Source: Deltaproteobacteria bacterium (GTDB lineage: Bacteria > Myxococcota > Myxococcia > Myxococcales > Anaeromyxobacteraceae). Taken from it: 64,000 nucleotides of DNA. Location: assembly GCA_016214955.1 (NCBI GenBank), contig JACRMN010000015.1, positions 186,001 through 250,000 on the forward strand, in the 5' to 3' direction. Both the position numbers and the translations under genes were made by a program. Each line of letters begins with the position of its first letter. Positions within the stretch are counted from its first letter, which is position 1. This document shows positions 1 through 64,000 of this stretch, piece after piece. The notes under the pieces were generated by a model. The model worked only from the letters and a program-made list of their open reading frames with translations, had not been told where the DNA came from and searched no databases.

Positions 1-323
1 AGCGCCAGGCTCGCCCCGAAGGTCACGGTCTGGTTGACCTCCTGGATGGGCCGGCCGTCCACCACCCACCGGCCGAGGAGCGGGCCGTTGCCCACGCAGT
101 CGACGACCGCCCGGGCCGCCAGGGTCGCGCCGAGCGGGACGGTGATCTCGCCGCGCCCGTTGGGAAAGGCGATCTCGATGCGCCGGATGGTGAGGACGCC
201 GGCCGGCGACGGCTGGGGGCGGACCCGGACGTCGACGTCGATGGGAATCCCTTGGCCCGCGGCGGGCGGCGACCAGGCGAGGGCGGCGGCGAGCGCCAGC
301 GCGGCGCGGAAGCTCGGGCTCAT
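1..323 (-). CDS. Exported protein of unknown function, 3' part cut by window edge
   Basis: The first 107 codons are visible; the rest lies outside the window. The N-terminus (MSPSFRAALALAAALAW) is a clear signal peptide, so the product is exported. The body shares FPNGRGE and GPLLxRWxVDG with the product of the gene just upstream, so the two are tandem paralogs of one small beta-rich domain. The ATG overlaps the stop of that gene (ATGA), so it is probably translationally coupled as the third gene of the operon. I do not recognise the family and give no function. Confidence 0.7.
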   Translation of the reverse strand, partial: MSPSFRAALALAAALAWSPPAAGQGIPIDVDVRVRPQPSPAGVLTIRRIEIAFPNGRGEITVPLGATLAARAVVDCVGNGPLLGRWVVDGRPIQEVNQTVTFGASLA

Positions 324-790
324 GGGCGCCCTCCTGGATCGGCCTCCTCGGCCGTGACGACGTAGGAGATGGAACGGAGCGATACCCTGGCGATGGGCTG
401 CAGGAGCTCGAGCGCCAGCCGGTGGCGCCCGGGTTCGAAGGTGGGGAGCGCGGTCGAGGTGTCCAGCGTCAGCGTGTCGCCGAAGGTGGCGAGGAGCGAC
501 ACCTGCTCCACCGGCATGCCGTCCACCGCCCAGCGCGCCAGCAGTGGCCCGCTCCCCCGGAAGCGGATGAGGGCCCGGGCGGTGAGGCCGGCGTTCCGGC
601 GGACGGCGATCTCGCCGCGGCCGTTCGGGAAGAGGAGCTCCACTCGCTCCACCTGGAGCGGCCCGGCGCTAGCGCCCCCGCTGATGCGGTGAGGCGGCGC
701 CTCCGGGGGAGGGGCGGCCGCTGGCCCGGCGCAGCCCGAGGCGGCGAGCGCGGCCGCGACCGCGAGGGGGCGGAGCGCGGTCGTCTTCAT
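320..790 (-). CDS. Probable lipoprotein, paralog of the following gene
   Basis: 156 residues. The start has a signal peptide ending in ASGC (Cys20), a plausible lipobox, so it is probably lipid-anchored. The mature part carries FPNGRGE near residue 53 and GPLLARWAVDG near residue 80, both also present in the next gene, which lacks a lipobox Cys. The start was set at the ATG overlapping the stop of the large upstream gene by 4 nt; the longer open frame upstream lies inside that gene. The role is unknown. The pairing with a predicted outer-membrane barrel suggests accessory proteins of that barrel (inference). Confidence 0.72.
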   Translation of the reverse strand: MKTTALRPLAVAAALAASGCAGPAAAPPPEAPPHRISGGASAGPLQVERVELLFPNGRGEIAVRRNAGLTARALIRFRGSGPLLARWAVDGMPVEQVSLLATFGDTLTLDTSTALPTFEPGRHRLALELLQPIARVSLRSISYVVTAEEADPGGRP

Positions 791-2739
791 GGGCTCGCCT
801 CCCAGCGGGCGTCGAGCGGCACGAAGAGGTCGAGGGTGAGCAGCACGCCCCACACCTCGCTGGCCTGCGGCTGCGGGCCCCGGTCCCGGACCCGCCCGTA
901 GCGGCCGCTGGCCGCCAGGATGGCGTTCCCGAGGCTCGCCCAGCGAGCGAGGAGCCGGTGGATCTCCCAGCTCGCCCGGACGACGCCGTTCCACTGCTCG
1001 GCGCGGGACGACGCGTCGCTGGCCCGGTTGGAGGCGAACGATCCCTGACCGGTGACGGTGAGGGCCCTGGGCACCAGCCCGAGCGAGAGGCTGAGCGCGG
1101 CCAGGTCCGCGGTGCGCGCCACGCCGGACGACCGCGTCTCGGCGCGGGCGAGCGCCGGGGCGAAGGTGACGGAGGCCCAGGGGCGCGCGCTCACCGAGAG
1201 CTGGTAGCTCGCGGTGGTGGTCGCCGGGACCTGGGGCCGCCGGTCGTCGAGCCAGGAGAGGCTCGACGACAGACTCGCCGTCCAGGAGGCGCGAGAGAAG
1301 GACAGCGCCCCGGTGGCGGTGTCGGTGACGCTGTCGGCGCCGGGGCTGCCGTCGGGGACGCTCTCCGCCGTGAGGATCCCGTGGAACCAGGCGAGCGTCA
1401 GGCTCGGCCAGCCGGGAGGCGAGAGCCCCAGCGTGGCGCCGCCGCTCTTGTTCACGACCACCGGCCGGGACGGATCCTTGCCCAGGTTGTCGTTTCCCCG
1501 TCCGAAGGAAGCCGAGAGGCTGGCGAGCCCGAGGCTCGCCGCCGCCGAGAGCCCGAGCTGCTGGCGATCCCGGGTGACGCTCGGGCTGGCGATGCTGGCG
1601 TAGCCGGGGCCGATCCGCTCCCAGGCACCGGAGAGGCTCACCGGGCCGAAGGCCCGGGCGATCCGCAGCGAGGCCGCGCCATCCTTGGCCGCACGGGTCG
1701 TGTCGAGCGTGTCGGGGTCGTGCTCGCTCCAGCCCCCCTCGGCCTGGAGGCTGGTGCCGAGAAGGGTGCCGGCGACCTGCAGGCCTGCCACCCGCCCCTG
1801 GCTCGGCTGGTCGATGGCTCCGGTGTTGAAGGAAGAGCCGCCCGAGCTCCGGCCCTGGAGGAAGGCGGCGGTCACCTGGAGGCGCTTGTTCTCGAAGAAC
1901 GATGTCCTGGCCGCCCCCCCGTAGAGCTGGTCGGCGTCGTCGGAGAAGCGCACCCCGGCATCGAGCCCCCGGACGCTCCGGCTGGCGACCTGGAAGGCCT
2001 GCAGGCTCGCGTTCAGGTGGTCGATGGTGAGGAGCAGGCCGCGCCGGGCCAGCATGGGCGCCGTGAAGGTCGTGCCCTGGAAGGCGACGTCACCGAAGAC
2101 GAGCGAGTCCTGGCCTCTCCTGACGGTCGCCGCAAAGCCGCCCGGGGTGACCTTCGGCCCCGGCCCGGTGCTGAACCAGCCCAGGTTCCCGCTGAGGCTG
2201 GCCTCGGCACCCCCGCCGGCGACCCCGGCGGTGAGGCCCAGGTTCCCGGTTCCGGTGGTGCGGTCCTTCACGTCCTCGCCGGCGAGCACCCGTCCGCCGG
2301 AGAGCGAGAGCCCGCCGCGCGAGTAGACCGAGAGCGAATCCCCCCCGTCGCCCGCCGCGGCGCGCTGGAGGACGGTGAAGGTCCACTCCACCTCCGACCG
2401 CCCCTCGGGATCGGCGACGACCACCTTCACCCGGTGCGAGCCCGGCGACAGCGCCGCGTCGGGGCGGTAGGCGATGAGCTCCCCCTCGCGCGTCGCCAGG
2501 GTAGTGACGTCCACGCCATCGAGGAGGAGCAGTGCGGGCCCACGCCCCGAGCGGATCGCGACGCGGATGGTCGGCCGCCGCGCCGCGGAGGGTTCGGTGC
2601 TCCTCGGGGAGAGGAGCACGATCTCGGGATCGACGACCTGCGGCGCTGCGGCGAGCGCGCCGCTGGCCAGCGCCAGGGCGCCCAGGCTCGCCGCCACCCT
2701 CCTCGCTCGGCCCACCGCAGCCCTCCCTCCGTGCTCCAT
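787..2739 (-). CDS. Large exported protein: Ig-like domain plus predicted outer-membrane beta barrel
   Basis: 650 residues. A signal peptide is seen in residues 1-31 (run of Ala/Leu, likely cleaved after LAA). Residues about 38-125 look like an Ig-like/cadherin-type domain ending in a pattern common in bacterial surface proteins (SPGSHRVKVVVADPEGRS). The remaining 500 residues alternate polar and hydrophobic residues and are rich in Ser, Gly and Thr, with many RAS/SLS strand pairs, as in an outer-membrane barrel. There is no terminal Phe. First gene of an operon with two small paralogous exported proteins. No family recognised; the barrel call is inference from composition. Confidence 0.65.
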   Translation of the reverse strand: MEHGGRAAVGRARRVAASLGALALASGALAAAPQVVDPEIVLLSPRSTEPSAARRPTIRVAIRSGRGPALLLLDGVDVTTLATREGELIAYRPDAALSPGSHRVKVVVADPEGRSEVEWTFTVLQRAAAGDGGDSLSVYSRGGLSLSGGRVLAGEDVKDRTTGTGNLGLTAGVAGGGAEASLSGNLGWFSTGPGPKVTPGGFAATVRRGQDSLVFGDVAFQGTTFTAPMLARRGLLLTIDHLNASLQAFQVASRSVRGLDAGVRFSDDADQLYGGAARTSFFENKRLQVTAAFLQGRSSGGSSFNTGAIDQPSQGRVAGLQVAGTLLGTSLQAEGGWSEHDPDTLDTTRAAKDGAASLRIARAFGPVSLSGAWERIGPGYASIASPSVTRDRQQLGLSAAASLGLASLSASFGRGNDNLGKDPSRPVVVNKSGGATLGLSPPGWPSLTLAWFHGILTAESVPDGSPGADSVTDTATGALSFSRASWTASLSSSLSWLDDRRPQVPATTTASYQLSVSARPWASVTFAPALARAETRSSGVARTADLAALSLSLGLVPRALTVTGQGSFASNRASDASSRAEQWNGVVRASWEIHRLLARWASLGNAILAASGRYGRVRDRGPQPQASEVWGVLLTLDLFVPLDARWEASP

Positions 2740-2949
2740 CCACCGCGGTCGCGCGTTCCATCTCTAGGCCGCCCGGGGCCGGGCCGGACAGGTCCGCTTC
2801 CCGGAAAGCGTCTGGGCCACCCCGAGGCGTCGCGCGCCCAGGTGGCTCAGCTGAAGTCCGCGGAGCGCGCCTTCGAGGCGCCGCGGCGATCGCTGCCTTG
2901 GCTCCACGCGGTCCAGGCGCGTTTGCGCCCCGCATCCCACGGACGAGGT

Positions 2950-2974
2950 ACGCACGCCGGCCCGGGGCGTGCGT
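2950..2974. promoter_or_regulatory. 9-bp inverted repeat upstream of the MocR-type regulator, candidate operator
   Basis: ACGCACGCC at 2950-2958 and its exact reverse complement GGCGTGCGT at 2966-2974 are separated by 7 bases. The repeat lies 58 bases before the regulator's GTG start and within the divergent spacer shared with the minus-strand surface-protein operon. MocR regulators commonly bind repeated sites next to their own gene, so this could be an autoregulatory operator; a transcript hairpin is the alternative. The rest of the 2740-3032 spacer shows nothing I can name. Confidence 0.35.
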
Positions 2975-3032
2975 GGGCCAGGCCGCCTTGCGCCCGGGCT
3001 GACGAGGGCGGGAGGATGCGGTCACCGAACCC

Positions 3033-4495
3033 GTGACTGCCTGGACACCCACCGTCTTCCTCGATCCGCGGAGCGAGGAACCGGTCTACCTCCAGATCGC
3101 CCACGCACTGATGGCGGAGATCCACCGCGGGCGCTTCCAGCCCGGGGACCCTCTCCCCGGCTACCGGACCCTCGCCGGGCAGCTCGGCGTCTCCCGCAAC
3201 ACCGTGATGGCGGCCTACCGCGAGCTCCAGGCCGAGGGGTGGGTCGCCTCCACGCCCGGCGCCGGGAGCGCGGTCGCGCGCCGGCCCCCCGGTCACCTCC
3301 CGGCGCCCGCCGGCCGCGCCGGGGAGCCGGGTCCGGCGCCGGAGATGGGCTTCGACCTCTCCGGCGACACCCGCCCTCCAGCGCCCCAGGCGCGCCGCAA
3401 CCTCCTCGAGGTGAGGAGCGGTGCGCCCGACCCGCTGCTGCTTCCCGGGGCGGCCCTGGCGCGCGCCTACCGCCGCGCCCTCACCCTGAACCGCGGGAAC
3501 GCCCTCACCGTCGAGGATCCGCAGGGCCACCCGAGGCTGCGCGAGGCGCTGGCGCACATGCTCGCCGGGACGCGCGGCATCCCAGCCGCTCCCGAGCGAC
3601 TCCTGGTGACGCGCGGCACGCGGATGTCCATCTCCCTCCTGGCGGATGCGATGTGCGCCGCCGGCGACACCGTGGCGGTCGAGGCCCTGGGCGGCCGGAG
3701 CGCCTGGGAAGCCATCGCCCGCGCCGGCGCCCGCTGTCACCCCATCCCCGTGGACGGCGAGGGGCTCGACGTCGACGCCCTGGCCCGGCTGCTCCAGGCC
3801 GCCACGGTCCGCGCCGTGCTGGTGACGCCCCAGCGGCAGTACCCGACGCTCGCCCCCCTGTCCCCCGGACGCAGGTCGCGACTCCTCGAGCTCGCCCGCC
3901 GGCACCGGTTCGCGGTGGTCGAGGTGGACCAGGACTCGGAGTTTCAGTTCGAGGGGCGCCCCCTCGCGCCGCTGGCTGCGGCGGACGAGGGCGGGGTGGT
4001 GGTCCACGTCGGCACCCTCTCCAAGATCTTCGCGCCGGGCCTGCGACTCGGCTTCGTGCACGGCCCGGCGCCGCTCGTCGGCCGGCTGCGGGAGCTCCGG
4101 GCGGCCTTCGACCGGCACGGCGATCCGGTGCTGGAGCGGGCCATGGCCGAGCTGATGGAGGACGGAGAGCTGCAGCGCCACCTGAACCGTATGCACCAGG
4201 TGTACCGCGTTCGCCGGGACACGCTCTGCGCGGCCCTGGGGCGCGAGCTCTCCGGGGCAGCCGAGGCCGCTCCGCCGAGCGGCGGGCTGGCGCTGTGGCT
4301 GCGGATCCGGGACGACCTCGACGTCGACGCCTGGGCGGTCCGCGCGCTGGAGCGGGGCGTCGCCTTCCAGCCCGGCCGCCAGTTCGCCTTCGAGGGGGGT
4401 CAGGTCCAGGGCCTGCGGATCGGCTTCTCCAACTACCCCGAGCCGGAGCTGGAGGAGGTGGCCCGCCGGATGCGCGTCGCTTTGGAGGGCCGCTC

Positions 4496-4499
<4 letters not shown>
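3033..4499 (+). CDS. MocR-type transcriptional regulator (GntR HTH + aminotransferase fold)
   Basis: 488 residues. Residues about 13-80 form a GntR winged helix (EPVYLQIAHALMAEI, then LGVSRNTVMAAYRELQAEGW). Residues about 120-485 are a fold-type I PLP-dependent aminotransferase domain with the Schiff-base lysine in GTLSKIFAPGLRLGF and the C-terminal Arg in LRIGFSNYPEPE. This is the MocR/PdxR architecture, in which PLP or an amino-compound adduct is the ligand and catalysis is usually not the function. GTG start. Its stop overlaps the GTG of a Ser/Thr kinase gene (GTGA), so both are co-translated. The target genes are unknown; typical MocR neighbours (PLP or taurine/GABA metabolism) are absent. 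Confidence 0.9.
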
Positions 4500-9980
<5,481 letters not shown>

Positions 9981-9991
9981 ACCGGGGCCAC

Positions 9992-10020
9992 CGAATATTC
10001 CTTCGGAGGGGATCCGTCAA
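9992..10020 (-). promoter_or_regulatory. Candidate sigma-70 promoter for kdsB-pyrG
   Basis: On the minus strand, TTGACG (10015-10020) and TATTCG (9992-9997) are separated by 17 bases. Transcription would start near 9985, only about 5 bases before the TTG start codon at 9980. The -35 is strong; the -10 matches only its first three bases. Confidence 0.4.
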
Positions 10021-10103
10021 CCGGGTCCCGGAACCGCCCGGAATGAGGACGTTCCCGGTGGCGCTGCGGCGGCCCGCGGGACGGCCGGTGGTAAGGTGCC
10101 GGC

Positions 10104-11051
10104 GTGCTGGTCCGCGTCCCCTTCACCGTCGAGGAGAACTACGCCGGCTGGCGGCTCGACCGCTACCTGCAGGAGAAGATCCGGCGCCTCTCGCGGGCCC
10201 GCATCCAGAAGCTCATCGAGACGCGGCTGGAGCACGACGGGCCGCGGCCCCTCAAGCCCTCCACCCGGGTGGCGCCCGGGCTCTGCTTCGCGCTCCTCAA
10301 GGAGGCGGAGCCCGAGCCGGAGACGCCGCTCGACTTCGCCGTGGTGCACGACGACGGGCCGCTGGTGGTGGTGGACAAGCCGGCCGGCCTCCCCGTCCAC
10401 CCCACCGCCCGCTACCTGCTGCACACCTTCACCGCGCTGGCGAAGGCGCGCTTCCCGGGCCGCAAGATCGACCCCGCCCACCGCCTCGACCGCGAGACCT
10501 CCGGCCTCCTCTGCTGTGGCGGCGCGCCGGAGCACACCGGCTTCCTGAAGCGGGCCTTCGCACACGGCCGCGTGCAGAAGGCCTACCTGGCGCTGGTGGA
10601 GGGAGCGCCGCCGGAGGAGCGGTTCGAGGTGGACGCGCCCCTGCGCCTCTCCGGCGCCTCGCGGGTGCGGGTGCGCATGCACGTGGAGCGCGACGGCCTC
10701 CCCTCGCGCACCGGCTTCGAGGTGCTGGGGCGGCGCCGCGCCCCCGACGGCGCACCCATCGCGCTCCTGGCCTGCCACCCGCGCACCGGGCGGCAGCACC
10801 AGATCAGGGCCCACCTGCTCCACGCCGGGTTGCCCATGGTGGGCGACAAGATCTACGGGCCCGACGAGGAGATCTTCGACCGCTTCACCCGCCACGCCAT
10901 GACCGACGAGGACCGGGCCCGGCTGCGCCTGCCGCGCCACGCCCTCCACGCCTTCCGGCTGGAGGTGCCGCACCCCACCGAGAAGCGGCGGATCTCGCTG
11001 GAGGTGCCGCTGCCCGAGGACCTGCAGGGCTTCTGGGACTCCTGCCGCTAA
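10104..11051 (+). CDS. RluA-family pseudouridine synthase
   Basis: 315 residues, GTG start. An S4-like RNA-binding segment opens the protein (WRLDRYLQEKIRRLSRARIQKLI, residues about 16-38), followed by the catalytic domain with VVVDKPAGLPVHPT (88-101) and the signature HRLDRETSG, whose Asp129 is the catalytic nucleophile. LACHPRTGRQHQIRAHL is the third family motif. It isomerises uridines in rRNA or tRNA; which sites cannot be told from sequence. It ends in a 4-nt overlap with the convergent reductase gene. Confidence 0.92.
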   Translation: MLVRVPFTVEENYAGWRLDRYLQEKIRRLSRARIQKLIETRLEHDGPRPLKPSTRVAPGLCFALLKEAEPEPETPLDFAVVHDDGPLVVVDKPAGLPVHPTARYLLHTFTALAKARFPGRKIDPAHRLDRETSGLLCCGGAPEHTGFLKRAFAHGRVQKAYLALVEGAPPEERFEVDAPLRLSGASRVRVRMHVERDGLPSRTGFEVLGRRRAPDGAPIALLACHPRTGRQHQIRAHLLHAGLPMVGDKIYGPDEEIFDRFTRHAMTDEDRARLRLPRHALHAFRLEVPHPTEKRRISLEVPLPEDLQGFWDSCR

Positions 11052-11563
11052 CCCCGCTCCCACAGCGCCTGAACCACGCCGGTGGCGTGGGCCTCGCAGG
11101 AGCGCAGCCGCCACTGCGAGCGCGGGAAGCCGGCAGGGAAGAGCGGCCGGCCGCGGCCCAGCAGCACCGGGATGGTCGCCAGCTCCATGCGGTCGAGCAG
11201 CCCGGCCTCGAGGAACAGGCGCGTGGCCTCGCCGCCGCCGCAGAGGTAGACGTGGCCGCGCGCCGCCTGCCTCTTCCAGGCCAGGGGGTCGAAGGGCTCG
11301 AAGGTCTCGGTGGACACCGGCACCAGCCCCTTCTGCCGCGTCAGCACCGTGCAGGGCTTGTCGCCGTAGGGCCAGGGGCGGAAGGTCCGGCACACCGCCC
11401 AGGTGCCGCGACCCATGACCACCTGGTCCACCGAGGCGTAGAAGGCCTGGTAGCCGTAGTCGCCGTCCTTGCCCCCCTTGGCGACGGCGTCGAGCCAGGA
11501 GAGATCGTCCTTCTCTCCGGCGACATAGCCGTCGAGCGAGAGGGCGGTGTAGAGGGTCACCAT
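11048..11563 (-). CDS. RibD C-terminal / dihydrofolate reductase-like protein
   Basis: 171 residues from the ATG at 11563; an in-frame upstream extension of 12 codons is possible but does not resemble the family. The start LYTALSLDGYVAGEKDDLSW, VVMGRGTW, and YLCGGGEATRLFLEAGLLD with LLGRGRPLFPAG are typical of the RibD_C superfamily (YwjB/YyaP-type reductases), predicted to bind NADPH. The substrate is unknown; free-standing members are not the riboflavin enzyme itself. Monocistronic on the minus strand, with a 144-nt spacer to the next gene in which I see no clear promoter. Confidence 0.85.
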   Translation of the reverse strand: MVTLYTALSLDGYVAGEKDDLSWLDAVAKGGKDGDYGYQAFYASVDQVVMGRGTWAVCRTFRPWPYGDKPCTVLTRQKGLVPVSTETFEPFDPLAWKRQAARGHVYLCGGGEATRLFLEAGLLDRMELATIPVLLGRGRPLFPAGFPRSQWRLRSCEAHATGVVQALWERG

Positions 11564-11707
11564 GCTGGCCTTGGTAACCGCGGGCCGTGGCCCCTGCATT
11601 CCGCGGAGGCGGGACGGGCAGGTCCGTCCGCCCGGAGCGGAGGCCCGTCTCTCTGCCGTTCGTGCCGCCGGCCCGGTGTCGAGGCGCGAACGGGGTCCCC
11701 GCTGCCC

Positions 11708-12496
11708 TCAGGGGATCCAGCCGATCTCCCGCGCCGTCGCCTCCCCCACCGCCAGCTCGCCGAGCGAGGTCGGGAGCCGGCCCCGCCCCGGTCCCAGCGG
11801 CACCTCGCCCACCATCCACTCGGCGAAGCGCTGCGGGCCCGGGCCCGGCTCGACGAGCCCCTGCGGCGCCAGGGCGTGTCCGTCGGCGCCGTACTTGTCG
11901 CCCGCGCCCAGGCAGTGGAGCAGCTCGTGGCCGATGGCCGCCAGCGCCAGCAGGGCGTCACCCCCGGCAACGGCGGCCCGCACCATCCCCACCTCGCCGC
12001 CCTGCGCCCCGGCCCCCTCGGCGAAGGTCCGCAGCTCCTCGCCGTGTGGCTCGACGAGCACGTAGATGCGGGCGTCGGCCGCGTCCGCGGCCGGACCGGC
12101 CGCCTCGTCGATGCGCCGGAGCGTGCCCCAGACCACGAGCGCGTGGCGCACCCGCGAGAGCAGCGAGCCGTCGGGCGGCCCGAGCGGCAGCGGCTCCCGC
12201 CAGACCACCGGGCCGTGCGCGGTGAACGAGAAGGGTGCGGGGCCGGCGCCGCGGTGGCGCTCCGCCTCCTCGGCGAGCCGCGCGGCCAGCGCCGGCAACG
12301 ACCGGCGCAGGAGCGCCGGGCCGGGCGCGGAGGGGTCGGCTGCCAGCAGCACCACCCGCACCGCCAGCGTCCGGTCCCACGCGCGCCGCTGGCTCCGCTC
12401 GCGGCGAACCGAGTAGACGTAGGCGGCGGCCACCACCAGGGTGGTGAGCCAGAGGATGATGCGCACGCGGGTGAAGGTGCGCCCGCCGGCGCTCAT
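11708..12496 (-). CDS. Membrane-anchored putative zinc metallopeptidase (HELLH...DKY family)
   Basis: 262 residues. One N-terminal membrane helix at about 12-30 (RIILWLTTLVVAAAYVYSV) would leave the rest outside the inner membrane. Residues 190-202 read HELLHCLGAGDKY: an HExxH zinc motif followed by Gly and a DKY in place of the third metzincin histidine. Downstream RFAEWMVG (224-231) and ATAREIGW (253-260) recur in an unnamed bacterial family with the same HExxH/DKY core (from memory). The start overlaps the aminotransferase stop by 4 nt, so it is the last gene of the rplU-obgE run. Peptidase activity is inferred from the motif only. Confidence 0.6.
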   Translation of the reverse strand: MSAGGRTFTRVRIILWLTTLVVAAAYVYSVRRERSQRRAWDRTLAVRVVLLAADPSAPGPALLRRSLPALAARLAEEAERHRGAGPAPFSFTAHGPVVWREPLPLGPPDGSLLSRVRHALVVWGTLRRIDEAAGPAADAADARIYVLVEPHGEELRTFAEGAGAQGGEVGMVRAAVAGGDALLALAAIGHELLHCLGAGDKYGADGHALAPQGLVEPGPGPQRFAEWMVGEVPLGPGRGRLPTSLGELAVGEATAREIGWIP

Positions 12497-13686
12497 CCGG
12501 CGAAGCCCTCCAGCGCCCGCTCCAGCCGGCGGACGCCCTCCTCGAGCTTCTCCTCTCCGGAGAAGCTGAAGTTGAGCCGCAGCGTGTCGCGCCCCTGCCC
12601 CTCGGCGTGGAACTCACCGCCCGGCACGAAGGCCAGCCCCTGGGCCAGGGCCCGCTCCAGGAGCCGTGCCGCGTCGCCGCCGCCCGAGAGCCGCGCCCAG
12701 AGGAACATGCCGCCGCCCGGCCGCTGCCAGGTGAGCCGGCCGGCCAGCTGCCGCTCCAGCGCGCCGTGGAGCGCGTCGCGCCGGGCGCGGTAGATCCGCC
12801 GCAGCCCGGCCACGTGCTCCTCGAAGGCCGGCTCGGAGAGGAGCCGGAGCAGGAGGTGCTGGCCCAGGGTGTTGGTGTGCAGGTCGGTGGCCTGCTTGGC
12901 GAGCACCAGCCGGCGCACCAGCGCCGGCGGCCCGAGCAGGAAGCCGATGCGCAGCCCGGGCACGGCGGTCTTGGAGAAGCTGCCCATGTAGACGGCCCGG
13001 GCCGGATCGACCCGGCCGGCGATGGGCGCGGGCGGCGCGGCGTCGAACCAGATCTCGCGGTAGGGGTCGTCCTCGAGGAGGAGTGTCGTCGAGCCGCGCA
13101 GCACCTCGGCCACCTCGGCGCGGCGCGCCTCGCCGTAGCAGAGGCCGCTCGGGTTCTGGAAAGTGGGGGTGAGGTAGACCAGCTTGGGGCGACGCCGCAG
13201 CGCCTCGGCGAGCGCGCCGGGCAGCACCCCCTCGGCGTCGCAGGGCAGGAAGGTGACCCTGGCCCCGAAGAAGCGGAAGGCCTGGAGCGCGCCCACGTAA
13301 GCCGGCGTCTCCACCAGCACCTCGTCGCCCGGGTCCACGAAGAGCTTGGTGACGAGGTCCAGGCCCTGCTGCGAGCCCTGGGTGACCAGCGCACCCTCGA
13401 GGCCGAAGCTGCCGGGGACAAAGGGGACGCGCTGCAGGATGCGCTGGCGCAGCGCCGGCACTCCCTCGGTCTCGCCGTACTGCAGCGCCTGGGGCGCCTC
13501 GCGGGATTGCAGCAGCTCCAGCGAGAGCCGCCCCAGCAGCTCGGTGGGGAAGAGCTCCGGCGCCGGCAGCCCGCCGGCGAAGGAGATGACGTCGGGCCGG
13601 TTCACCACCCGGAGGATCTCGCGGATGGCCGAGGAGCGGAGCCCCTCGACGCGCCGGGAGAGGTCGTAGCTCGCCTCGTCACCCAT
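12493..13686 (-). CDS. PLP-dependent aminotransferase, class I/II
   Basis: 397 residues, the usual length for the 2-aminoadipate transaminase-like branch. Seen: VISFAGGLPAPELFP at residues 32-46, the PLP-phosphate and ring contacts TQGSQQGLD and TPTFQNPSG, the Schiff-base lysine in GSFSKTAVPGLRIGF, and the C-terminal LRLNFSFS with the carboxylate-binding Arg. It has no DNA-binding domain, unlike the MocR protein elsewhere in the window. The amino donor and acceptor cannot be set from sequence. It starts 10 nt after trmH and overlaps the metallopeptidase gene by 4 nt. Confidence 0.9.
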   Translation of the reverse strand: MGDEASYDLSRRVEGLRSSAIREILRVVNRPDVISFAGGLPAPELFPTELLGRLSLELLQSREAPQALQYGETEGVPALRQRILQRVPFVPGSFGLEGALVTQGSQQGLDLVTKLFVDPGDEVLVETPAYVGALQAFRFFGARVTFLPCDAEGVLPGALAEALRRRPKLVYLTPTFQNPSGLCYGEARRAEVAEVLRGSTTLLLEDDPYREIWFDAAPPAPIAGRVDPARAVYMGSFSKTAVPGLRIGFLLGPPALVRRLVLAKQATDLHTNTLGQHLLLRLLSEPAFEEHVAGLRRIYRARRDALHGALERQLAGRLTWQRPGGGMFLWARLSGGGDAARLLERALAQGLAFVPGGEFHAEGQGRDTLRLNFSFSGEEKLEEGVRRLERALEGFAG

Positions 13687-13696
13687 TCCTTGCCTC

Positions 13697-14383
13697 CTAG
13701 CCGGGCCGGGTCCGCGCCGCTCGCCGCACCTTGCGGGCGCCGGCCTGCTCCGCCCTGGCGATGCGGCTGCGCTGCTTCACCGCCAGCAGGTAGAAGCGCT
13801 CCTTCAGCGCCCGGGCCTCGTCGTCGGCGAGGTCGCCGTGGCGCCCGCGCTCCGCCTCGCGCCGCCCCATGGCGTGGTAGAGGCTCACCGCCGCCGCCAC
13901 CGAGACGTTGAGCGACTGCACCAGCCCGCGCATGGGGATGGCGTAGGTGCGGTCGGCGCCGGCCCGTGCCTCCGCGGAGACGCCGCGGTTCTCGTTGCCG
14001 AAGACGAGCGCCACCGGCCCGGCGAAGGAGAGGTCGCCGATGCCCGCCGAGCCCTCGCCCAGCCAGGTGGCGTAGACGGTGAAGCCGCGCCCCTTGAGGT
14101 GGGCCAGGCAATCGGCGGTGCTCGTCCAGCGCACCACGTCGAGCCACTTGTCGGCGTTCTGGCTGATCTTGCGGTTGCGGTCGTAGGGCTTCATCGGCCC
14201 CTCGACGACGTGGATCTCCTGCACCCCGAAGGCCTCGCAGGTGCGGAGCACCGCGTTGACGTTCTGCGGGTCGCAGAAGGCCTCCAGCACCACGGTGAGG
14301 GTGCGGGTGCGGCTCTCGACGGCGCGGTCGATGCGCTCCTTGCGCTCCGGCAGGAGGAAGCCCGGCTCGCCGAGCCGGGTCAC
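13697..14383 (-). CDS. trmH: TrmH-family tRNA/rRNA 2'-O-ribose methyltransferase
   Basis: 228 residues, the size of tRNA (Gm18) methyltransferase. SPOUT (alpha/beta knot) motifs are in order: VVLEAFCDPQNVNAVLRTCE (motif 1, with Asn and Arg), VFGNENRGVS (motif 2) and IPMRGLVQSLNVSVAAAV (motif 3). The C-terminal basic tail (RIARAEQAGARKVRRAAR) fits tRNA contact. It uses SAM to methylate ribose. The GTG start overlaps the obgE stop (GTGA), placing it in the ribosome-assembly operon. The closest family match is TrmH; an rRNA target cannot be excluded. Confidence 0.9.
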   Translation of the reverse strand: MTRLGEPGFLLPERKERIDRAVESRTRTLTVVLEAFCDPQNVNAVLRTCEAFGVQEIHVVEGPMKPYDRNRKISQNADKWLDVVRWTSTADCLAHLKGRGFTVYATWLGEGSAGIGDLSFAGPVALVFGNENRGVSAEARAGADRTYAIPMRGLVQSLNVSVAAAVSLYHAMGRREAERGRHGDLADDEARALKERFYLLAVKQRSRIARAEQAGARKVRRAARTRPG

Positions 14384-15450
14384 CGCGCGGCCCTCTTCTT
14401 CCCCAGCTTGCGCCCCTGGCCTCCGCGCGCCGGGCCCGGGCCGGGGAAGAGCGTCTTCCCCACCTCGTCGAGCAGCTCGGGGATGCCCTCACCGGTCACC
14501 GCCGAGAGCAGGTACACCTGGCGCGGCCCCTTCTTGCGCTTCGAGAGCGCGCGGCGGAGCTCGGCGGCGGCCTTGCGGGCCTCGGGCACGTCCACCTTGT
14601 TGACGGCCACGATCTGCGGCTTCTGCGCCAGCTCGGGCGAGTAGAGGCGGAGCTCGGCGTTGATGGCGTCGAAGTCGGCCTTGGCGCCGCGTCCCTCGCC
14701 CGGCGCCGCCCCGTCCACCAGGTGCACCAGCACGCGGCAGCGCTCCAGGTGGCGCAGGAACTGGTGGCCCAGGCCCGCCCCCTCGTGGGCCCCCTCGATG
14801 AGCCCGGGGACGTCGGCCACCACGAAGCTCCGCTCGCCGCGCCAGTGCACCACCCCCAGGTTGGGCACCAGGGTGGTGAAGGGGTAGTCGGCGATCCGGG
14901 GCCGGGCCCGGCTGATGCGGGAGATGAGGGTGGACTTGCCGGCGTTGGGGTAGCCGACGATGCCCACGTCGGCCAGGAGCTTGAGCTCGAGCTGCAGCTC
15001 CCGCTCCTCGCCGTCGGTGCCCGGCTCGGCATAGCGGGGCGCCTGGTTGGTGCTGGTGGCGAAGTTCATGTTGCCGAGGCCGCCCTTGCCCCCCTTGGCG
15101 ATCACCAGGCGCTGGCCGGGCTCGGAGAGGTCGGCGATGCGCTCGCCAGAGACGGCGTCCTTCACCACCGTGCCCGGCGGGACGCGGAGCACCAGGTGCT
15201 CGCCGTCGGCGCCGTTGCAGTCGCTCCCCATGCCGTGCTGCCCGCTCCTGGCCTTGTGCTCGCGGACGAAGCGGTAGTCGAGCAGCGTGGCCAGCTGCGG
15301 ATCCACCGCCAGCACCACGTCGCCGCCGTTGCCGCCGTCGCCGCCGGCCGGGCCGCCGCGGGGGATGAACTTCTCCCGGCGCCAGGCGATGGCGCCGTCG
15401 CCGCCGTCGCCGGCCTTGACCCGGATGCGGACCTCGTCGACGAACTTCAT
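14380..15450 (-). CDS. obgE: GTPase ObgE/CgtA, 50S assembly factor
   Basis: 356 residues from ATG 15450; an in-frame extension upstream would run into the rpmA spacer hairpin and is not family-like. The Gly-rich Obg domain starts [19 protein letters not shown] and contains the repeated GGxGG(D/N) turns. The G domain carries [11 protein letters not shown] (G1), TTLVPNLG (G2), [10 protein letters not shown] (G3), NKVD (G4) and LSAVTGEGI (G5). It couples GTP hydrolysis to large-subunit maturation. Gene order rplU-rpmA-obgE is the common bacterial arrangement. A strong hairpin lies in the 94-nt spacer before it. Confidence 0.98.
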
Positions 15451-15491
15451 CCCGTCACCTGGCTCTCGCTGCGAAGGGTCCGGAAACACGA

Positions 15492-15520
15492 ACGCCGCGC
15501 GGCCCGGAGGCCCGCGGCGT
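15492..15520 (-). terminator. Strong hairpin between rpmA and obgE, candidate attenuator
   Basis: ACGCCGCG (15492-15499) pairs perfectly with CGCGGCGT (15513-15520), and inside it GGCC pairs with GGCC across a CGGA loop. On the minus strand it is followed by a weak T-rich stretch (TTCGTGTTT). It lies inside an operon, so it would more plausibly lower obgE expression or act as an mRNA processing barrier than end all transcription. Confidence 0.5.
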
Positions 15521-15544
15521 CGCACGTGCCGGATGTGGAGGCCG

Positions 15545-15802
15545 TCAGGCCTTGGGCACGATGGAGACGACGCGCCGGTCGCCGCGGGTCTTGGAGTACT
15601 TCACGGTCCCGTCCACCAGCGCGAAGAGCGTGAAGTCCTTGCCCATGCCGACGTTCTGGCCGGGGTGGACCTTGGTGCCGAGCTGGCGGACCAGGATGTT
15701 GCCGGCCACCACGTTCTCGGAGCCGTACACCTTGACGCCGCGTCGCTGCCCGGCCGAGTCGCGGCCGTTGCGGGAAGAGCCCTGTCCCTTTTTGTGAGCC
15801 AT
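15545..15802 (-). CDS. rpmA: 50S ribosomal protein L27
   Basis: 85 residues. The start [16 protein letters not shown] is the conserved L27 N-terminus that reaches toward the peptidyl-transferase centre; [19 protein letters not shown] and [11 protein letters not shown] follow as expected. There is no N-terminal cleaved extension as in Firmicutes. It lies 12 nt after rplU and is followed by a hairpin and obgE. Confidence 0.99.
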
Positions 15803-15814
15803 GTGTCCCTCGTC

Positions 15815-16120
15815 CTAGCCGCGCACCGCGGTGATCTCGATCTCGGTGAAGGGCTGCCGGTGGCCGCGCTTCTTGGTCCAGCCCTCCTTCTTCTTCCGGA
15901 AGTGGACCACCTTCTTGTGCTTGCCCTGGGCCACGATCTGGCCCTCGACGGCAGCGCCGGCCACGGCGGGCTTGCCCACCTTGGCTTCGCCCTCGCCGCC
16001 GACGAGCAGCGCCTCGAAGGTCAGCTTGGCGCCGACCTCGCCGTCGAGCTTCTCGACCTTGACCTTGTCGCCCTGCGCGACGCGATACTGCTTTCCGCCG
16101 GTCTGGATCACCGCGTACAT
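15815..16120 (-). CDS. rplU: 50S ribosomal protein L21
   Basis: 101 residues. The start [18 protein letters not shown] and the C-terminal [21 protein letters not shown] signature with its GHRQ loop are diagnostic of L21, which binds 23S rRNA next to L20. First gene of the rplU-rpmA-obgE operon, with GGAG ten bases before the ATG. Its leader of about 137 nt contains four copies of a 17-bp repeat and a well-formed sigma-70 promoter, each listed separately. Confidence 0.99.
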
Positions 16121-16130
16121 CGGCTGCTCC

Positions 16131-16197
16131 TTGCTGAAGAGGCCGTGTTGCTGAAGAGGCCGTATGCTGAAAAAGCCGTGTTGCTGAGAATGCCGTG
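16131..16197. repeat. Four tandem copies of a 17-bp repeat in the rplU leader
   Basis: Plus-strand units are TTGCTGAAGAGGCCGTG (16131-16147), TTGCTGAAGAGGCCGTA (16148-16164), TGCTGAAAAAGCCGTG (16165-16180, one base short) and TTGCTGAGAATGCCGTG (16181-16197). They end 10 bases before the rplU ATG, inside the transcribed leader. No long pairing arms are evident beyond GGCC/GGCC contacts between units. Function unknown. Confidence 0.85.
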
Positions 16198-16263
16198 GGC
16201 CCTTTGCTGGCGCGGGCTCGAGCGCGATACGCGCGTGCCCACCCGGACCTCCGGGAGGCGGGG

Positions 16264-16293
16264 GATATACGATCGGCCCCTTGCTCCTGTCAA
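16264..16293 (-). promoter_or_regulatory. Sigma-70 promoter for rplU-rpmA-obgE
   Basis: On the minus strand a perfect TTGACA (16288-16293) is followed after 18 bases by TATATC (16264-16269). The predicted start near 16257 gives a leader of about 137 nt that includes the 17-bp repeats. The spacing and a perfect -35 make this the best promoter in the window. Confidence 0.65.
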
Positions 16294-16445
16294 GGATTCC
16301 CGGCCCTTGCGGCCGGCCGGCGGGGTGCCGGACGACACCCCCTCCCGGACCCGGCCCCGGGGCACCTCGTTCCCCCTGGGGGCGAGGCGCCGGGCCGGAG
16401 CTCCTCCCCCCCGGCGCGGGGTCGAAGGGCGACCAGGCCCGGGCG
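16294..16445. other. Non-coding stretch between the DUF1232 gene and the rplU promoter
   Basis: No gene is seen. Two hairpins can form: GGGGTG (16322-16327) with CACCCC (16336-16341), and GGCACCTCG with CGAGGCGCC around a C5/G5 inner stem (16361-16391). Either could end the minus-strand operon upstream, but neither has a T tract. GGTGCCGGAC at 16324-16333 matches the core of the repeat array at 57646-57719. Confidence 0.4.
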
Positions 16446-16910
16446 CTACAGCCCGTACCGCCCCGCCGTGAGCCCCTTCCAGGCGCAGTAGGCGCGGAGC
16501 TGCTGCTTCACGGTGCGCCAGGCGACGGCCAGCACCACAAGGTCGTCGGTCCAGCCCACCGGGACGAGGAAGTCGGGGATGAGGTCCACCGGCGAGACCA
16601 CGTAGGCGAGCGCCGCCGCCAGGATGGCCACCGCGCTCCAGGGGATCTCGCGGTAGGCGCCGCTGCGCCAGTCGCGGAGCGCAGCGGCCAGGAGCCTCAC
16701 CTGCAGCACCAGCTGCAGCGGCGCGAAGCGCACGTACCAGGGCGGCCTCTCGGCGAAGCGCTCGCCCTGGGCGGCGCGATCGCCCAGGGACTCCACCGTC
16801 ACGTCGCGGGCGTGGTCGGCGAGCTCGCGGGCGGCGGCGTCGCGGCAGGGGCGGCAGCGGGCGTTGGAGCCCTCGGCCTTGCCGCAGGCCGGGCAGATCC
16901 GGGTGGCCAT
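16446..16910 (-). CDS. DUF1232 (YkvA-like) membrane protein with N-terminal zinc ribbon
   Basis: 154 residues. CPAC and CRPC at about 6-22 form a short zinc ribbon. The DUF1232 core is at about 88-140: a membrane helix ([15 protein letters not shown]) running into the family hallmark [18 protein letters not shown]. Biochemical function of the family is not established. It starts 9 nt after mtnA and is the last gene of the gat run, with candidate terminator hairpins beyond it. Confidence 0.85.
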
Positions 16911-16919
16911 CCCCTGATT

Positions 16920-17929
<1,010 letters not shown>

Positions 17930-17933
<4 letters not shown>

Positions 17934-18148
17934 GGCTCGCGCCTCGGGCCCAGCTTGCCGGTGGCGCGCAGGGCGAAGTAGAGGGCCGCACCCGCCGAGG
18001 CCAGCGCCATGCCGTGGCGTCCCTCGGTGGCGGTGGCCGCGGCCAGGGCCGCCATGGCCACCGCCGCGACCCACAGGAAGACGCGGGAGGGGCCTCCGGC
18101 CGAGCCGGCGCCTGCGGGTCCCGCGCCCCATCCGGCCCAGCGCGCCAT
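17930..18148 (-). CDS. Small membrane protein of unknown function
   Basis: 72 residues, predicted to have two membrane segments ([18 protein letters not shown] and [19 protein letters not shown]) and a basic C-terminus. The start ATG overlaps the gatB stop by one base (TGATG), and its own stop overlaps the mtnA ATG by four, so it fills the space between them exactly, the main evidence that it is a real gene. Family not recognised. Confidence 0.6.
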
Positions 18149-19602
18149 CAGCCCTCCAGCCGCTTCTGCAGGAGCGCGTTCACCACCGCCGGGTTCCCCT
18201 TGCCCTTCATCTCCTTCATCACCTGGCCCACGAAGAAACCCATGAGCTTCTTGTTGCCTGCCCGGTACCGCTCCACCTCGCCCGGGCTGCGCGCCAGCAC
18301 CGCGTCCACGGCGGCCTCGATGGCCCCCTGGTCCGACACCTGGGCCAGGCCCTTCTCCTGCACCACCGCGGCCGGCGCGGCGCCGGTGCGGAAGGCCTCC
18401 TCCAGCGCCTGCTTGGCACCCGGCCCGCCGACGGTGCCGGCGGCCACCAGCCCGAGCAGCTCGGCCAGCCCCTCGGGCCGCAGCTTCCAGGAGGGGGGCG
18501 CCAGCCCGCTCTCGTTGGCGAGGCGCGCCACCTCGCCGTTCATCCAGTTGGCGGCCCGCTTGGCGGCCTCGGGGGTCCGGCCGTGCCGCGCCAGCACCTC
18601 CTCGAAGTAGTCGGCCACCTGCCGCTCGGCGGTGAGCAGCGCGGCGTCGGCGGCCGGCAGCGAGAGCTCCCGCACGTAGCGCCGCTCCCGCGCCTGCGGC
18701 AGCTCCGGCAGGGCGCGCCGCTGCTCCTCGACGAAGGCCTCCTCCACCCGCACCGGCGGCAGGTCGGGCTCGGGGAAGTAGCGGTAGTCGTGGGCGTCCT
18801 CCTTGGAGCGCATGGCCCGGGTCTCTCCGCGATCCGGGTCGAAGAGCCGCGTCTCCTGCTCCACCCTGCCGCCCGCCTCCACGATCTCCACCTGGCGCCG
18901 CACCTCGTAGTCCACCGCCTGGCGCAGGAAGCGGAACGAGTTCATGTTCTTGATCTCGCAACGTTGGCCCAGCTTCTCCGCGCCGCGCGGCTTCACGCTG
19001 ACGTTGGCGTCGCAGCGGAACGAGCCCTCCTCCAGGTTGCCGTCGTTCACGCCCAGCCACACCAGCAGCCGCCGCAGCTCCTTCAGGTACTCGACCGCCT
19101 CGTCCACCGAGCGCAGGTCCGGCTCGGAGACGATCTCCAGGAGCGGCACGCCGGCGCGGTTGAGGTCCACGCCCGAGGAGCCGTCGGCGGCCAGGCCGTG
19201 CACGTTCTTGCCGGCGTCCTCCTCCATGTGGATGCGGGTGAGCCGCACCCGCTTCTCCGCGCCGCCCACGGTGATGTCGAGCCCGCCGCCCTCGCAGATG
19301 GGCAGCTCGTACTGCGAGATCTGGTAGCCCTTGGGGAGGTCCGGGTAGAAGTAGTTCTTGCGGGCCCAGACGCTGCGCGGGCGGACGGAGCAGCCCAGCG
19401 CCAGGCCGGTGCGCACCGCCATCTCCACCACCCGCCGGTTGAGCGACGGCAGCACGCCGGGCAGGCCCAGGCACACCGGGCAGACGTGGGCGTTGGGCTC
19501 GGCGCCGAAGGCCGTGGAGCAGCCGCAGAAGATCTTGCTGCGGGTGAGCAGCTGGGCGTGGACCTCCAGCCCCAGCACCACGTCGTGGTCGGACACGGCC
19601 AT
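18148..19602 (-). CDS. gatB: Asp-tRNA(Asn)/Glu-tRNA(Gln) amidotransferase subunit B
   Basis: 484 residues, normal length. Together with GatA and GatC it converts mischarged Asp-tRNA-Asn and/or Glu-tRNA-Gln. Seen: [18 protein letters not shown] at residues 10-27, [35 protein letters not shown], and [12 protein letters not shown], all GatB kinase-domain signatures, with the C-terminal YqeY-like tail ([20 protein letters not shown]). The cradle and tail domains are complete. Separated from gatA by a small membrane gene. Confidence 0.98.
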
Positions 19603-20064
19603 CTAGCGCACCACCCCGCCCGGAGGCGGCCTGTCTGCGGAGAGCCGCTCCCAGGCGGCCTCCGTGGGGTAGAGGGCCAAGAGCGCCACCATGTCCACCG
19701 CGTAGATCCCCAGCAGCCGAGCGTCGTGGGTGAGCAGGTGGGCCACCAGCGTGAACAGCGCCGGCCCCTCGCAGAGCGCCCAGCCGATCACCATCCGCAC
19801 CAGCGCCAGCGCCGCGGGCCGGCCGCCGGCCTGCCGCGCCGGGATGCGCGGCGGCAGCAGGCGCGAGAGGGCGACGCCCAGCGCCGAGGTGGCGACGGCC
19901 AGGGCGAAGAGGAGCTCCCGCGGCGGGCGCTCCACCTGCGCGTGGAGGTCGAGGGTCAGCTCCATGGCCAGGAAGGCCAGCTGGAAGCCGACCATGGAGC
20001 CCCATACCAGCAGCGCCACCCGGCGCGGGTGCGGGGTCGCGGGGCGCGCCGGTGCCGCCGTCAT
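19603..20064 (-). CDS. Four-helix membrane protein of unknown function between gatA and gatB
   Basis: 153 residues. Hydrophobic segments at about 17-38 ([20 protein letters not shown]), 48-68, 85-108 and 113-133 suggest four membrane helices with short loops. ATG overlaps the gatA stop (ATGA), and its stop is adjacent to the gatB start, so it is co-expressed with the amidotransferase. I recognise no family. The link to tRNA amidation is positional only. Confidence 0.75.
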
Positions 20065-21530
20065 GCCACCCCCGGCGGCGGCGGCAGCGGGCCCTGCTCC
20101 CGCTCCAGGGCCCGGGCGGCGCGGAGCAGCGTGGCCTCGTCGAAGGGGCGCCCCACGAGCTGCAGCCCCACCGGCAGCCCCTGCTCCGGGTGGAGGCCGC
20201 AGGGGACCGAGAGGCCGGGCAGCGCCGCCAGGTTGGCGGTGATGGTGAAGACGTCGGCCAGGTACATCTGCAGCGGGTCCTCGACCTTCTCGCCCAGCCG
20301 GAAGGCCACGGTGGGCGCCACCGGCCCGGCCACCACGTCACAGCGGGTGAAGGCCTCGTCGAAGTCGCGCCGCACCAGCGTGCGCACCTTCTGGGCCCTC
20401 AGGTAGTAGGCGTCGTAGTAGCCGGCCGAGAGGGCGTAGGTGCCCAGCATGATGCGCCGCTTGGGCTCGGCGCCGAAGCCGCGCGCCCGGGTCTGCTGGT
20501 ACATCTCGCGCAGGCCGCGCGCCGGGGCCCGCAGGCCGAAGCGCACGCCGTCGTAGCGCGCCAGGTTGGAGGAGGCCTCGGCCGGGGCGATGAGGTAGTA
20601 GGCGGCGATGCCGTAGCGCGAGTGGGGAAGCGACACCTCCACCAGCGTGGCCCCCATCCGCTCGTACCGGCGCAGCGCCTCGCGGACCCTCACCTCCACG
20701 CCGGCGTCGAGGCCGCCGGCCAGCCACTCCCGCGGCACGCCGATGCGCAGGCCGCGGGCCCCGCCCTCCAGGCCGGCCAGGTAGTCGTCCACCGGGCGGG
20801 CGCTGGAGGTCATGTCCCGCTCGTCGTGGCCGGCCACCGCCTGCAGCAAGAGGGCGGTGTCGGCCACGGTGCGGGCCAGCGGGCCGGGCTGATCCAGCGA
20901 CGAGGCGAAGGCGATGACGCCGTAGCGCGAGACCCGGCCGTAGGTGGGCTTCAGGCCGACCACGCCGCAGAAGGCGGCCGGCTCGCGGATCGAGCCGCCG
21001 GTGTCGGTGCCCAGCGTGCCCCAGGCCTGGCGGGCCGCCAGCGCCGCGGCGCTGCCGCCCGAGGAGCCGCCCGGCGTGCGGGCCAGGTCCCAGGGGTTGC
21101 GGCAGGGGCCGTAGGCGCTGTTCTCGTTGGACGAGCCCATGGCGAACTCGTCCATGTTGAGCTTGCCGAGGAGCACCGCCCCGGCGGCGCGCAGCCGCTC
21201 CACCACCGCGGCGTCGTAGGGCGGCAGGTAGCCCTCGAGGATGCGCGAGCCGGCGGTGGTCTCGACACCCTCGGTGAGGAAGATGTCCTTCACCGCCAGC
21301 GGCACGCCGTCGAGGGGCGAGAGCCGGGCCCCGCGGGCGGCCCGCTCGTCGGCGGCGGCGGCCGCGGCCCGGGCCTGCTCGGCGGTGACCCGCAGGAAGG
21401 CGCCCACCTGGCCGTCCGTGGCCCGGATGCGCTCCAGCGCCGCGGCGGTGGCTTCGCGGGAGGAGACCTCCCGGGCCGCGAGCGCGCCGGAGAGCGCTCG
21501 CAGGTCGAGCTCCAGGATGGAGGCGCTCAC
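20061..21530 (-). CDS. gatA: Asp-tRNA(Asn)/Glu-tRNA(Gln) amidotransferase subunit A
   Basis: 489 residues from the GTG at 21530, which overlaps the gatC stop. Amidase-signature enzyme that releases ammonia from glutamine for the GatB reaction. The Ser-cisSer-Lys triad is visible: Lys in [12 protein letters not shown], the Gly-Ser loop [10 protein letters not shown] and nucleophile loop [35 protein letters not shown] is another family block. The open frame continues upstream but reads out of frame through gatC, so the longer start is rejected. Confidence 0.98.
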
Positions 21531-21817
21531 TCGATGATCCTCGGGACCTGGAAGCTGGTGCCGGCTCGCGCCGGGGCCGCCGCCAGGGCGCGGTCGGCCG
21601 GCAGGCCGGGGCGCACCTCGTCGGCCCGCAGCGGCGGGGCGTCGCCGGCCGCCAGGGCGTGGGTCATGGGCTCGACGCCGGAGACGTCGAGGGCCTCGAG
21701 CTGCTTCACGTAGTCGAGGATGGCGGAGAGCTGCCCGGCGAAGAGCGTCTCCTCGGCGGGCGAGAGCTCGAGGCGGGCCAGCGCCGCGATCCGCCGGACC
21801 TCTTCGAGCGAGAGCAT
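21527..21817 (-). CDS. gatC: Asp-tRNA(Asn)/Glu-tRNA(Gln) amidotransferase subunit C
   Basis: 96 residues, the standard length. [19 protein letters not shown] at 5-23 and the C-terminal [20 protein letters not shown] with [10 protein letters not shown] are the GatC pattern. It wraps GatA and stabilises the complex. It lies 6 nt after the zinc-finger gene and overlaps gatA by 4 nt. Confidence 0.97.
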
Positions 21818-21823
21818 GGCCGC

Positions 21824-22159
21824 CTACCCGGGCTTCGTCTCGTCCTTGAACCAGTTGAGGATGGCGCCCATGATCCCCTTCTGCTGGGGCGCGGCGATGA
21901 TGTCGATCTCGCCCTTGTCGAGGAAGATGCCGCCGCAGGCGAAGCACACCTCGACGTCCATCCCGTGCAGCCGCACCTCCTGCATCTTCATGCCGCACTT
22001 GGGGCAGTGCATGAAGTGCAGGTCGCGGAGCTTCTTGCGCTCGTCGGCGGCCAGCTCCTTCGTCACCTGCTGGGTCAGGCGGCGCTTCTTCTCGGCGTCC
22101 TCCTTGGCGAAGAACTCGTCCTCGGAGCTGGAGGGCTTGGTGGGTCCGCGAACCGGCAT
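21824..22159 (-). CDS. TFIIB-type zinc-finger domain protein
   Basis: 111 residues. CPKC at about 52-55 and [13 protein letters not shown] at about 72-84 form the CxxC-x(16)-CxxCGGxxLD pattern of the small zf-TFIIB domain (Pfam type). The N-terminus is charged and helical ([20 protein letters not shown]). Such proteins are common in myxobacteria but have no settled function; DNA binding is not shown. The gene lies 7 nt after the zinc-ribbon/GYF gene and 6 nt before gatC. Confidence 0.85.
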
Positions 22160-22166
22160 TTTCGTC

Positions 22167-24194
22167 TCACTCCTTCAGGGACTTGATGGCGTTCTGCGCC
22201 GCGACCGCGTCCTCGCCGTCGGGGCTCGCCGCCAGGTAGCGCTCGTAGTACTTCACCGCGTCGGCCCTGCGGCCCTCGTAGCGGTAGGTCTCTGCCAGGC
22301 CCAGCAGCGCGCTCGGGTTCTCGGCGTCGGCGTCCAGCGCCGACTGGAAGCTGGCCTCGGCCGGCGCGTACTGCGACAGCTCCAGGTAGCTCCAGCCGCG
22401 GCCCGCCAGGGCGGCGACGTTCTTGGGTTCGAGGGCCACGGCCTTTCCATAGAGGTCGAGGGCCTGCTTCGCATTGCCCTTGTCGAGGGCCCGCTTGGCC
22501 TGGGTCACCAGGGCCTTGGCGCCGGCGGGCTCGGCCTTGCGGGCGGGCGCCTTCTCGGCCGGCGGTGCCGCCACGGCGGCGGCCGGCTTCGGCTCGGGCG
22601 CCTTCTCGGCGGGCGGGGCGGCGGGCGGCGGCGCGACCTCGACGGGCTTCTGCTCTGCCACCGGCGCGGCCGGAGCCGGAGCCGGGGTGGTCTCGACCGG
22701 CTTCTGCTCGGGGGCGGGGGCGGGGGCGGGGGGCGGAGTCGCAGGCGCAGCCTCGACGGGCTTGTGCTCCACTGCAGGAGCCGGCGCAGGTGCAGGCGCG
22801 GCGGGAGCCGGGGCGGCTGGCGCGGGGGCTGCGGCCGCCGGAGGCGGCGGGCGCGGCAGGTCGCGGAGAACGAACCACCAGCCGGCACCTCCCACCACCG
22901 CGATCACGATGGCGGCGACGGCCAGCGCCGGGCCGAAGCTGCGGCCCTTCTGCGCCGGGCGCAGCGGCTGCTTGTCGATGAAGGTGCCGCCGGTCTGCTG
23001 GTCGGCGGAGGTCCAGGCCGGCTCGGGCGCCGGCTTGCTCGAGACCACCGGCGACTCGCCTTCCCAGGCGGCGGTGGCCCGCAGCGGGGCGGCGGCCGGA
23101 GCCGGGGCCGGCGGCAGTCCCTCGACGGTGGCGGGGTAGCCGAGGTCGGGGCGAGTGTCGCCGGCCGGCGCCGCGTTGGCGAACGGGTCGTCGCGCGGCG
23201 GCACCATCGGCTCGGGGGTGAAGAGGCCGGCGAGCGGCGACTCGGCGGGCGACGGAGGAGGAGGAAGGCCGGCCTCGGTGGTGGCGGGCGCCGCGGTGGG
23301 CGGCTGGAAGGCCGGGAAGTCGAGGGCGGTGTGCGGCGAGGGCGCCTGCTGTGTGGGGAACGCGGCGTCGGTCCGCTGCGGAGGCGGCGCCCGCTGCGCC
23401 GGGAAGGCCAGCTCGGTCCTGGGCGTGGCGGGCGCCTTCTGCGCCGGGAAGTCCACCTCGGTCCTGGGCGTGGCGGGCACCTTCTGCGCCGGGAAGTCCA
23501 CCTCGGTCCTGGGCGTGGCGGGCACCTTCTGCGCCGGGAAGTCCACCTCGGTCCTGGGCTGCGCCGGGAAGGCCACCTCGGTCCTGGGCGCGGCGGGCGC
23601 CTTCTGCGCCGGGAAGGCGATCTCCGTCCGCGGGGCCGGGGGAGGAGGAGGGAAGGCCTGATCGGTCCTGGACGGCGGCGGCGGGGTGCCCGGCCCGGGG
23701 AACACCGCGGCGGGGAACTGGACCGCGGTGGGCTGCGCCGGCGGCGTGCGCGAGGCCCGCTCGGCCGCCTCGACGACCGCGAAGAAGCTCTGCAGCTCGG
23801 AGATGGCTCCCAGCCGGCGCCAGGGCTCCGTACCCCGGGCGATCTCGTCCTCGCGGTGGGCCTTGCGCTCCACGATCCAGCGGTGGAGCGTGGTCATGTC
23901 GCGGAAGGCGTAGGTCTGGCCGGAGGGCTGCCGCAGGGTCCAGCCGCTGCGCTCGCTCTCCGCCTTGACCGCCTGCGCCGCGGCCTGCACAGCCGCCGCG
24001 CGCTGGGCGTCGGCCGCCGAGACCGCCCCGGCCGCCCCGGCCTCGTCGTTGACCGGGAGCGTCACGACGAGCGCCTTCTTCTTCACCTTGAAGAGGTGCC
24101 CGCAGTTGGAGCAGCGCACGGTCAGGCCCTGCTCCCCGACCTGGTCGTCGGAGAACACGTACTGGGCTCGGCAGCGCTCGCAGCGGACTTCCAT
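22167..24194 (-). CDS. Zinc-ribbon / GYF-like / transmembrane / TPR protein
   Basis: 675 residues. Order: MJ0042-type zinc ribbon (C5, C8, C28, C31); a GYF-2-like domain at about 81-145 (SGWTLRQPSGQTYAFRDM, TTLHRWIVERK); a Pro-rich linker with 15-residue repeats of the form TPRTEVDFPAQKVPA at about 185-265; a membrane helix at about 424-444 (AVAAIVIAVVGGAGWWFVL); a Pro/Ala linker; and TPR motifs at about 555-675. Zinc ribbon plus GYF plus one helix recalls GltJ of the Myxococcus gliding machinery (family knowledge), which has TonB-type ends instead of TPRs. No other gliding gene is nearby, so the role here is open. Confidence 0.8.
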   Translation of the reverse strand: MEVRCERCRAQYVFSDDQVGEQGLTVRCSNCGHLFKVKKKALVVTLPVNDEAGAAGAVSAADAQRAAAVQAAAQAVKAESERSGWTLRQPSGQTYAFRDMTTLHRWIVERKAHREDEIARGTEPWRRLGAISELQSFFAVVEAAERASRTPPAQPTAVQFPAAVFPGPGTPPPPSRTDQAFPPPPPAPRTEIAFPAQKAPAAPRTEVAFPAQPRTEVDFPAQKVPATPRTEVDFPAQKVPATPRTEVDFPAQKAPATPRTELAFPAQRAPPPQRTDAAFPTQQAPSPHTALDFPAFQPPTAAPATTEAGLPPPPSPAESPLAGLFTPEPMVPPRDDPFANAAPAGDTRPDLGYPATVEGLPPAPAPAAAPLRATAAWEGESPVVSSKPAPEPAWTSADQQTGGTFIDKQPLRPAQKGRSFGPALAVAAIVIAVVGGAGWWFVLRDLPRPPPPAAAAPAPAAPAPAAPAPAPAPAVEHKPVEAAPATPPPAPAPAPEQKPVETTPAPAPAAPVAEQKPVEVAPPPAAPPAEKAPEPKPAAAVAAPPAEKAPARKAEPAGAKALVTQAKRALDKGNAKQALDLYGKAVALEPKNVAALAGRGWSYLELSQYAPAEASFQSALDADAENPSALLGLAETYRYEGRRADAVKYYERYLAASPDGEDAVAAQNAIKSLKE
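23396..23640. repeat. 45-bp in-frame tandem repeats inside the zinc-ribbon/GYF gene
   Basis: The segment repeats a 45-bp unit encoding PRTEVDFPAQK plus a short Ala/Pro spacer, with two copies near 23450-23540 essentially identical. One copy lacks 30 bp (near 23560), so the next PRTE follows directly, which looks like recent slippage or recombination. All length changes keep the reading frame. Confidence 0.85.
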
Positions 24195-24260
24195 GATCGG
24201 ACCCGGGAACCTATCCCCCGTGCGGGATTCTACGCAAGAGAACAGGCTGGACCCGAAAAA

Positions 24261-24288
24261 TTGACCCGACTCCCCCCCCCGATATCCT
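24261..24288 (+). promoter_or_regulatory. Candidate sigma-70 promoter for ftsK
   Basis: TTGACC (24261-24266) and TATCCT (24283-24288) are 16 bases apart and lie 59 bases before the ftsK ATG. The spacer contains a run of nine C. The divergent minus-strand operon (zinc-ribbon/GYF to DUF1232) must start from the same 152-bp spacer; I see no clear promoter for it. Confidence 0.45.
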
Positions 24289-24346
24289 CGGCTAGCACGG
24301 GCGCTCCACGCGCCTACAGGCCTTTCGCGAGAGGACTTTTCGGGAC

Positions 24347-27064
24347 ATGGGCAAGGCCAACCGCCGCACGGGCAAGAGGGAATCGGAAGGGCGTGGCGGC
24401 ACCGGCATGGGCCGCGACATCGCGGCGGTGCTGCTGACCGCGGCGGGCCTGCTCGCGGGCCTGGCGCTCCTCACCTTCCAGTCGCTCGACGGGCAGCTCA
24501 TCGCCCGCGATCTGCCGCCCGCCTCCAACCTGGTCGGGCCCTTCGGCCACCACGTCGCCGCCGCGCTCTACAAGGTGCTGGGCTTCGCCGCCCTGGTGCT
24601 CCCCTTCGCGCTCGTCACCGGCGGCTGGAGGCTCTTCCGCGGCGAGGCCCGCCGGGTGACGCTGGTGGCCTCGGCCGCCTACCTGGTCCTCATCCTCTCG
24701 GTCGCCACCCTCTGCCACCTGGCGCTGGCCTCCCGGGGCCTCGCCAGCTTCCCCGCCGGCGGCGCCGTCGGCGCCTTCCTCTGCCGACGGGCCACCGGGC
24801 TGCTCGGCGGCGTGGGCGCGGCCCTGGCCGTGGGCGCGGTGGCGGTGGTGGCGCTGATCGTGGCGGTGGACCTCAAGGTGCAGGCGGTGGCCGGCCTCTT
24901 CTGGCGCGCCAGCCGCGCGCTGGGCGGCTGGGCAGCGCTGCGGACCCGCGAGGCGGTGGTGCGGCACCGCGAGGCGGTGCAGGAGCTGCGCGCCGAGGAG
25001 GCCGCCCGGCGCGCCGCCGAGGCGGCGATGGTCGAGGCCCGCAGCCCCGAGGAGGAGGCCGAGGCGCTGGCCGTGGCCGGCGAGCTCTCCGAGGAGCGCG
25101 ACCGGCTGGGACTGGGCGACGACCCGGCCTGGGTGGCCGACCTGGCCGCGGCCCGGCAGGAGGAGCCCGAACCGAGGCGCCGCCGCCGGAAGGGCGAGGC
25201 CGCCGAGCGGGAGCCGGAGATCGTGGCCCCGCCGGTGGTGGCTCCGTCCGCGGTGGAGGCCGGCCCGGCCCAGCCCGAGGCGGCGGCCGCGGCGCCCGCC
25301 GCCGAGCCGCTGCCGCCGGAGAAGCCGCAGATCGTGCTCTCCGACGCCATGCGGGAGCGGGGCAGGAAGCGGAAGGAGAAGAAGGAGGCCCCGGCCTTCG
25401 CCTTCATGCAGTCGGGCGAGGTGTTCCAGCTTCCGGCCACCGAGCTCCTCGACCAGCGGGAGCAGCCGGGGAAGACCGAGCTCGACGAGCAGGGGCTGCG
25501 CCGCACCGCCGAGATCATCGTCTCCACGCTGCGCGAGCACGACATCGACGGCAGCATCCGCCACATCCGGCCCGGCCCGGTGGTGACGCTCTACGAGTTC
25601 TCGCCCGAGGCGGGCGTGAAGCTCTCGCGCATCGAGAACCTCGACAAGGAGCTGACCATGGCCTTGTCGGCGACCCGCATCCGCATCATCGCCCCCATCC
25701 CGGGCAAGGGCGTGGTGGGCATCGAGGTGCCCAACAAGGACCGCGCAGTGGTGACGCTCCGCGAGGTGCTGGAGACCGAGACCTACCGGCACGCCGGCGG
25801 CATGCTGCCGCTGGCGCTGGGCAAGAACATCGAGGGCATCCCCTACTGCGTCGACCTGCAGAGGATGCCCCACCTGCTCATCGCCGGCACCACCGGCTCG
25901 GGCAAGTCGGTGGGGCTCAACACCATGATCCTCTCGCTCCTCTACCGGCAGACGCCGGACCAGGTGCGGATGATCATGGTGGACCCGAAGATGACGGAGC
26001 TCTCGGCCTACGAGGACATCCCCCATCTGCTGCTGCCGGTGGTCACCGATCCCTCCAAGGCCTCGCGGGCCCTGCAGTGGGCGGTGGACGAGATGGAGCG
26101 GCGCACCCAGATCCTGGCCGACACCGGCTCCAAGGACCTGCGCTCCTACAACGGCAAGGTGGAGAAGCTCCGCGCCGAGGGGCGCGGCTTCGGCGAGGAG
26201 GACCTGCCGCCGCCGAAGAGGCTGCTGGTGGTGGACGTGGCCGCCGGCGAGACCGAGGAGCAGGTGCGGGCCGCCAGCGACGGCGCGCCTGCCGACGCCG
26301 CGCCGCTGGAGGCCAGCGCGCCCTACGAGGACCCCAGCGCCCCGCCGCCCGTCGACCCGGTGGCGGCGCTCGACGAGCCGAGGAAGCTGCCGCAGAAGCT
26401 CCCCTGGATCGTGGTGGTCATCGACGAGCTCGCCGACCTGATGATGACCGCGCCCCGCGAGGTGGAGATCTCGCTGGCGCGCCTGGCGCAGAAGGCCCGG
26501 GCCACCGGCATCCACCTCATCGTCGCCACGCAGCGCCCCTCCACCGACGTGGTCACCGGGATGATCAAGAACAACTTCCCGGCCCGCATCAGCTTCCGGC
26601 TCCAGTCGCGCCACGACTCCTCCACCGTCATCAACGGGCCCGGAGCCGAGTCGCTGCTCGGCGACGGCGACATGCTGGTGATGACCGCCACCCAGCCCAT
26701 CACCCGCGTCCAGGGCGCCTTCGTCTCCGAGGAGGAGCTGCACCGGGTGGTCTCCTTCCTCAAGGACCAGGGCAAGCCGGTGTACGACGAGTCGATCCTC
26801 AAGGCGCGCGACGCCGGCGAGGGCGGCAGCCGCGACCTCGACGAGGAGGATCCGGTCTACGACCAGGCCCTCGACCTGGTGTCGCGGATGGAGGAGGTCT
26901 CGGTCTCCAAGCTCCAGCGCGAGATGCGGCTCGGCTACAACAAGGCCGCCAAGATCGTGGAGCGCATGGAGCGCGAGGGCGTGGTCGGCCCGGCCAACGG
27001 CGTGAAGCCGCGGCAGGTGCTGGTGCGGCCCATCGGCGAGACCCCGGTGCAGCCGAACGTGTAG
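24347..27064 (+). CDS. ftsK: DNA translocase FtsK/SpoIIIE
   Basis: 905 residues. Four membrane segments lie in the first 190 residues, then a charged linker to about 360. The motor follows: alpha/beta region with GKGVVGIEVPNKDRAVV, Walker A GTTGSGKS (514-521), MVDPKMTELSAYEDIPHLL, and Walker B VVVIDELADLMM (689-700). The winged-helix gamma domain (LQREMRLGYNKAAKIVERME) closes the protein. It pumps chromosome termini through the septum and activates XerCD. The Walker A Lys to Walker B Asp distance is 173 residues against 124 in E. coli, because of an Ala/Pro-rich insert. Confidence 0.98.
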   Translation: MGKANRRTGKRESEGRGGTGMGRDIAAVLLTAAGLLAGLALLTFQSLDGQLIARDLPPASNLVGPFGHHVAAALYKVLGFAALVLPFALVTGGWRLFRGEARRVTLVASAAYLVLILSVATLCHLALASRGLASFPAGGAVGAFLCRRATGLLGGVGAALAVGAVAVVALIVAVDLKVQAVAGLFWRASRALGGWAALRTREAVVRHREAVQELRAEEAARRAAEAAMVEARSPEEEAEALAVAGELSEERDRLGLGDDPAWVADLAAARQEEPEPRRRRRKGEAAEREPEIVAPPVVAPSAVEAGPAQPEAAAAAPAAEPLPPEKPQIVLSDAMRERGRKRKEKKEAPAFAFMQSGEVFQLPATELLDQREQPGKTELDEQGLRRTAEIIVSTLREHDIDGSIRHIRPGPVVTLYEFSPEAGVKLSRIENLDKELTMALSATRIRIIAPIPGKGVVGIEVPNKDRAVVTLREVLETETYRHAGGMLPLALGKNIEGIPYCVDLQRMPHLLIAGTTGSGKSVGLNTMILSLLYRQTPDQVRMIMVDPKMTELSAYEDIPHLLLPVVTDPSKASRALQWAVDEMERRTQILADTGSKDLRSYNGKVEKLRAEGRGFGEEDLPPPKRLLVVDVAAGETEEQVRAASDGAPADAAPLEASAPYEDPSAPPPVDPVAALDEPRKLPQKLPWIVVVIDELADLMMTAPREVEISLARLAQKARATGIHLIVATQRPSTDVVTGMIKNNFPARISFRLQSRHDSSTVINGPGAESLLGDGDMLVMTATQPITRVQGAFVSEEELHRVVSFLKDQGKPVYDESILKARDAGEGGSRDLDEEDPVYDQALDLVSRMEEVSVSKLQREMRLGYNKAAKIVERMEREGVVGPANGVKPRQVLVRPIGETPVQPNV

Positions 27065-27105
27065 CCCGCCGGCGGCTCGCGGCGGCGAAGGGCCCCGGAG
27101 CGCCG

Positions 27106-27720
27106 CTAGACCTTGTTCTCGGTCCCCGAGATCATCCGCCGGATGTTGCCGCGGTGGCGCCAGACGATGAGCAGCGCCACCAGCAGGCCTGCCCAGGGCA
27201 CGACGGTGCCGGCACCGTGGATCATGAAGATGCCCATCACCGCCACCGCCACGCCCGAGAGCGAGCCCACCGCGGCGATGCGGGTGGCGCCGTAGCCCAC
27301 CGCGAAGGCGCCGAAGGCCAGCAGGGCGGCCATCGGCGCCAGCACCAGGAACACGCCCAGCGCGGTGGCCACGCCCTTGCCACCCTGGAAGCGCAGCCAG
27401 ACCGGCCACAGGTGGCCCGCGAAGGCGGCCAGGCCCACCCCCACCGACCAGGCCTCGGCCGCGCCGGGGCCGGCGCCCAGGGCGCCGAGGAGCGCGCGGG
27501 CCGCCAGCATGGGAAGCGCCGCCTTGGCGGCGTCGAGGAGCAGCGTCAGCGCCCCGGCCTTCTTGCCGGCCGAGCGGGTGACGTTGGAGGCGCCGATGTT
27601 CCCCGAGCCGACGGTGCGCGGGTCGACGCCGCCGAGCACCTTGCCCACCACCACGCCGAACGGCACCGAGCCGAGCAGGTAGCCGACGGCGACGAGCAAG
27701 GCGCCGAGCGCGGGGATCAC
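27106..27720 (-). CDS. plsY: Acyl phosphate:glycerol-3-phosphate acyltransferase
   Basis: 204 residues, GTG start overlapping the DUF2752 stop (GTGA). Integral membrane enzyme that starts phospholipid synthesis with acyl-phosphate from PlsX. The three family motifs are present: GSGNIGASNVTRSAG, GHLWPVWLRFQGGKGVATALG, and RHRGNIRRMISG at the C-terminus. GSVPFGVVVGK near the N-terminus is the usual first loop. PlsX is not in the window. Confidence 0.96.
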   Translation of the reverse strand: MIPALGALLVAVGYLLGSVPFGVVVGKVLGGVDPRTVGSGNIGASNVTRSAGKKAGALTLLLDAAKAALPMLAARALLGALGAGPGAAEAWSVGVGLAAFAGHLWPVWLRFQGGKGVATALGVFLVLAPMAALLAFGAFAVGYGATRIAAVGSLSGVAVAVMGIFMIHGAGTVVPWAGLLVALLIVWRHRGNIRRMISGTENKV

Positions 27721-28109
27721 GTCCTCTGGGCTATCACGAGCCAGGCCCAGTTGGCGAGGAGCGCACCCAGCCCGACGAGCGCCGCGCCGCGCGCCAGCGC
27801 CGCGGGCACCGCCGGCCAGCGCCAGCCCACCAGCAGCCGCAGGAGGGCCAGCAGGGCCAGCCCCCAGGCGGCCGCCGCCAGGATCGCGCCGAACGGGCTC
27901 GCGGCCAGCGCCCGGGCTGCCTCCCCGTGCGAGAGGTGCACGAAGGCGTGGGTCATGCCGCAGGTGGCGCAGGGGATGCCCGCCGCCGCCCGGAGCGGGC
28001 ACTGGTAGCCGAGCGACAGCACCGGCAGGAAGCGGGCGACGGCGAACGACACCGCGCCGATGACGGCGAAGACCTCGACGTGGCCGAAGCTGCGGTCGCG
28101 CCCGGCCAT
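27717..28109 (-). CDS. DUF2752 membrane protein
   Basis: 130 residues with three membrane helices. The family hallmark is visible as CPLRAAAGIPCATCGMTHAF (Cys-rich loop followed by a conserved Thr/His) near residues 37-56. Function is unknown for the family. It lies one base after the Yip1-domain gene and overlaps plsY by 4 nt; the group of three may share envelope functions, but that is inference. Confidence 0.85.
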   Translation of the reverse strand: MAGRDRSFGHVEVFAVIGAVSFAVARFLPVLSLGYQCPLRAAAGIPCATCGMTHAFVHLSHGEAARALAASPFGAILAAAAWGLALLALLRLLVGWRWPAVPAALARGAALVGLGALLANWAWLVIAQRT

Positions 28110-28110
28110 G

Positions 28111-29118
28111 CTAGAGCGGCACCGAGCCGCCCTTCGAGGGGTGCAGCGACTGCATCAGGGGGCTGGCGACGAGCCCGGCGGCGCAGGCGCAGAGGCACAG
28201 GAGCAGGAGCGGCGAGAAGACCGCCACCGCCGCCTTCCAGGTGGGGGCGCGGTGCAGCTCGGCGAGGCCGACGATGGTGGCCACGGTGAACCAGACCACC
28301 GCCACCAGGCCGCCGCACATGGGCAGCGCCGTGAGCACGTAGAGGGCGTAGGCGTAGGCCACCACCGTCAGCGTCCCGCCGAAGCCGCGTGGCGCGCCCT
28401 TCACCACCAGCAGCACCAGGTGGAACAGCGCCGCGAGGAGGTAGATGCCGATGAGGGCGAAGACCGGCGCCAGCACCACCTGCCCTACCAGGACGGCGCC
28501 GGAGGCGCCGCCGAGGATGCCCTGGAGCACGTCGGGGTCCATGCCCTGCTCGCGCATCCGCTCCAGGGCCGGGCGCATCATGGCGAAGAGGGCGTTGCCG
28601 CTGACGAAGCCGAAGATCCCGGAGACGATGGTGCCGATGCTGGCACCGATGACGCCGAAGAGGAGCGCGGCGCCCGTCTGGTCGGTGCGCACCAGCCGGA
28701 AGAAGCGGGCCGGCTCCAGCGCCACCAGCTTCCAGGTCTGGATCCAGGCCGTCACCAGGCCGAGGCGGGCCCTGTCGGCGAAGGGGGAGGGCTGCTCGTG
28801 CGCCTCGGCGGGAGGCGGCGCGGCGCCGGGCGGGAGCGGAGCCCAGCCGGGCGGCGGGCCGGGCGGAGGCCCCGGAGGTGCGCCGGCTCCGGCCCAGGGC
28901 GGCGGTGGGGGAGGCGGCGCGCCCCAGCCTCCGCCGGGGGGCGGCGGCGGCGCGCCCCAGGATGGGGGAGGTCCGGGCGGGGGAGCCGGCGGCGGGGGCG
29001 GTGGCCGCGGCGCCGAGGGATCGGCGAGGTGGATCTCGGCGCCGCAGTGAGGACACTTCTGCGTGCCGAACTGCTCGGTGGTGAAGGTCTCTTGGCAGCG
29101 GGCGCAGCGAGCGATCAT
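28111..29118 (-). CDS. Zinc-ribbon, Pro/Gly-rich, Yip1-domain membrane protein
   Basis: 335 residues. A zinc ribbon at 5-25 (C5, C8, C22, C25; CARCQETF and CPHCGAE) is followed by a Pro/Gly/Trp-rich spacer to about 115, then a Yip1-like domain with a soluble start (LGLVTAWIQTWKLVALEPARFF) and five membrane helices. Yip1-domain proteins in bacteria have no defined role. The zinc ribbon resembles the one on the protein encoded at 22167-24194. Upstream gap to nuoK is 36 nt. Confidence 0.85.
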   Translation of the reverse strand: MIARCARCQETFTTEQFGTQKCPHCGAEIHLADPSAPRPPPPPPAPPPGPPPSWGAPPPPPGGGWGAPPPPPPPWAGAGAPPGPPPGPPPGWAPLPPGAAPPPAEAHEQPSPFADRARLGLVTAWIQTWKLVALEPARFFRLVRTDQTGAALLFGVIGASIGTIVSGIFGFVSGNALFAMMRPALERMREQGMDPDVLQGILGGASGAVLVGQVVLAPVFALIGIYLLAALFHLVLLVVKGAPRGFGGTLTVVAYAYALYVLTALPMCGGLVAVVWFTVATIVGLAELHRAPTWKAAVAVFSPLLLLCLCACAAGLVASPLMQSLHPSKGGSVPL

Positions 29119-29154
29119 GGCCGGCGAGCTTAGCCCGCCGCCACCGCCGGTTCA

Positions 29155-29460
29155 TCAATTCTTGAGGGTCGAGACCTCGTCCATCCACAGCGTCCCGCGG
29201 GTGCGGAACACGGCGATGACGATGGCCAGCCCCACGGCCGCCTCGGCGGCGGCCACGGCGATGACGAAGAAGGCGATGGCGTGCCCGTTCATCGTGCCCT
29301 GCTGCCGGGCGAAGGTCAGGAAGGTCAGGTTGGCGGCGTTGAGCATGAGCTCGACGCACATGAAGACCACCAGGATGTTGCGGCGGCTGACGACGCCGAC
29401 CAGGCCGAAGCAGAAGAGGACCGCGGCCAGGAGGAGGTACCAGTTGGCAGAGATGGTCAC
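29155..29460 (-). CDS. nuoK: NADH-quinone oxidoreductase subunit K
   Basis: 101 residues, exactly the usual size, with three membrane helices. GVVSRRNILVVFMCVELMLNAANLTF holds the conserved membrane Glu residues in its ELMLNAANL part, needed for proton pumping. A second Glu is in AVAAAEAAVGLAI. It follows nuoJ by 3 nt and ends this partial complex I cluster; nuoL, M and N do not follow. Confidence 0.97.
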   Translation of the reverse strand: MTISANWYLLLAAVLFCFGLVGVVSRRNILVVFMCVELMLNAANLTFLTFARQQGTMNGHAIAFFVIAVAAAEAAVGLAIVIAVFRTRGTLWMDEVSTLKN

Positions 29461-29463
29461 GGC

Positions 29464-29970
29464 TCAGATCCTCTGCTTGGCGACGACCACCGCGCCGACG
29501 ATGGCCACCAGGAGCAGCAAGCTGGTGGCCTCGAAGGGCAGCAGGTACTGGGTGAAGAGCAGCATGCCCACGGCCTTGACGGTGCCGAAGCTCTCCGGCA
29601 CCGCCTTCCAGTGGATCTCGCCCGCCTGCTGGATGGCCAGGGCCACCACGGTCAGCACCCCGGAGGCGCCGATGATGCCGCCCCACTGCATGGCCTTGAG
29701 CTTGGCGTCCTGCATGTCCTGGTCGTGGAGCTGGAGCAGCATGATCACGAACAGGAACACCACCATGATGGCGCCGGCGTAGACCAGGATCTGGAGGAAG
29801 GCCACCAGGTGGGCCACCAGCAGCACGTAGATGCCGGCCAGGAAGAAGAAGGCCGCCACCAGGCTCATGGCGGCGTTGACGGGGTTGCGGGCGGCGACGA
29901 CGCCGGCGGCCGCGATCACCAGCGGGATGGCGAAGAGGAGGAAGATCCAGAGCTCGGCGCGGTCGGCCAT
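29464..29970 (-). CDS. nuoJ: NADH-quinone oxidoreductase subunit J
   Basis: 168 residues, start ATG 29970. Five membrane helices are predicted. AARNPVNAAMSLVAAFFFLA and AFLQILVYAGAIMVVFLFVIM (the pi-bulge helix TM3) mark NuoJ. It sits 2 nt after the nuoF stop, although in the canonical operon nuoG, H and I separate F and J. Confidence 0.97.
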   Translation of the reverse strand: MADRAELWIFLLFAIPLVIAAAGVVAARNPVNAAMSLVAAFFFLAGIYVLLVAHLVAFLQILVYAGAIMVVFLFVIMLLQLHDQDMQDAKLKAMQWGGIIGASGVLTVVALAIQQAGEIHWKAVPESFGTVKAVGMLLFTQYLLPFEATSLLLLVAIVGAVVVAKQRI

Positions 29971-29972
29971 GG

Positions 29973-31295
29973 CTATGCCCTCATGCCGCCGATGACGGCT
30001 TCGCGGCTGTCCTGCGAGACGCCCCAGGCGCCCTCGCCGAAGGGACAGCGGTGCTCGGCGATGTGGCGCTCGAAGTCGTCCTTGAACTTCTTGACGAAGC
30101 TCTGCACCGGCATCGAGGCGGCGTCGCCCAGGGCGCAGATGGTGAAGCCGCCGATGTGGTTGGCCATGTCGAGCAGCTTGTCGGCGTCGCCCGGGACGCC
30201 GTGGCCGTGCTCGATCTTCTCGCAGAGCGACTCCATCCAGGGCGTGCCCTCGCGGCAGGGCGTGCACTGGCCGCAGCTCTCCTCGGCGTAGAACTTGGTG
30301 ACGCGCGAGAGCACGCGGACCATGCAGACCGAGTCGTCCATGACGATGACGCCGCCCGAGCCCGACATGGTGCCCGCCGCCTTGATGGCGTCGAACTCCA
30401 GGGAGACGTCGATCTCGTCGCCGCGGAGGACCGGGGAGGAGGAGCCGCCGGGGATGACCGCCTTGACCGGCCGGCCGCTGGCGGTGCCGCCGCAGTCCTC
30501 CATGATGAGCTTCTTCAGGTTGTAGTGGACCGGCTTCTCGTAGATGCCGGGCCGCTTCACGTTGCCGGAGACGCCGAAGAGCCGGGTGCCGCCCGACTTG
30601 CCTGTGCCGAGCGCCGCGAAGGCGGCGCCGCCGTGCTTCACGATCCAGGGCACGTTGGCCAGGGTCTCGACGTTGTTGATGATGGTGGGCTTGCCCCACA
30701 GGCCCACCACCGCCGGGAACGGAGGCTTGAGGCGCGGGTAGCCCTTCTTGCCCTCCAGCGACTCCATCAGCGCCGACTCCTCGCCGCAGATGTAGGCGCC
30801 GGCGCCGCGGTGGACGTGGACCTCGAGGTCGAAGTCCTTGCCCATGAGCTTCTTGCCGATGATCCCGGCCTCGCGGGCCTCGGCGAGGGCCTGCTCCAGC
30901 GCCGCCGCCTGCTTGGGGAACTCGCCGCGGATGTAGATGTAGGCGAGGTGGATGTCGAGGGCGTAGCAGGTGATGGCGATCCCCTCGAGCAGCATGTGGG
31001 GATCGTTCTCGATGATGTAGCGGTCCTTGAAGGTGCCGGGCTCCGACTCGTCGGCGTTGACGCAGAGGTAGCGGGGCCGGATGTCCTTGGGGAGGAAGGT
31101 CCACTTGAGACCGGTGGCGAAGCCGGCGCCGCCGCGTCCGCGGAGGTTGGAGATCTTCACCTCCTCGACGATGCCCGGCTGCGGCATCGACAGCGCCTTC
31201 TCCAGCGCGCCGTAGCCGCCGTCGGCCTTGTAGGAGGCGAGGGTGTGGCTGTCCTTCTTGCCCCAGCGCGCGGTGAGAACCTTGACGTCGCTCAC
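29973..31295 (-). CDS. nuoF: NADH-quinone oxidoreductase subunit F (NADH/FMN site)
   Basis: 440 residues from the GTG at 31295, which overlaps the nuoE stop. Seen: GRGGAGFATGLKW (NADH/FMN glycine loop, about residue 52), NADESEPGTFKDRYI, AYICGEESALMESLEG, and SCGQCTPCREG plus the distant Cys in TICALGDAASMP, the four ligands of cluster N3. It accepts hydride from NADH and passes electrons to the Fe-S chain. It is catalytically complete. Confidence 0.98.
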   Translation of the reverse strand: MSDVKVLTARWGKKDSHTLASYKADGGYGALEKALSMPQPGIVEEVKISNLRGRGGAGFATGLKWTFLPKDIRPRYLCVNADESEPGTFKDRYIIENDPHMLLEGIAITCYALDIHLAYIYIRGEFPKQAAALEQALAEAREAGIIGKKLMGKDFDLEVHVHRGAGAYICGEESALMESLEGKKGYPRLKPPFPAVVGLWGKPTIINNVETLANVPWIVKHGGAAFAALGTGKSGGTRLFGVSGNVKRPGIYEKPVHYNLKKLIMEDCGGTASGRPVKAVIPGGSSSPVLRGDEIDVSLEFDAIKAAGTMSGSGGVIVMDDSVCMVRVLSRVTKFYAEESCGQCTPCREGTPWMESLCEKIEHGHGVPGDADKLLDMANHIGGFTICALGDAASMPVQSFVKKFKDDFERHIAEHRCPFGEGAWGVSQDSREAVIGGMRA

Positions 31296-31816
31296 TGGAG
31301 GCCCCCCAGGATGGTCTCGAGCTTCTGCGGAGACACCCGCTCCTCCATCACCTTCTCGTCCACCAGCACCGCCGGGGCGGTGCCGCAGGAGCCGAGGCAC
31401 TCGACCTCGCGCAGGGTGATGCGGCCGTCCTTGGTGGTGCCGCCGTTCTCGACGCCCAGCCGCCGCTTGAGCTGCTCGAACATGCGGTCGGCGCCGGCCA
31501 GGCAGCAGGAGACGTTGGTGCAGATCTCCAGCAGGTGCTTGCCGGTCGGGTGGGTGTGGAACATGACGTAGAAGGTCGCCACCTCCTCGGCACGCGCCGG
31601 GCTGGTGCCGAGGCGTTCGGCGCAGAGCTGCTGCACCGCCGTGCCGGCATGGCCGAAGATCTCCTGCCCGATGCGGAGGGCGGGGATCATCGCCGCCTCC
31701 TTCTTGTCGGGCGGGTAGCGCTGGAGGACGGGGGCGAGGGCGGCGTCGAACCTGGCGACCTGGTCTTTCGGCAGGTCTTTCCAGTCGCCCGGCTTTGTCG
31801 GGTCGTGAGGAGGCAT
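31292..31816 (-). CDS. nuoE: NADH-quinone oxidoreductase subunit E (2Fe-2S)
   Basis: 174 residues, thioredoxin-like. The cluster N1a ligands are present as CTNVSC (C-x4-C) and CLGSCG (C-x3-C). EVATFYVMFHTHPTGKH is the family block before the first pair. First gene of the nuoE-F-J-K run, with a promoter containing a perfect -35 just upstream and a leader of about 26 nt. Confidence 0.97.
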   Translation of the reverse strand: MPPHDPTKPGDWKDLPKDQVARFDAALAPVLQRYPPDKKEAAMIPALRIGQEIFGHAGTAVQQLCAERLGTSPARAEEVATFYVMFHTHPTGKHLLEICTNVSCCLAGADRMFEQLKRRLGVENGGTTKDGRITLREVECLGSCGTAPAVLVDEKVMEERVSPQKLETILGGLQ

Positions 31817-31848
31817 AAGGGGTCGTGGCGCCTCGGAAAAGTCTGCGC

Positions 31849-31877
31849 AGGCTATTGAGGCGACCGTTGGTTGTCAA
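31849..31877 (-). promoter_or_regulatory. Candidate sigma-70 promoter for nuoEFJK
   Basis: On the minus strand, perfect TTGACA (31872-31877) and TAGCCT (31849-31854) are 17 bases apart. Predicted start near 31842, 26 bases before the nuoE ATG. The -10 is weak (T, A and the final T match). Confidence 0.5.
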
Positions 31878-31979
31878 GGAGATCCGATGGCGGCCGGGGT
31901 GCCCTTCACGCTCCGCCCGGGATCGGAGATCGCCGGGCCTGCGTGGGGATCGGGGTCGGGGGGCGGCAGCGCCTCCGGG

Positions 31980-32025
31980 AAAAGCGCCGGGCCCACCTGC
32001 GCTCGGGGAGCGCACGGTGGGCCCG
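31980..32025 (-). terminator. Rho-independent terminator of the HU gene
   Basis: Read on the minus strand, GGGCCCACC...GCGCTC pairs with GAGCGC...GGTGGGCCC (31990-32025) with a short loop and one bulge, then GGCGC and a run of five T (31980-31984). It lies 26 bases after the HU stop. Confidence 0.7.
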
Positions 32026-32050
32026 CGGTGCAGCGGCTCGAAGGGTCGAG

Positions 32051-32338
32051 CTACTTCTTGCCCTTCTTGTTGAACTTCTCCTTCAGCACCTTGGCGGGCA
32101 GCATCTTCACGACCTGCTTGGCCGGGATCTTGATGGCCTCGCCCGTCGCCGGATTGCGCCCCATGCGCGCCTTGCGATCGACCAGCTTGACCGCGCCGAG
32201 ACCCCCCAGCGGAATCTTCCCGCCCGGCTTCAGCGTCTTGAGGACCGTCTCCTCCACCGCCGTGAAGACCGCGCGGACCTGCGCCTTCGACAACCCCGAA
32301 GCCTCGGCCACAGCCGAGAAGAACTGAGCCTGCGTCAT
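32051..32338 (-). CDS. HU-family DNA-binding protein
   Basis: 95 residues. The N-terminal helical dimerisation part (AVAEASGLSKAQVRAVFTAVEE) and the DNA-binding arm GRNPATGEAIKIPAKQVVKM are typical of HU/IHF. The Pro at the arm tip (NP) that intercalates into bent DNA is present. The C-terminus ends in a Lys-rich tail (KEKFNKKGKK), slightly longer than E. coli HU. Nucleoid architectural protein. Monocistronic, with its own promoter, leader hairpin and terminator. Confidence 0.96.
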   Translation of the reverse strand: MTQAQFFSAVAEASGLSKAQVRAVFTAVEETVLKTLKPGGKIPLGGLGAVKLVDRKARMGRNPATGEAIKIPAKQVVKMLPAKVLKEKFNKKGKK

Positions 32339-32380
32339 GTAGGAGATTCCTCCCGTGGCAGGCCGGCCGCTGCGGCCGGC
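32339..32380 (-). promoter_or_regulatory. HU leader: 9-bp hairpin and possible SD-sequestering mini-stem
   Basis: GCCGGCCGC and GCGGCCGGC (32362-32380) pair perfectly around one base, so the real loop is about GCTGC. Closer to the ATG the Shine-Dalgarno GGAG can pair with CTCC across a GAAT loop on the minus strand, in the 13 bases before the start codon. Together these could slow HU translation. Confidence 0.4.
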
Positions 32381-32393
32381 TGATTTGACGGCC

Positions 32394-32422
32394 TAAGTAG
32401 CGCTTTGCGATCCGATCGTCAA
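32394..32422 (-). promoter_or_regulatory. Candidate promoter for the HU gene
   Basis: On the minus strand TTGACG (32417-32422) is 17 bases from TACTTA (32394-32399). The -35 matches five of six; the -10 is poor. The start would be near 32387, just before the leader hairpin. Confidence 0.35.
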
Positions 32423-32492
32423 CTGCCCATCGTCACGATCGCCTTGAAAAATGGGCCTTCCGCGCTGATCCGCGAATCGGGAACTCGGACCC

Positions 32493-33614
32493 TCAGTGGC
32501 GGAGGAGCGCCCAGAGGATCTCCCAGAGGATGAGCAGGATGATGGTCACCTCGAGCAGCTCGGCGCGCCGGACGCCGGTGGCCTCGTCGAGCAGGCGGTG
32601 CACGTCGGCCAGCAGCCGCTGCTTGCGGAGCACGTCCTCCTGCCAGGCCGGCAGCCGGAAGCGGCGCACCGCGGCCTGGTAGACGCGCGCCAGGTAGAAG
32701 TCGCCGACGATCTTCACGCCGTTCTCGAGCCGCTCGATCATCTCCGAGAGCTCGAGCAGGAGCGACGCGGTGCGGCGCTGGAGGTTGGCGTAACGGCGGG
32801 TGAACAGGCGCTGTGGACCGCGCCCAGCTTGCATTTCCGCGTAGATGCCCTGCAGCTCGCGGTCGAGCAGGGCGTCGTAGTAGCGCAGCTCCAGGAGGTG
32901 GGCGGTGGCGAACTCGAGCAGGTCGGGGATGTCGGCGACGCCGGAGGGCTCGTAGAGGAAGGCGCTGTTCCAGTCCACCACCGCCAGGTCGTCGGCCAGG
33001 TAGCTGAAGCGGTGCTTCAGCACGTCGGCCTCCTCGGCCGCGGAGAGCGGCGTGAGGCTCGTCTCGCCCAGCAGCAGGCGGGCGATGGGGGCTCGGGCCA
33101 TCACCTCGGCGGCCGGGACGGCCTCGTCGAACGACTGGACCAGGAAGACGTGGAAGGTCTCCAGCCCCTCCCAGCGGTGGGGCCGCACCAGGGAGGGCCC
33201 CAGGGCCCGGCCCTGCTCCTCCGCCTCGGCTCGCGCGGCGGCGTCGAGGGCCGGGGTGGGCAGGACGTTCAGCTCCTCGGCCAGGGGCAGGAGCTCCTCG
33301 AAGGAGGTGCCGGGCGAGATGGGGACCTTGTAGAGGACGCTCATCACCCCGTAGTCGAAGAGGTGGAGGCTGGCGGCGGCCTCGCGGGGTCCGGAGGCCA
33401 GCGGCGCCGTGCGCCGCCCCAGGTCGATGTGCAGCGGCGGGTGCGGGATCTCGATGGCGCCCGAGCTGTGCACGCCCTCCCAGCGGCGCCGGGCGCTGGG
33501 GCCGGCCGCCAGCGCCTCGGCGCGGGCCAGGTCGATCTCGTCGGCGACGTCGAAGAGCCGGTAGATCCGGAGCACGCCCTCGCGGATGCGATGGGGAAAG
33601 TCCCGCCCGTCCAT
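32493..33614 (-). CDS. DUF155 (RMD1/YagE)-like tail-anchored protein
   Basis: 373 residues from ATG 33614. The middle has LHLFDYGVMSVLYKVPI, and the second half has HRFSYLADDLAVVDWNSAFLYEP with LLELRYYDALLDRELQGIYAEM, then a long helical segment and a single C-terminal membrane helix (LLEVTIILLILWEILWALL). This order resembles the RMD1/DUF155 family, whose members are membrane proteins tied to cell division or mitochondrial translation in eukaryotes; the bacterial role is unknown. The match is by pattern memory and could be wrong. It follows purF by 113 nt on the same strand. Confidence 0.55.
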   Translation of the reverse strand: MDGRDFPHRIREGVLRIYRLFDVADEIDLARAEALAAGPSARRRWEGVHSSGAIEIPHPPLHIDLGRRTAPLASGPREAAASLHLFDYGVMSVLYKVPISPGTSFEELLPLAEELNVLPTPALDAAARAEAEEQGRALGPSLVRPHRWEGLETFHVFLVQSFDEAVPAAEVMARAPIARLLLGETSLTPLSAAEEADVLKHRFSYLADDLAVVDWNSAFLYEPSGVADIPDLLEFATAHLLELRYYDALLDRELQGIYAEMQAGRGPQRLFTRRYANLQRRTASLLLELSEMIERLENGVKIVGDFYLARVYQAAVRRFRLPAWQEDVLRKQRLLADVHRLLDEATGVRRAELLEVTIILLILWEILWALLRH

Positions 33615-33699
33615 GGGACGAGTAGACCATGGAGCCGGGGGCTTCGCCCCCTCTCCGTGGAACGGCCTGCTGCTCTCGCTCCGGATCGGGTGCGCGCGG

Positions 33700-33727
33700 C
33701 CGGGCGACCCCGAAAAGGGAGGCCCGG
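33700..33727 (-). terminator. Hairpin directly after purF
   Basis: CCGGGC (33700-33705) pairs with GCCCGG (33722-33727), with an inner CCC/GGG pairing around GAAAA. It starts immediately after the purF stop codon. No T run follows, so it may only protect the message end. Confidence 0.3.
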
Positions 33728-35191
33728 CTACCCGCCCACCAGCCGCAGCGGCGGCGCGGAGCGGCCCGGGCTGCGGGCGAAGTTCACCAGGTAGTCGCCG
33801 GAGAAGCAGGCGTCGCAGAAGCCCTGGCGCGCCTCGCCCAGCGCCACGTAGAGGGCCTCGATGGAGAGGTAGCCGAGGGAGTCGGCGGTGACGTAGCGGG
33901 CGATCTCGTCGACGCTGTGGGAGGCGGCGATGAGCTCCTGCCGGGTGGGGGTGTCGATGCCGTAGTAGCAGGGCCAGGCGGTGGGCGGCGAGCTGATGCG
34001 CAGGTGGACCTCGGCGGCACCGGCGGCGCGGATCATCTTCACGATCTTGCGGCTGGTGGTGCCGCGGACGATGGAGTCGTCCACCACCACCACCCGCTTG
34101 CCGCGGATGGCCGACTGCACCGCGTTGAGCTTGAGCTTCACGCCGAAGTGGCGGATGGACTGCTGCGGCTCGATGAAGGTGCGCCCCACGTAGTGGGAGC
34201 GCACCAGCCCCATGGCGAAGGGCACGCCGCTCTGGTGGGCGTAGCCGATGGCCGCGGGAACGCCGGAGTCGGGCACGGGGATGACCACGTCGGCGGCCAC
34301 CGGGTGGTCCTTGGCGAGCTGCCGGCCGAAGCCCTGGCGCACGTCGTAGACCGAGCGGCCGAAGAGCACCGAGTCGGGCCGGGCGAAGTAGATGTGCTCG
34401 AAGACGCAGCGGCCCAGCCGCGCCGGCCGCTCGGCGCCGGGGAAGAGCCGCTCCGAGCGCAGGCCCTCGCCGTCGATGATCACCAGCTCGCCCGGCTCGA
34501 CCTCGCGCACCAGCTCGGCCTCGATGAGGTCCAGCGCCGTGCTCTCGCTGGCCAGCACCCAGCTCCCCTTGTGGCGCCCCAGCACCAGCGGGCGGAAGCC
34601 CATGGGGTCGCGGACCCCGACCATGGCCTTCTCGGAGAGGAAGAGCAGCGAGTAGGCCCCGGCCACGCGCGCCAGCGCCTCGCGGATGGCGCCGACGAGG
34701 TGCTCGGTGGTGCCGGGCTTGGCCGGGGTGCGGGCCCGGGCCATGAGGTGGACGATGACCTCGGTGTCGCTGGTGCTCTGGAAGATGGAGCCCTGGGCCT
34801 CGAGCTCGGCGCGCAGCGCGTCGCCGTTCACCAGGTTGCCGTTGTGGGCCAGCGCCATGGCGCCGCCGGCGTACTGCACCGCCAGCGGCTGGGCGTTCTT
34901 GAGGCTGGAGGCGCCGGCGGTGGAGTAGCGGACGTGGCCGATGGCGGCGCCGCCGGGGAGCTTGGCGAGCACGTCGGCGGTGAAGATGTCGGCCACCAGC
35001 CCCATGCCGCGGTGGACGTGGAGCACCTGCCCCTCGGTGGAGACGATGCCGGCCGACTCCTGACCCCGGTGCTGCAGGGCGTGGAGCCCCAGGTAGGTGA
35101 AGTTCGACGCCTCCTCGCTCTGCCCGAGGGCCCAGATCCCGAACACGCCGCACTCGTCGGCGAGCTTGTCGTAGATGGCGTCGTAACCCAT
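33728..35191 (-). CDS. purF: Amidophosphoribosyltransferase
   Basis: 487 residues from ATG 35191. It commits PRPP and glutamine to purine synthesis. An 11- to 13-residue propeptide precedes the nucleophile Cys14 (DECGVFGIW). Glutaminase landmarks [12 protein letters not shown] and AHNGNLVN are present, and the PRPP loop is [16 protein letters not shown]. Cys residues in [22 protein letters not shown] and [10 protein letters not shown] are placed as in the Bacillus-type 4Fe-4S enzyme, so it is probably of the cluster-bearing, propeptide-processed class. It lies head-to-head with the ceramidase-like gene, 27 bases apart. Confidence 0.97.
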
Positions 35192-35218
35192 GAGGGCGCG
35201 GAGTATAACGATCCCGGA

Positions 35219-36481
35219 TTGAAAAAGCTGCTGACCGCCGCCGCGGCACTGGCCGCGGTCCTGATCGCCGCCGTGGCCCTGCTCTCGCTCCCGCGAGCGG
35301 AGCGCGACGGGCCGCCCCGGGTCACCGGCACCTGCTCCACCGAGGGTCCGCTCCAGGGCGGCGCGGCGACCGTGCCCCTCACCTTCGCCGGGCCGGTGCC
35401 CATCGGCGGCTTCCCGCGCCTGCGCTGGACGGCGGAGGGAACCCGCGACCCGCTGGCGGTGCGGGCGCTGGTGCTCTCGGGCCCGGGCTGCGCGGTGGGG
35501 CTGGTCTCCGCCGAGATCCTGCTCGTGCCCGGTGCGCTGGAGCGGGCCGTGTCCGAGCGCACGCGCGACCTGGGGCTGGGTGCGCTGGTGGTGGGCGCCA
35601 CCCACACCCACGCCGGACCGGGCGGCTACTGGGACTCCTTCGTCGCCGCGCGCATCGCCACCGGGCCCTACGACCCGGCCATCCTGGAGCGGATCGCCGA
35701 TGCCATGGCCCAGGCGCTGCGGCAGGCCGCGGCCGCGCGCCGGCCGGTGCAGGCGGAGGCCGCGGAGGTCGATGCGCGGGCGCTGGCGAGGAACCGGACC
35801 GGCGCCGCCGCCGACGGGCGGCTGGTGGTGCTCCGGCTCCGTGCCGGCCCCGAGGTGGTGGGCGAGATCGCCTCGCTCGGAACCCACGCCACCCTGCTGG
35901 GCGCGCAGCAGCGGCTGCTCTCGGGCGACTGGCCCGGAGCGCTGATGCGCCTGTCGGCGGCGCCGCGCCTCTTCTTCCCCGGCGCGCTGGGCGACCAGTC
36001 GGCGGCCGGACCGGAGACGGCGAGCCCGGAGCGGTACGCCGAGGCCGTCGCCGCCCGGATCGAGCGCGCTCCTCTGCGCCCCCTGGCCCCCGCGCTGGCC
36101 GCGGCGCGCGCCGAGGTGCCGCTGCCCTGGCCCTCGCCGGGCGGGGCACCGCGCCTCCTGCGACCCGCGGCCGGCCGGCTCCTCGGCGGCGGCATGCCGG
36201 CCCAGGCGGCCGCCACCGCGGTGCGCATCGGGCCGCTCCTGCTCGTCGCCGTGCCGGCGGAGCCGGTGGAGGAGGTCGGCCGCGGCTGGCGCGAGGCGGC
36301 CGGCCCCGGCGCCGAGATCCTGTCCCTCTGCGGCGCCTACGCCGGCTACGTGGAGACGCCGGAGCGCATGGCCCGCGATGACGGGGAGACGGCCCGGACC
36401 TACTACGGCCCGGCGATGGCTGCGCGCCTCGAGGCGGCGATCCGCATGGCGGCCGGGGCCGCGGCGGCGCCGGCGCGCTGA
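35219..36481 (+). CDS. Neutral/alkaline ceramidase N-domain-like exported protein
   Basis: 420 residues from a TTG at 35219, the only sensible start before the signal/anchor segment [36 protein letters not shown] at about residues 122-134 is the zinc-site hallmark of the neutral ceramidase N-terminal domain. LIGTHATL-like [10 protein letters not shown] and [11 protein letters not shown] follow. It lacks the C-terminal domain of real ceramidases (which run 650 residues or more), so the substrate is uncertain; related short bacterial proteins are usually uncharacterised. Divergent from purF. Confidence 0.7.
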
Positions 36482-36650
36482 CCGCGCTCGCGGGCGGCGC
36501 GATGCGCAAGCGGGCATCGGGGCGCGTGGCTCGCTGACGCGCGCCGGGCCGCGCCACGCACATTCGGCCGGGTCGCGCCGGCCCTTGCCGCTTCGCCGCA
36601 GGGCCAGGCGCCGCGCCGGGCGTAGGATCTTGCCAGCGAGGAGGTGGATC
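36482..36650. other. Spacer before the universal stress gene
   Basis: Short, very GC-rich, no gene seen. A strong Shine-Dalgarno (AGGAGGT at 36639-36645) precedes the ATG at 36651 and fixes that start against the longer in-frame option at 36378. Confidence 0.5.
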
Positions 36651-37118
36651 ATGGCCGGCTGGAAGCGGATCCTGTGCCCGGTGGACTTCTCGGACAGCTC
36701 GCGCCACGGGATGATGGAGGCGCTGGAGATTGCCCGACGGTATGCCGGCCAGGTGGTGCTGCTCCACGTGCTGGAGCAGGGCTGGTCGATGGCCCGTGCC
36801 GACCTCCTCGCACCACCCGAGTTCGTGAACAAGCTGCGGGACGGCGCGCTCGCCGACCTGGCCGCCTGGCGCAAGGTGGCGGAGGAGTTCGCGCCGGGCA
36901 TGGCGGTGACCGAGATGATCGGGGGGCACCCGGCGACCGAGATCGCCCGGGTGGCGAAGGAGGGCGGCTTCGACCTCATCGTGATGGGCACCCACGGCCG
37001 GCGCGGCCTCCGCCGGCTGGTGCTGGGCTCGGTGGCCGAGGAGGTGGTCCGCTCGGCGCCGTGCTCGGTGCTGACGGTGCGCAACCGCCACGACGAGTTC
37101 GAGGTGAAGCCCGACTGA
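36651..37118 (+). CDS. Universal stress protein (UspA family)
   Basis: 155 residues. [19 protein letters not shown] opens the fold, and the ATP-binding pattern G-2x-G-9x-G(S) is present as [20 protein letters not shown], followed by SAPCSVLTV. So it is an ATP-binding type UspA-like protein, cytoplasmic, role in stress survival unspecified. Start chosen at the ATG with a strong Shine-Dalgarno. Monocistronic; ends before a long hairpin shared with the convergent operon. Confidence 0.95.
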
Positions 37119-37143
37119 GGGACGGAGGGCGATGGGGGGACGT

Positions 37144-37187
37144 GCCCGGGCACGGCGCGCAGCGTGAGGCCTGCGCCGCGCCCGGGC
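37144..37187. terminator. Long hairpin between convergent genes, candidate two-way terminator
   Basis: GCCCGGGC (37144-37151) pairs with GCCCGGGC (37180-37187), and the stem continues with CGGC/GCCG and GCAG/CTGC interrupted by one mismatch and a two-base bulge. It lies between the stops of the stress-protein gene and the minus-strand operon. There is no T tract. Confidence 0.5.
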
Positions 37188-37200
37188 GGGTGGGCGGGAG

Positions 37201-39006
37201 CTAAAACCGCACCACCGGCTGGCCGGCCCCGTCGAAGGAGAGCCAGCCGAAGGCGCCGGCGGCCACCGCGAACACCAGCGAGCCCGAGGCGGCGATCCAG
37301 GCGCTGCGGCGCGAGGCGTCGGCCGAGGCGCGCGCTCGGTCGTAGTCGGCGCGCGCGATGCCCGGGTGGAGCGTTCCCGCGGGAGAGACCATGGCGCTGG
37401 CCCGGCGGTCCTGCGAGCGCGCGTCGAGCCCCTGCCACAGGGCCACGGCGCCGAGGCCCACCGCCGCCGCTCCGCTGCCCCACATCGCCGGCCGGTACCA
37501 GGTCCGGCCACCGCCCGGCTCCAGGGCTGGCGCGGGGCGCGCGAGGTCGAGCGCCGCGACCTCCTTCGCGCGCTCGGGCTCGGGCCGGGAGAGCTGGGCG
37601 GGCAGCGGGGGATCGGCGGGCCTGGCAGCCGCGGGCGGAGGGGGCGGCGGCGGGCTGAGCGCGCGGGCGGGGGCGGCGGTGGGCGGCGGCTCGGCCCTTC
37701 GCCCCGGAGCGACCGAGGCGAGGGCGTGCTCGGCGGGGCGGCCGGAGGGAGCAGCCGGCGTTGCTGGCGCGGTGCCGGGGGAGGCCCCGGGCAGCGGGGG
37801 CCGCGCGGACGGTGCGGGGGCGAGCGCCGTCGTGGGGACGGACAGGGCGACGGGCGCTGCGGGCGGAGGCAGTGCGGCGAGGGGCGGGGGCGGGGGGCCC
37901 TTCGGCTCGGCGGACGGCGCCGCCCGGGCGACGGGAACGGGCGGCGGCACGGGCAGGGGCACCGGAGCGCTCTTGCCGACCACCACGACCTTGGACTGCT
38001 GGCCGGTGAGCAGGAAGGCGGCCAGCGCCGCCAGGTTGGCCGAGGGCACCGCCCCCGCGGCCATGCGCACCCGCCCCTCGCGCTGCAGGGCGCCGCGCCG
38101 GATGTCGTAGAGCGAGCCCACCAGGAAGGGCACGTCGTTCTCGATGGCGATGCTGGTGGCGAGCACGCGATCGGCTCCCAGCCAGGCGCCGGCCCGCACC
38201 ACGCCGGCCGGCCGCTGCGCGCTTGCCAGCGCCAGGCCGGGGCCGGCGTTGACCCGCAGCGCCTCGGCGAGCCCGAAGTCGAGGGACACGGTGCGGTCCT
38301 CGTCCTTGAGCTCCACGAAGACGCTGGGCACCCGGAGCGAGCCCACCGCGCCGCCGACGCGGTAGCGGCCGGGGGGCAGCGAGACCGTCACCGGCGCCGG
38401 CCCCAGGTTCCGGCCGCTCACGTAGATGGTGGCCGACCAGCCGAGGGCGTCCACGGTGATGCGCCGCCGGGGGCGCACCGCCAGCCGGGCGCGGGCGGCG
38501 TCGAAGTCGCGGCGGTAGGTGGGCGAGTACTGGTCGGGGTCGGGCTGGTGGCGGGGCTCGATGGCGAGGAGCCGCTCCCAGGCCTCGCGCTCCTCCTTGA
38601 GGTGCCCGATGGTTCCCTCGGCGTGGGCCAGCCGGAGCTGGGCCCGCACCCACTGCGAGTAGGCCTCCGGCCCCTCGGGCAGCCGCTCCAGGTCGTCGAG
38701 GATGGCGTAGAGCGTGCGGATGGAGCTCGGGTACTCGCCGTTCTGGTAGGTGGCCAGCGCGCCGCCGTAGGCGCGCTCCAGCTCCGCCAGCGTGGCGTTG
38801 GACGACTGGCCGAGGAGCCGCTGGCGCATCTCCGGCACCTCCTGCACGCCGCTGGTGCGCTCGCGGCAGGCGGCCCGCAGGTGGTGGGTCATCTCCGCCA
38901 GCTCCGGCTCGGGGCCGGGCGGGTCGGCGACCGCCAGGATGGCGAGCGTCTCCTGGGCCGCGGCGCGGCCGGCGAGGAGGAGCGCGACGGCGAGCGCCCG
39001 GCTCAC
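37201..39006 (-). CDS. Exported PEGA-like protein with Pro-rich linker and two C-terminal membrane segments
   Basis: 601 residues, GTG start overlapping the upstream lipoprotein stop (GTGA). Signal peptide ([17 protein letters not shown]). Residues about 20-150 are helical, including [20 protein letters not shown]. About 155-215 looks like a PEGA-type fold ([20 protein letters not shown], then PGRYRV). A Pro/Ala-rich linker runs from about 330 to 490, followed by hydrophobic segments ([36 protein letters not shown]). Such mixes are common in myxobacterial envelope proteins of unknown role. Last gene of a three-gene run. Confidence 0.75.
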
Positions 39007-40892
39007 GGCAGCGGGCTCCCGGCGTTCCCGGTGTTGCGGACGTCGTGGTGGGCCTTGGGCCAGGGCGCGGCGGCGTCGAGCGCGCCGTCCACGACGACGG
39101 CGTAGAGGTTGCCGTCGGCGGAGCCGAAGTGGGCGGTGGGGAGCTTGCCGGCCAGCGCCGGGGCGACGGTGGGGAACCGCAGCGCGGCCACGCCGAGCGG
39201 CGGGGGGGACATGCCGTCGGTGGACCAGATCACGGCGCCCGTCTCGCCGTCGACGGCGTACAGGCCGCCTCCCGAGGTGACGGCGAGGAGGTCCACCCCG
39301 CTGGCGTCGCGGGCGGTGAGCGCGACGCCGGTGACGCCAGCGCCGAGATCGACCGCGCCCGTCCAGCGCTCCTCGTGGCCACCGCCCGCCGCCGGGGTGA
39401 GCCGGTGCAGCAGGTTGTCGTTGGTGCCCACCACCAGGTCGCCGTCGGAGCGGACGGCGATGGAGCCGTCGGCCTTGCCGGTGAGCCGGACCAGGAAGGT
39501 GGCCGCCCCGGCGGGCGAGAGGCGGAAGATCTGGCCGTTGCCGCAAGCGGCGATCGCGTTCCCGGCAGCGTCGATCGCCAGGGGGGCGTCGATGCGGGTG
39601 CAGTCGGTGCTGGCCTCGGTAGGCGTCGTGGACCAGTCCTGCGTGTAGGCGGCACCGTCGAAGGTGAAGGCGCGCACTGCCGCGGTGTCGGTGGCGGTGC
39701 GCGTGGCAGCGCGAAGCTTGCCGCTCTGGTCGACGACGGCCGAACCGGAGAAGGCGTCACCGAGTGGCGAGGAAGCGCCCAGCGAACCGTCGGCCTTCGC
39801 CGCGTAAAGGCGCCGGGCGGAACTCGTGGAGTGCGCAACGTCCGCTCCATCCACTGCCGGCGTGAAGAGAGTCGCGGCGGGCAGCGGCTCGGCCGTGGGA
39901 TACCGGATCGTCGATCCGTTCCCGAGCCGGCCGTACATCCTTCCGTCCTCGCTCCCCACCCAGATGGCCGCTGCGCCCGCGCTCGGGGCTGCCGTGATGA
40001 ACGAGGAGCCGATCGTCAGGCGCCATGCCTCCGTTCCTTCGGGGTTCACGGCGCGGAGCTGCTCGGAGGTCGCGGACACCCCGGCGACGAGAGTCCCGTC
40101 GGCCATGACGGCAGGACTGGTGACCGGGGCGCCGGCCGCGTACACCCACCGCATCCGCGTCACCTGCGTGCTGGCGACCGCCGACGCCTGGTGGCCCGCC
40201 TGGTCGGCGGCCCGCACCGCCACCTGCACCGCCCGCTCGAAGTGCGGGAACGGGTAGCTCCCCAGCTCCACGTCGGCCGCGAACTGGTCGGTCGCGCCCT
40301 GGCGAGCGAGCGCCACGCTCCGCGCGGCGTCGAGATCCAGGGTCGCGGTCACCGCGGACACGTTGGGCTCGGTGACCGTGGCCGTGACCCGCAGCCGGCC
40401 GTCTCGCCTGCAGCCTCCGGTGCAGGCCGCAGCCACTGCCGAGAGGACCGGCGGGCCGAGGTCCACCTGCACGGTGCGCGACGCGCTGCGCTGCTCGGCG
40501 TGGGTGCCGCGCGCCGCGACCGCCTCCAGGACCACCGCGCCGGCCGTTCCGGCCCCCGGGCTCCAGCTCCCCTGGTAGGCACCGCTCGACGGGTCGCGCG
40601 CCAGGGTGGCCGCAGGCTGCCCGCCGGCCAGGAGCTCGATCGAGGCCGGTGCGGCCCGCGAGGCGAGGAGCACCTCCACGGTCGCCGAGACGTCCACCGA
40701 GCCGCCGACCCAGGTGCCGGCCGCGGGCGCGGTCAGCGCCAGCCTGTATGCAGTCACGCACACGCCGTCTCCACCCGAGCGCTCGCACACCTGGCCGGCG
40801 GCACAGGCGGCGTCGCTCTCGCAGCGCGGGTGGTCCTGCGGCGCGCCGCAGGCGGCGAGGAGAAGGGCCAGGATGGGAGCGGTCCGCTTCAT
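39003..40892 (-). CDS. Lipoprotein with Cys-rich N-terminus, Ig-like domain and PQQ-type beta propeller
   Basis: 629 residues. Lipobox LLAAC (Cys15). The next 35 residues hold a small Cys-rich motif ([15 protein letters not shown]). About 50-240 look like two Ig-like domains with [10 protein letters not shown] and [10 protein letters not shown]. From about 255 to the end, repeated blades such as [24 protein letters not shown] resemble a PQQ-type WD/propeller fold ([33 protein letters not shown]). It is probably on the outer membrane or in the periplasm. Same Cys motif as the lipoprotein at 41867-43675. Confidence 0.78.
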
Positions 40893-40903
40893 GTTTTCCC
40901 CGT

Positions 40904-41560
40904 CTAGAAGGCGAGTTTCCAGGTGAGGCCCACGGCTGCGGCGGCCGCGCCGCCGGCCAGGGTGGCGCCGCTGGCGAGCCGCCAGCGCTGCCAGGCGTTG
41001 CGGTGGCGCAGCCAGCCCACCGGATCACCCGCCGCCCAGGCGCGGTCGGCGGCACTGGCGCTGTTGCGCGCCACCAGCGCGAAGGCGGCGCCCGCCGCCA
41101 GGAGCGCGACACCGCTCCCGGCCACGATCCAGGGGCCCACCCTGTCGTCGCTGCGGCGGGGCACGGCCTGCAGCAGCTCCTGCAGCGACTCGCGGAGCAG
41201 CGGGACGGCGTCGGCGCCGGGCGCCACCTCCAGCGCGCGGCGGGCCAGGGCCTTCTCGGCGCCCGCGGGCGTGAGGCTGAGGAGGTAGCGGCTGCCCTGG
41301 GTGCGCCCCTCGGCCACCGACGAGACGGCCATGGGGAGGCCGGCGCGCGAGGCGGCCCGCGCCGCCTCCTCCTCCCCTTCGCAGGCCACGCCGTAGTCGA
41401 GGAAGGCGCGCCCGATCGACCGGGCCGCAACGGCCACGGCGTCGGCCTTGGCCAGGCCGGGCTCGCCCCGGACGAGGGGGCGACAGAGGAGCAGGCGGTC
41501 GTCGGCGGGCGGACCGCCGGAGAGCGCGAGGAGCAGGGGTAGGGCCAGGTGGATGAGCAT
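40904..41560 (-). CDS. Exported or membrane protein of unknown function
   Basis: 218 residues from ATG 41560, which begins a signal peptide (MLIHLALPLLLALSGG); the longer in-frame option at 41779 has no signal. The middle has ARSIGRAFLDYGVACEGEEE. Two membrane helices close the protein (GPWIVAGSGVALLAAGAAFALV and the segment ASGATLAGGAAAAAVGLTW). First gene of the minus-strand three-gene run, 11 nt before the propeller lipoprotein gene. No family recognised. Confidence 0.7.
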   Translation of the reverse strand: MLIHLALPLLLALSGGPPADDRLLLCRPLVRGEPGLAKADAVAVAARSIGRAFLDYGVACEGEEEAARAASRAGLPMAVSSVAEGRTQGSRYLLSLTPAGAEKALARRALEVAPGADAVPLLRESLQELLQAVPRRSDDRVGPWIVAGSGVALLAAGAAFALVARNSASAADRAWAAGDPVGWLRHRNAWQRWRLASGATLAGGAAAAAVGLTWKLAF

Positions 41561-41866
41561 GGCGGTGCGTCCGGGAGGCCGGTGCAAGGGCCGTGCAACG
41601 TGCCGGGAACCGCGGTCATGGTGCCACAACCCGTGATTTTGACTCAAGGCGAATTCCACTGAGGGAGGATGGGCGCGACGCCCCGAGCCCGGGACCGGTC
41701 CGTCTTTTGGCCGCTGCGGCCGAACCGCGAACCGGGGGGTCGCGCAACCCTGCGATTCGCCGCGGCCAGCCGCTGGCACGGGACCCGCAGTGCCGTCCCG
41801 CCGTCTTGCCGTACCAAACGTGAATGTACTAATGGTCCCGGTTCCTCGAAGCGCGGGGGTTCATCG
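41561..41866. promoter_or_regulatory. Divergent control region of two lipoprotein loci
   Basis: 306 bases without a gene. Sigma-54-like spacings occur on both strands: TGGCAC-N5-CCGCA on plus (41774-41789), and on minus TTGCAC-N5-TTGCA (41583-41598) and TGGCAC-N5-CCGCG. All deviate from the consensus TGGCAC-N5-TTGCA at key positions, so they are only candidates. A direct repeat TGCAA...TGCAA lies at 41583-41598. No clear sigma-70 promoter. Confidence 0.3.
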
Positions 41867-43675
41867 ATGAGGCACGTTCTCGGCTGCGCCGTTGCAGCGC
41901 TCTTCCTCTTCCTTTCAGGCTGCTCGACCAGCCCGGCGGAGCCCAGGGGCTGCTCGGCGAACACCGAGTGCGGCGCGGGCGCCCTCTGCCGCGAGGGGGC
42001 CTGCACCGCCAGCCGTGCCCCCCAGGCGCGGGTCTCCGAGCCCACGGGTCCTCGGCTCTCCCACACGCGGGTCCGGATCGACGGCTCCGCCAGCAGCGAC
42101 CCCGACCCCGGCGACGCCATCGGCGCGTATGCCTGGCGCGCCCGGGCCGTCTCGGCCCCCTGCGAGCCGGTGAGGACGAGCGGCCAGGACGCCGCCTTCG
42201 AGCTGCTCGCTGGCTGCGCCGGCACCTTCGAGGTGGCGCTCGCCGTCCGCGACTCGGCGGGGGTGGAGAGCGCGGAGGCAGCGGTGCAGGTCGAGCTCTT
42301 CCCCCACCCCACCCCGCCCAGCGTGTCCCTCTCGGCAAGCGCCACCTCCCTCGACCACCGCTGCGCCGGCACCCCGCTCCGCTGCGCGGCGGTCGAGGCC
42401 GCCGGTGGCGAGGCCATCCCCCTGCAGGCCGACGCCCAGAGCCCGATCGAAGGGGCCTTCACCTACCGCTGGACGGCGGAGCCGCTCGCCGCCTCGGCCA
42501 TCGCCCCGCGGATCACCTTCACCCCGGCCGATGCCGCCGGCCCGGCCCTTTCCATCACCACCGAGGGTACGGCCATCGCCGGCCGCTACCGGGTGACGGT
42601 GGAGGCCACCGATCCCCTGGGCGTCGTTGCCACCGCCCAGGTCGAGGTGGAGGTCGGCAACCGGCCGCCCGTGCCGCAGGCCGCCGGGGCGCTGCTGGCC
42701 CTGGCCCACACCTTCCACGCCGACCCGCCGCGCTACCAGGCCGAAGGGTCCGTGCCCCGGGTCGCCTTCATCGACCCCGATGGCGACCCGGTCGCCGCGG
42801 TCTACGCCGTCGAGGAGTCGGGGGTGAGCGCGCGAACCATGACGGCCGCGGAGGTCGGGGACGCCATGCTCCTCCAGGTCACGGTGCCGGGGGCCGCTCC
42901 GGGCGAGCTCATCGGCCCAGGCGTTTCCCGGACCCTGCGGCTGCGGGCCGAGGACGGCAATGGCGGCGCGGCGGAGGTGAGCTGGGCCGTCGAGGTGACC
43001 AACAGGCCGCCGCGGCGGGTCGGCCCGTTCGCGACCTCCGCCGCCCACCGCTTCGACGACGCCGCCGGCCAGTACCGCGCCACCGTCGCCCTCGCCGACT
43101 ACGTGGACGACGACGGCGACCCGCTGGCGGTCTCCTCCGCCACCGGCGACACCGTCTGCCCTGCGCTCACCCTGGTGGGCACCCAGCTCCGGGCGGAGTG
43201 CAGCGCGCCGTACTCCGGGTCCCCGGCGGTGGGCGGCCTCACCGGCCCCCACGCCTTCCTGGTGGCGGTGGGCGATCCCTGGGCGGCGCTCGCCCCCGAG
43301 TCCGCTCCGGTCGCCATCGGCAACCTGTCACCGCAGCTCTCCGCCCCCGCGATCGCCACCCACTGCGGCCGGAGCTCCTGCTGCGAGACCGAGATCGAGA
43401 GCGGGGCCTGTCTGCGGAACAACTGGAACTGCCCGGCCATGAGCGGGGCGGTGATGGTGTCGGTTGCCGAGCCGGAAGGCGATCCCATCGCCGCCTCCGC
43501 GGACGGCACCGTCGTTCACTCCGGCACCTGCCCGGGAGGCACCTGCCAGGTGCCGGTGAGCTACCTGCTGCCCGCGACCACGGAGTGCGCCGAGGTGGAG
43601 CCCACCCAGAGCATGACGGTGGTCGTGAGCGACGGCGTGGCCTCCTCGACCCTGCTCATCCCGCTGCGGCACTGA
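41867..43675 (+). CDS. Lipoprotein with Cys-rich N-terminus and repeated PKD/cadherin-like domains
   Basis: 602 residues from ATG 41867. Signal peptide with lipobox LSGC (Cys19). Residues 28-45 hold CSANTECGAGALCREGAC, the same Cys spacing as in the divergent lipoprotein. Then come about five beta domains of PKD or cadherin type, recognisable by VRIDGSASSDPDPGDAIGAY, RYRVTVEATDPLGV and YVDDDGDPLAVSS. A further Cys-rich patch follows (HCGRSSCCETEIESGAC). Probably an outer-membrane adhesion or scaffold protein; function unknown. The longer frame upstream of the ATG is rejected. Confidence 0.78.
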   Translation: MRHVLGCAVAALFLFLSGCSTSPAEPRGCSANTECGAGALCREGACTASRAPQARVSEPTGPRLSHTRVRIDGSASSDPDPGDAIGAYAWRARAVSAPCEPVRTSGQDAAFELLAGCAGTFEVALAVRDSAGVESAEAAVQVELFPHPTPPSVSLSASATSLDHRCAGTPLRCAAVEAAGGEAIPLQADAQSPIEGAFTYRWTAEPLAASAIAPRITFTPADAAGPALSITTEGTAIAGRYRVTVEATDPLGVVATAQVEVEVGNRPPVPQAAGALLALAHTFHADPPRYQAEGSVPRVAFIDPDGDPVAAVYAVEESGVSARTMTAAEVGDAMLLQVTVPGAAPGELIGPGVSRTLRLRAEDGNGGAAEVSWAVEVTNRPPRRVGPFATSAAHRFDDAAGQYRATVALADYVDDDGDPLAVSSATGDTVCPALTLVGTQLRAECSAPYSGSPAVGGLTGPHAFLVAVGDPWAALAPESAPVAIGNLSPQLSAPAIATHCGRSSCCETEIESGACLRNNWNCPAMSGAVMVSVAEPEGDPIAASADGTVVHSGTCPGGTCQVPVSYLLPATTECAEVEPTQSMTVVVSDGVASSTLLIPLRH

Positions 43676-43685
43676 GGGGTCCGGC

Positions 43686-43712
43686 GCGGCGCGGGCGCGC
43701 GGCCCGCGCCGC
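43686..43712. terminator. 11-bp hairpin between convergent genes, candidate two-way terminator
   Basis: GCGGCGCGGGC (43686-43696) and GCCCGCGCCGC (43702-43712) are perfect complements around a five-base loop, between the lipoprotein stop and the PilZ-receiver stop. No T tract. Confidence 0.5.
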
Positions 43713-43737
43713 CGCGGGGGGAGGCGCCAGGCCAACG

Positions 43738-45231
<1,494 letters not shown>

Positions 45232-45528
45232 GGGAGCGGTCTGACCTCCGCCGCCCGGCAGGTGCAAACGTGGATCCCGCGACCCGTGGCCACGAACCGG
45301 AGATCGCAGGCGATTTCCCGCCACCGGGCAGGTGAGGAACGACCCGGGGTGCCCGCCGCCTCCGCGGCTGGCCGGCTCCGGCGAGAGGCGGCGCCGCGCC
45401 TTGCCGAAACCACCGACCCTGACGCACTCCGGGTGCGGCCTCCGCACATCGCCGAAGGATCGCGGCCCCGGTCGCCGCCCGCCCGGTGGTCGCCCCCACG
45501 GGCTGACCTGCCGGTGGAAGCCGGAGGC
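45232..45528. other. Spacer upstream of the PilZ-receiver gene
   Basis: No gene is supported. GGCAGGTG occurs twice, about 68 bases apart (45257-45264 and 45325-45332), and could be a paired binding site or chance. I see no convincing promoter. Confidence 0.3.
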
Positions 45529-46749
45529 TCACTCCTGGGGCCGGGCCACCGCGGGTGGGGCCGGATGCCTCTGCGCCCAGCCGGGCATGAAGCAGCTCGC
45601 GGGCAGGCGCTGCCCGCCGAAGGTGAGGGAGCGCTTCAGCGCCAGGTCGAAGGCGAACACGTCGCGGTGCCACAGCTCGCGCAGGGCCGGCCGCAGGCGA
45701 TCCGCGAGGACGCCTTGGTCCACCAGCTTGCCGAGCTGGATGACCGGGTCCACCGCCGGCAGCGGGTAGTCGCTGCCGTTCACCAGTTGTCCGTGAAGCG
45801 CCGGGTCGCCGAGCAGCGCCGGAAGCGCCCAGCAGCGGTTGTAGTGGACGACGCCGGAGAGATCGCCGAGGAGCCGCCCGCGCTCGCGCCGCTCCCGCAG
45901 CATCCGCAGGAAGAGGTCGAAGGAGCGGGCCCGGGGGTGCGGCGGCGGAGCGTCGGTGTCCTGGTCCTCGCCCAGGGTGGCGCAGTGTGCTCCGATCACG
46001 GTGACGCCGGCGTCGAGGGCGCGGCGCAGCCGCAGCGGGTTGCCGAGCGACTGGCCGTGCCCGGCGTGGACCGCGAGCTCCTCCCCGGCGTGGACCAGGA
46101 GCGGGAGGCCCAGCTCCGCCAGCCGTGCGTAGAAGGCGTCGCAGCGGGGCGAGGCCGGGTCGATGCGCTGGGCGCTGGGGAGCCACTTCACCAGCACCGC
46201 GCCGGCCGCGGCCCCGGCCTCGAGTGCCGGGAGTGCATCCCTCCGGTAGGGGTGGATGGAGATGCCCGGCAGGAAGAGGTCGGGCCGCCGCCGCGCCACC
46301 GAGAGGACGTAGGCGTCCGGCGTGGAGAACTCGGTGGCCTCGAGGTCGGGCCGCCCCTCCTCGTCGTGCACGGCGTCGAGGGCCAGCAGCAGCAGGCGCC
46401 CGTGGGGCCGCTGCTCGGCGAGGGCGGTGAGGCGCGCCAGGTACTGGGCGTCGGCCCGGTCCTCGTCGCTCACGCCGCCGGCCCGCAGGTAGACGCGGTA
46501 GCGGAACCAGCGCCCCAGGTGCCAGGGCTTCTGCATGGCCGGGTTGACGTAGCAGCCGGTGCCGCCGGCGCCGAGGCCGACGAGGTGCACGTGGGCGTCG
46601 ACCACCCGCTGCGGATCGAGCCCCTCCCAGGCGCTGTCGAGGAGCGCCCGGGCCTCGGCGGAGAGCGGCCCTGCAGCGCGGGCCCGGGGCGGCAGCGCCG
46701 AGGCGCCGAGCGCGCCCAGCGCTCCTGCGAGGAAGGTGCGGCGCCGCAT
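45529..46749 (-). CDS. Tat-exported amidohydrolase-family protein
   Basis: 406 residues. A twin-arginine signal is clear: RRRTFLAGALGALGASAL then PRARAA. The TIM-barrel metal site residues are in VDAHVHLVG, ISIHPYRRD, LVHAGEE, IGAHCATLGED and NGSDYPLP (terminal Asp), the amidohydrolase-2 pattern. It is predicted to act outside the inner membrane with a Zn or similar metal; the substrate is unknown. It lies 57 nt after the MBL-fold gene. Confidence 0.88.
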   Translation of the reverse strand: MRRRTFLAGALGALGASALPPRARAAGPLSAEARALLDSAWEGLDPQRVVDAHVHLVGLGAGGTGCYVNPAMQKPWHLGRWFRYRVYLRAGGVSDEDRADAQYLARLTALAEQRPHGRLLLLALDAVHDEEGRPDLEATEFSTPDAYVLSVARRRPDLFLPGISIHPYRRDALPALEAGAAAGAVLVKWLPSAQRIDPASPRCDAFYARLAELGLPLLVHAGEELAVHAGHGQSLGNPLRLRRALDAGVTVIGAHCATLGEDQDTDAPPPHPRARSFDLFLRMLRERRERGRLLGDLSGVVHYNRCWALPALLGDPALHGQLVNGSDYPLPAVDPVIQLGKLVDQGVLADRLRPALRELWHRDVFAFDLALKRSLTFGGQRLPASCFMPGWAQRHPAPPAVARPQE

Positions 46750-46806
46750 GGAGGGGCCAATCTAGGCGGAGCGCGCCCCGCTGCGCGAGGCCCCGGGAAA
46801 GGCGCG

Positions 46807-48021
46807 CTACCGCTGCTGCTCGCCGGAGGGCGAGGTGGCGCCCGGCTGCGGCTCGGCCGAGGGGCCCGGGGCCGGCGCGGGCACCGGCTCGGCCGGAGCG
46901 GGCGCTGCCTCGGGCGGCGGCTGCACGGCGGCGGTGGGCGCGGCCTCGGCCGCCTGCTGCGCCTGCGGGGCGAGGGCGGAGGCGGACCCGGCCGTCGCGG
47001 CCTCGCGGGGGCGCCGCACCTCCACCGTCTCGCCGATGGCCGGGGCTCGCACCGCCTCGGGCGGCAGGCCGCGGCGGATGCGCTCCGCCTCCAGCCGCCG
47101 CGGCGGCTCGTCGAGCGGCTCGTCGGAGAGCTTGAAGGTGCCCCAGTGCATGGCCAGCAGCGTGCGCGCGCCGAGCTGCTCGAAGGCCTGCACCGCCTGC
47201 TCCGGGTCGACGTGCACGGCCTCCATGAACCAGCGCGGGTCGTAGGCGCCGATGGGCAGGAGCGCGGCGTCGATGCGGAAGCGGCGCCCGATCTCGCGGA
47301 AGCCCTCGAACATGGCGGTGTCGCCGGAGTGGTAGACGGCGCCCGACGGGCCCTCCACCACGAAGCCTCCCCAGAGCGCCTCGTTGCGGTCGGCGAGGCC
47401 GCGCTGGCTGAAGTGTTGCGCCGGCACGAAGGTGACGCGGACGCCGCCCACCTCGGTGGACTGCCACCAGGCCAGCTCGGTGGTGAGCAGCTTCTCGCGG
47501 CGCAGGATCCTGTCGGTCCCCAGCCCGGCCACCACCCGCACGCCGAGCCGGCGCAGCGTGGGCAGGTCGAGGTGGTCGTAGTGGTTGTGGCTCACCAGCG
47601 CGGCGTCGATGTGCGGGAGCCGCTCCCAGGGGATGGCCGGCGGGACGTTGCGCGAGATGAAGCCGGGGATGGAGTCGCCGAGCACCGGGTCGGTGAGAAA
47701 GCTCATGCCGTCGAGCTGCACCAGCCAGGTGGCGTGGCCCACCCAGGTGAGCCGCACGCCCTCGCCCGGCCCCGGCGGCGTCTGCAGCCGGGCGAAGTCG
47801 GGCGTGACCTGGGGCACCGGCGCCCTCGCGGGGGCGCGGGTGGAGCGGCCCATCAGCCGGTCCCACTGCCAGCGCAGGAAGCCGCCGAAGCCGCGCGGCT
47901 CCTTGCGGTCGAGGTTCTGGAAGCGGCCGTCGGCGTCGCGGGGCTGCACGAAGGGCTCGGTCGCCAGGGCCGCCCCTGCCAGGAGGAGGAGCAGGGCGGC
48001 CGGGCGGGCGGGTGCGGACAT
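46807..48021 (-). CDS. Exported MBL-fold hydrolase, NAPE-PLD/UlaG-like
   Basis: 404 residues. Signal peptide at 1-20. Metallo-beta-lactamase motifs: VGHATWLVQLDG, SHNHYDHLD (144-152), GVRVTFVPAQHFS, VYHSGDTAMFEG and LLAMHWGTFKLSDEPLDEPP, the order seen in N-acyl phosphatidylethanolamine phospholipase D-like enzymes. The C-terminus is Pro/Ala/Glu-rich and low-complexity. A phosphodiester substrate in the periplasm is likely from family knowledge, but unproven. Gap of 33 nt to the exonuclease gene. Confidence 0.88.
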   Translation of the reverse strand: MSAPARPAALLLLLAGAALATEPFVQPRDADGRFQNLDRKEPRGFGGFLRWQWDRLMGRSTRAPARAPVPQVTPDFARLQTPPGPGEGVRLTWVGHATWLVQLDGMSFLTDPVLGDSIPGFISRNVPPAIPWERLPHIDAALVSHNHYDHLDLPTLRRLGVRVVAGLGTDRILRREKLLTTELAWWQSTEVGGVRVTFVPAQHFSQRGLADRNEALWGGFVVEGPSGAVYHSGDTAMFEGFREIGRRFRIDAALLPIGAYDPRWFMEAVHVDPEQAVQAFEQLGARTLLAMHWGTFKLSDEPLDEPPRRLEAERIRRGLPPEAVRAPAIGETVEVRRPREAATAGSASALAPQAQQAAEAAPTAAVQPPPEAAPAPAEPVPAPAPGPSAEPQPGATSPSGEQQR

Positions 48022-48054
48022 GCTGCGCTACTGATACCGCGAGCGGGGCCCGGT

Positions 48055-48858
48055 TCACAGGGCCAGCAGGGTCCGGGTCAGGTCGTAGAGGTGGTCGCCT
48101 CGCCGGGGCACCCGCAGGGGCGGCGCCGGCATGCGGTGGCGCTCCAGCATCCGGTTGTAGCCCAGGGCCGCCAGGGTCGGCAGGTTGAGCACGTCGTAGC
48201 CGTTGTACTCGGCGAGGAGCCGCAGCGCGCCCCGGTCCCCGGCGAGGTGCGCCTCCCAGAGCCGGACCGCGTCGCCGCCCCCGAGCCCGCGCAGGTGGTC
48301 GGGGCGCCCCAGGCCGGTCTCCTCCTCGAGCCACTTGAGCCCCCCGCCCATGCGCAGCCTGGCGAACAGGTGGCGCACGTCGAGGTGTGCCAGCGGCCCC
48401 TTCCAGCCGGGGAAGGTGCGCTCCAGCACCGGCACGTCGAAGGAGAGGCCGTTGAAGGTGACGAGGAGCCGGGCCTGGCGCGCCGCCTCGGGGAAGTCCG
48501 CGAGGTCGCGGCCGCGGACGAAGAGGCGCGGCCCCGAGGCGTCGAGGAGGCCCACCATGGTCACCTGGCCGCGGGCGTCGGTCTCGACGTCGAGGTAGGC
48601 GGCCCGGTCGGCGAAGTCGGCGAGGAGCCGCCAGCGCTCGCGGCGCGGCAGGAGCAGCGCCAGCCGCTCGGCGTCGCCGGCGAGGAGCGCCTCGCGGGCC
48701 TGGGCCACCGCCTCCCGCAGCCGCCCGTCGAGCCGGGGCGAGAGGGCGGTGGCCGGCGGCGGCGGCAGCGCCTCCCAGCCGCCGATGCCCTGGGCCCAGA
48801 GCGCCTGCTCCATCCATGGGCCGATGCCGCGGGCGAGCTGGAAGGTGTGGCGGATCAC
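48055..48858 (-). CDS. RNase H-fold DEDD 3'-5' exonuclease (YprB-like)
   Basis: 267 residues, GTG start overlapping the helicase stop (GTGA). The catalytic core shows LDVETD (Asp90, Glu92), TFNGLSFDVPVL (Asp141), LDVRHL (Asp160) and YNGYDVLNL (Asp222), the four acidic positions of a two-metal 3'-5' exonuclease of the YprB/RNase_H_2 type. There is no other domain. In the fused TM0106 family the same fold is linked to a UPF1-type helicase (family knowledge); here the two are separate genes translated together. Confidence 0.85.
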   Translation of the reverse strand: MIRHTFQLARGIGPWMEQALWAQGIGGWEALPPPPATALSPRLDGRLREAVAQAREALLAGDAERLALLLPRRERWRLLADFADRAAYLDVETDARGQVTMVGLLDASGPRLFVRGRDLADFPEAARQARLLVTFNGLSFDVPVLERTFPGWKGPLAHLDVRHLFARLRMGGGLKWLEEETGLGRPDHLRGLGGGDAVRLWEAHLAGDRGALRLLAEYNGYDVLNLPTLAALGYNRMLERHRMPAPPLRVPRRGDHLYDLTRTLLAL

Positions 48859-50723
48859 GCCCGCTCCCAGGCGCTGCGCCAGGCGCCGGTCTCCTGGGCG
48901 TGGCGCACGAAGGCCTCGTAGAAGGGGTGGCGCGCCACGGTGGCGCCGTCGCCCACCACCACCAGCTTCTTGCGGGCGCGGGTCAGGGCCACGTTCATGC
49001 GGCGCACGTCGGAGAGGAAGCCCACCTCGCCGGCCTCGTTGGCCCGGGTGAGGGAGACCACCACCGCCTCCTTCTCCCGGCCCTGGAAGCCGTCCACCGT
49101 GTCCACTTCCAGCCCCTGGTCGCAGCGGGCCGCGAGCAGCGCCCGGAGCCGCTGCACCTGGCCGTCGTAGGGCGCGATCACCGCGACGTCGCCGGGCGCC
49201 ACCCCGGCCGCCAGGATGCGCTCCACCTCGGCCGCCGCCAGCTCGGCCTCGCCGGGGTTGGCCTTGGAGTCGGAGCCCTCGGGCGTCTCCTCCTCGAAGC
49301 CGCGGCCCGAGGTGTCGAGGAGCTCGAGCGGCGCGCCGTCGATGGCGTGGTGGGCCACCGCCGGGTGGGCCCGCAGCCTCCCCTGGTAGAGCGCCTCCGA
49401 GGGGAAGCGCATGATGGCCTCGTTCATGCGGTGCTGCTCCAGCAGCGTCACCATCGCCGCCTCGCCCCAGAGCCCGGCCAGCCGCTCGAAGAGCGAGGTG
49501 CCGAGCCCGCCCTCGGCGGCGCGCGCCGAGAGCACCGTGGGCGGGAGCTGGAGGTGGTCGCCGGCCAGCACCGCCCTGTCGGCCCGCAGCAGCGCCAGGT
49601 AGGCAGCCGGCTCCACCGCCTGGGTGGCCTCGTCCACCACCGCCAGCGCGAAGCGGCGCCCGGCCAGCGCCGGGCCGTCGAGGCCGGTGAGCGTGGCCAG
49701 CACCACCGGGGCGCGGGACAGGACCTCGGCCTCGGCGCGGGCCTCCAGGGCGCGCGCCTCGGCGAGCAGCGCCCGCGCCTGCCGCTCGGCCTCGCGCGCC
49801 TCGCTGAAGCGGCCCGGGCCGCGCCGCTGCTTGCGCTTGCGGGCGTCGCGCCGCAGGTCGAGCGCCTCGCGCACCAGCCCGGCGGCGATGCGCGCCGCCT
49901 CGTGGTCCTCGACCCGCGCCTCCAGCGTGGCCGATAGCACGGAGGGGAGCACCCGGGCTGGGTGGCCCACGCGCACGCCGTCCACGCCGGCGGCCGCCAG
50001 CCGCTCCACCAGGTTGTCCACGGCCAGGTTGGACGGGGCGCAGGCCAGCACCGGCTCACCGCGAGCCGCCGCCCGCCGCACCAGCTCCACCAGCACCGTG
50101 GTCTTGCCGGTCCCGGGCGGTCCGTGCACCAGCGAGAGGTCGAGCGAGCGCTCGGCGAGCTCCAGCGCCCGCCGCTGCTCGGGGTTGAGCGAGGCGGCCG
50201 GCGGCCCCGGCGGCGCGGCCCCGAGGCGCGGGGCGGCGCCGGAGAGCGGCCCGTGCCACCGCCTCCCCTCACGGCTCTCGGCCATGCGGGCCAGGCCGCC
50301 GGAGAGCCGCTCCCAGGTGACCGGCGAGGCCTCCAGCTCCACCAGCACCCGCCCGTCGGTGACCCAGTCGGGCGGCGGCTCGTCGAAGAGCACCGAGACC
50401 CTCCCGCGGGTGCGCCGCGCGACGACCCCCTCGGGAGCGTCGGGGGAGGGCTCGCGGCGGCGCGAGAGGCGCACCGGGCTGCCCACGCCGATCCGCGCCC
50501 CGCCCACCGGCACGGTACCGCCCCCCGGCTTGCCGAAGGCGACCAGGGCCCGCCCCGCCAGGCCCGACTCCTCCACCGCCTCGACGTCGGCCAGCAGCAT
50601 CCCGCGGGCCTCGCGCTCGGCCACCGAGAGCCGGTCGCGGGCCTCGGCGAAGCGGCGGCGCTCCTCCTCGCGTTCGGCGGCGAGCAGCTGGGCGAGGCGC
50701 TGCAGGTGGGCCGAAAAGTCCAT
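48855..50723 (-). CDS. UPF1/IGHMBP2-type SF1 helicase
   Basis: 622 residues. A helical start and beta-barrel-like region (residues 60-150) precede the SF1 core: Walker A GPPGTGKT (201-208), APSNLAVDNL (Ia), DEATQ (364-368, motif II), GDHLQLPP (388-395, motif III), LLEQHRMNEAIM (IV), VDTVDGFQGREKEAVVVSLTRAN (motif V, seen as VDGFQGREKEAVVVS) and LTRARKKLVVVGD (VI). It moves on RNA or DNA using ATP. First gene of the helicase-exonuclease-MBL-amidohydrolase run. Confidence 0.93.
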   Translation of the reverse strand: MDFSAHLQRLAQLLAAEREEERRRFAEARDRLSVAEREARGMLLADVEAVEESGLAGRALVAFGKPGGGTVPVGGARIGVGSPVRLSRRREPSPDAPEGVVARRTRGRVSVLFDEPPPDWVTDGRVLVELEASPVTWERLSGGLARMAESREGRRWHGPLSGAAPRLGAAPPGPPAASLNPEQRRALELAERSLDLSLVHGPPGTGKTTVLVELVRRAAARGEPVLACAPSNLAVDNLVERLAAAGVDGVRVGHPARVLPSVLSATLEARVEDHEAARIAAGLVREALDLRRDARKRKQRRGPGRFSEAREAERQARALLAEARALEARAEAEVLSRAPVVLATLTGLDGPALAGRRFALAVVDEATQAVEPAAYLALLRADRAVLAGDHLQLPPTVLSARAAEGGLGTSLFERLAGLWGEAAMVTLLEQHRMNEAIMRFPSEALYQGRLRAHPAVAHHAIDGAPLELLDTSGRGFEEETPEGSDSKANPGEAELAAAEVERILAAGVAPGDVAVIAPYDGQVQRLRALLAARCDQGLEVDTVDGFQGREKEAVVVSLTRANEAGEVGFLSDVRRMNVALTRARKKLVVVGDGATVARHPFYEAFVRHAQETGAWRSAWERA

Positions 50724-50809
50724 TGGCGCCCCATCATGCTGCGCGAGCCCCCCGGGGGCGAGGCCGTATCCCCTTTCGCCGGCCGCCCCTGGCCGGTAGC
50801 CTGTGCTGC

Positions 50810-52891
50810 GTGGCCGAGGCCCCCGTCCCCCAGCTCATCGACACCCCCGGCCTCGCGGAGGGGTACATCGAGACCGACCGGTCCGGCCGCATCGTCCGGC
50901 TGAACCGGGTCGTGCTCCAGCTGTACGGGATGTTGGCGGCGGAGATCGAGGCCTTCGTGGCGCTGCCCCCCTCCGAGTGGCAGCCCCGCCTCCGGGGCCA
51001 CACCGAGGCCATGGCCGCCGATCCCGCCGCCTTCCTGGCCGCGCTCCAGCGCCACCTCTCCCCCACCGACGAGACGGGGCTCGACGAGGTGCCGCTGCGC
51101 GACGGGCGGGTGCTGGAGCGCCACACCCTGCCGCTCCTGGGACCGGGCGGCGTCCTCACCGGGCGGGCGGCCTTCCTCCGCGACGTCACCTCGCGGCGCC
51201 GGGAGGCGCTGGCGCTCCACGAGCAGGTGACCCGCAGCGAGGCCATCGCCGAGCTGGGCGAGCTGGCGCTGCTCACCGAGGAGCAGGACTCGCTCCTGAG
51301 GCTGGCCGCGCGCATCGTCGAGCGGACGCTCGGCTCCGAGGTGGTCCACATGCTCCAGCTCGTCCCGGAGCGGCACGAGCTGGTGCTGCGGGTGGCGAGC
51401 CACGCCGACCACAGCATCGGGATCGATCCCATCCCCCTCTCCGAGGGCTCCTTCTCGGCCTTCGCCGTGGCCACCGGCGGGACGGTGGTCTCGGGCGACC
51501 TCGAGGCCGAGACCCGCTTCACCGCCCCGCGGCTCCGGGCCCTGGGGGTGCGGTGCGGGATCGTGGCGCTGGTGCGCGGCCGCGACGCCCCCCACGGCGT
51601 CCTCGGCGCCTTCTGGCGCCACCGGCGCGACCTGCCGCCCGGCGACGTGCGCTTCGTGGAGACGGTGGCCAACCTGCTGGCAGCCACCCTCACCCGCGAC
51701 GAGGCCGAGAAGCGGCTGCTGGAGCGGGAGCGCGAGGCCCGCGAGATGCAGGCCCGCCTGGCGCTGGCCGACCGCATGGCCTCGGTGGGCACGCTGGCCG
51801 CGGGCGTGGCCCACGAGCTCAACAACCCGCTCTCCTACGTGGTGGCCAACCTCAGCTTCCTGGCCGAGGGGGTGGGGGCAGCCGCCGCCGCCGGCGCCGA
51901 TCCCGCGGGCGAGCTCCGGGACGCGGTCCGCGAGGCGCGCGAGGGCGCCGAGCGGATGCGGGGCATCATCCGCGACCTGAAGACCTTCTCCCGCGTCGAG
52001 GACGCCATCATCGGGCCGGTGGAGCTGGGGCCGGTGCTGGAGTCCTGCGTCAGCATGGCCTGGAACGAGATCAAGCACCGGGCCCGCTTCGTGCGCGAGC
52101 TGGGCGACGTCCCGCCGGTGCGGGGCAACGAGGGCAAGCTGGGGCAGGTGTTCCTCAACCTGCTCGTCAACGCCGCCCAGGCCATCCCCGAGGCTCGCAG
52201 CGACAGGAACGAGATCCGGCTCACCGCCCGCATGGCCGAGGACGGGCGGGTGGCGGTGGAGGTCCGGGACACCGGCACCGGCATCGCCCCCGAGAACCTG
52301 CGCCGCATCTTCGATCCCTTCTTCACCACCAAGCCGGTGGGCGAGGGCACCGGCCTCGGCCTCACCATCTGCCACAACATCGTCAGCGCGGTGGGCGGCA
52401 CCATCCAGGTGGAGAGCGCCGAGGGCAAGGGCACCACCTTCCGCGTGCTGCTCCTCCCCGCCGAGCGGCCCGAGGCCGAGGCCCACGCCACGCCGGTGGT
52501 GGCCCGCGCCACCCGGCGCGCCCGCGTGCTGGTGGTGGACGACGAGCCGCTGGTGGGCGCAGCGGTGCGCCGGGCGCTGGGCGGCGATCACGAGGTGGCG
52601 GTGGTCTCGGGCGCACGCCAGGCCATCGACAGGCTGCGGCGCGAGACCTTCGACGTGGTCCTCACCGACCTGCTCATGCCCGAGATCTCGGGCATGGAGC
52701 TGTACGAGGCGGTGGCCCAGCAGTTCCCGGAGATGGCCCCGCGGATGGTCTTCGTCACCGGCGGCGCCTTCACGCCGGCGGCGCGGCGCTTCATGGAGGC
52801 GCACCGCGACCGGTGCCTGGAGAAGCCCTTCGAGGTGGCCTCGCTGCGCGAGCTGGTGCGCCGCCACGTGGCGGCCCGGCCGCCGGGGTAG
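50810..52891 (+). CDS. Soluble hybrid histidine kinase (PAS-GAF-HisKA-HATPase-REC)
   Basis: 693 residues, GTG start. PAS at about 1-125 (GYIETDRSGRIVRLNRVVLQ), GAF at about 145-310, then HisKA with GVAHELNNPLSYV (phospho-His335), the ATPase with NLLVNAAQAIPEA, DTGTGIAPENLRRIFDPFF and GTGLGL, and a C-terminal receiver with DDEPLV, Asp620 in VVLTDLLMPE, Thr in VFVTGG and Lys in CLEKPF. No membrane helix, so the signal is intracellular. No partner response regulator is adjacent. The stop is 7 nt from the convergent PAP2 gene. Confidence 0.93.
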   Translation: MAEAPVPQLIDTPGLAEGYIETDRSGRIVRLNRVVLQLYGMLAAEIEAFVALPPSEWQPRLRGHTEAMAADPAAFLAALQRHLSPTDETGLDEVPLRDGRVLERHTLPLLGPGGVLTGRAAFLRDVTSRRREALALHEQVTRSEAIAELGELALLTEEQDSLLRLAARIVERTLGSEVVHMLQLVPERHELVLRVASHADHSIGIDPIPLSEGSFSAFAVATGGTVVSGDLEAETRFTAPRLRALGVRCGIVALVRGRDAPHGVLGAFWRHRRDLPPGDVRFVETVANLLAATLTRDEAEKRLLEREREAREMQARLALADRMASVGTLAAGVAHELNNPLSYVVANLSFLAEGVGAAAAAGADPAGELRDAVREAREGAERMRGIIRDLKTFSRVEDAIIGPVELGPVLESCVSMAWNEIKHRARFVRELGDVPPVRGNEGKLGQVFLNLLVNAAQAIPEARSDRNEIRLTARMAEDGRVAVEVRDTGTGIAPENLRRIFDPFFTTKPVGEGTGLGLTICHNIVSAVGGTIQVESAEGKGTTFRVLLLPAERPEAEAHATPVVARATRRARVLVVDDEPLVGAAVRRALGGDHEVAVVSGARQAIDRLRRETFDVVLTDLLMPEISGMELYEAVAQQFPEMAPRMVFVTGGAFTPAARRFMEAHRDRCLEKPFEVASLRELVRRHVAARPPG

Positions 52892-52898
52892 CGCGGGA

Positions 52899-53684
52899 CT
52901 AGAAGGTGCCGGCGATCCCCAGCGGCACCAGGGCCACCCTCGGGGCTCCGGCGTCGCCGCGCCGGCCGTGGAGCCAGGCGGGGATGCCCAGCCCGGCCGC
53001 CGTGCCCACCGCCGCGCCCACCAGCACGTCCGTCGCCCAGTGGCGGTCGGCGGCCATGCGCAGCCAGCCGGTGGCGGCGGCCCCGGCCAGCCCCAGCCCC
53101 AGGATCCAGGGCCAGGAGCGGTAGCCGCGCAGCCGCGCCACCGTCCCGGCGGCGCTGGCGGCGGCGAAGGTGAAGGCGGTGTGGCCCGACCAGAAGGAGC
53201 GGCGCGAGTCGGGGCCGTGGCCGCCGGCCGGGTCGGCCCAGGCGTACGGGCGCAGCCGCGCCGCCGCCAGCTTGGCCACCTGGGTGGCGAGCACCGCCAC
53301 CGAGGTGGCCTCGACGAGCATGAGCCCGTCCTCGAGGGCCGTGCGCGCGTCGCCGTGCTGGAGCGACGAGACCAGGAGCGCGCCGCCGGCCAGGGCCGGC
53401 ACCGCCACCAGCATGACGTCGGAGGCGGTGGAGGCGCCGCGGCCGTCGGCCCAGCGGAGCTGGTCGCGGGCCCAGGTGTCGAGGGCGCCGGCGCCGCACA
53501 CCCTGCAGCGGGGCGGGGTGAGCCGGTCCTGCCAGAGCGCGGTGGCGAGCGAGCCGGCGAGGAGCGCACCGGTGACCACCGCGCTCCGGGTGAGGTCGAG
53601 GCGAAGCTCCTCGGGCGCCGCGGCGGCGGCCGGGCGCGGGGCGAGGAGGGCGAGGAGCAGGGCGGCGGAGAGGGCGCGGAGCAC
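52899..53684 (-). CDS. PAP2-superfamily membrane phosphatase
   Basis: 261 residues, GTG start. Five to six membrane helices. The three PAP2 motifs are intact: KLAAARLRP (138-146), SFWSGHTA (163-170) with catalytic-site His168, and RMAADRHWATD (209-219) with His215 and Asp219. It removes phosphate from a lipid phosphate, or from undecaprenyl-PP, at the periplasmic face; which one is unknown. An unusual CRVCGAG near residue 60 lies between the first two helices. Confidence 0.9.
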   Translation of the reverse strand: MLRALSAALLLALLAPRPAAAAAPEELRLDLTRSAVVTGALLAGSLATALWQDRLTPPRCRVCGAGALDTWARDQLRWADGRGASTASDVMLVAVPALAGGALLVSSLQHGDARTALEDGLMLVEATSVAVLATQVAKLAAARLRPYAWADPAGGHGPDSRRSFWSGHTAFTFAAASAAGTVARLRGYRSWPWILGLGLAGAAATGWLRMAADRHWATDVLVGAAVGTAAGLGIPAWLHGRRGDAGAPRVALVPLGIAGTF

Positions 53685-53709
53685 GCGCCGAGGCTATCAT
53701 CGGCCCCGG

Positions 53710-54018
53710 ATGTCGGAGCAAGGCGACGACCCGGACGGCGGCGAGCCGGTGGAGCTTCCCATCGACGGCACGCTCGACCTGCACGCCTTCGCGCCGGGCG
53801 AGGTGGGGTCGCTCCTGCCGGAGTGGCTGCGCGCCTGCCGCGAGCGGGGCCTGCTCGAGGTGCGCATCGTCCACGGCAAGGGCACCGGTGCGCTGCGCCG
53901 CTCGGTGGAGTCCATCCTGGCGCGGTGCCCGGAGGTCGCCTCCCACGGCCCGGCCGACGAGGCCGCGGGCGGCTGGGGCGCGACCTTGGCGCGGCTGCGG
54001 CCGCCGGGGGGCGGCTAG
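53710..54018 (+). CDS. Small Smr/MutS2-C-type protein
   Basis: 102 residues. The Smr domain is complete: LDLHAFAPGEV near residue 23 (LDLHG-type motif), and VHGKGTGALRRSVE (GxGxG-type loop), followed by AGGWGATLARL in place of the usual GGxGxTxVxL end. Free-standing Smr domains are associated with nicking nucleic acids or RNA cleavage. The start is close to the divergent PAP2 gene (25 bases). The stop is shared with the convergent membrane gene. Confidence 0.9.
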   Translation: MSEQGDDPDGGEPVELPIDGTLDLHAFAPGEVGSLLPEWLRACRERGLLEVRIVHGKGTGALRRSVESILARCPEVASHGPADEAAGGWGATLARLRPPGGG

Positions 54019-54521
54019 GGAAGCACGCGCCGGAGCGGCGGCATCGCCAGCCCGGCCACCGCCCCGAAGATGAGGTCGAGGAACAGCGCGTCGGACGAGG
54101 CGGCGGCGGCGAAGAGCACCGGGTCGAGGATGCGGATGAACCCCCACCAGGTAACCGCCCAGGCCACCGCGCCGAAGGCCAGGCCGGCGCCGACGGCGTT
54201 CAGGGCGGGCAGGCCGCGCGGCAGGATGCTGGCGAAGACGAGGCCCAGCACCACCGCGCAGAGCGCCCCGAGGCCGACGCCGAGGAGCACCGGGCCCACC
54301 GCCGCCGGGTCGAGGGCCTCGTGGCCCAGCAGGCTCGCAGCCACCAGCCGCAGCGGGAAGAGCGCCCCGTTCTCCGAGAGCACCATGGCGACGAGGAGCA
54401 TCACCGCTGCTCCGGCCAGGCCGGCGATGGCGCCGGCGGCCACCTCGTGATCGGCCGGGAGCCTGTCGGGAAGCTCGGGGAGGCGGGGGGCGTGGTGCGG
54501 CTCGTGGGCCATCGGGCGCAT
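54015..54521 (-). CDS. Four-helix membrane protein of unknown function
   Basis: 168 residues from the ATG at 54521, favoured over the ATG three codons on because GGGAG lies 7 bases before it. A His/Pro/Glu-rich N-terminus (AHEPHHAPRLPELPD) precedes four helices such as AGAIAGLAGAAVMLLVAMVLS, whose length and Gly/Ala pattern suggest close helix packing. The family is not recognised. Ends in a CTAG overlap with the Smr gene. Confidence 0.75.
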   Translation of the reverse strand: MRPMAHEPHHAPRLPELPDRLPADHEVAAGAIAGLAGAAVMLLVAMVLSENGALFPLRLVAASLLGHEALDPAAVGPVLLGVGLGALCAVVLGLVFASILPRGLPALNAVGAGLAFGAVAWAVTWWGFIRILDPVLFAAAASSDALFLDLIFGAVAGLAMPPLRRVLP

Positions 54522-54568
54522 CGTGCCACTCCCGGCGGCGATCCAGAAGGGCCATGGTGTGGTGCGCT

Positions 54569-55762
54569 CTAGCCCTGCCGCATCCGCGCCGCCCCCAGGG
54601 CCAGGGCCTCGGCCAGGCCTGCCGCCGCACCGCTGCCCTGGGCCAGGTCGGGCGAGCCCCCACCCTTGCCGCCGAGGTGGGCCGCCGCCGCCCGCAGCGC
54701 CTCGCCTGCCGACGGGCCCGGCCCGCGCGGCCGCGCGAAGCAGAGCTGGGCCCGGTCCCCCTCCCGCGCCCCCAGCACCGCCACGCGGCCTCGCGCCGCC
54801 AGTGCCGAGGCCAGCGCCCGCAGCCAGCCGGCCGCCGGCCCCGCCGGCACCGTCACCTCGGCCACCACCGGACCGTCGGGCCCGGCCGCCAGCCCGGCCG
54901 CCTCCGCCTCGGCGAGCGCCGCCAGCAGGCGCTCGGCGTCCTTGCGCGCCCGGGCCGACTCGTCGGCCGCCCGGGCCGCGGCCTCGGCCACCTCCGCCGG
55001 CGCGCAGCGCAGCGCCGCCGCCGCCCGCGCCAGCCGCTCGCCGGCGGCACCGAGCGCGGCCACCACGCGCCCGCCGCACAGGAACTCGACCCGCGCCCCC
55101 TCGCCCCACCTCTGCGCCCGCAGCACCGCCACCGCCCCCACCTCGCCGGTGCGGCGCGGGTGGGTGCCGCCGCAGGGGCTGGCGTCCACGGGTGCGCCCG
55201 GGTCTCCCACCAGCACCACCCGCGAGCCTTTCACCGCCTCCTTGCGGAGCGGCAGCCGCGCCAGCTCCTCGGGCGGGAGCTCCCGCGCCACCACCGGCAG
55301 GTCGGAGAAGACCAGCTCGTTGCAGGCCGCCTCCGCCTCCCGCAGCCGCTCCGGGCCGAGCTTCGCCGCCGGCAGGTCGAGGTCGATGGTGCAGCTCGCC
55401 TCGCCGAGGTGGAAGGAGACGGTGCGGGCGCCGAGGCGCTTCTCGAAGACCGCGGAGAGCAGGTGCTGGCCGTGGTGCTGCTGGATGTGGTCGAGGCGGC
55501 GGGCCCAGTCGATCTCCCCGGCGACGCTGCCGGCGAGCCCCGGCCCGGCCACCAGGTGGAGCACCTCGCCCTCCACCTCCTGCACGTCCTCCACCGCCGC
55601 GCCCCCGAGCGTCCCCCTGTCGGCCGGCTGGCCGCCGCCCTCGGGGTAGAAGGCGGTGCGGGAGAGCACCACCCCGGTGCGGCCCTGCCAGGCCCGGGTA
55701 CGGAGCACCTCGGCCTCGAAGCGCCGCAGGTAGGGGTCGGAGAGGTAGAGCCTTTCGGTCAT
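54569..55762 (-). CDS. Alanyl-tRNA editing protein, AlaX-L type with DHHA1 domain
   Basis: 397 residues from ATG 55762; the longer in-frame option is rejected because the family start is TERLYLSDPYLRRFEAEV. FYPEGGGQPADRG and the metal-site pattern HHGQHLLSAVF with CGGTH define the editing domain. The C-terminal third is the coiled and glycine-rich DHHA1 type (ARKDAERLLAALAEAEAAG, HLGGKGGGSPDLAQG). It would clear Ser- or Gly-mischarged tRNA-Ala in trans. It is separate from any alaS here. Confidence 0.9.
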   Translation of the reverse strand: MTERLYLSDPYLRRFEAEVLRTRAWQGRTGVVLSRTAFYPEGGGQPADRGTLGGAAVEDVQEVEGEVLHLVAGPGLAGSVAGEIDWARRLDHIQQHHGQHLLSAVFEKRLGARTVSFHLGEASCTIDLDLPAAKLGPERLREAEAACNELVFSDLPVVARELPPEELARLPLRKEAVKGSRVVLVGDPGAPVDASPCGGTHPRRTGEVGAVAVLRAQRWGEGARVEFLCGGRVVAALGAAGERLARAAAALRCAPAEVAEAAARAADESARARKDAERLLAALAEAEAAGLAAGPDGPVVAEVTVPAGPAAGWLRALASALAARGRVAVLGAREGDRAQLCFARPRGPGPSAGEALRAAAAHLGGKGGGSPDLAQGSGAAAGLAEALALGAARMRQG

Positions 55763-55907
55763 GGGTCCGAGTCTAGCGGCTCGACCGGCGCCAAGATCCG
55801 GGATTCCAGGGGGTTGGACGGGCCCCGGGGCGACCCCACGCGTCCCTTGGACCCGGGAGGCGGATTCGCTATTGTCCGCGCGCCCGGCGCGGCGGGCGGG
55901 AGGCTCC

Positions 55908-56537
55908 ATGCTGCAGAAGCTGATGCCCAAGTCGGACGACTTCTTCGACGATTTCGAGAAGCAGACGGCGGCGACGGTGGAGGGCACCAAGCTCTTCCGG
56001 GCGCTCCTCGAGGACTTCACCGACGTCCCCACCAAGGTGAAGGCCATCAAGGACGTGGAGCACAGGGCCGACGACATCACCCACCGCGCCTTCGAGCGGC
56101 TTCACACCCAGTTCATCACCCCGTTCGACCGCAGCGAGATCCACCGACTCCTGTCCCGCATCGACGACGTCCTCGACCTCACCGACGCCGCCTCGGAGCG
56201 GCTCGGCCTCTACCAGATCGGCTCCATCATCCCCGAGGCCCGGGAGCTGGCCGAGGTGCTGGTGGCCGCCAGCGAGCGGATGCAGGAGGCGGTACGCGGA
56301 CTGCGCCACATCAAGGATGCGGCCCACATCTTCGAGGCCTGCAAGCAGATCAACGTCCTCGAGAACCAGGGCGACACGCTCCTGCGCCGCGCCCTGGCCA
56401 AGCTCTTCAACTCCAGCGGCTTCGACCCGCTCACGGTGATGAAGTGGAAGGAGATCCTCGACCTCATCGAGGACGCCATCGACCGCACCGAGGACGTGGC
56501 CAACGTGATCGAGGGCGTCGTCCTGCAGCACGCCTAG
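55908..56537 (+). CDS. DUF47/PhoU-like phosphate transport accessory protein
   Basis: 209 residues, start MLQKLMPKSDDFFDDFE at the ATG immediately after the GGAGG-like AGGCTCC region. All-helical, with KVKAIKDVEHRADDITHRAF and FITPFDRSEIHRLLSRIDDVLD typical of DUF47. It lies 3 nt before the PiT transporter gene. The pairing DUF47-pit is widespread, and the accessory is thought to regulate the transporter. Confidence 0.95.
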   Translation: MLQKLMPKSDDFFDDFEKQTAATVEGTKLFRALLEDFTDVPTKVKAIKDVEHRADDITHRAFERLHTQFITPFDRSEIHRLLSRIDDVLDLTDAASERLGLYQIGSIIPEARELAEVLVAASERMQEAVRGLRHIKDAAHIFEACKQINVLENQGDTLLRRALAKLFNSSGFDPLTVMKWKEILDLIEDAIDRTEDVANVIEGVVLQHA

Positions 56538-56540
56538 CGC

Positions 56541-57581
56541 ATGCTCCTCTACCTGGTCGTCATCGGGCTGGTGCTGGTGGCACTGGCGTTCGACTTCATC
56601 AACGGCTTCCACGACGCCGCCAACTCCATCGCCACCGTGGTCTCCACCCGGGTGCTCACCCCGGTGGTGGCGGTGGCCTGGGCCGCCTTCTTCAACTTCG
56701 TCGCCGCGCTCCCGGTGCTCTGGGGTGCCCAGCTCAAGGTGGCCAACACCATGGGCAAGGGCATCATCGACTTCGAGATGCTGCGGAGCCTGGGCAACAC
56801 CTTCGTCCTCACGGTGATCTTCGCCGCCCTGATGGGCGCCATCGTCTGGAACCTGCTCACCTGGTGGTGGGGCCTGCCCTCCTCCTCGTCGCACGCCCTG
56901 GCGGGCGGGATGATCGGCGCGGCCCTGCCGGCGCTGGGGAGCGAGGGCCTGATCGCCGCCGGCATCCTCAAGATCGCCCTCTTCATCGTGCTCTCGCCGG
57001 TCATCGGGATGGTGCTGGGCTCGGGCATGATGGTGGCCACCACCTGGATGGTCCACCGCAACACCCCGGCCCGCGTGGACCGCTGGTTCCGGCGGCTGCA
57101 GCTCCTCTCGGCGGCCGTCTTCTCGTACAGCCACGGCACCAACGACGCCCAGAAGGTCATGGGCATCATCGGCGTGGTGCTCTACGGCACCATCTGGGCC
57201 GGCCGCCCGTTCCACATCCCGTTCTGGGTGGTGCTCATCTGCCACCTGGCCATCGGCCTCGGAACCTTCTTCGGCGGCTGGCGCATCGTGAAGACCATGG
57301 GCCACAGCCTGACGAAGCTGCAGCCCATCGGCGGCTTCTGCGCCGAGACCGGCGGCGGCGTCACCATCCTCGCGCTGGCGGCGGCCGGCATCCCGGTATC
57401 GACCACCCACACCATCACCGGCGCCATCGTGGGCGTGGGCGCCACCAAGGGCACCCGCGCCGTCCGCTGGGGCGTGGCCGGCCGCATCATCTGGGCCTGG
57501 GTGCTCACCATCCCCATGTCGGCGCTGGTGGCCGCATTCGTGTACGGCGTCACCCGGCTCGCGACCGAGCTCCTCAGCTAG
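56541..57581 (+). CDS. pit: Low-affinity inorganic phosphate transporter (PiT family)
   Basis: 346 residues, normal for short bacterial members. LAFDFINGFHDAANSIATVV at residues 14-33 is the first PiT signature, and SYSHGTNDAQKVMGIIG is the second, in the inverted repeat half; the family symmetry GFHDAAN/HGTNDAQ is intact. About nine to ten membrane helices. Likely H+ or Na+ coupled. No Pho-box was recognised upstream of the DUF47 gene. Confidence 0.96.
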   Translation: MLLYLVVIGLVLVALAFDFINGFHDAANSIATVVSTRVLTPVVAVAWAAFFNFVAALPVLWGAQLKVANTMGKGIIDFEMLRSLGNTFVLTVIFAALMGAIVWNLLTWWWGLPSSSSHALAGGMIGAALPALGSEGLIAAGILKIALFIVLSPVIGMVLGSGMMVATTWMVHRNTPARVDRWFRRLQLLSAAVFSYSHGTNDAQKVMGIIGVVLYGTIWAGRPFHIPFWVVLICHLAIGLGTFFGGWRIVKTMGHSLTKLQPIGGFCAETGGGVTILALAAAGIPVSTTHTITGAIVGVGATKGTRAVRWGVAGRIIWAWVLTIPMSALVAAFVYGVTRLATELLS

Positions 57582-57645
57582 CCTTCCCGCCCGCGGCCAG
57601 GCCGTAACCATCAGAAACTCCACCTGAATATCTCAATGCCGGGCC

Positions 57646-57745
57646 ATGTCCGGCACCGCGCCCACGCACCGCGCCACCGTGTCCGGCACCGCGCCACCCC
57701 GTGTCCGGCACCGCGCCACGCCGCGCCACACGCCGCGCCACACCG
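57646..57745. repeat. Clustered GTGTCCGGCACCGCGCCAC repeats before the ECF sigma gene
   Basis: Three copies: 57646-57665 (first base A, one extra C), 57679-57697 and 57701-57719, with CCGCGCCAC blocks repeating on to 57745. The reverse complement core GGTGCCGGACAC is a near-palindrome (GTG...CAC). The array fills most of the 224-bp gap between the pit and sigma genes. Its role is unknown; options are a repetitive element of the genome or binding sites for a regulator. Confidence 0.75.
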
Positions 57746-57768
57746 AGCCGGCCACCCGCAGGCCCCGC

Positions 57769-57794
57769 GAAACCGGCGGCGGATCTCGGTGTTA
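57769..57794 (+). promoter_or_regulatory. Weak candidate ECF-type promoter for the sigma operon
   Basis: GAAACC (57769-57774) and TGTT within GTGTTA (57789-57794) are about 15 bases apart and lie 12 bases before the sigma ATG. ECF factors often transcribe their own genes from GAAC/CGTT-like elements, so this is a guess from context. Confidence 0.25.
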
Positions 57795-57805
57795 GAGTTC
57801 CGCGG

Positions 57806-58390
57806 ATGGTGCCGGATCCCGACGCGGCCCTGCTCCTCGCCTTCCAGCGAGGGGACGAGTCGGCCTTCCGGACCCTGTTCGAGAGGCACGCGCGGTCCAT
57901 GGTCGCCTTCTGCCACCACTTCGTGAGGGACCAGGCCCGCGCCGAGGAGCTGGCCCAGGACGTCTTCCTGAAGCTCCACCAGGCCGCGCCGCGCTACCAG
58001 CCCTCGGCCCGCTTCCAGACCTTCCTCTACCGCATCGCCTCCAACCACTGCCTCAACGAGCTGCGCCGCGGGGAACACCAGGCGCGCCGCGCCGCCGGCG
58101 CCGACGGCGAGCCGGCCGAGCCCGACGCTCTCCCCGGCCATGGCGCCACGCCCGAGGAGGCGGCCCGCGGGGCGGCGCTGGAGCGGGCGGTGGCGCGGAT
58201 GCTGGCGGGGCTCCCCGAGAAGCAGCGGCTGGCGCTGGTGCTGTGCCGCTTCCAGGGGCTCTCCTACGAGGAGATCGCCGGGGTGCTGGAGACCACGGTG
58301 CCGGCGGTGAAGTCGCTGGTGCATCGGGCGACGGTGGCGGCCGCCGAGGCGCTCGCCCCCTGGGCGCCCGGGGAGGAGAGGCGGTCGTGA
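57806..58390 (+). CDS. ECF-type RNA polymerase sigma factor
   Basis: 194 residues, the usual ECF size, with domains 2 and 4 only. Region 2: AEELAQDVFLKLHQAA and YRIASNHCLNELRR. Region 4: LPEKQRLALVLCRFQGLSYE with EIAGVLETTVPAVKSLVHRA, the helix-turn-helix. The ATG at 57806 is fixed by the family start (DAALLLAFQRGDESAF); the longer in-frame frame runs through the repeats. The stop overlaps the anti-sigma GTG by 3 nt. First gene of a five-gene run. Confidence 0.93.
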   Translation: MVPDPDAALLLAFQRGDESAFRTLFERHARSMVAFCHHFVRDQARAEELAQDVFLKLHQAAPRYQPSARFQTFLYRIASNHCLNELRRGEHQARRAAGADGEPAEPDALPGHGATPEEAARGAALERAVARMLAGLPEKQRLALVLCRFQGLSYEEIAGVLETTVPAVKSLVHRATVAAAEALAPWAPGEERRS

Positions 58391-58845
58391 GCCATCTCGG
58401 CGAGAACCTGACCGCTTTCCTCGACGGCGCGCTCTCCCCGGCCGAGCGGGAGGAGGCGCTGCACCACCTGGCCGGCTGCGCCGCCTGCCGCGCCGAGGAG
58501 GCCCGCCTGCGCGGCGCCCTGGCGGCGCTGGCCGCCCTGCCGCTTCCGCCCGAGCCCTCGCCCGCCTTCGAGCAGCGCTTCCACGCGCGGCTGGCGCGAC
58601 AGCGGTCGGAGCGGCGCGGCTGGCTGGCGCGGCTGCCCGCGCGCTGGGTGCTGCCCGCGGCCGCGGCCTGCGCCGCCGCGGTGCTGGCGGTGGGCGTGGA
58701 GCTGCGCCAGCGCCGCGAGCTGGAGCACGCGGCCCGCCACCTGGACCTGCTGGAGAGCTACGAGGCGGTGGAGGCGGCCGGCGACGTGCCGCCAGAGGAC
58801 GCCGAGCTCGTGGCCCACCTCCACGAGCTCGGGGGGGAGCGATGA
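58387..58845 (+). CDS. Anti-sigma factor with zf-HC2 domain
   Basis: 152 residues, GTG start overlapping the sigma stop. HHLAGCAAC at 26-34 gives the HxxxCxxC zinc motif of anti-sigma (ZAS) domains. A single membrane helix follows at about 88-106 (VLPAAAACAAAVLAVGV), so the C-terminal 45 residues are outside the membrane and would sense the signal. Gene overlap with the sigma supports direct pairing. Confidence 0.88.
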   Translation: MSHLGENLTAFLDGALSPAEREEALHHLAGCAACRAEEARLRGALAALAALPLPPEPSPAFEQRFHARLARQRSERRGWLARLPARWVLPAAAACAAAVLAVGVELRQRRELEHAARHLDLLESYEAVEAAGDVPPEDAELVAHLHELGGER

Positions 58846-59342
58846 GCCGCGCCCTGGTCCTGGCCCTGCTGCTCGGCCTGGCGGGCGCCGCCGCCGCCGG
58901 CGAGGCGCCGGCCGGCCCCACCCCGGGCGCACGCGAGCGCTGGGAGAAGATGGGCCCGGAGGAGCGGGAGCGGCTCCGGGAGCGGTTCCGCGAGTGGAAG
59001 CAGCTCTCGCCCGAGGAGCGGGCGGCGGTGCGCGAGCGGCTGGAGCGGCTGCGCGCCATGCCCCCGGAGCGGCGTGCCCAGCTGCTGGAGAGCTACCGGC
59101 GCTTCCGCGAGCTGCCGCCGCGCGAGCGGCACGAGCTGCTCGACCGCTTCGAGCGCTGGCGCGAGATGCCGCCGGAGCGGCGCGCCCAGCTGCGCGAGGC
59201 CTTCCGGCGCATCCTCGAGGCGCCTGCCGGCGAGCGGCGCCAGTTCCTGGACAACCTGCAGCGCTGGCGCGAGATGACGCCGGCCGAGCGCGAGCGCGCC
59301 CGGGAGCGCTGGCGGCAGCAGCGCGGGCCAGGCAGGCGGTAG
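58842..59342 (+). CDS. Exported DUF3106 protein with seven 18-residue repeats
   Basis: 166 residues. A signal peptide (LVLALLLGLAGAAAAG) is followed by residues 37-162, seven contiguous 18-residue units beginning MGPEERERL, LSPEERAAV, MPPERRAQL, LPPRERHEL, MPPERRAQL, APAGERRQF and MTPAERERA. Pro is at position 3 of all units except the sixth. 18 residues is five turns of alpha helix, so each unit could be one helix of a stacked solenoid or a long amphipathic rod. Strongly charged (Glu/Arg). Family DUF3106 is often periplasmic in ECF-sigma loci. ATG overlaps the anti-sigma stop. Confidence 0.9.
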   Translation: MSRALVLALLLGLAGAAAAGEAPAGPTPGARERWEKMGPEERERLRERFREWKQLSPEERAAVRERLERLRAMPPERRAQLLESYRRFRELPPRERHELLDRFERWREMPPERRAQLREAFRRILEAPAGERRQFLDNLQRWREMTPAERERARERWRQQRGPGRR

Positions 59343-59351
59343 GCCCCGCGC

Positions 59352-60971
59352 GTGCCGCTCCGCCCGCTCGCCGCCGCGGCACTCCTCGCCGCCGCCGGTC
59401 CGGTCCTCGCCGAGGAGGCCGGGGCGGTGCAGGCGCGGGCCCTGCTGCACACGCGGGTGACGGCGCAGCAGGGCGAGCCGCGGCTCGAGCCCCGCTTCGA
59501 CGCCTCGACCCTGGCCTTCCAGGTCGGCGACTACTTCACCCCCGCCCCCGCCGAGCGCCACGGCTCGCTCTTCCTGGCCGCCGACCTCTCCGGCCGGACC
59601 GGCCCCTGGCGCTGGGCCCTGGGCTTCGACTCGGGCGAACTGCGCCGCACCCCCTCGCCCCCGTTCGCGTCGATCTGCCTCTCGCGCCCGGCCCAGCCCA
59701 CCGGTCTCGCCCTCGCCGACGGCGGCGCCTGCGCCGGCGCCCTGCTGGGTCGCGAGGTGGTCGTCCAGGTGCCCTCCGCCGGCAGGGACACGACCCGCCT
59801 CACCGCCGGCGGCCGCGCGCCGCGGGAGGAGCTGCGCCAGACGCTCTTCGTCCGCGAGGCCTGGGTGGGGATCACCACCGGCCGCAACGACTTCGCCTTC
59901 CTCCGCGCCGGGCGCCATCGCTTCTCCGTGGCCGACGGGCTGGTCTACGACGACTACGGCCTCGGGCTCGAGGCGCGGCTCGACCTGGGCGCGCTCGGCC
60001 CTTCCTGGGAGGTCCACGGGGCCGCCTTCCTGCCCACCCGCGACTGGCCCGACGCCGGCACCGCCCGCTCGCCGCTCCTCTTCCTGCGCCTCGACCGGAT
60101 GCTCTCCCTCTTCGACCACGTGGGCGCCTTCGCCGCCTACTTCCACGACGACGCCGGCGAGGTGGCCAGCCTCTTCCGCGGCAGCGCCGTCGAGGTCTCC
60201 TCGCTGAGGCTCCAGGGGCTCACCCCCGCGCCGAGCACGGTGCAGCCCGGAGGTGTCGTCCCCTCGGCCTACCAGCAGGAGGCCCGCACGCTGGCGGCGG
60301 CGCTGGGCGGGCCGGTGGACGGCACCGCCGACCTGGTGTGGGGCGGCCTCTCGGCGGGCCTCTCCTTCGGGCGCGGCCACCGGGTGTCGGCCGCGGCGGC
60401 GGTGGTGGCGGGCACGGTCCGCTTCACGGTGCCCTTGGCCTTCGAGGCCTCGGTGCTGGGCTGGGCCGCCAGCGCCGCCTACGAGGTGCGGGTCCACCGC
60501 GATCTCCTCCTCGGCGCCCGCTTCCTGTTCCTCTCGGGCGACGCACCGCCGGAGGAGAAGGTGCGCTTCAGCCTGCCGCACCGCTACGGCGGCTTCGTGG
60601 GCGTGGCGCCCTGGATCACCGCCACCAACCTCTTCTTCAAGGGCGGCCTCTCCGAGACCTTCGCCGCGCGCCAGGCGAGTGCGCCCGGCGTGAATGGTCG
60701 CGGCGTCCTCGGGCCGGTGCTGCGGGCCCTCTGGGAGCCGGCCGAGTCCTTCCAGGCCGAGCTCCGCGGCGCCTGGCTGGAGGCACCGGTGACCGGCCCC
60801 TTCGGCGGCCGGGTGTATGGTCCTGAGGTGGACGTGAACCTGCGCTGGTCGCCGCTCGCCTGGCTCTCGCTCTCGCTCGAGGCCGACCAGCTCTGGTCCG
60901 GGAGCTTCTACGGGCCCGACCGGGCACCGGTGAGGAAGCTCATCCTGGGCGTGGACCTGACGGCGCCGTGA
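59352..60971 (+). CDS. Predicted outer-membrane protein, probably beta barrel
   Basis: 539 residues, GTG start with a signal peptide (PLRPLAAAALLAAAGPVLAE). The sequence is rich in alternating strands, for example RFTVPLAFEASVLGW, EVRVHRDLLLGARFLFLSG and WLSLSLEADQLWSG, and ends [11 protein letters not shown], not in Phe. A porin-like barrel is the best reading. The family is not recognised. It lies 9 nt after the DUF3106 gene and overlaps the short acidic gene by 4 nt, so it is co-transcribed with the ECF unit. Confidence 0.65.
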   Translation: MPLRPLAAAALLAAAGPVLAEEAGAVQARALLHTRVTAQQGEPRLEPRFDASTLAFQVGDYFTPAPAERHGSLFLAADLSGRTGPWRWALGFDSGELRRTPSPPFASICLSRPAQPTGLALADGGACAGALLGREVVVQVPSAGRDTTRLTAGGRAPREELRQTLFVREAWVGITTGRNDFAFLRAGRHRFSVADGLVYDDYGLGLEARLDLGALGPSWEVHGAAFLPTRDWPDAGTARSPLLFLRLDRMLSLFDHVGAFAAYFHDDAGEVASLFRGSAVEVSSLRLQGLTPAPSTVQPGGVVPSAYQQEARTLAAALGGPVDGTADLVWGGLSAGLSFGRGHRVSAAAAVVAGTVRFTVPLAFEASVLGWAASAAYEVRVHRDLLLGARFLFLSGDAPPEEKVRFSLPHRYGGFVGVAPWITATNLFFKGGLSETFAARQASAPGVNGRGVLGPVLRALWEPAESFQAELRGAWLEAPVTGPFGGRVYGPEVDVNLRWSPLAWLSLSLEADQLWSGSFYGPDRAPVRKLILGVDLTAP

Positions 60972-61171
60972 TCGCCTCCGCCTTCGCCGCCCTGCTCCTC
61001 TGCGCCGAGCCGGCCCCGCCGCCCGAGCCGGCTCCTGCGCCTGCGCCCGATCCCGACGCCGAGCTCCTGCAGCACCTCGAGGAGCTGGAGCAGCTCGACC
61101 TCCTGCGCAACCTCGAGCTCTTCGACCCGGGTGAGGAGGAGCCGGGACCGAAGGGGCAAGGAAAGGGCTAG
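60968..61171 (+). CDS. Short exported acidic, Leu-rich protein
   Basis: 67 residues, GTG overlapping the barrel stop (GTGA). Hydrophobic start ([11 protein letters not shown]), Pro/Ala linker, then an acidic Leu-rich helix ([20 protein letters not shown]) and a Gly/Lys tail. It fits a pattern of short exported peptides found with DUF3106 and ECF genes (memory, unverified). Last gene of the operon. The stop is shared with the convergent RlmN-like gene. Confidence 0.65.
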
Positions 61172-62178
61172 CTCGCCCTCGACGCCAGCATCCCGCAGGC
61201 GGCGTTCTCGTCCTGCCCGCCGGAGTAGCGGCGCACGATGGGCTGGCCGGGGAGGTGGCGCGCCAGCGCGTCGCGGAAGGCGCTCCACTCCGGCTCGGTG
61301 GGTGGGCGGAAACGGCCGGTGGCGTCGTTGACGGCGATGGGGTTGAGCCGGATGGGGATGTCGCGCAGGAGCCGGCCGAGCGCCTCGGCGTCCTCCTCGC
61401 CGGTGTTGACCCCGGCCATCATCACGTACTCGACGGTCACGCGGTCGCGCGTGCGCCCGTGCTCGCGGATGGCGTCGACCAGCTCGTCGAGCGGGTGGCC
61501 GCGCTCCACCGGCATGAGCGCGGCGCGCTTCTCCGGCAGGGCAGCGTTGAGCGAGACGCAGAGCCGGAAGCGGTGCCCCTCGGCGGTGTAGCGCCGCATC
61601 ATGGGCACCACTCCCGCGGTGGAGATGGAGATGCGCCGCTGGTCGATGCGCCCGCCGGCCGGGTCGCAGAGCACGTAGGCGGCGCGCAGCACCGCCTCGT
61701 AGTTGTGGAAGGGCTCCCCCTGGCCCATGAAGACCGCCCCGGTGATGCGCCGCTCCGAGTCGGCCCGCACCGCCAGCCACTGGGCCACCATCTCCCAGGA
61801 GTCCAGGTTGCGGGTGAGGCCGAGCCGCCCCGTGGCGCAGAAGGCGCAGCCCAGCGCGCAGCCCACCTGCGAGGAGAGGCACAGGGTGTGGTGGGTGTCG
61901 AAGAGCGGGATGCGCACCGCCTCGACGCGGGCGCCGTCCCCGAGGCCGAAGAGGTAGCGGCGGAAGCCGTCGCGGGCGTCCACCTTCTCCAGGCAGTCGA
62001 GCCGCGCGTTGGAGGCCTCGCGCGCGGCGCGGTCGAGCACCTCGCGCCGCACGTTGCGCGCCTCGCGCAGCGGGCGGTCGCGCCCCACCACCGCGCCCAG
62101 GATGCGGCGGGCGTCGGCGAGCTCGATGCCCAGCGCCTCGGCGAGGCCGCGGCTGTCCTGTCCGGCGAGGTGCAGCAC
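61168..62178 (-). CDS. RlmN/Cfr-like radical SAM RNA methyltransferase
   Basis: 336 residues from the GTG at 62178; a TTG 12 codons earlier is the alternative. Radical SAM motif in [12 protein letters not shown] (CxxxCxxC), methyl-accepting Cys in ENAACGML near the C-terminus, and [28 protein letters not shown]. These are the RlmN family positions (A2503 of 23S rRNA or A37 of tRNA). The N-terminal helical part is shorter and unlike that of E. coli RlmN (no W-rich start), so the target may differ. Ends with a CTAG overlap. Confidence 0.85.
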
Positions 62179-62303
62179 GGCGCGGAGTCTAGGGACGGCC
62201 GGCGGGAGGCGCAACCGGCCCGCTCCCGAGATCGGGGGACGCGGCCGCGGCCTGGCGGGTGCCCTGTCCGGGAGGGCGGAAAGGCTGGTGTAGCATCCCG
62301 GCC

Positions 62304-63059
62304 ATGAGCTCGGACGGAAGGGTGGCGGTGGTGACCGGTGCCGGCAGCGGGATCGGCAGGGCGGTGGCGCTGGCCTTCCTCGGGGCCGGCTACCGCACGG
62401 CGCTGGCCGGCCGCCGCCCCGAGGCGCTCCTGCAGACGGCCGCCCTGGCCGGGGCCGGGGACCGGGCGCTCCCGGTCCCCACCGACGTCTCCCAGCCCGA
62501 CTCGGTGCGCGCGCTGTTCGACCGCGTCGTCGAGCGCTTCGGCCGGGTCGACGTCCTCTTCAACAACGCCGGCCGCGGGGCGCCGGCGGTGCCCATCGAC
62601 GAGCTCCCCTTCGAGCAGTGGAAGCAGGTCGTCGACGTGAACCTGACCGGGATGTTCCTGTGCACCCAGGCCGCCTTCCGCGTCATGAAGGCCCAGGTGC
62701 CCCGCGGCGGCCGCATCATCAACAACGGGTCGATCTCGGCACACGCGCCGCGCCCGAACTCCGCCCCCTACACGGCCACCAAGCACGCCGTCACCGGGCT
62801 CACCCGGTCCACCTCGCTCGACGGCCGCGCCTTCGACATCGCCTGCGGCCAGATCGACATCGGGAACGCGCTCACGGAGATGACCGCTCGCATGACGCAG
62901 GGCGTGCCGCAGGCGGACGGCTCCGTCCGGGCGGAGCCGACGATGGACGTGCAGCACGTCGCCAGCACCGTCCTGCACATGGCCAGCCTGCCGCTCACGG
63001 CCAACGTGCAGTTCGCGACAGTCATGGCCACCCGGATGCCGTTCGTCGGCAGGGGCTAG
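62304..63059 (+). CDS. SDR-family oxidoreductase
   Basis: 251 residues from ATG 62304. Rossmann motif [14 protein letters not shown], and active-site residues Asn (VNLTG), Ser (NNGSISAH) and Tyr-x3-Lys ([11 protein letters not shown]) are complete, so it is a classical short-chain dehydrogenase. The cofactor preference is not clear; [10 protein letters not shown] after beta-2 with Arg suggests NADP(H). Substrate unknown. Monocistronic, ends 14 nt before the convergent cytochrome gene. Confidence 0.93.
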
Positions 63060-63073
63060 CCTCGCGGCGGCCG

Positions 63074-64000
63074 CTACCGCGCCGCGGCGATGGCGGCGAT
63101 CTGGGCCGGGGTCAGGGCGCGGAGCGCGGCCGTGCCCATGCCGCCGGTGTCCCTGTCGATGGCGCGCTGGATCTTGGAGGCCGACTTGCCCTTCATGGCG
63201 TTGCCGTGGCAGCCGTAGCAGTACTGGGCGTAGAGGGCTGCGCCGTCGATGGGCGGCGGGACGACCTGGCAGGCCCGGGAGACGTCCGGCGAGCCGCCGG
63301 TGCAGCCCGGTGGCAGGGAGGTCAGCACCGTGCGCGTCTGCCTTCCGTCCAGGCAGGGGCCGTAGTCCGAGTAGGTGAAGGCGGTGCAGACGACGACCGG
63401 GGGCACGTAGGTGCAGGCCTGCGTGAGCAGCGGGGAGCCGCCGGCGCAGCCCTCCGGCGACGAGGACACCACCGTGCGCGTCTGGGTTCCGTCCGGCTGG
63501 CAGGGGCCGTAGCCCGAGTAGCTGAAGGCGGTGCAGGTGGCAGGGCCGTTGGGGCCGGCCGGCATCGCGGCGGCGTTGAAGGTGCCGGCAGGCAGGCCGG
63601 AGAGGAGGCCCGTGAAGATCACCTTGCCGCTTGCCCGGTTGGTGACGCCGACGGCACGGCGATCCTTCGTCACCCGGACGTCGCGGAGGAGCACGCGGAC
63701 CGCATCGCGGTCGGTGCGGGGGTCGGCGATGCCGTACCGAACGAGGAGGGGCGCGAGCGCCGCGCCCAGGTTGGCCAGGAGGCTGCGGGCCCGCGCGGCC
63801 GCGGCGCGCTTGGCGGCCGGGTCGGCGCGCTCGAAGACCTCGTCGTCCGCGGCGTCGTCCAGACTCTCGTCGGTGCCGTCGTGCACTCCCCGGAAGGCCA
63901 CGTCGGTGAGGGCGTTGACGTCCAGGTTCCCGCGCCCCTCGGAGACGGCGTAGAAGCGCCGCACCGCCCCGGCGTCGGTCCACTCCACGCGCAGCAGGAA
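63074..64000 (-). CDS. c-type cytochrome with thrombospondin-like repeats, 5' end outside window
   Basis: The frame is open to the window edge, so the true start, and probably a signal peptide, are missing. Visible from the edge: a helical region (AAKRAAAARARSLLANLGAA), two repeats of the form CTAFxYSxYGPC...DGxQTRTV...GC.GGSP...AC near 63425-63540 and 63275-63390, and a single haem site CYGCH at 63206-63220, with a possible distal Met in TGGMGTA. The repeats resemble thrombospondin type 1. Electron transfer outside the inner membrane is the likely role. Confidence 0.8.
   Translation of the reverse strand, partial: FLLRVEWTDAGAVRRFYAVSEGRGNLDVNALTDVAFRGVHDGTDESLDDAADDEVFERADPAAKRAAAARARSLLANLGAALAPLLVRYGIADPRTDRDAVRVLLRDVRVTKDRRAVGVTNRASGKVIFTGLLSGLPAGTFNAAAMPAGPNGPATCTAFSYSGYGPCQPDGTQTRTVVSSSPEGCAGGSPLLTQACTYVPPVVVCTAFTYSDYGPCLDGRQTRTVLTSLPPGCTGGSPDVSRACQVVPPPIDGAALYAQYCYGCHGNAMKGKSASKIQRAIDRDTGGMGTAALRALTPAQIAAIAAAR

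Follow-up and report, generated by a model that had tools for sequence, protein, structure and literature searches.

In the RpoE-RseA-RseB system of Escherichia coli, RseB associates with the portion of RseA that lies in the periplasm, an interaction relieved by off-pathway LPS (PMC8103513). In the current study, we analyzed a five-gene locus within a 64,000-nucleotide stretch of DNA (the window) from a member of the Anaeromyxobacteraceae. The locus resembles RpoE-RseA-RseB, and with it AlgU-MucA-MucB, in that theirs is the nearest-related sigma factor among solved structures and in having a membrane anti-sigma factor, an adjacent exported partner, predicted autoregulation and predicted targets of the outer-membrane type. 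It also shares features with CnrH-CnrY-CnrX of Cupriavidus (an ECF sigma factor, a small membrane anti-sigma factor and an all-helical exported partner) and with FecI-FecR-FecA (an outer-membrane barrel encoded with the sigma and anti-sigma factors). We would give about even chances to the reading that it is an autoregulated, sigma-E-like operon for outer-membrane homeostasis, in which the exported partner, a DUF3106 protein, binds the tail of the anti-sigma factor and a small acidic peptide competes for that binding.

Five open reading frames are present and packed as a single operon on the forward strand (positions 57806-61171; all features given below lie on this strand), and a codon-usage gene caller chose precisely these five. 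The junctions, in gene order, are -4, -4, +9 and -4 nt, i.e., three 4-nt overlaps and one 9-nt gap. ORFs, gene calls and junctions thus agree with, and bear out, the tightly packed, overlapping operon proposed in an earlier sequence-only reading. The first gene (57806-58390) encodes a 194-residue protein matching Pfam Sigma70_r2 (64 bits; cut-off, 24) and Sigma70_r4_2 (59.4 bits; cut-off, 25.7); with regions 2 and 4 only, both above the curated cut-offs, it is an ECF sigma factor. Its nearest solved structures are AlgU (sigma-H) and RpoE (PDB 6in7_B, E = 6e-24, and 1or7_A, E = 4e-19). Consistent with this, the -35 part of the predicted promoter (CGAAAC-N14-GGTGTT; 57768-57793) is like that of sigma-E promoters. 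The promoter stops 12 nt short of the sigma ATG, which would make the transcript near-leaderless, and it is the sole match to the motif in the whole window. GMAAC-N14-SGTGTT, with fixed spacing, lies directly 5' of the sigma start in all 12 family operons; a looser form, G(C/A)AAC-N14-SGKGTT, precedes the sigma gene in many other Myxococcota. Judged by its sequence, the locus is an autoregulated ECF circuit, in which a putative sigma-specific promoter stands in front of the operon that encodes the sigma factor.

We scanned 12 family genomes and obtained 30 matches to the promoter motif, against 1 for the reversed pattern, and a relaxed scan of three genomes returned 12 against 1; the genomes counted are related, and the matches are partly dependent on each other. 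For 23 of the 26 non-operon matches, a gene begins no more than 200 nt downstream, as against about 10% of random positions, and 16 of those 23 genes encode exported-like proteins versus a background of 37% (P = 0.0014, by a crude rule and with lpxC not counted). One predicted target, found in four genera, is a lipoprotein with the motif CxPHLFxR..VVxRVNRHxYKxLRHVE, whose gene adjoins the sigma operon in one genome (G010). Others that recur between genomes are a DUF4382 lipoprotein, a second lipoprotein family, a small exported protein and lpxC; further ones include two barrel-like proteins, a TonB-like protein and a lipoprotein that is LolA-like by eye. The window's own genome has only three relaxed matches, at the operon, a multihaem lipoprotein gene and a PqqD-like gene; a strict match on another of its contigs (C17) sits within a coding region and was discarded. 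Since the motif in relatives stands mostly before genes for lipoproteins and barrels, lpxC and tonB, the predicted regulon looks like one of outer-membrane upkeep.

The second gene (58387-58845) encodes a membrane anti-sigma factor of 152 residues, aligned with its homologues, which has a zf-HC2 N terminus (38.5 bits, Pfam), a single hydrophobic span and an acidic periplasmic tail. The domain and the span (the latter judged by eye), together with a neighboring sigma gene, place it among the class I zf-HC2 anti-sigma factors. Its C-terminal end reads PPEDAELVAHLHELG, a conserved tail motif at residues 135-149 (58789-58833). Kinship with DdvA of Myxococcus xanthus was considered and set aside; the profile matches 8rlz weakly, and a Myxococcus member of the family does not match.

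Immediately behind it, the third gene (58842-59342) encodes an exported basic protein of 166 residues, which scores 90.4 bits against DUF3106 (PF11304; cut-off, 24.3) and hence belongs to that family. Residues 31-156 (58932-59309) divide, without any indel, into seven successive units of 18 residues, and the self-match at a lag of 18 is 0.336; 2,000 shuffles averaged 0.142 and reached at most 0.248. These units had been read as seven exact repeats; they are exact in length but not in sequence, with 3 to 13 of 18 residues identical in pairwise comparisons. The period is seen throughout the aligned DUF3106 members and so is not confined to this gene. The sequence-only reading had suggested modeling the repeat protein, and the AlphaFold model which we obtained (from 23 relatives) is a helical solenoid with a single helix per 18-residue unit and a core pLDDT of about 93.

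The locus had been thought to be either an envelope-stress or a metal-sensing circuit. The envelope half of this proposal is strengthened by the conservation of the gene set, the conserved promoter and the copies of that promoter facing envelope genes in relatives; the metal half is not upheld. A metal- or redox-sensing ECF circuit, whether CnrYX-like or built on a zinc anti-sigma factor of the RsrA/ChrR type, would account for the zf-HC2 motif in the window's anti-sigma factor, but we consider it very improbable, because DUF3106 offers no ligands (no Cys and about one His across 39 homologues), eight anti-sigma homologues, six of them not truncated, lack the HxxxCxxC zinc ligands, and the predicted targets are envelope genes and not metal-efflux genes. 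The protein also differs from CnrX in that its score against the CnrX family model (Metal_resist, PF13801) is below the cut-off (15.1 versus 29.2 bits), in that it is basic and forms a single-helix 18-residue solenoid without metal ligands, and in that a peptide accompanies it.

This peptide, encoded by the last gene (60968-61171), is acidic, exported and 67 residues long, and it belongs to a conserved family. When 33 such peptides were set against 36 anti-sigma factors by profile comparison, the tail motif paired with peptide residues 27-41 (15 residues; 61046-61090; P = 9.4e-5). Each peptide was also compared with the tail from its own genome. The match exceeded that of shuffled peptides (p <= 0.05) in 26 of the 30 pairs within Myxococcales and in all 13 drawn from other families and phyla, and the true tail outscored the reversed tail in all 30 of the former pairs and in 12 of the latter 13. 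On these comparisons, the core of the peptide is a copy, at the level of sequence, of the C-terminal, periplasmic tail of the cognate anti-sigma factor. Part of the similarity, and of the charge pattern, could reflect a shared acidic amphipathic-helix character; however, the reversed tail keeps the composition and helical periodicity of the tail, and the higher score of the true tail argues against such character alone. The DUF3106 protein carries the opposite charge: the net values are +13 for its mature form, -10 for the anti-sigma tail and -9 for the peptide, with medians of +14, -10 and -9. Neither these opposite charges nor the tail mimicry figured in the sequence-only reading, nor did the recurrence of the promoter motif before envelope genes. 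That reading saw the repeat protein or the peptide as the signal sensor, which is possible. The copying of the tail, combined with the opposite charge of DUF3106, suggests to us a binding partner (DUF3106) and its competitor (the peptide) rather than two independent sensors. Tail mimicry is the main new fact to emerge from this analysis, and it is the basis of the competition model.

In that model, DUF3106 would bind the acidic, leucine-rich tail of the anti-sigma factor, in a role like that of RseB on RseA, and from there it would set whether the anti-sigma factor holds or releases the sigma factor. Free peptide, offering the same motif, may compete for DUF3106, such that the sigma factor would be tuned by the peptide:DUF3106 ratio, which the barrel or the state of the outer membrane perhaps sets; the barrel would serve to feed in that outer-membrane state. 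Proteolysis would free the sigma factor, and the released protein would then transcribe its own operon (a feedback) as well as genes for lipoproteins, barrels and LPS synthesis. As for the sign of the effect, we favor DUF3106 protecting the anti-sigma factor and the peptide relieving this protection over the opposite arrangement.

A basic helical solenoid and an envelope-type predicted regulon would also suit a periplasmic chaperone of the Spy/CpxP kind, or a binder of polyanions such as LPS, acting as the effector of the operon, with the tail and the peptide as its regulatory ligands or as acidic clients that it stabilizes. Spy/CpxP-like proteins can, moreover, act as effector and feedback sensor at once. 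We nevertheless think this unlikely, given that DUF3106 keeps a near-constant position right behind the anti-sigma factor and falls short of the Metal_resist model, as noted above, and that a PDB profile search with DUF3106 returned only scattered helical proteins and no homologous structure of relevant role. The competition model remains our preferred reading.

The fourth gene (59352-60971) encodes a predicted outer-membrane beta-barrel of 539 residues. Like the peptide, it has no family match in Pfam or NCBIfam, and a PDB sequence search gave no match; its AlphaFold model is all-beta at moderate confidence (pLDDT 70, pTM 0.71), and the only family hint is a subthreshold match to Alginate_exp (E = 0.053) in one homologue. 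Of 174 genomes of Myxococcota, 19 contain a match to the barrel profile, and in 15 of these 19 the gene lies within about 4 kb of DUF3106; of the remainder, two have DUF3106 on other contigs, one has it 11 kb away and one has no detected DUF3106. The barrel sequence used as a query against all genomes found no match outside. It may be that the peptide partners the barrel and not DUF3106, by plugging it, labeling it or being exported through it. The likeness to the tail would then arise because the barrel, or a protease, recognizes both, much as FecR receives a signal from the FecA barrel. The peptide gene does lie directly 3' of the barrel gene in the window's family (f1, with the 4-nt overlap in the window) and at L167, L169, L170 and L171. 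Against such a partnership, which we hold to be improbable, Myxococcaceae and Methylomirabilota have the peptide without an adjoining barrel. A FecA-type TonB transducer is further disfavored in that the window's barrel contains no TonB-dependent receptor domains by the Pfam models, and the system differs from FecI-FecR-FecA also in that its anti-sigma factor is not recognized as FecR.

Conservation of the five genes across Myxococcota had been named as a check on the operon, and a lack of it as grounds for refutation; the genes proved to be conserved together, and the set co-occurs in several families. Within family f1, every genome with a long enough contig has all five genes in one and the same arrangement. 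The order-wide core consists of sigma, anti-sigma, DUF3106 and peptide, the barrel having been lost, or never present, in Myxococcaceae. Other Myxococcota families have the order barrel-peptide-sigma-anti-sigma-DUF3106 (L167, L170 and L171); L164 reads barrel-sigma-anti-sigma-peptide-DUF3106 and L166 reads peptide-sigma-anti-sigma-DUF3106. At family f2 loci, an anti-sigma-like protein, DUF3106 and the peptide occur with no adjoining sigma gene. In three loci the peptide was missed by the gene caller and was recovered by direct scan. The flanks are conserved within the window's family, as would be expected if the five genes were mere neighbors in a housekeeping cluster (pitA, rlmN) with no common function. 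That idea is largely refuted, and we give it almost no weight, since the five parts travel together elsewhere with other neighbors and in other orders and are lost as a block. Indeed, ten complete or near-complete relatives that lack DUF3106 have pitA and then the convergent rlmN, directly or with one gene between, and the whole block is missing, which indicates that the operon was gained or lost as one unit.

Among the genomes sampled, DUF3106 was found above its cut-off in 88 of 174 from Myxococcota, 39 of 60 from Methylomirabilota and 27 of 299 from Pseudomonadota, and beyond Myxococcota the sigma and anti-sigma genes lie just 5' of it in nearly every readable locus. A separate peptide of like kind is present at the Methylomirabilota loci read and in some Gammaproteobacteria (L114, L178, L198 and L199). 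Only the anti-sigma tail, with no separate peptide, is found at Xanthomonad-like loci and at loci between a gene of acetolactate-synthase length (5') and an RDD-type gene (3'), the latter loci being presumably betaproteobacterial. Since both groups keep sigma, anti-sigma and DUF3106, the core can do without the peptide. Somewhat short of even chances, in our estimation, is the broader proposition that a small, diffusible periplasmic peptide mimics the sensory tail of an anti-sigma factor and competes for the DUF3106 solenoid, sometimes with a link to a barrel, and that such tail-decoy control of ECF sigma factors extends over at least three phyla.

The literature searched assigns no function to DUF3106, an exported family of wide distribution, and the proposed tie to anti-sigma tails gives it a testable one. 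A peptide that copies such tails is a candidate new way to control ECF sigma factors; a tail-mimic peptide as a component of an ECF/anti-sigma system appears in no paper of that literature. For bacteria in which little is known of how envelope stress is controlled, the analysis also supplies a predicted outer-membrane regulon, together with a precise promoter motif. The statement of the sequence-only reading that the composition matches no described system holds for the literature searched, although the sigma/anti-sigma/DUF3106 core is widespread, for example in Pseudomonadota. Our search, from which supplements and subscription papers were excluded, found no paper naming DUF3106 or DUF3619, and a published ECF group may thus already list DUF3106 as a neighbor.

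Among known systems, the Pseudomonadota loci composed of sigma, a DUF3619-like anti-sigma factor, DUF3106 and an RDD-type gene (DUF3619, which is anti-sigma-like, and RDD being labels that we presume to apply) share with the window's operon the order of the core and the acidic tail of the anti-sigma factor. They differ in that most lack a separate peptide, none has a barrel, and their tail is of the type ...ALLTDDLPPAAYADPGFLQFLK. We also considered SbrI-SbrR of Pseudomonas aeruginosa as a studied relative; one review describes it only as an envelope-type ECF system. The operon differs from RpoE-RseA-RseB as follows. The anti-sigma factor here is of the zf-HC2 type and scores 17.2 bits against the RseA model (cut-off, 165), DUF3106 is not recognized as RseB by the family models, and the window's operon adds a tail-mimic peptide and a barrel. 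By these tests the operon is no member of the RseA/RseB (MucA/MucB) group, but by analogy it appears to work like RseA/RseB.

The promoter predicted for the sigma operon also precedes a lipoprotein gene in four genera (at L063, positions 7020-8198 on the minus strand, with further family members at L253, L266 and L273). The family carries the motif CxPHLFxR..VVxRVNRHxYKxLRHVE and has no Pfam match; this lipoprotein is likely the main member of the predicted sigma regulon. The promoter additionally precedes lpxC in two genomes of one genus (L278 and L285), which suggests sigma control of LPS synthesis.

Immediately 5′ of the operon promoter, at window positions 57646-57712, lie three copies of (G/A)TGTCCGGCACC, with no further copy in the 64,000-nt window; this is a weak signal, as three were also reached in 13 of 100 shuffles. 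At the 3′ border, the peptide gene overlaps a convergent radical-SAM (rlmN-like) gene tail to tail by 4 nt (61168-61171), the latter ending within the peptide stop codon.

In the anti-sigmas of L069, L071, L077, L081, L082 and L090, the zinc-ligand motif HxxxCxxC is gone and an ARDPKLKAL-like sequence stands in its place; the sigma gene still adjoins wherever the contig extends to its position. These are natural zinc-free versions. Five loci of family f2 (L067, L083, L085, L086 and L088) retain the DUF3106 protein, the peptide and the tailed anti-sigma-like protein with no sigma gene adjoining, and L086 and L088 lack the zinc-finger part as well; the trio of tail, DUF3106 and peptide may work without a local sigma.

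A further operon variant occurs at L163 (G501), where a gene between those for the peptide and DUF3106, directly 5′ of the latter, encodes a 387-residue exported protein that, by eye, resembles FecR.
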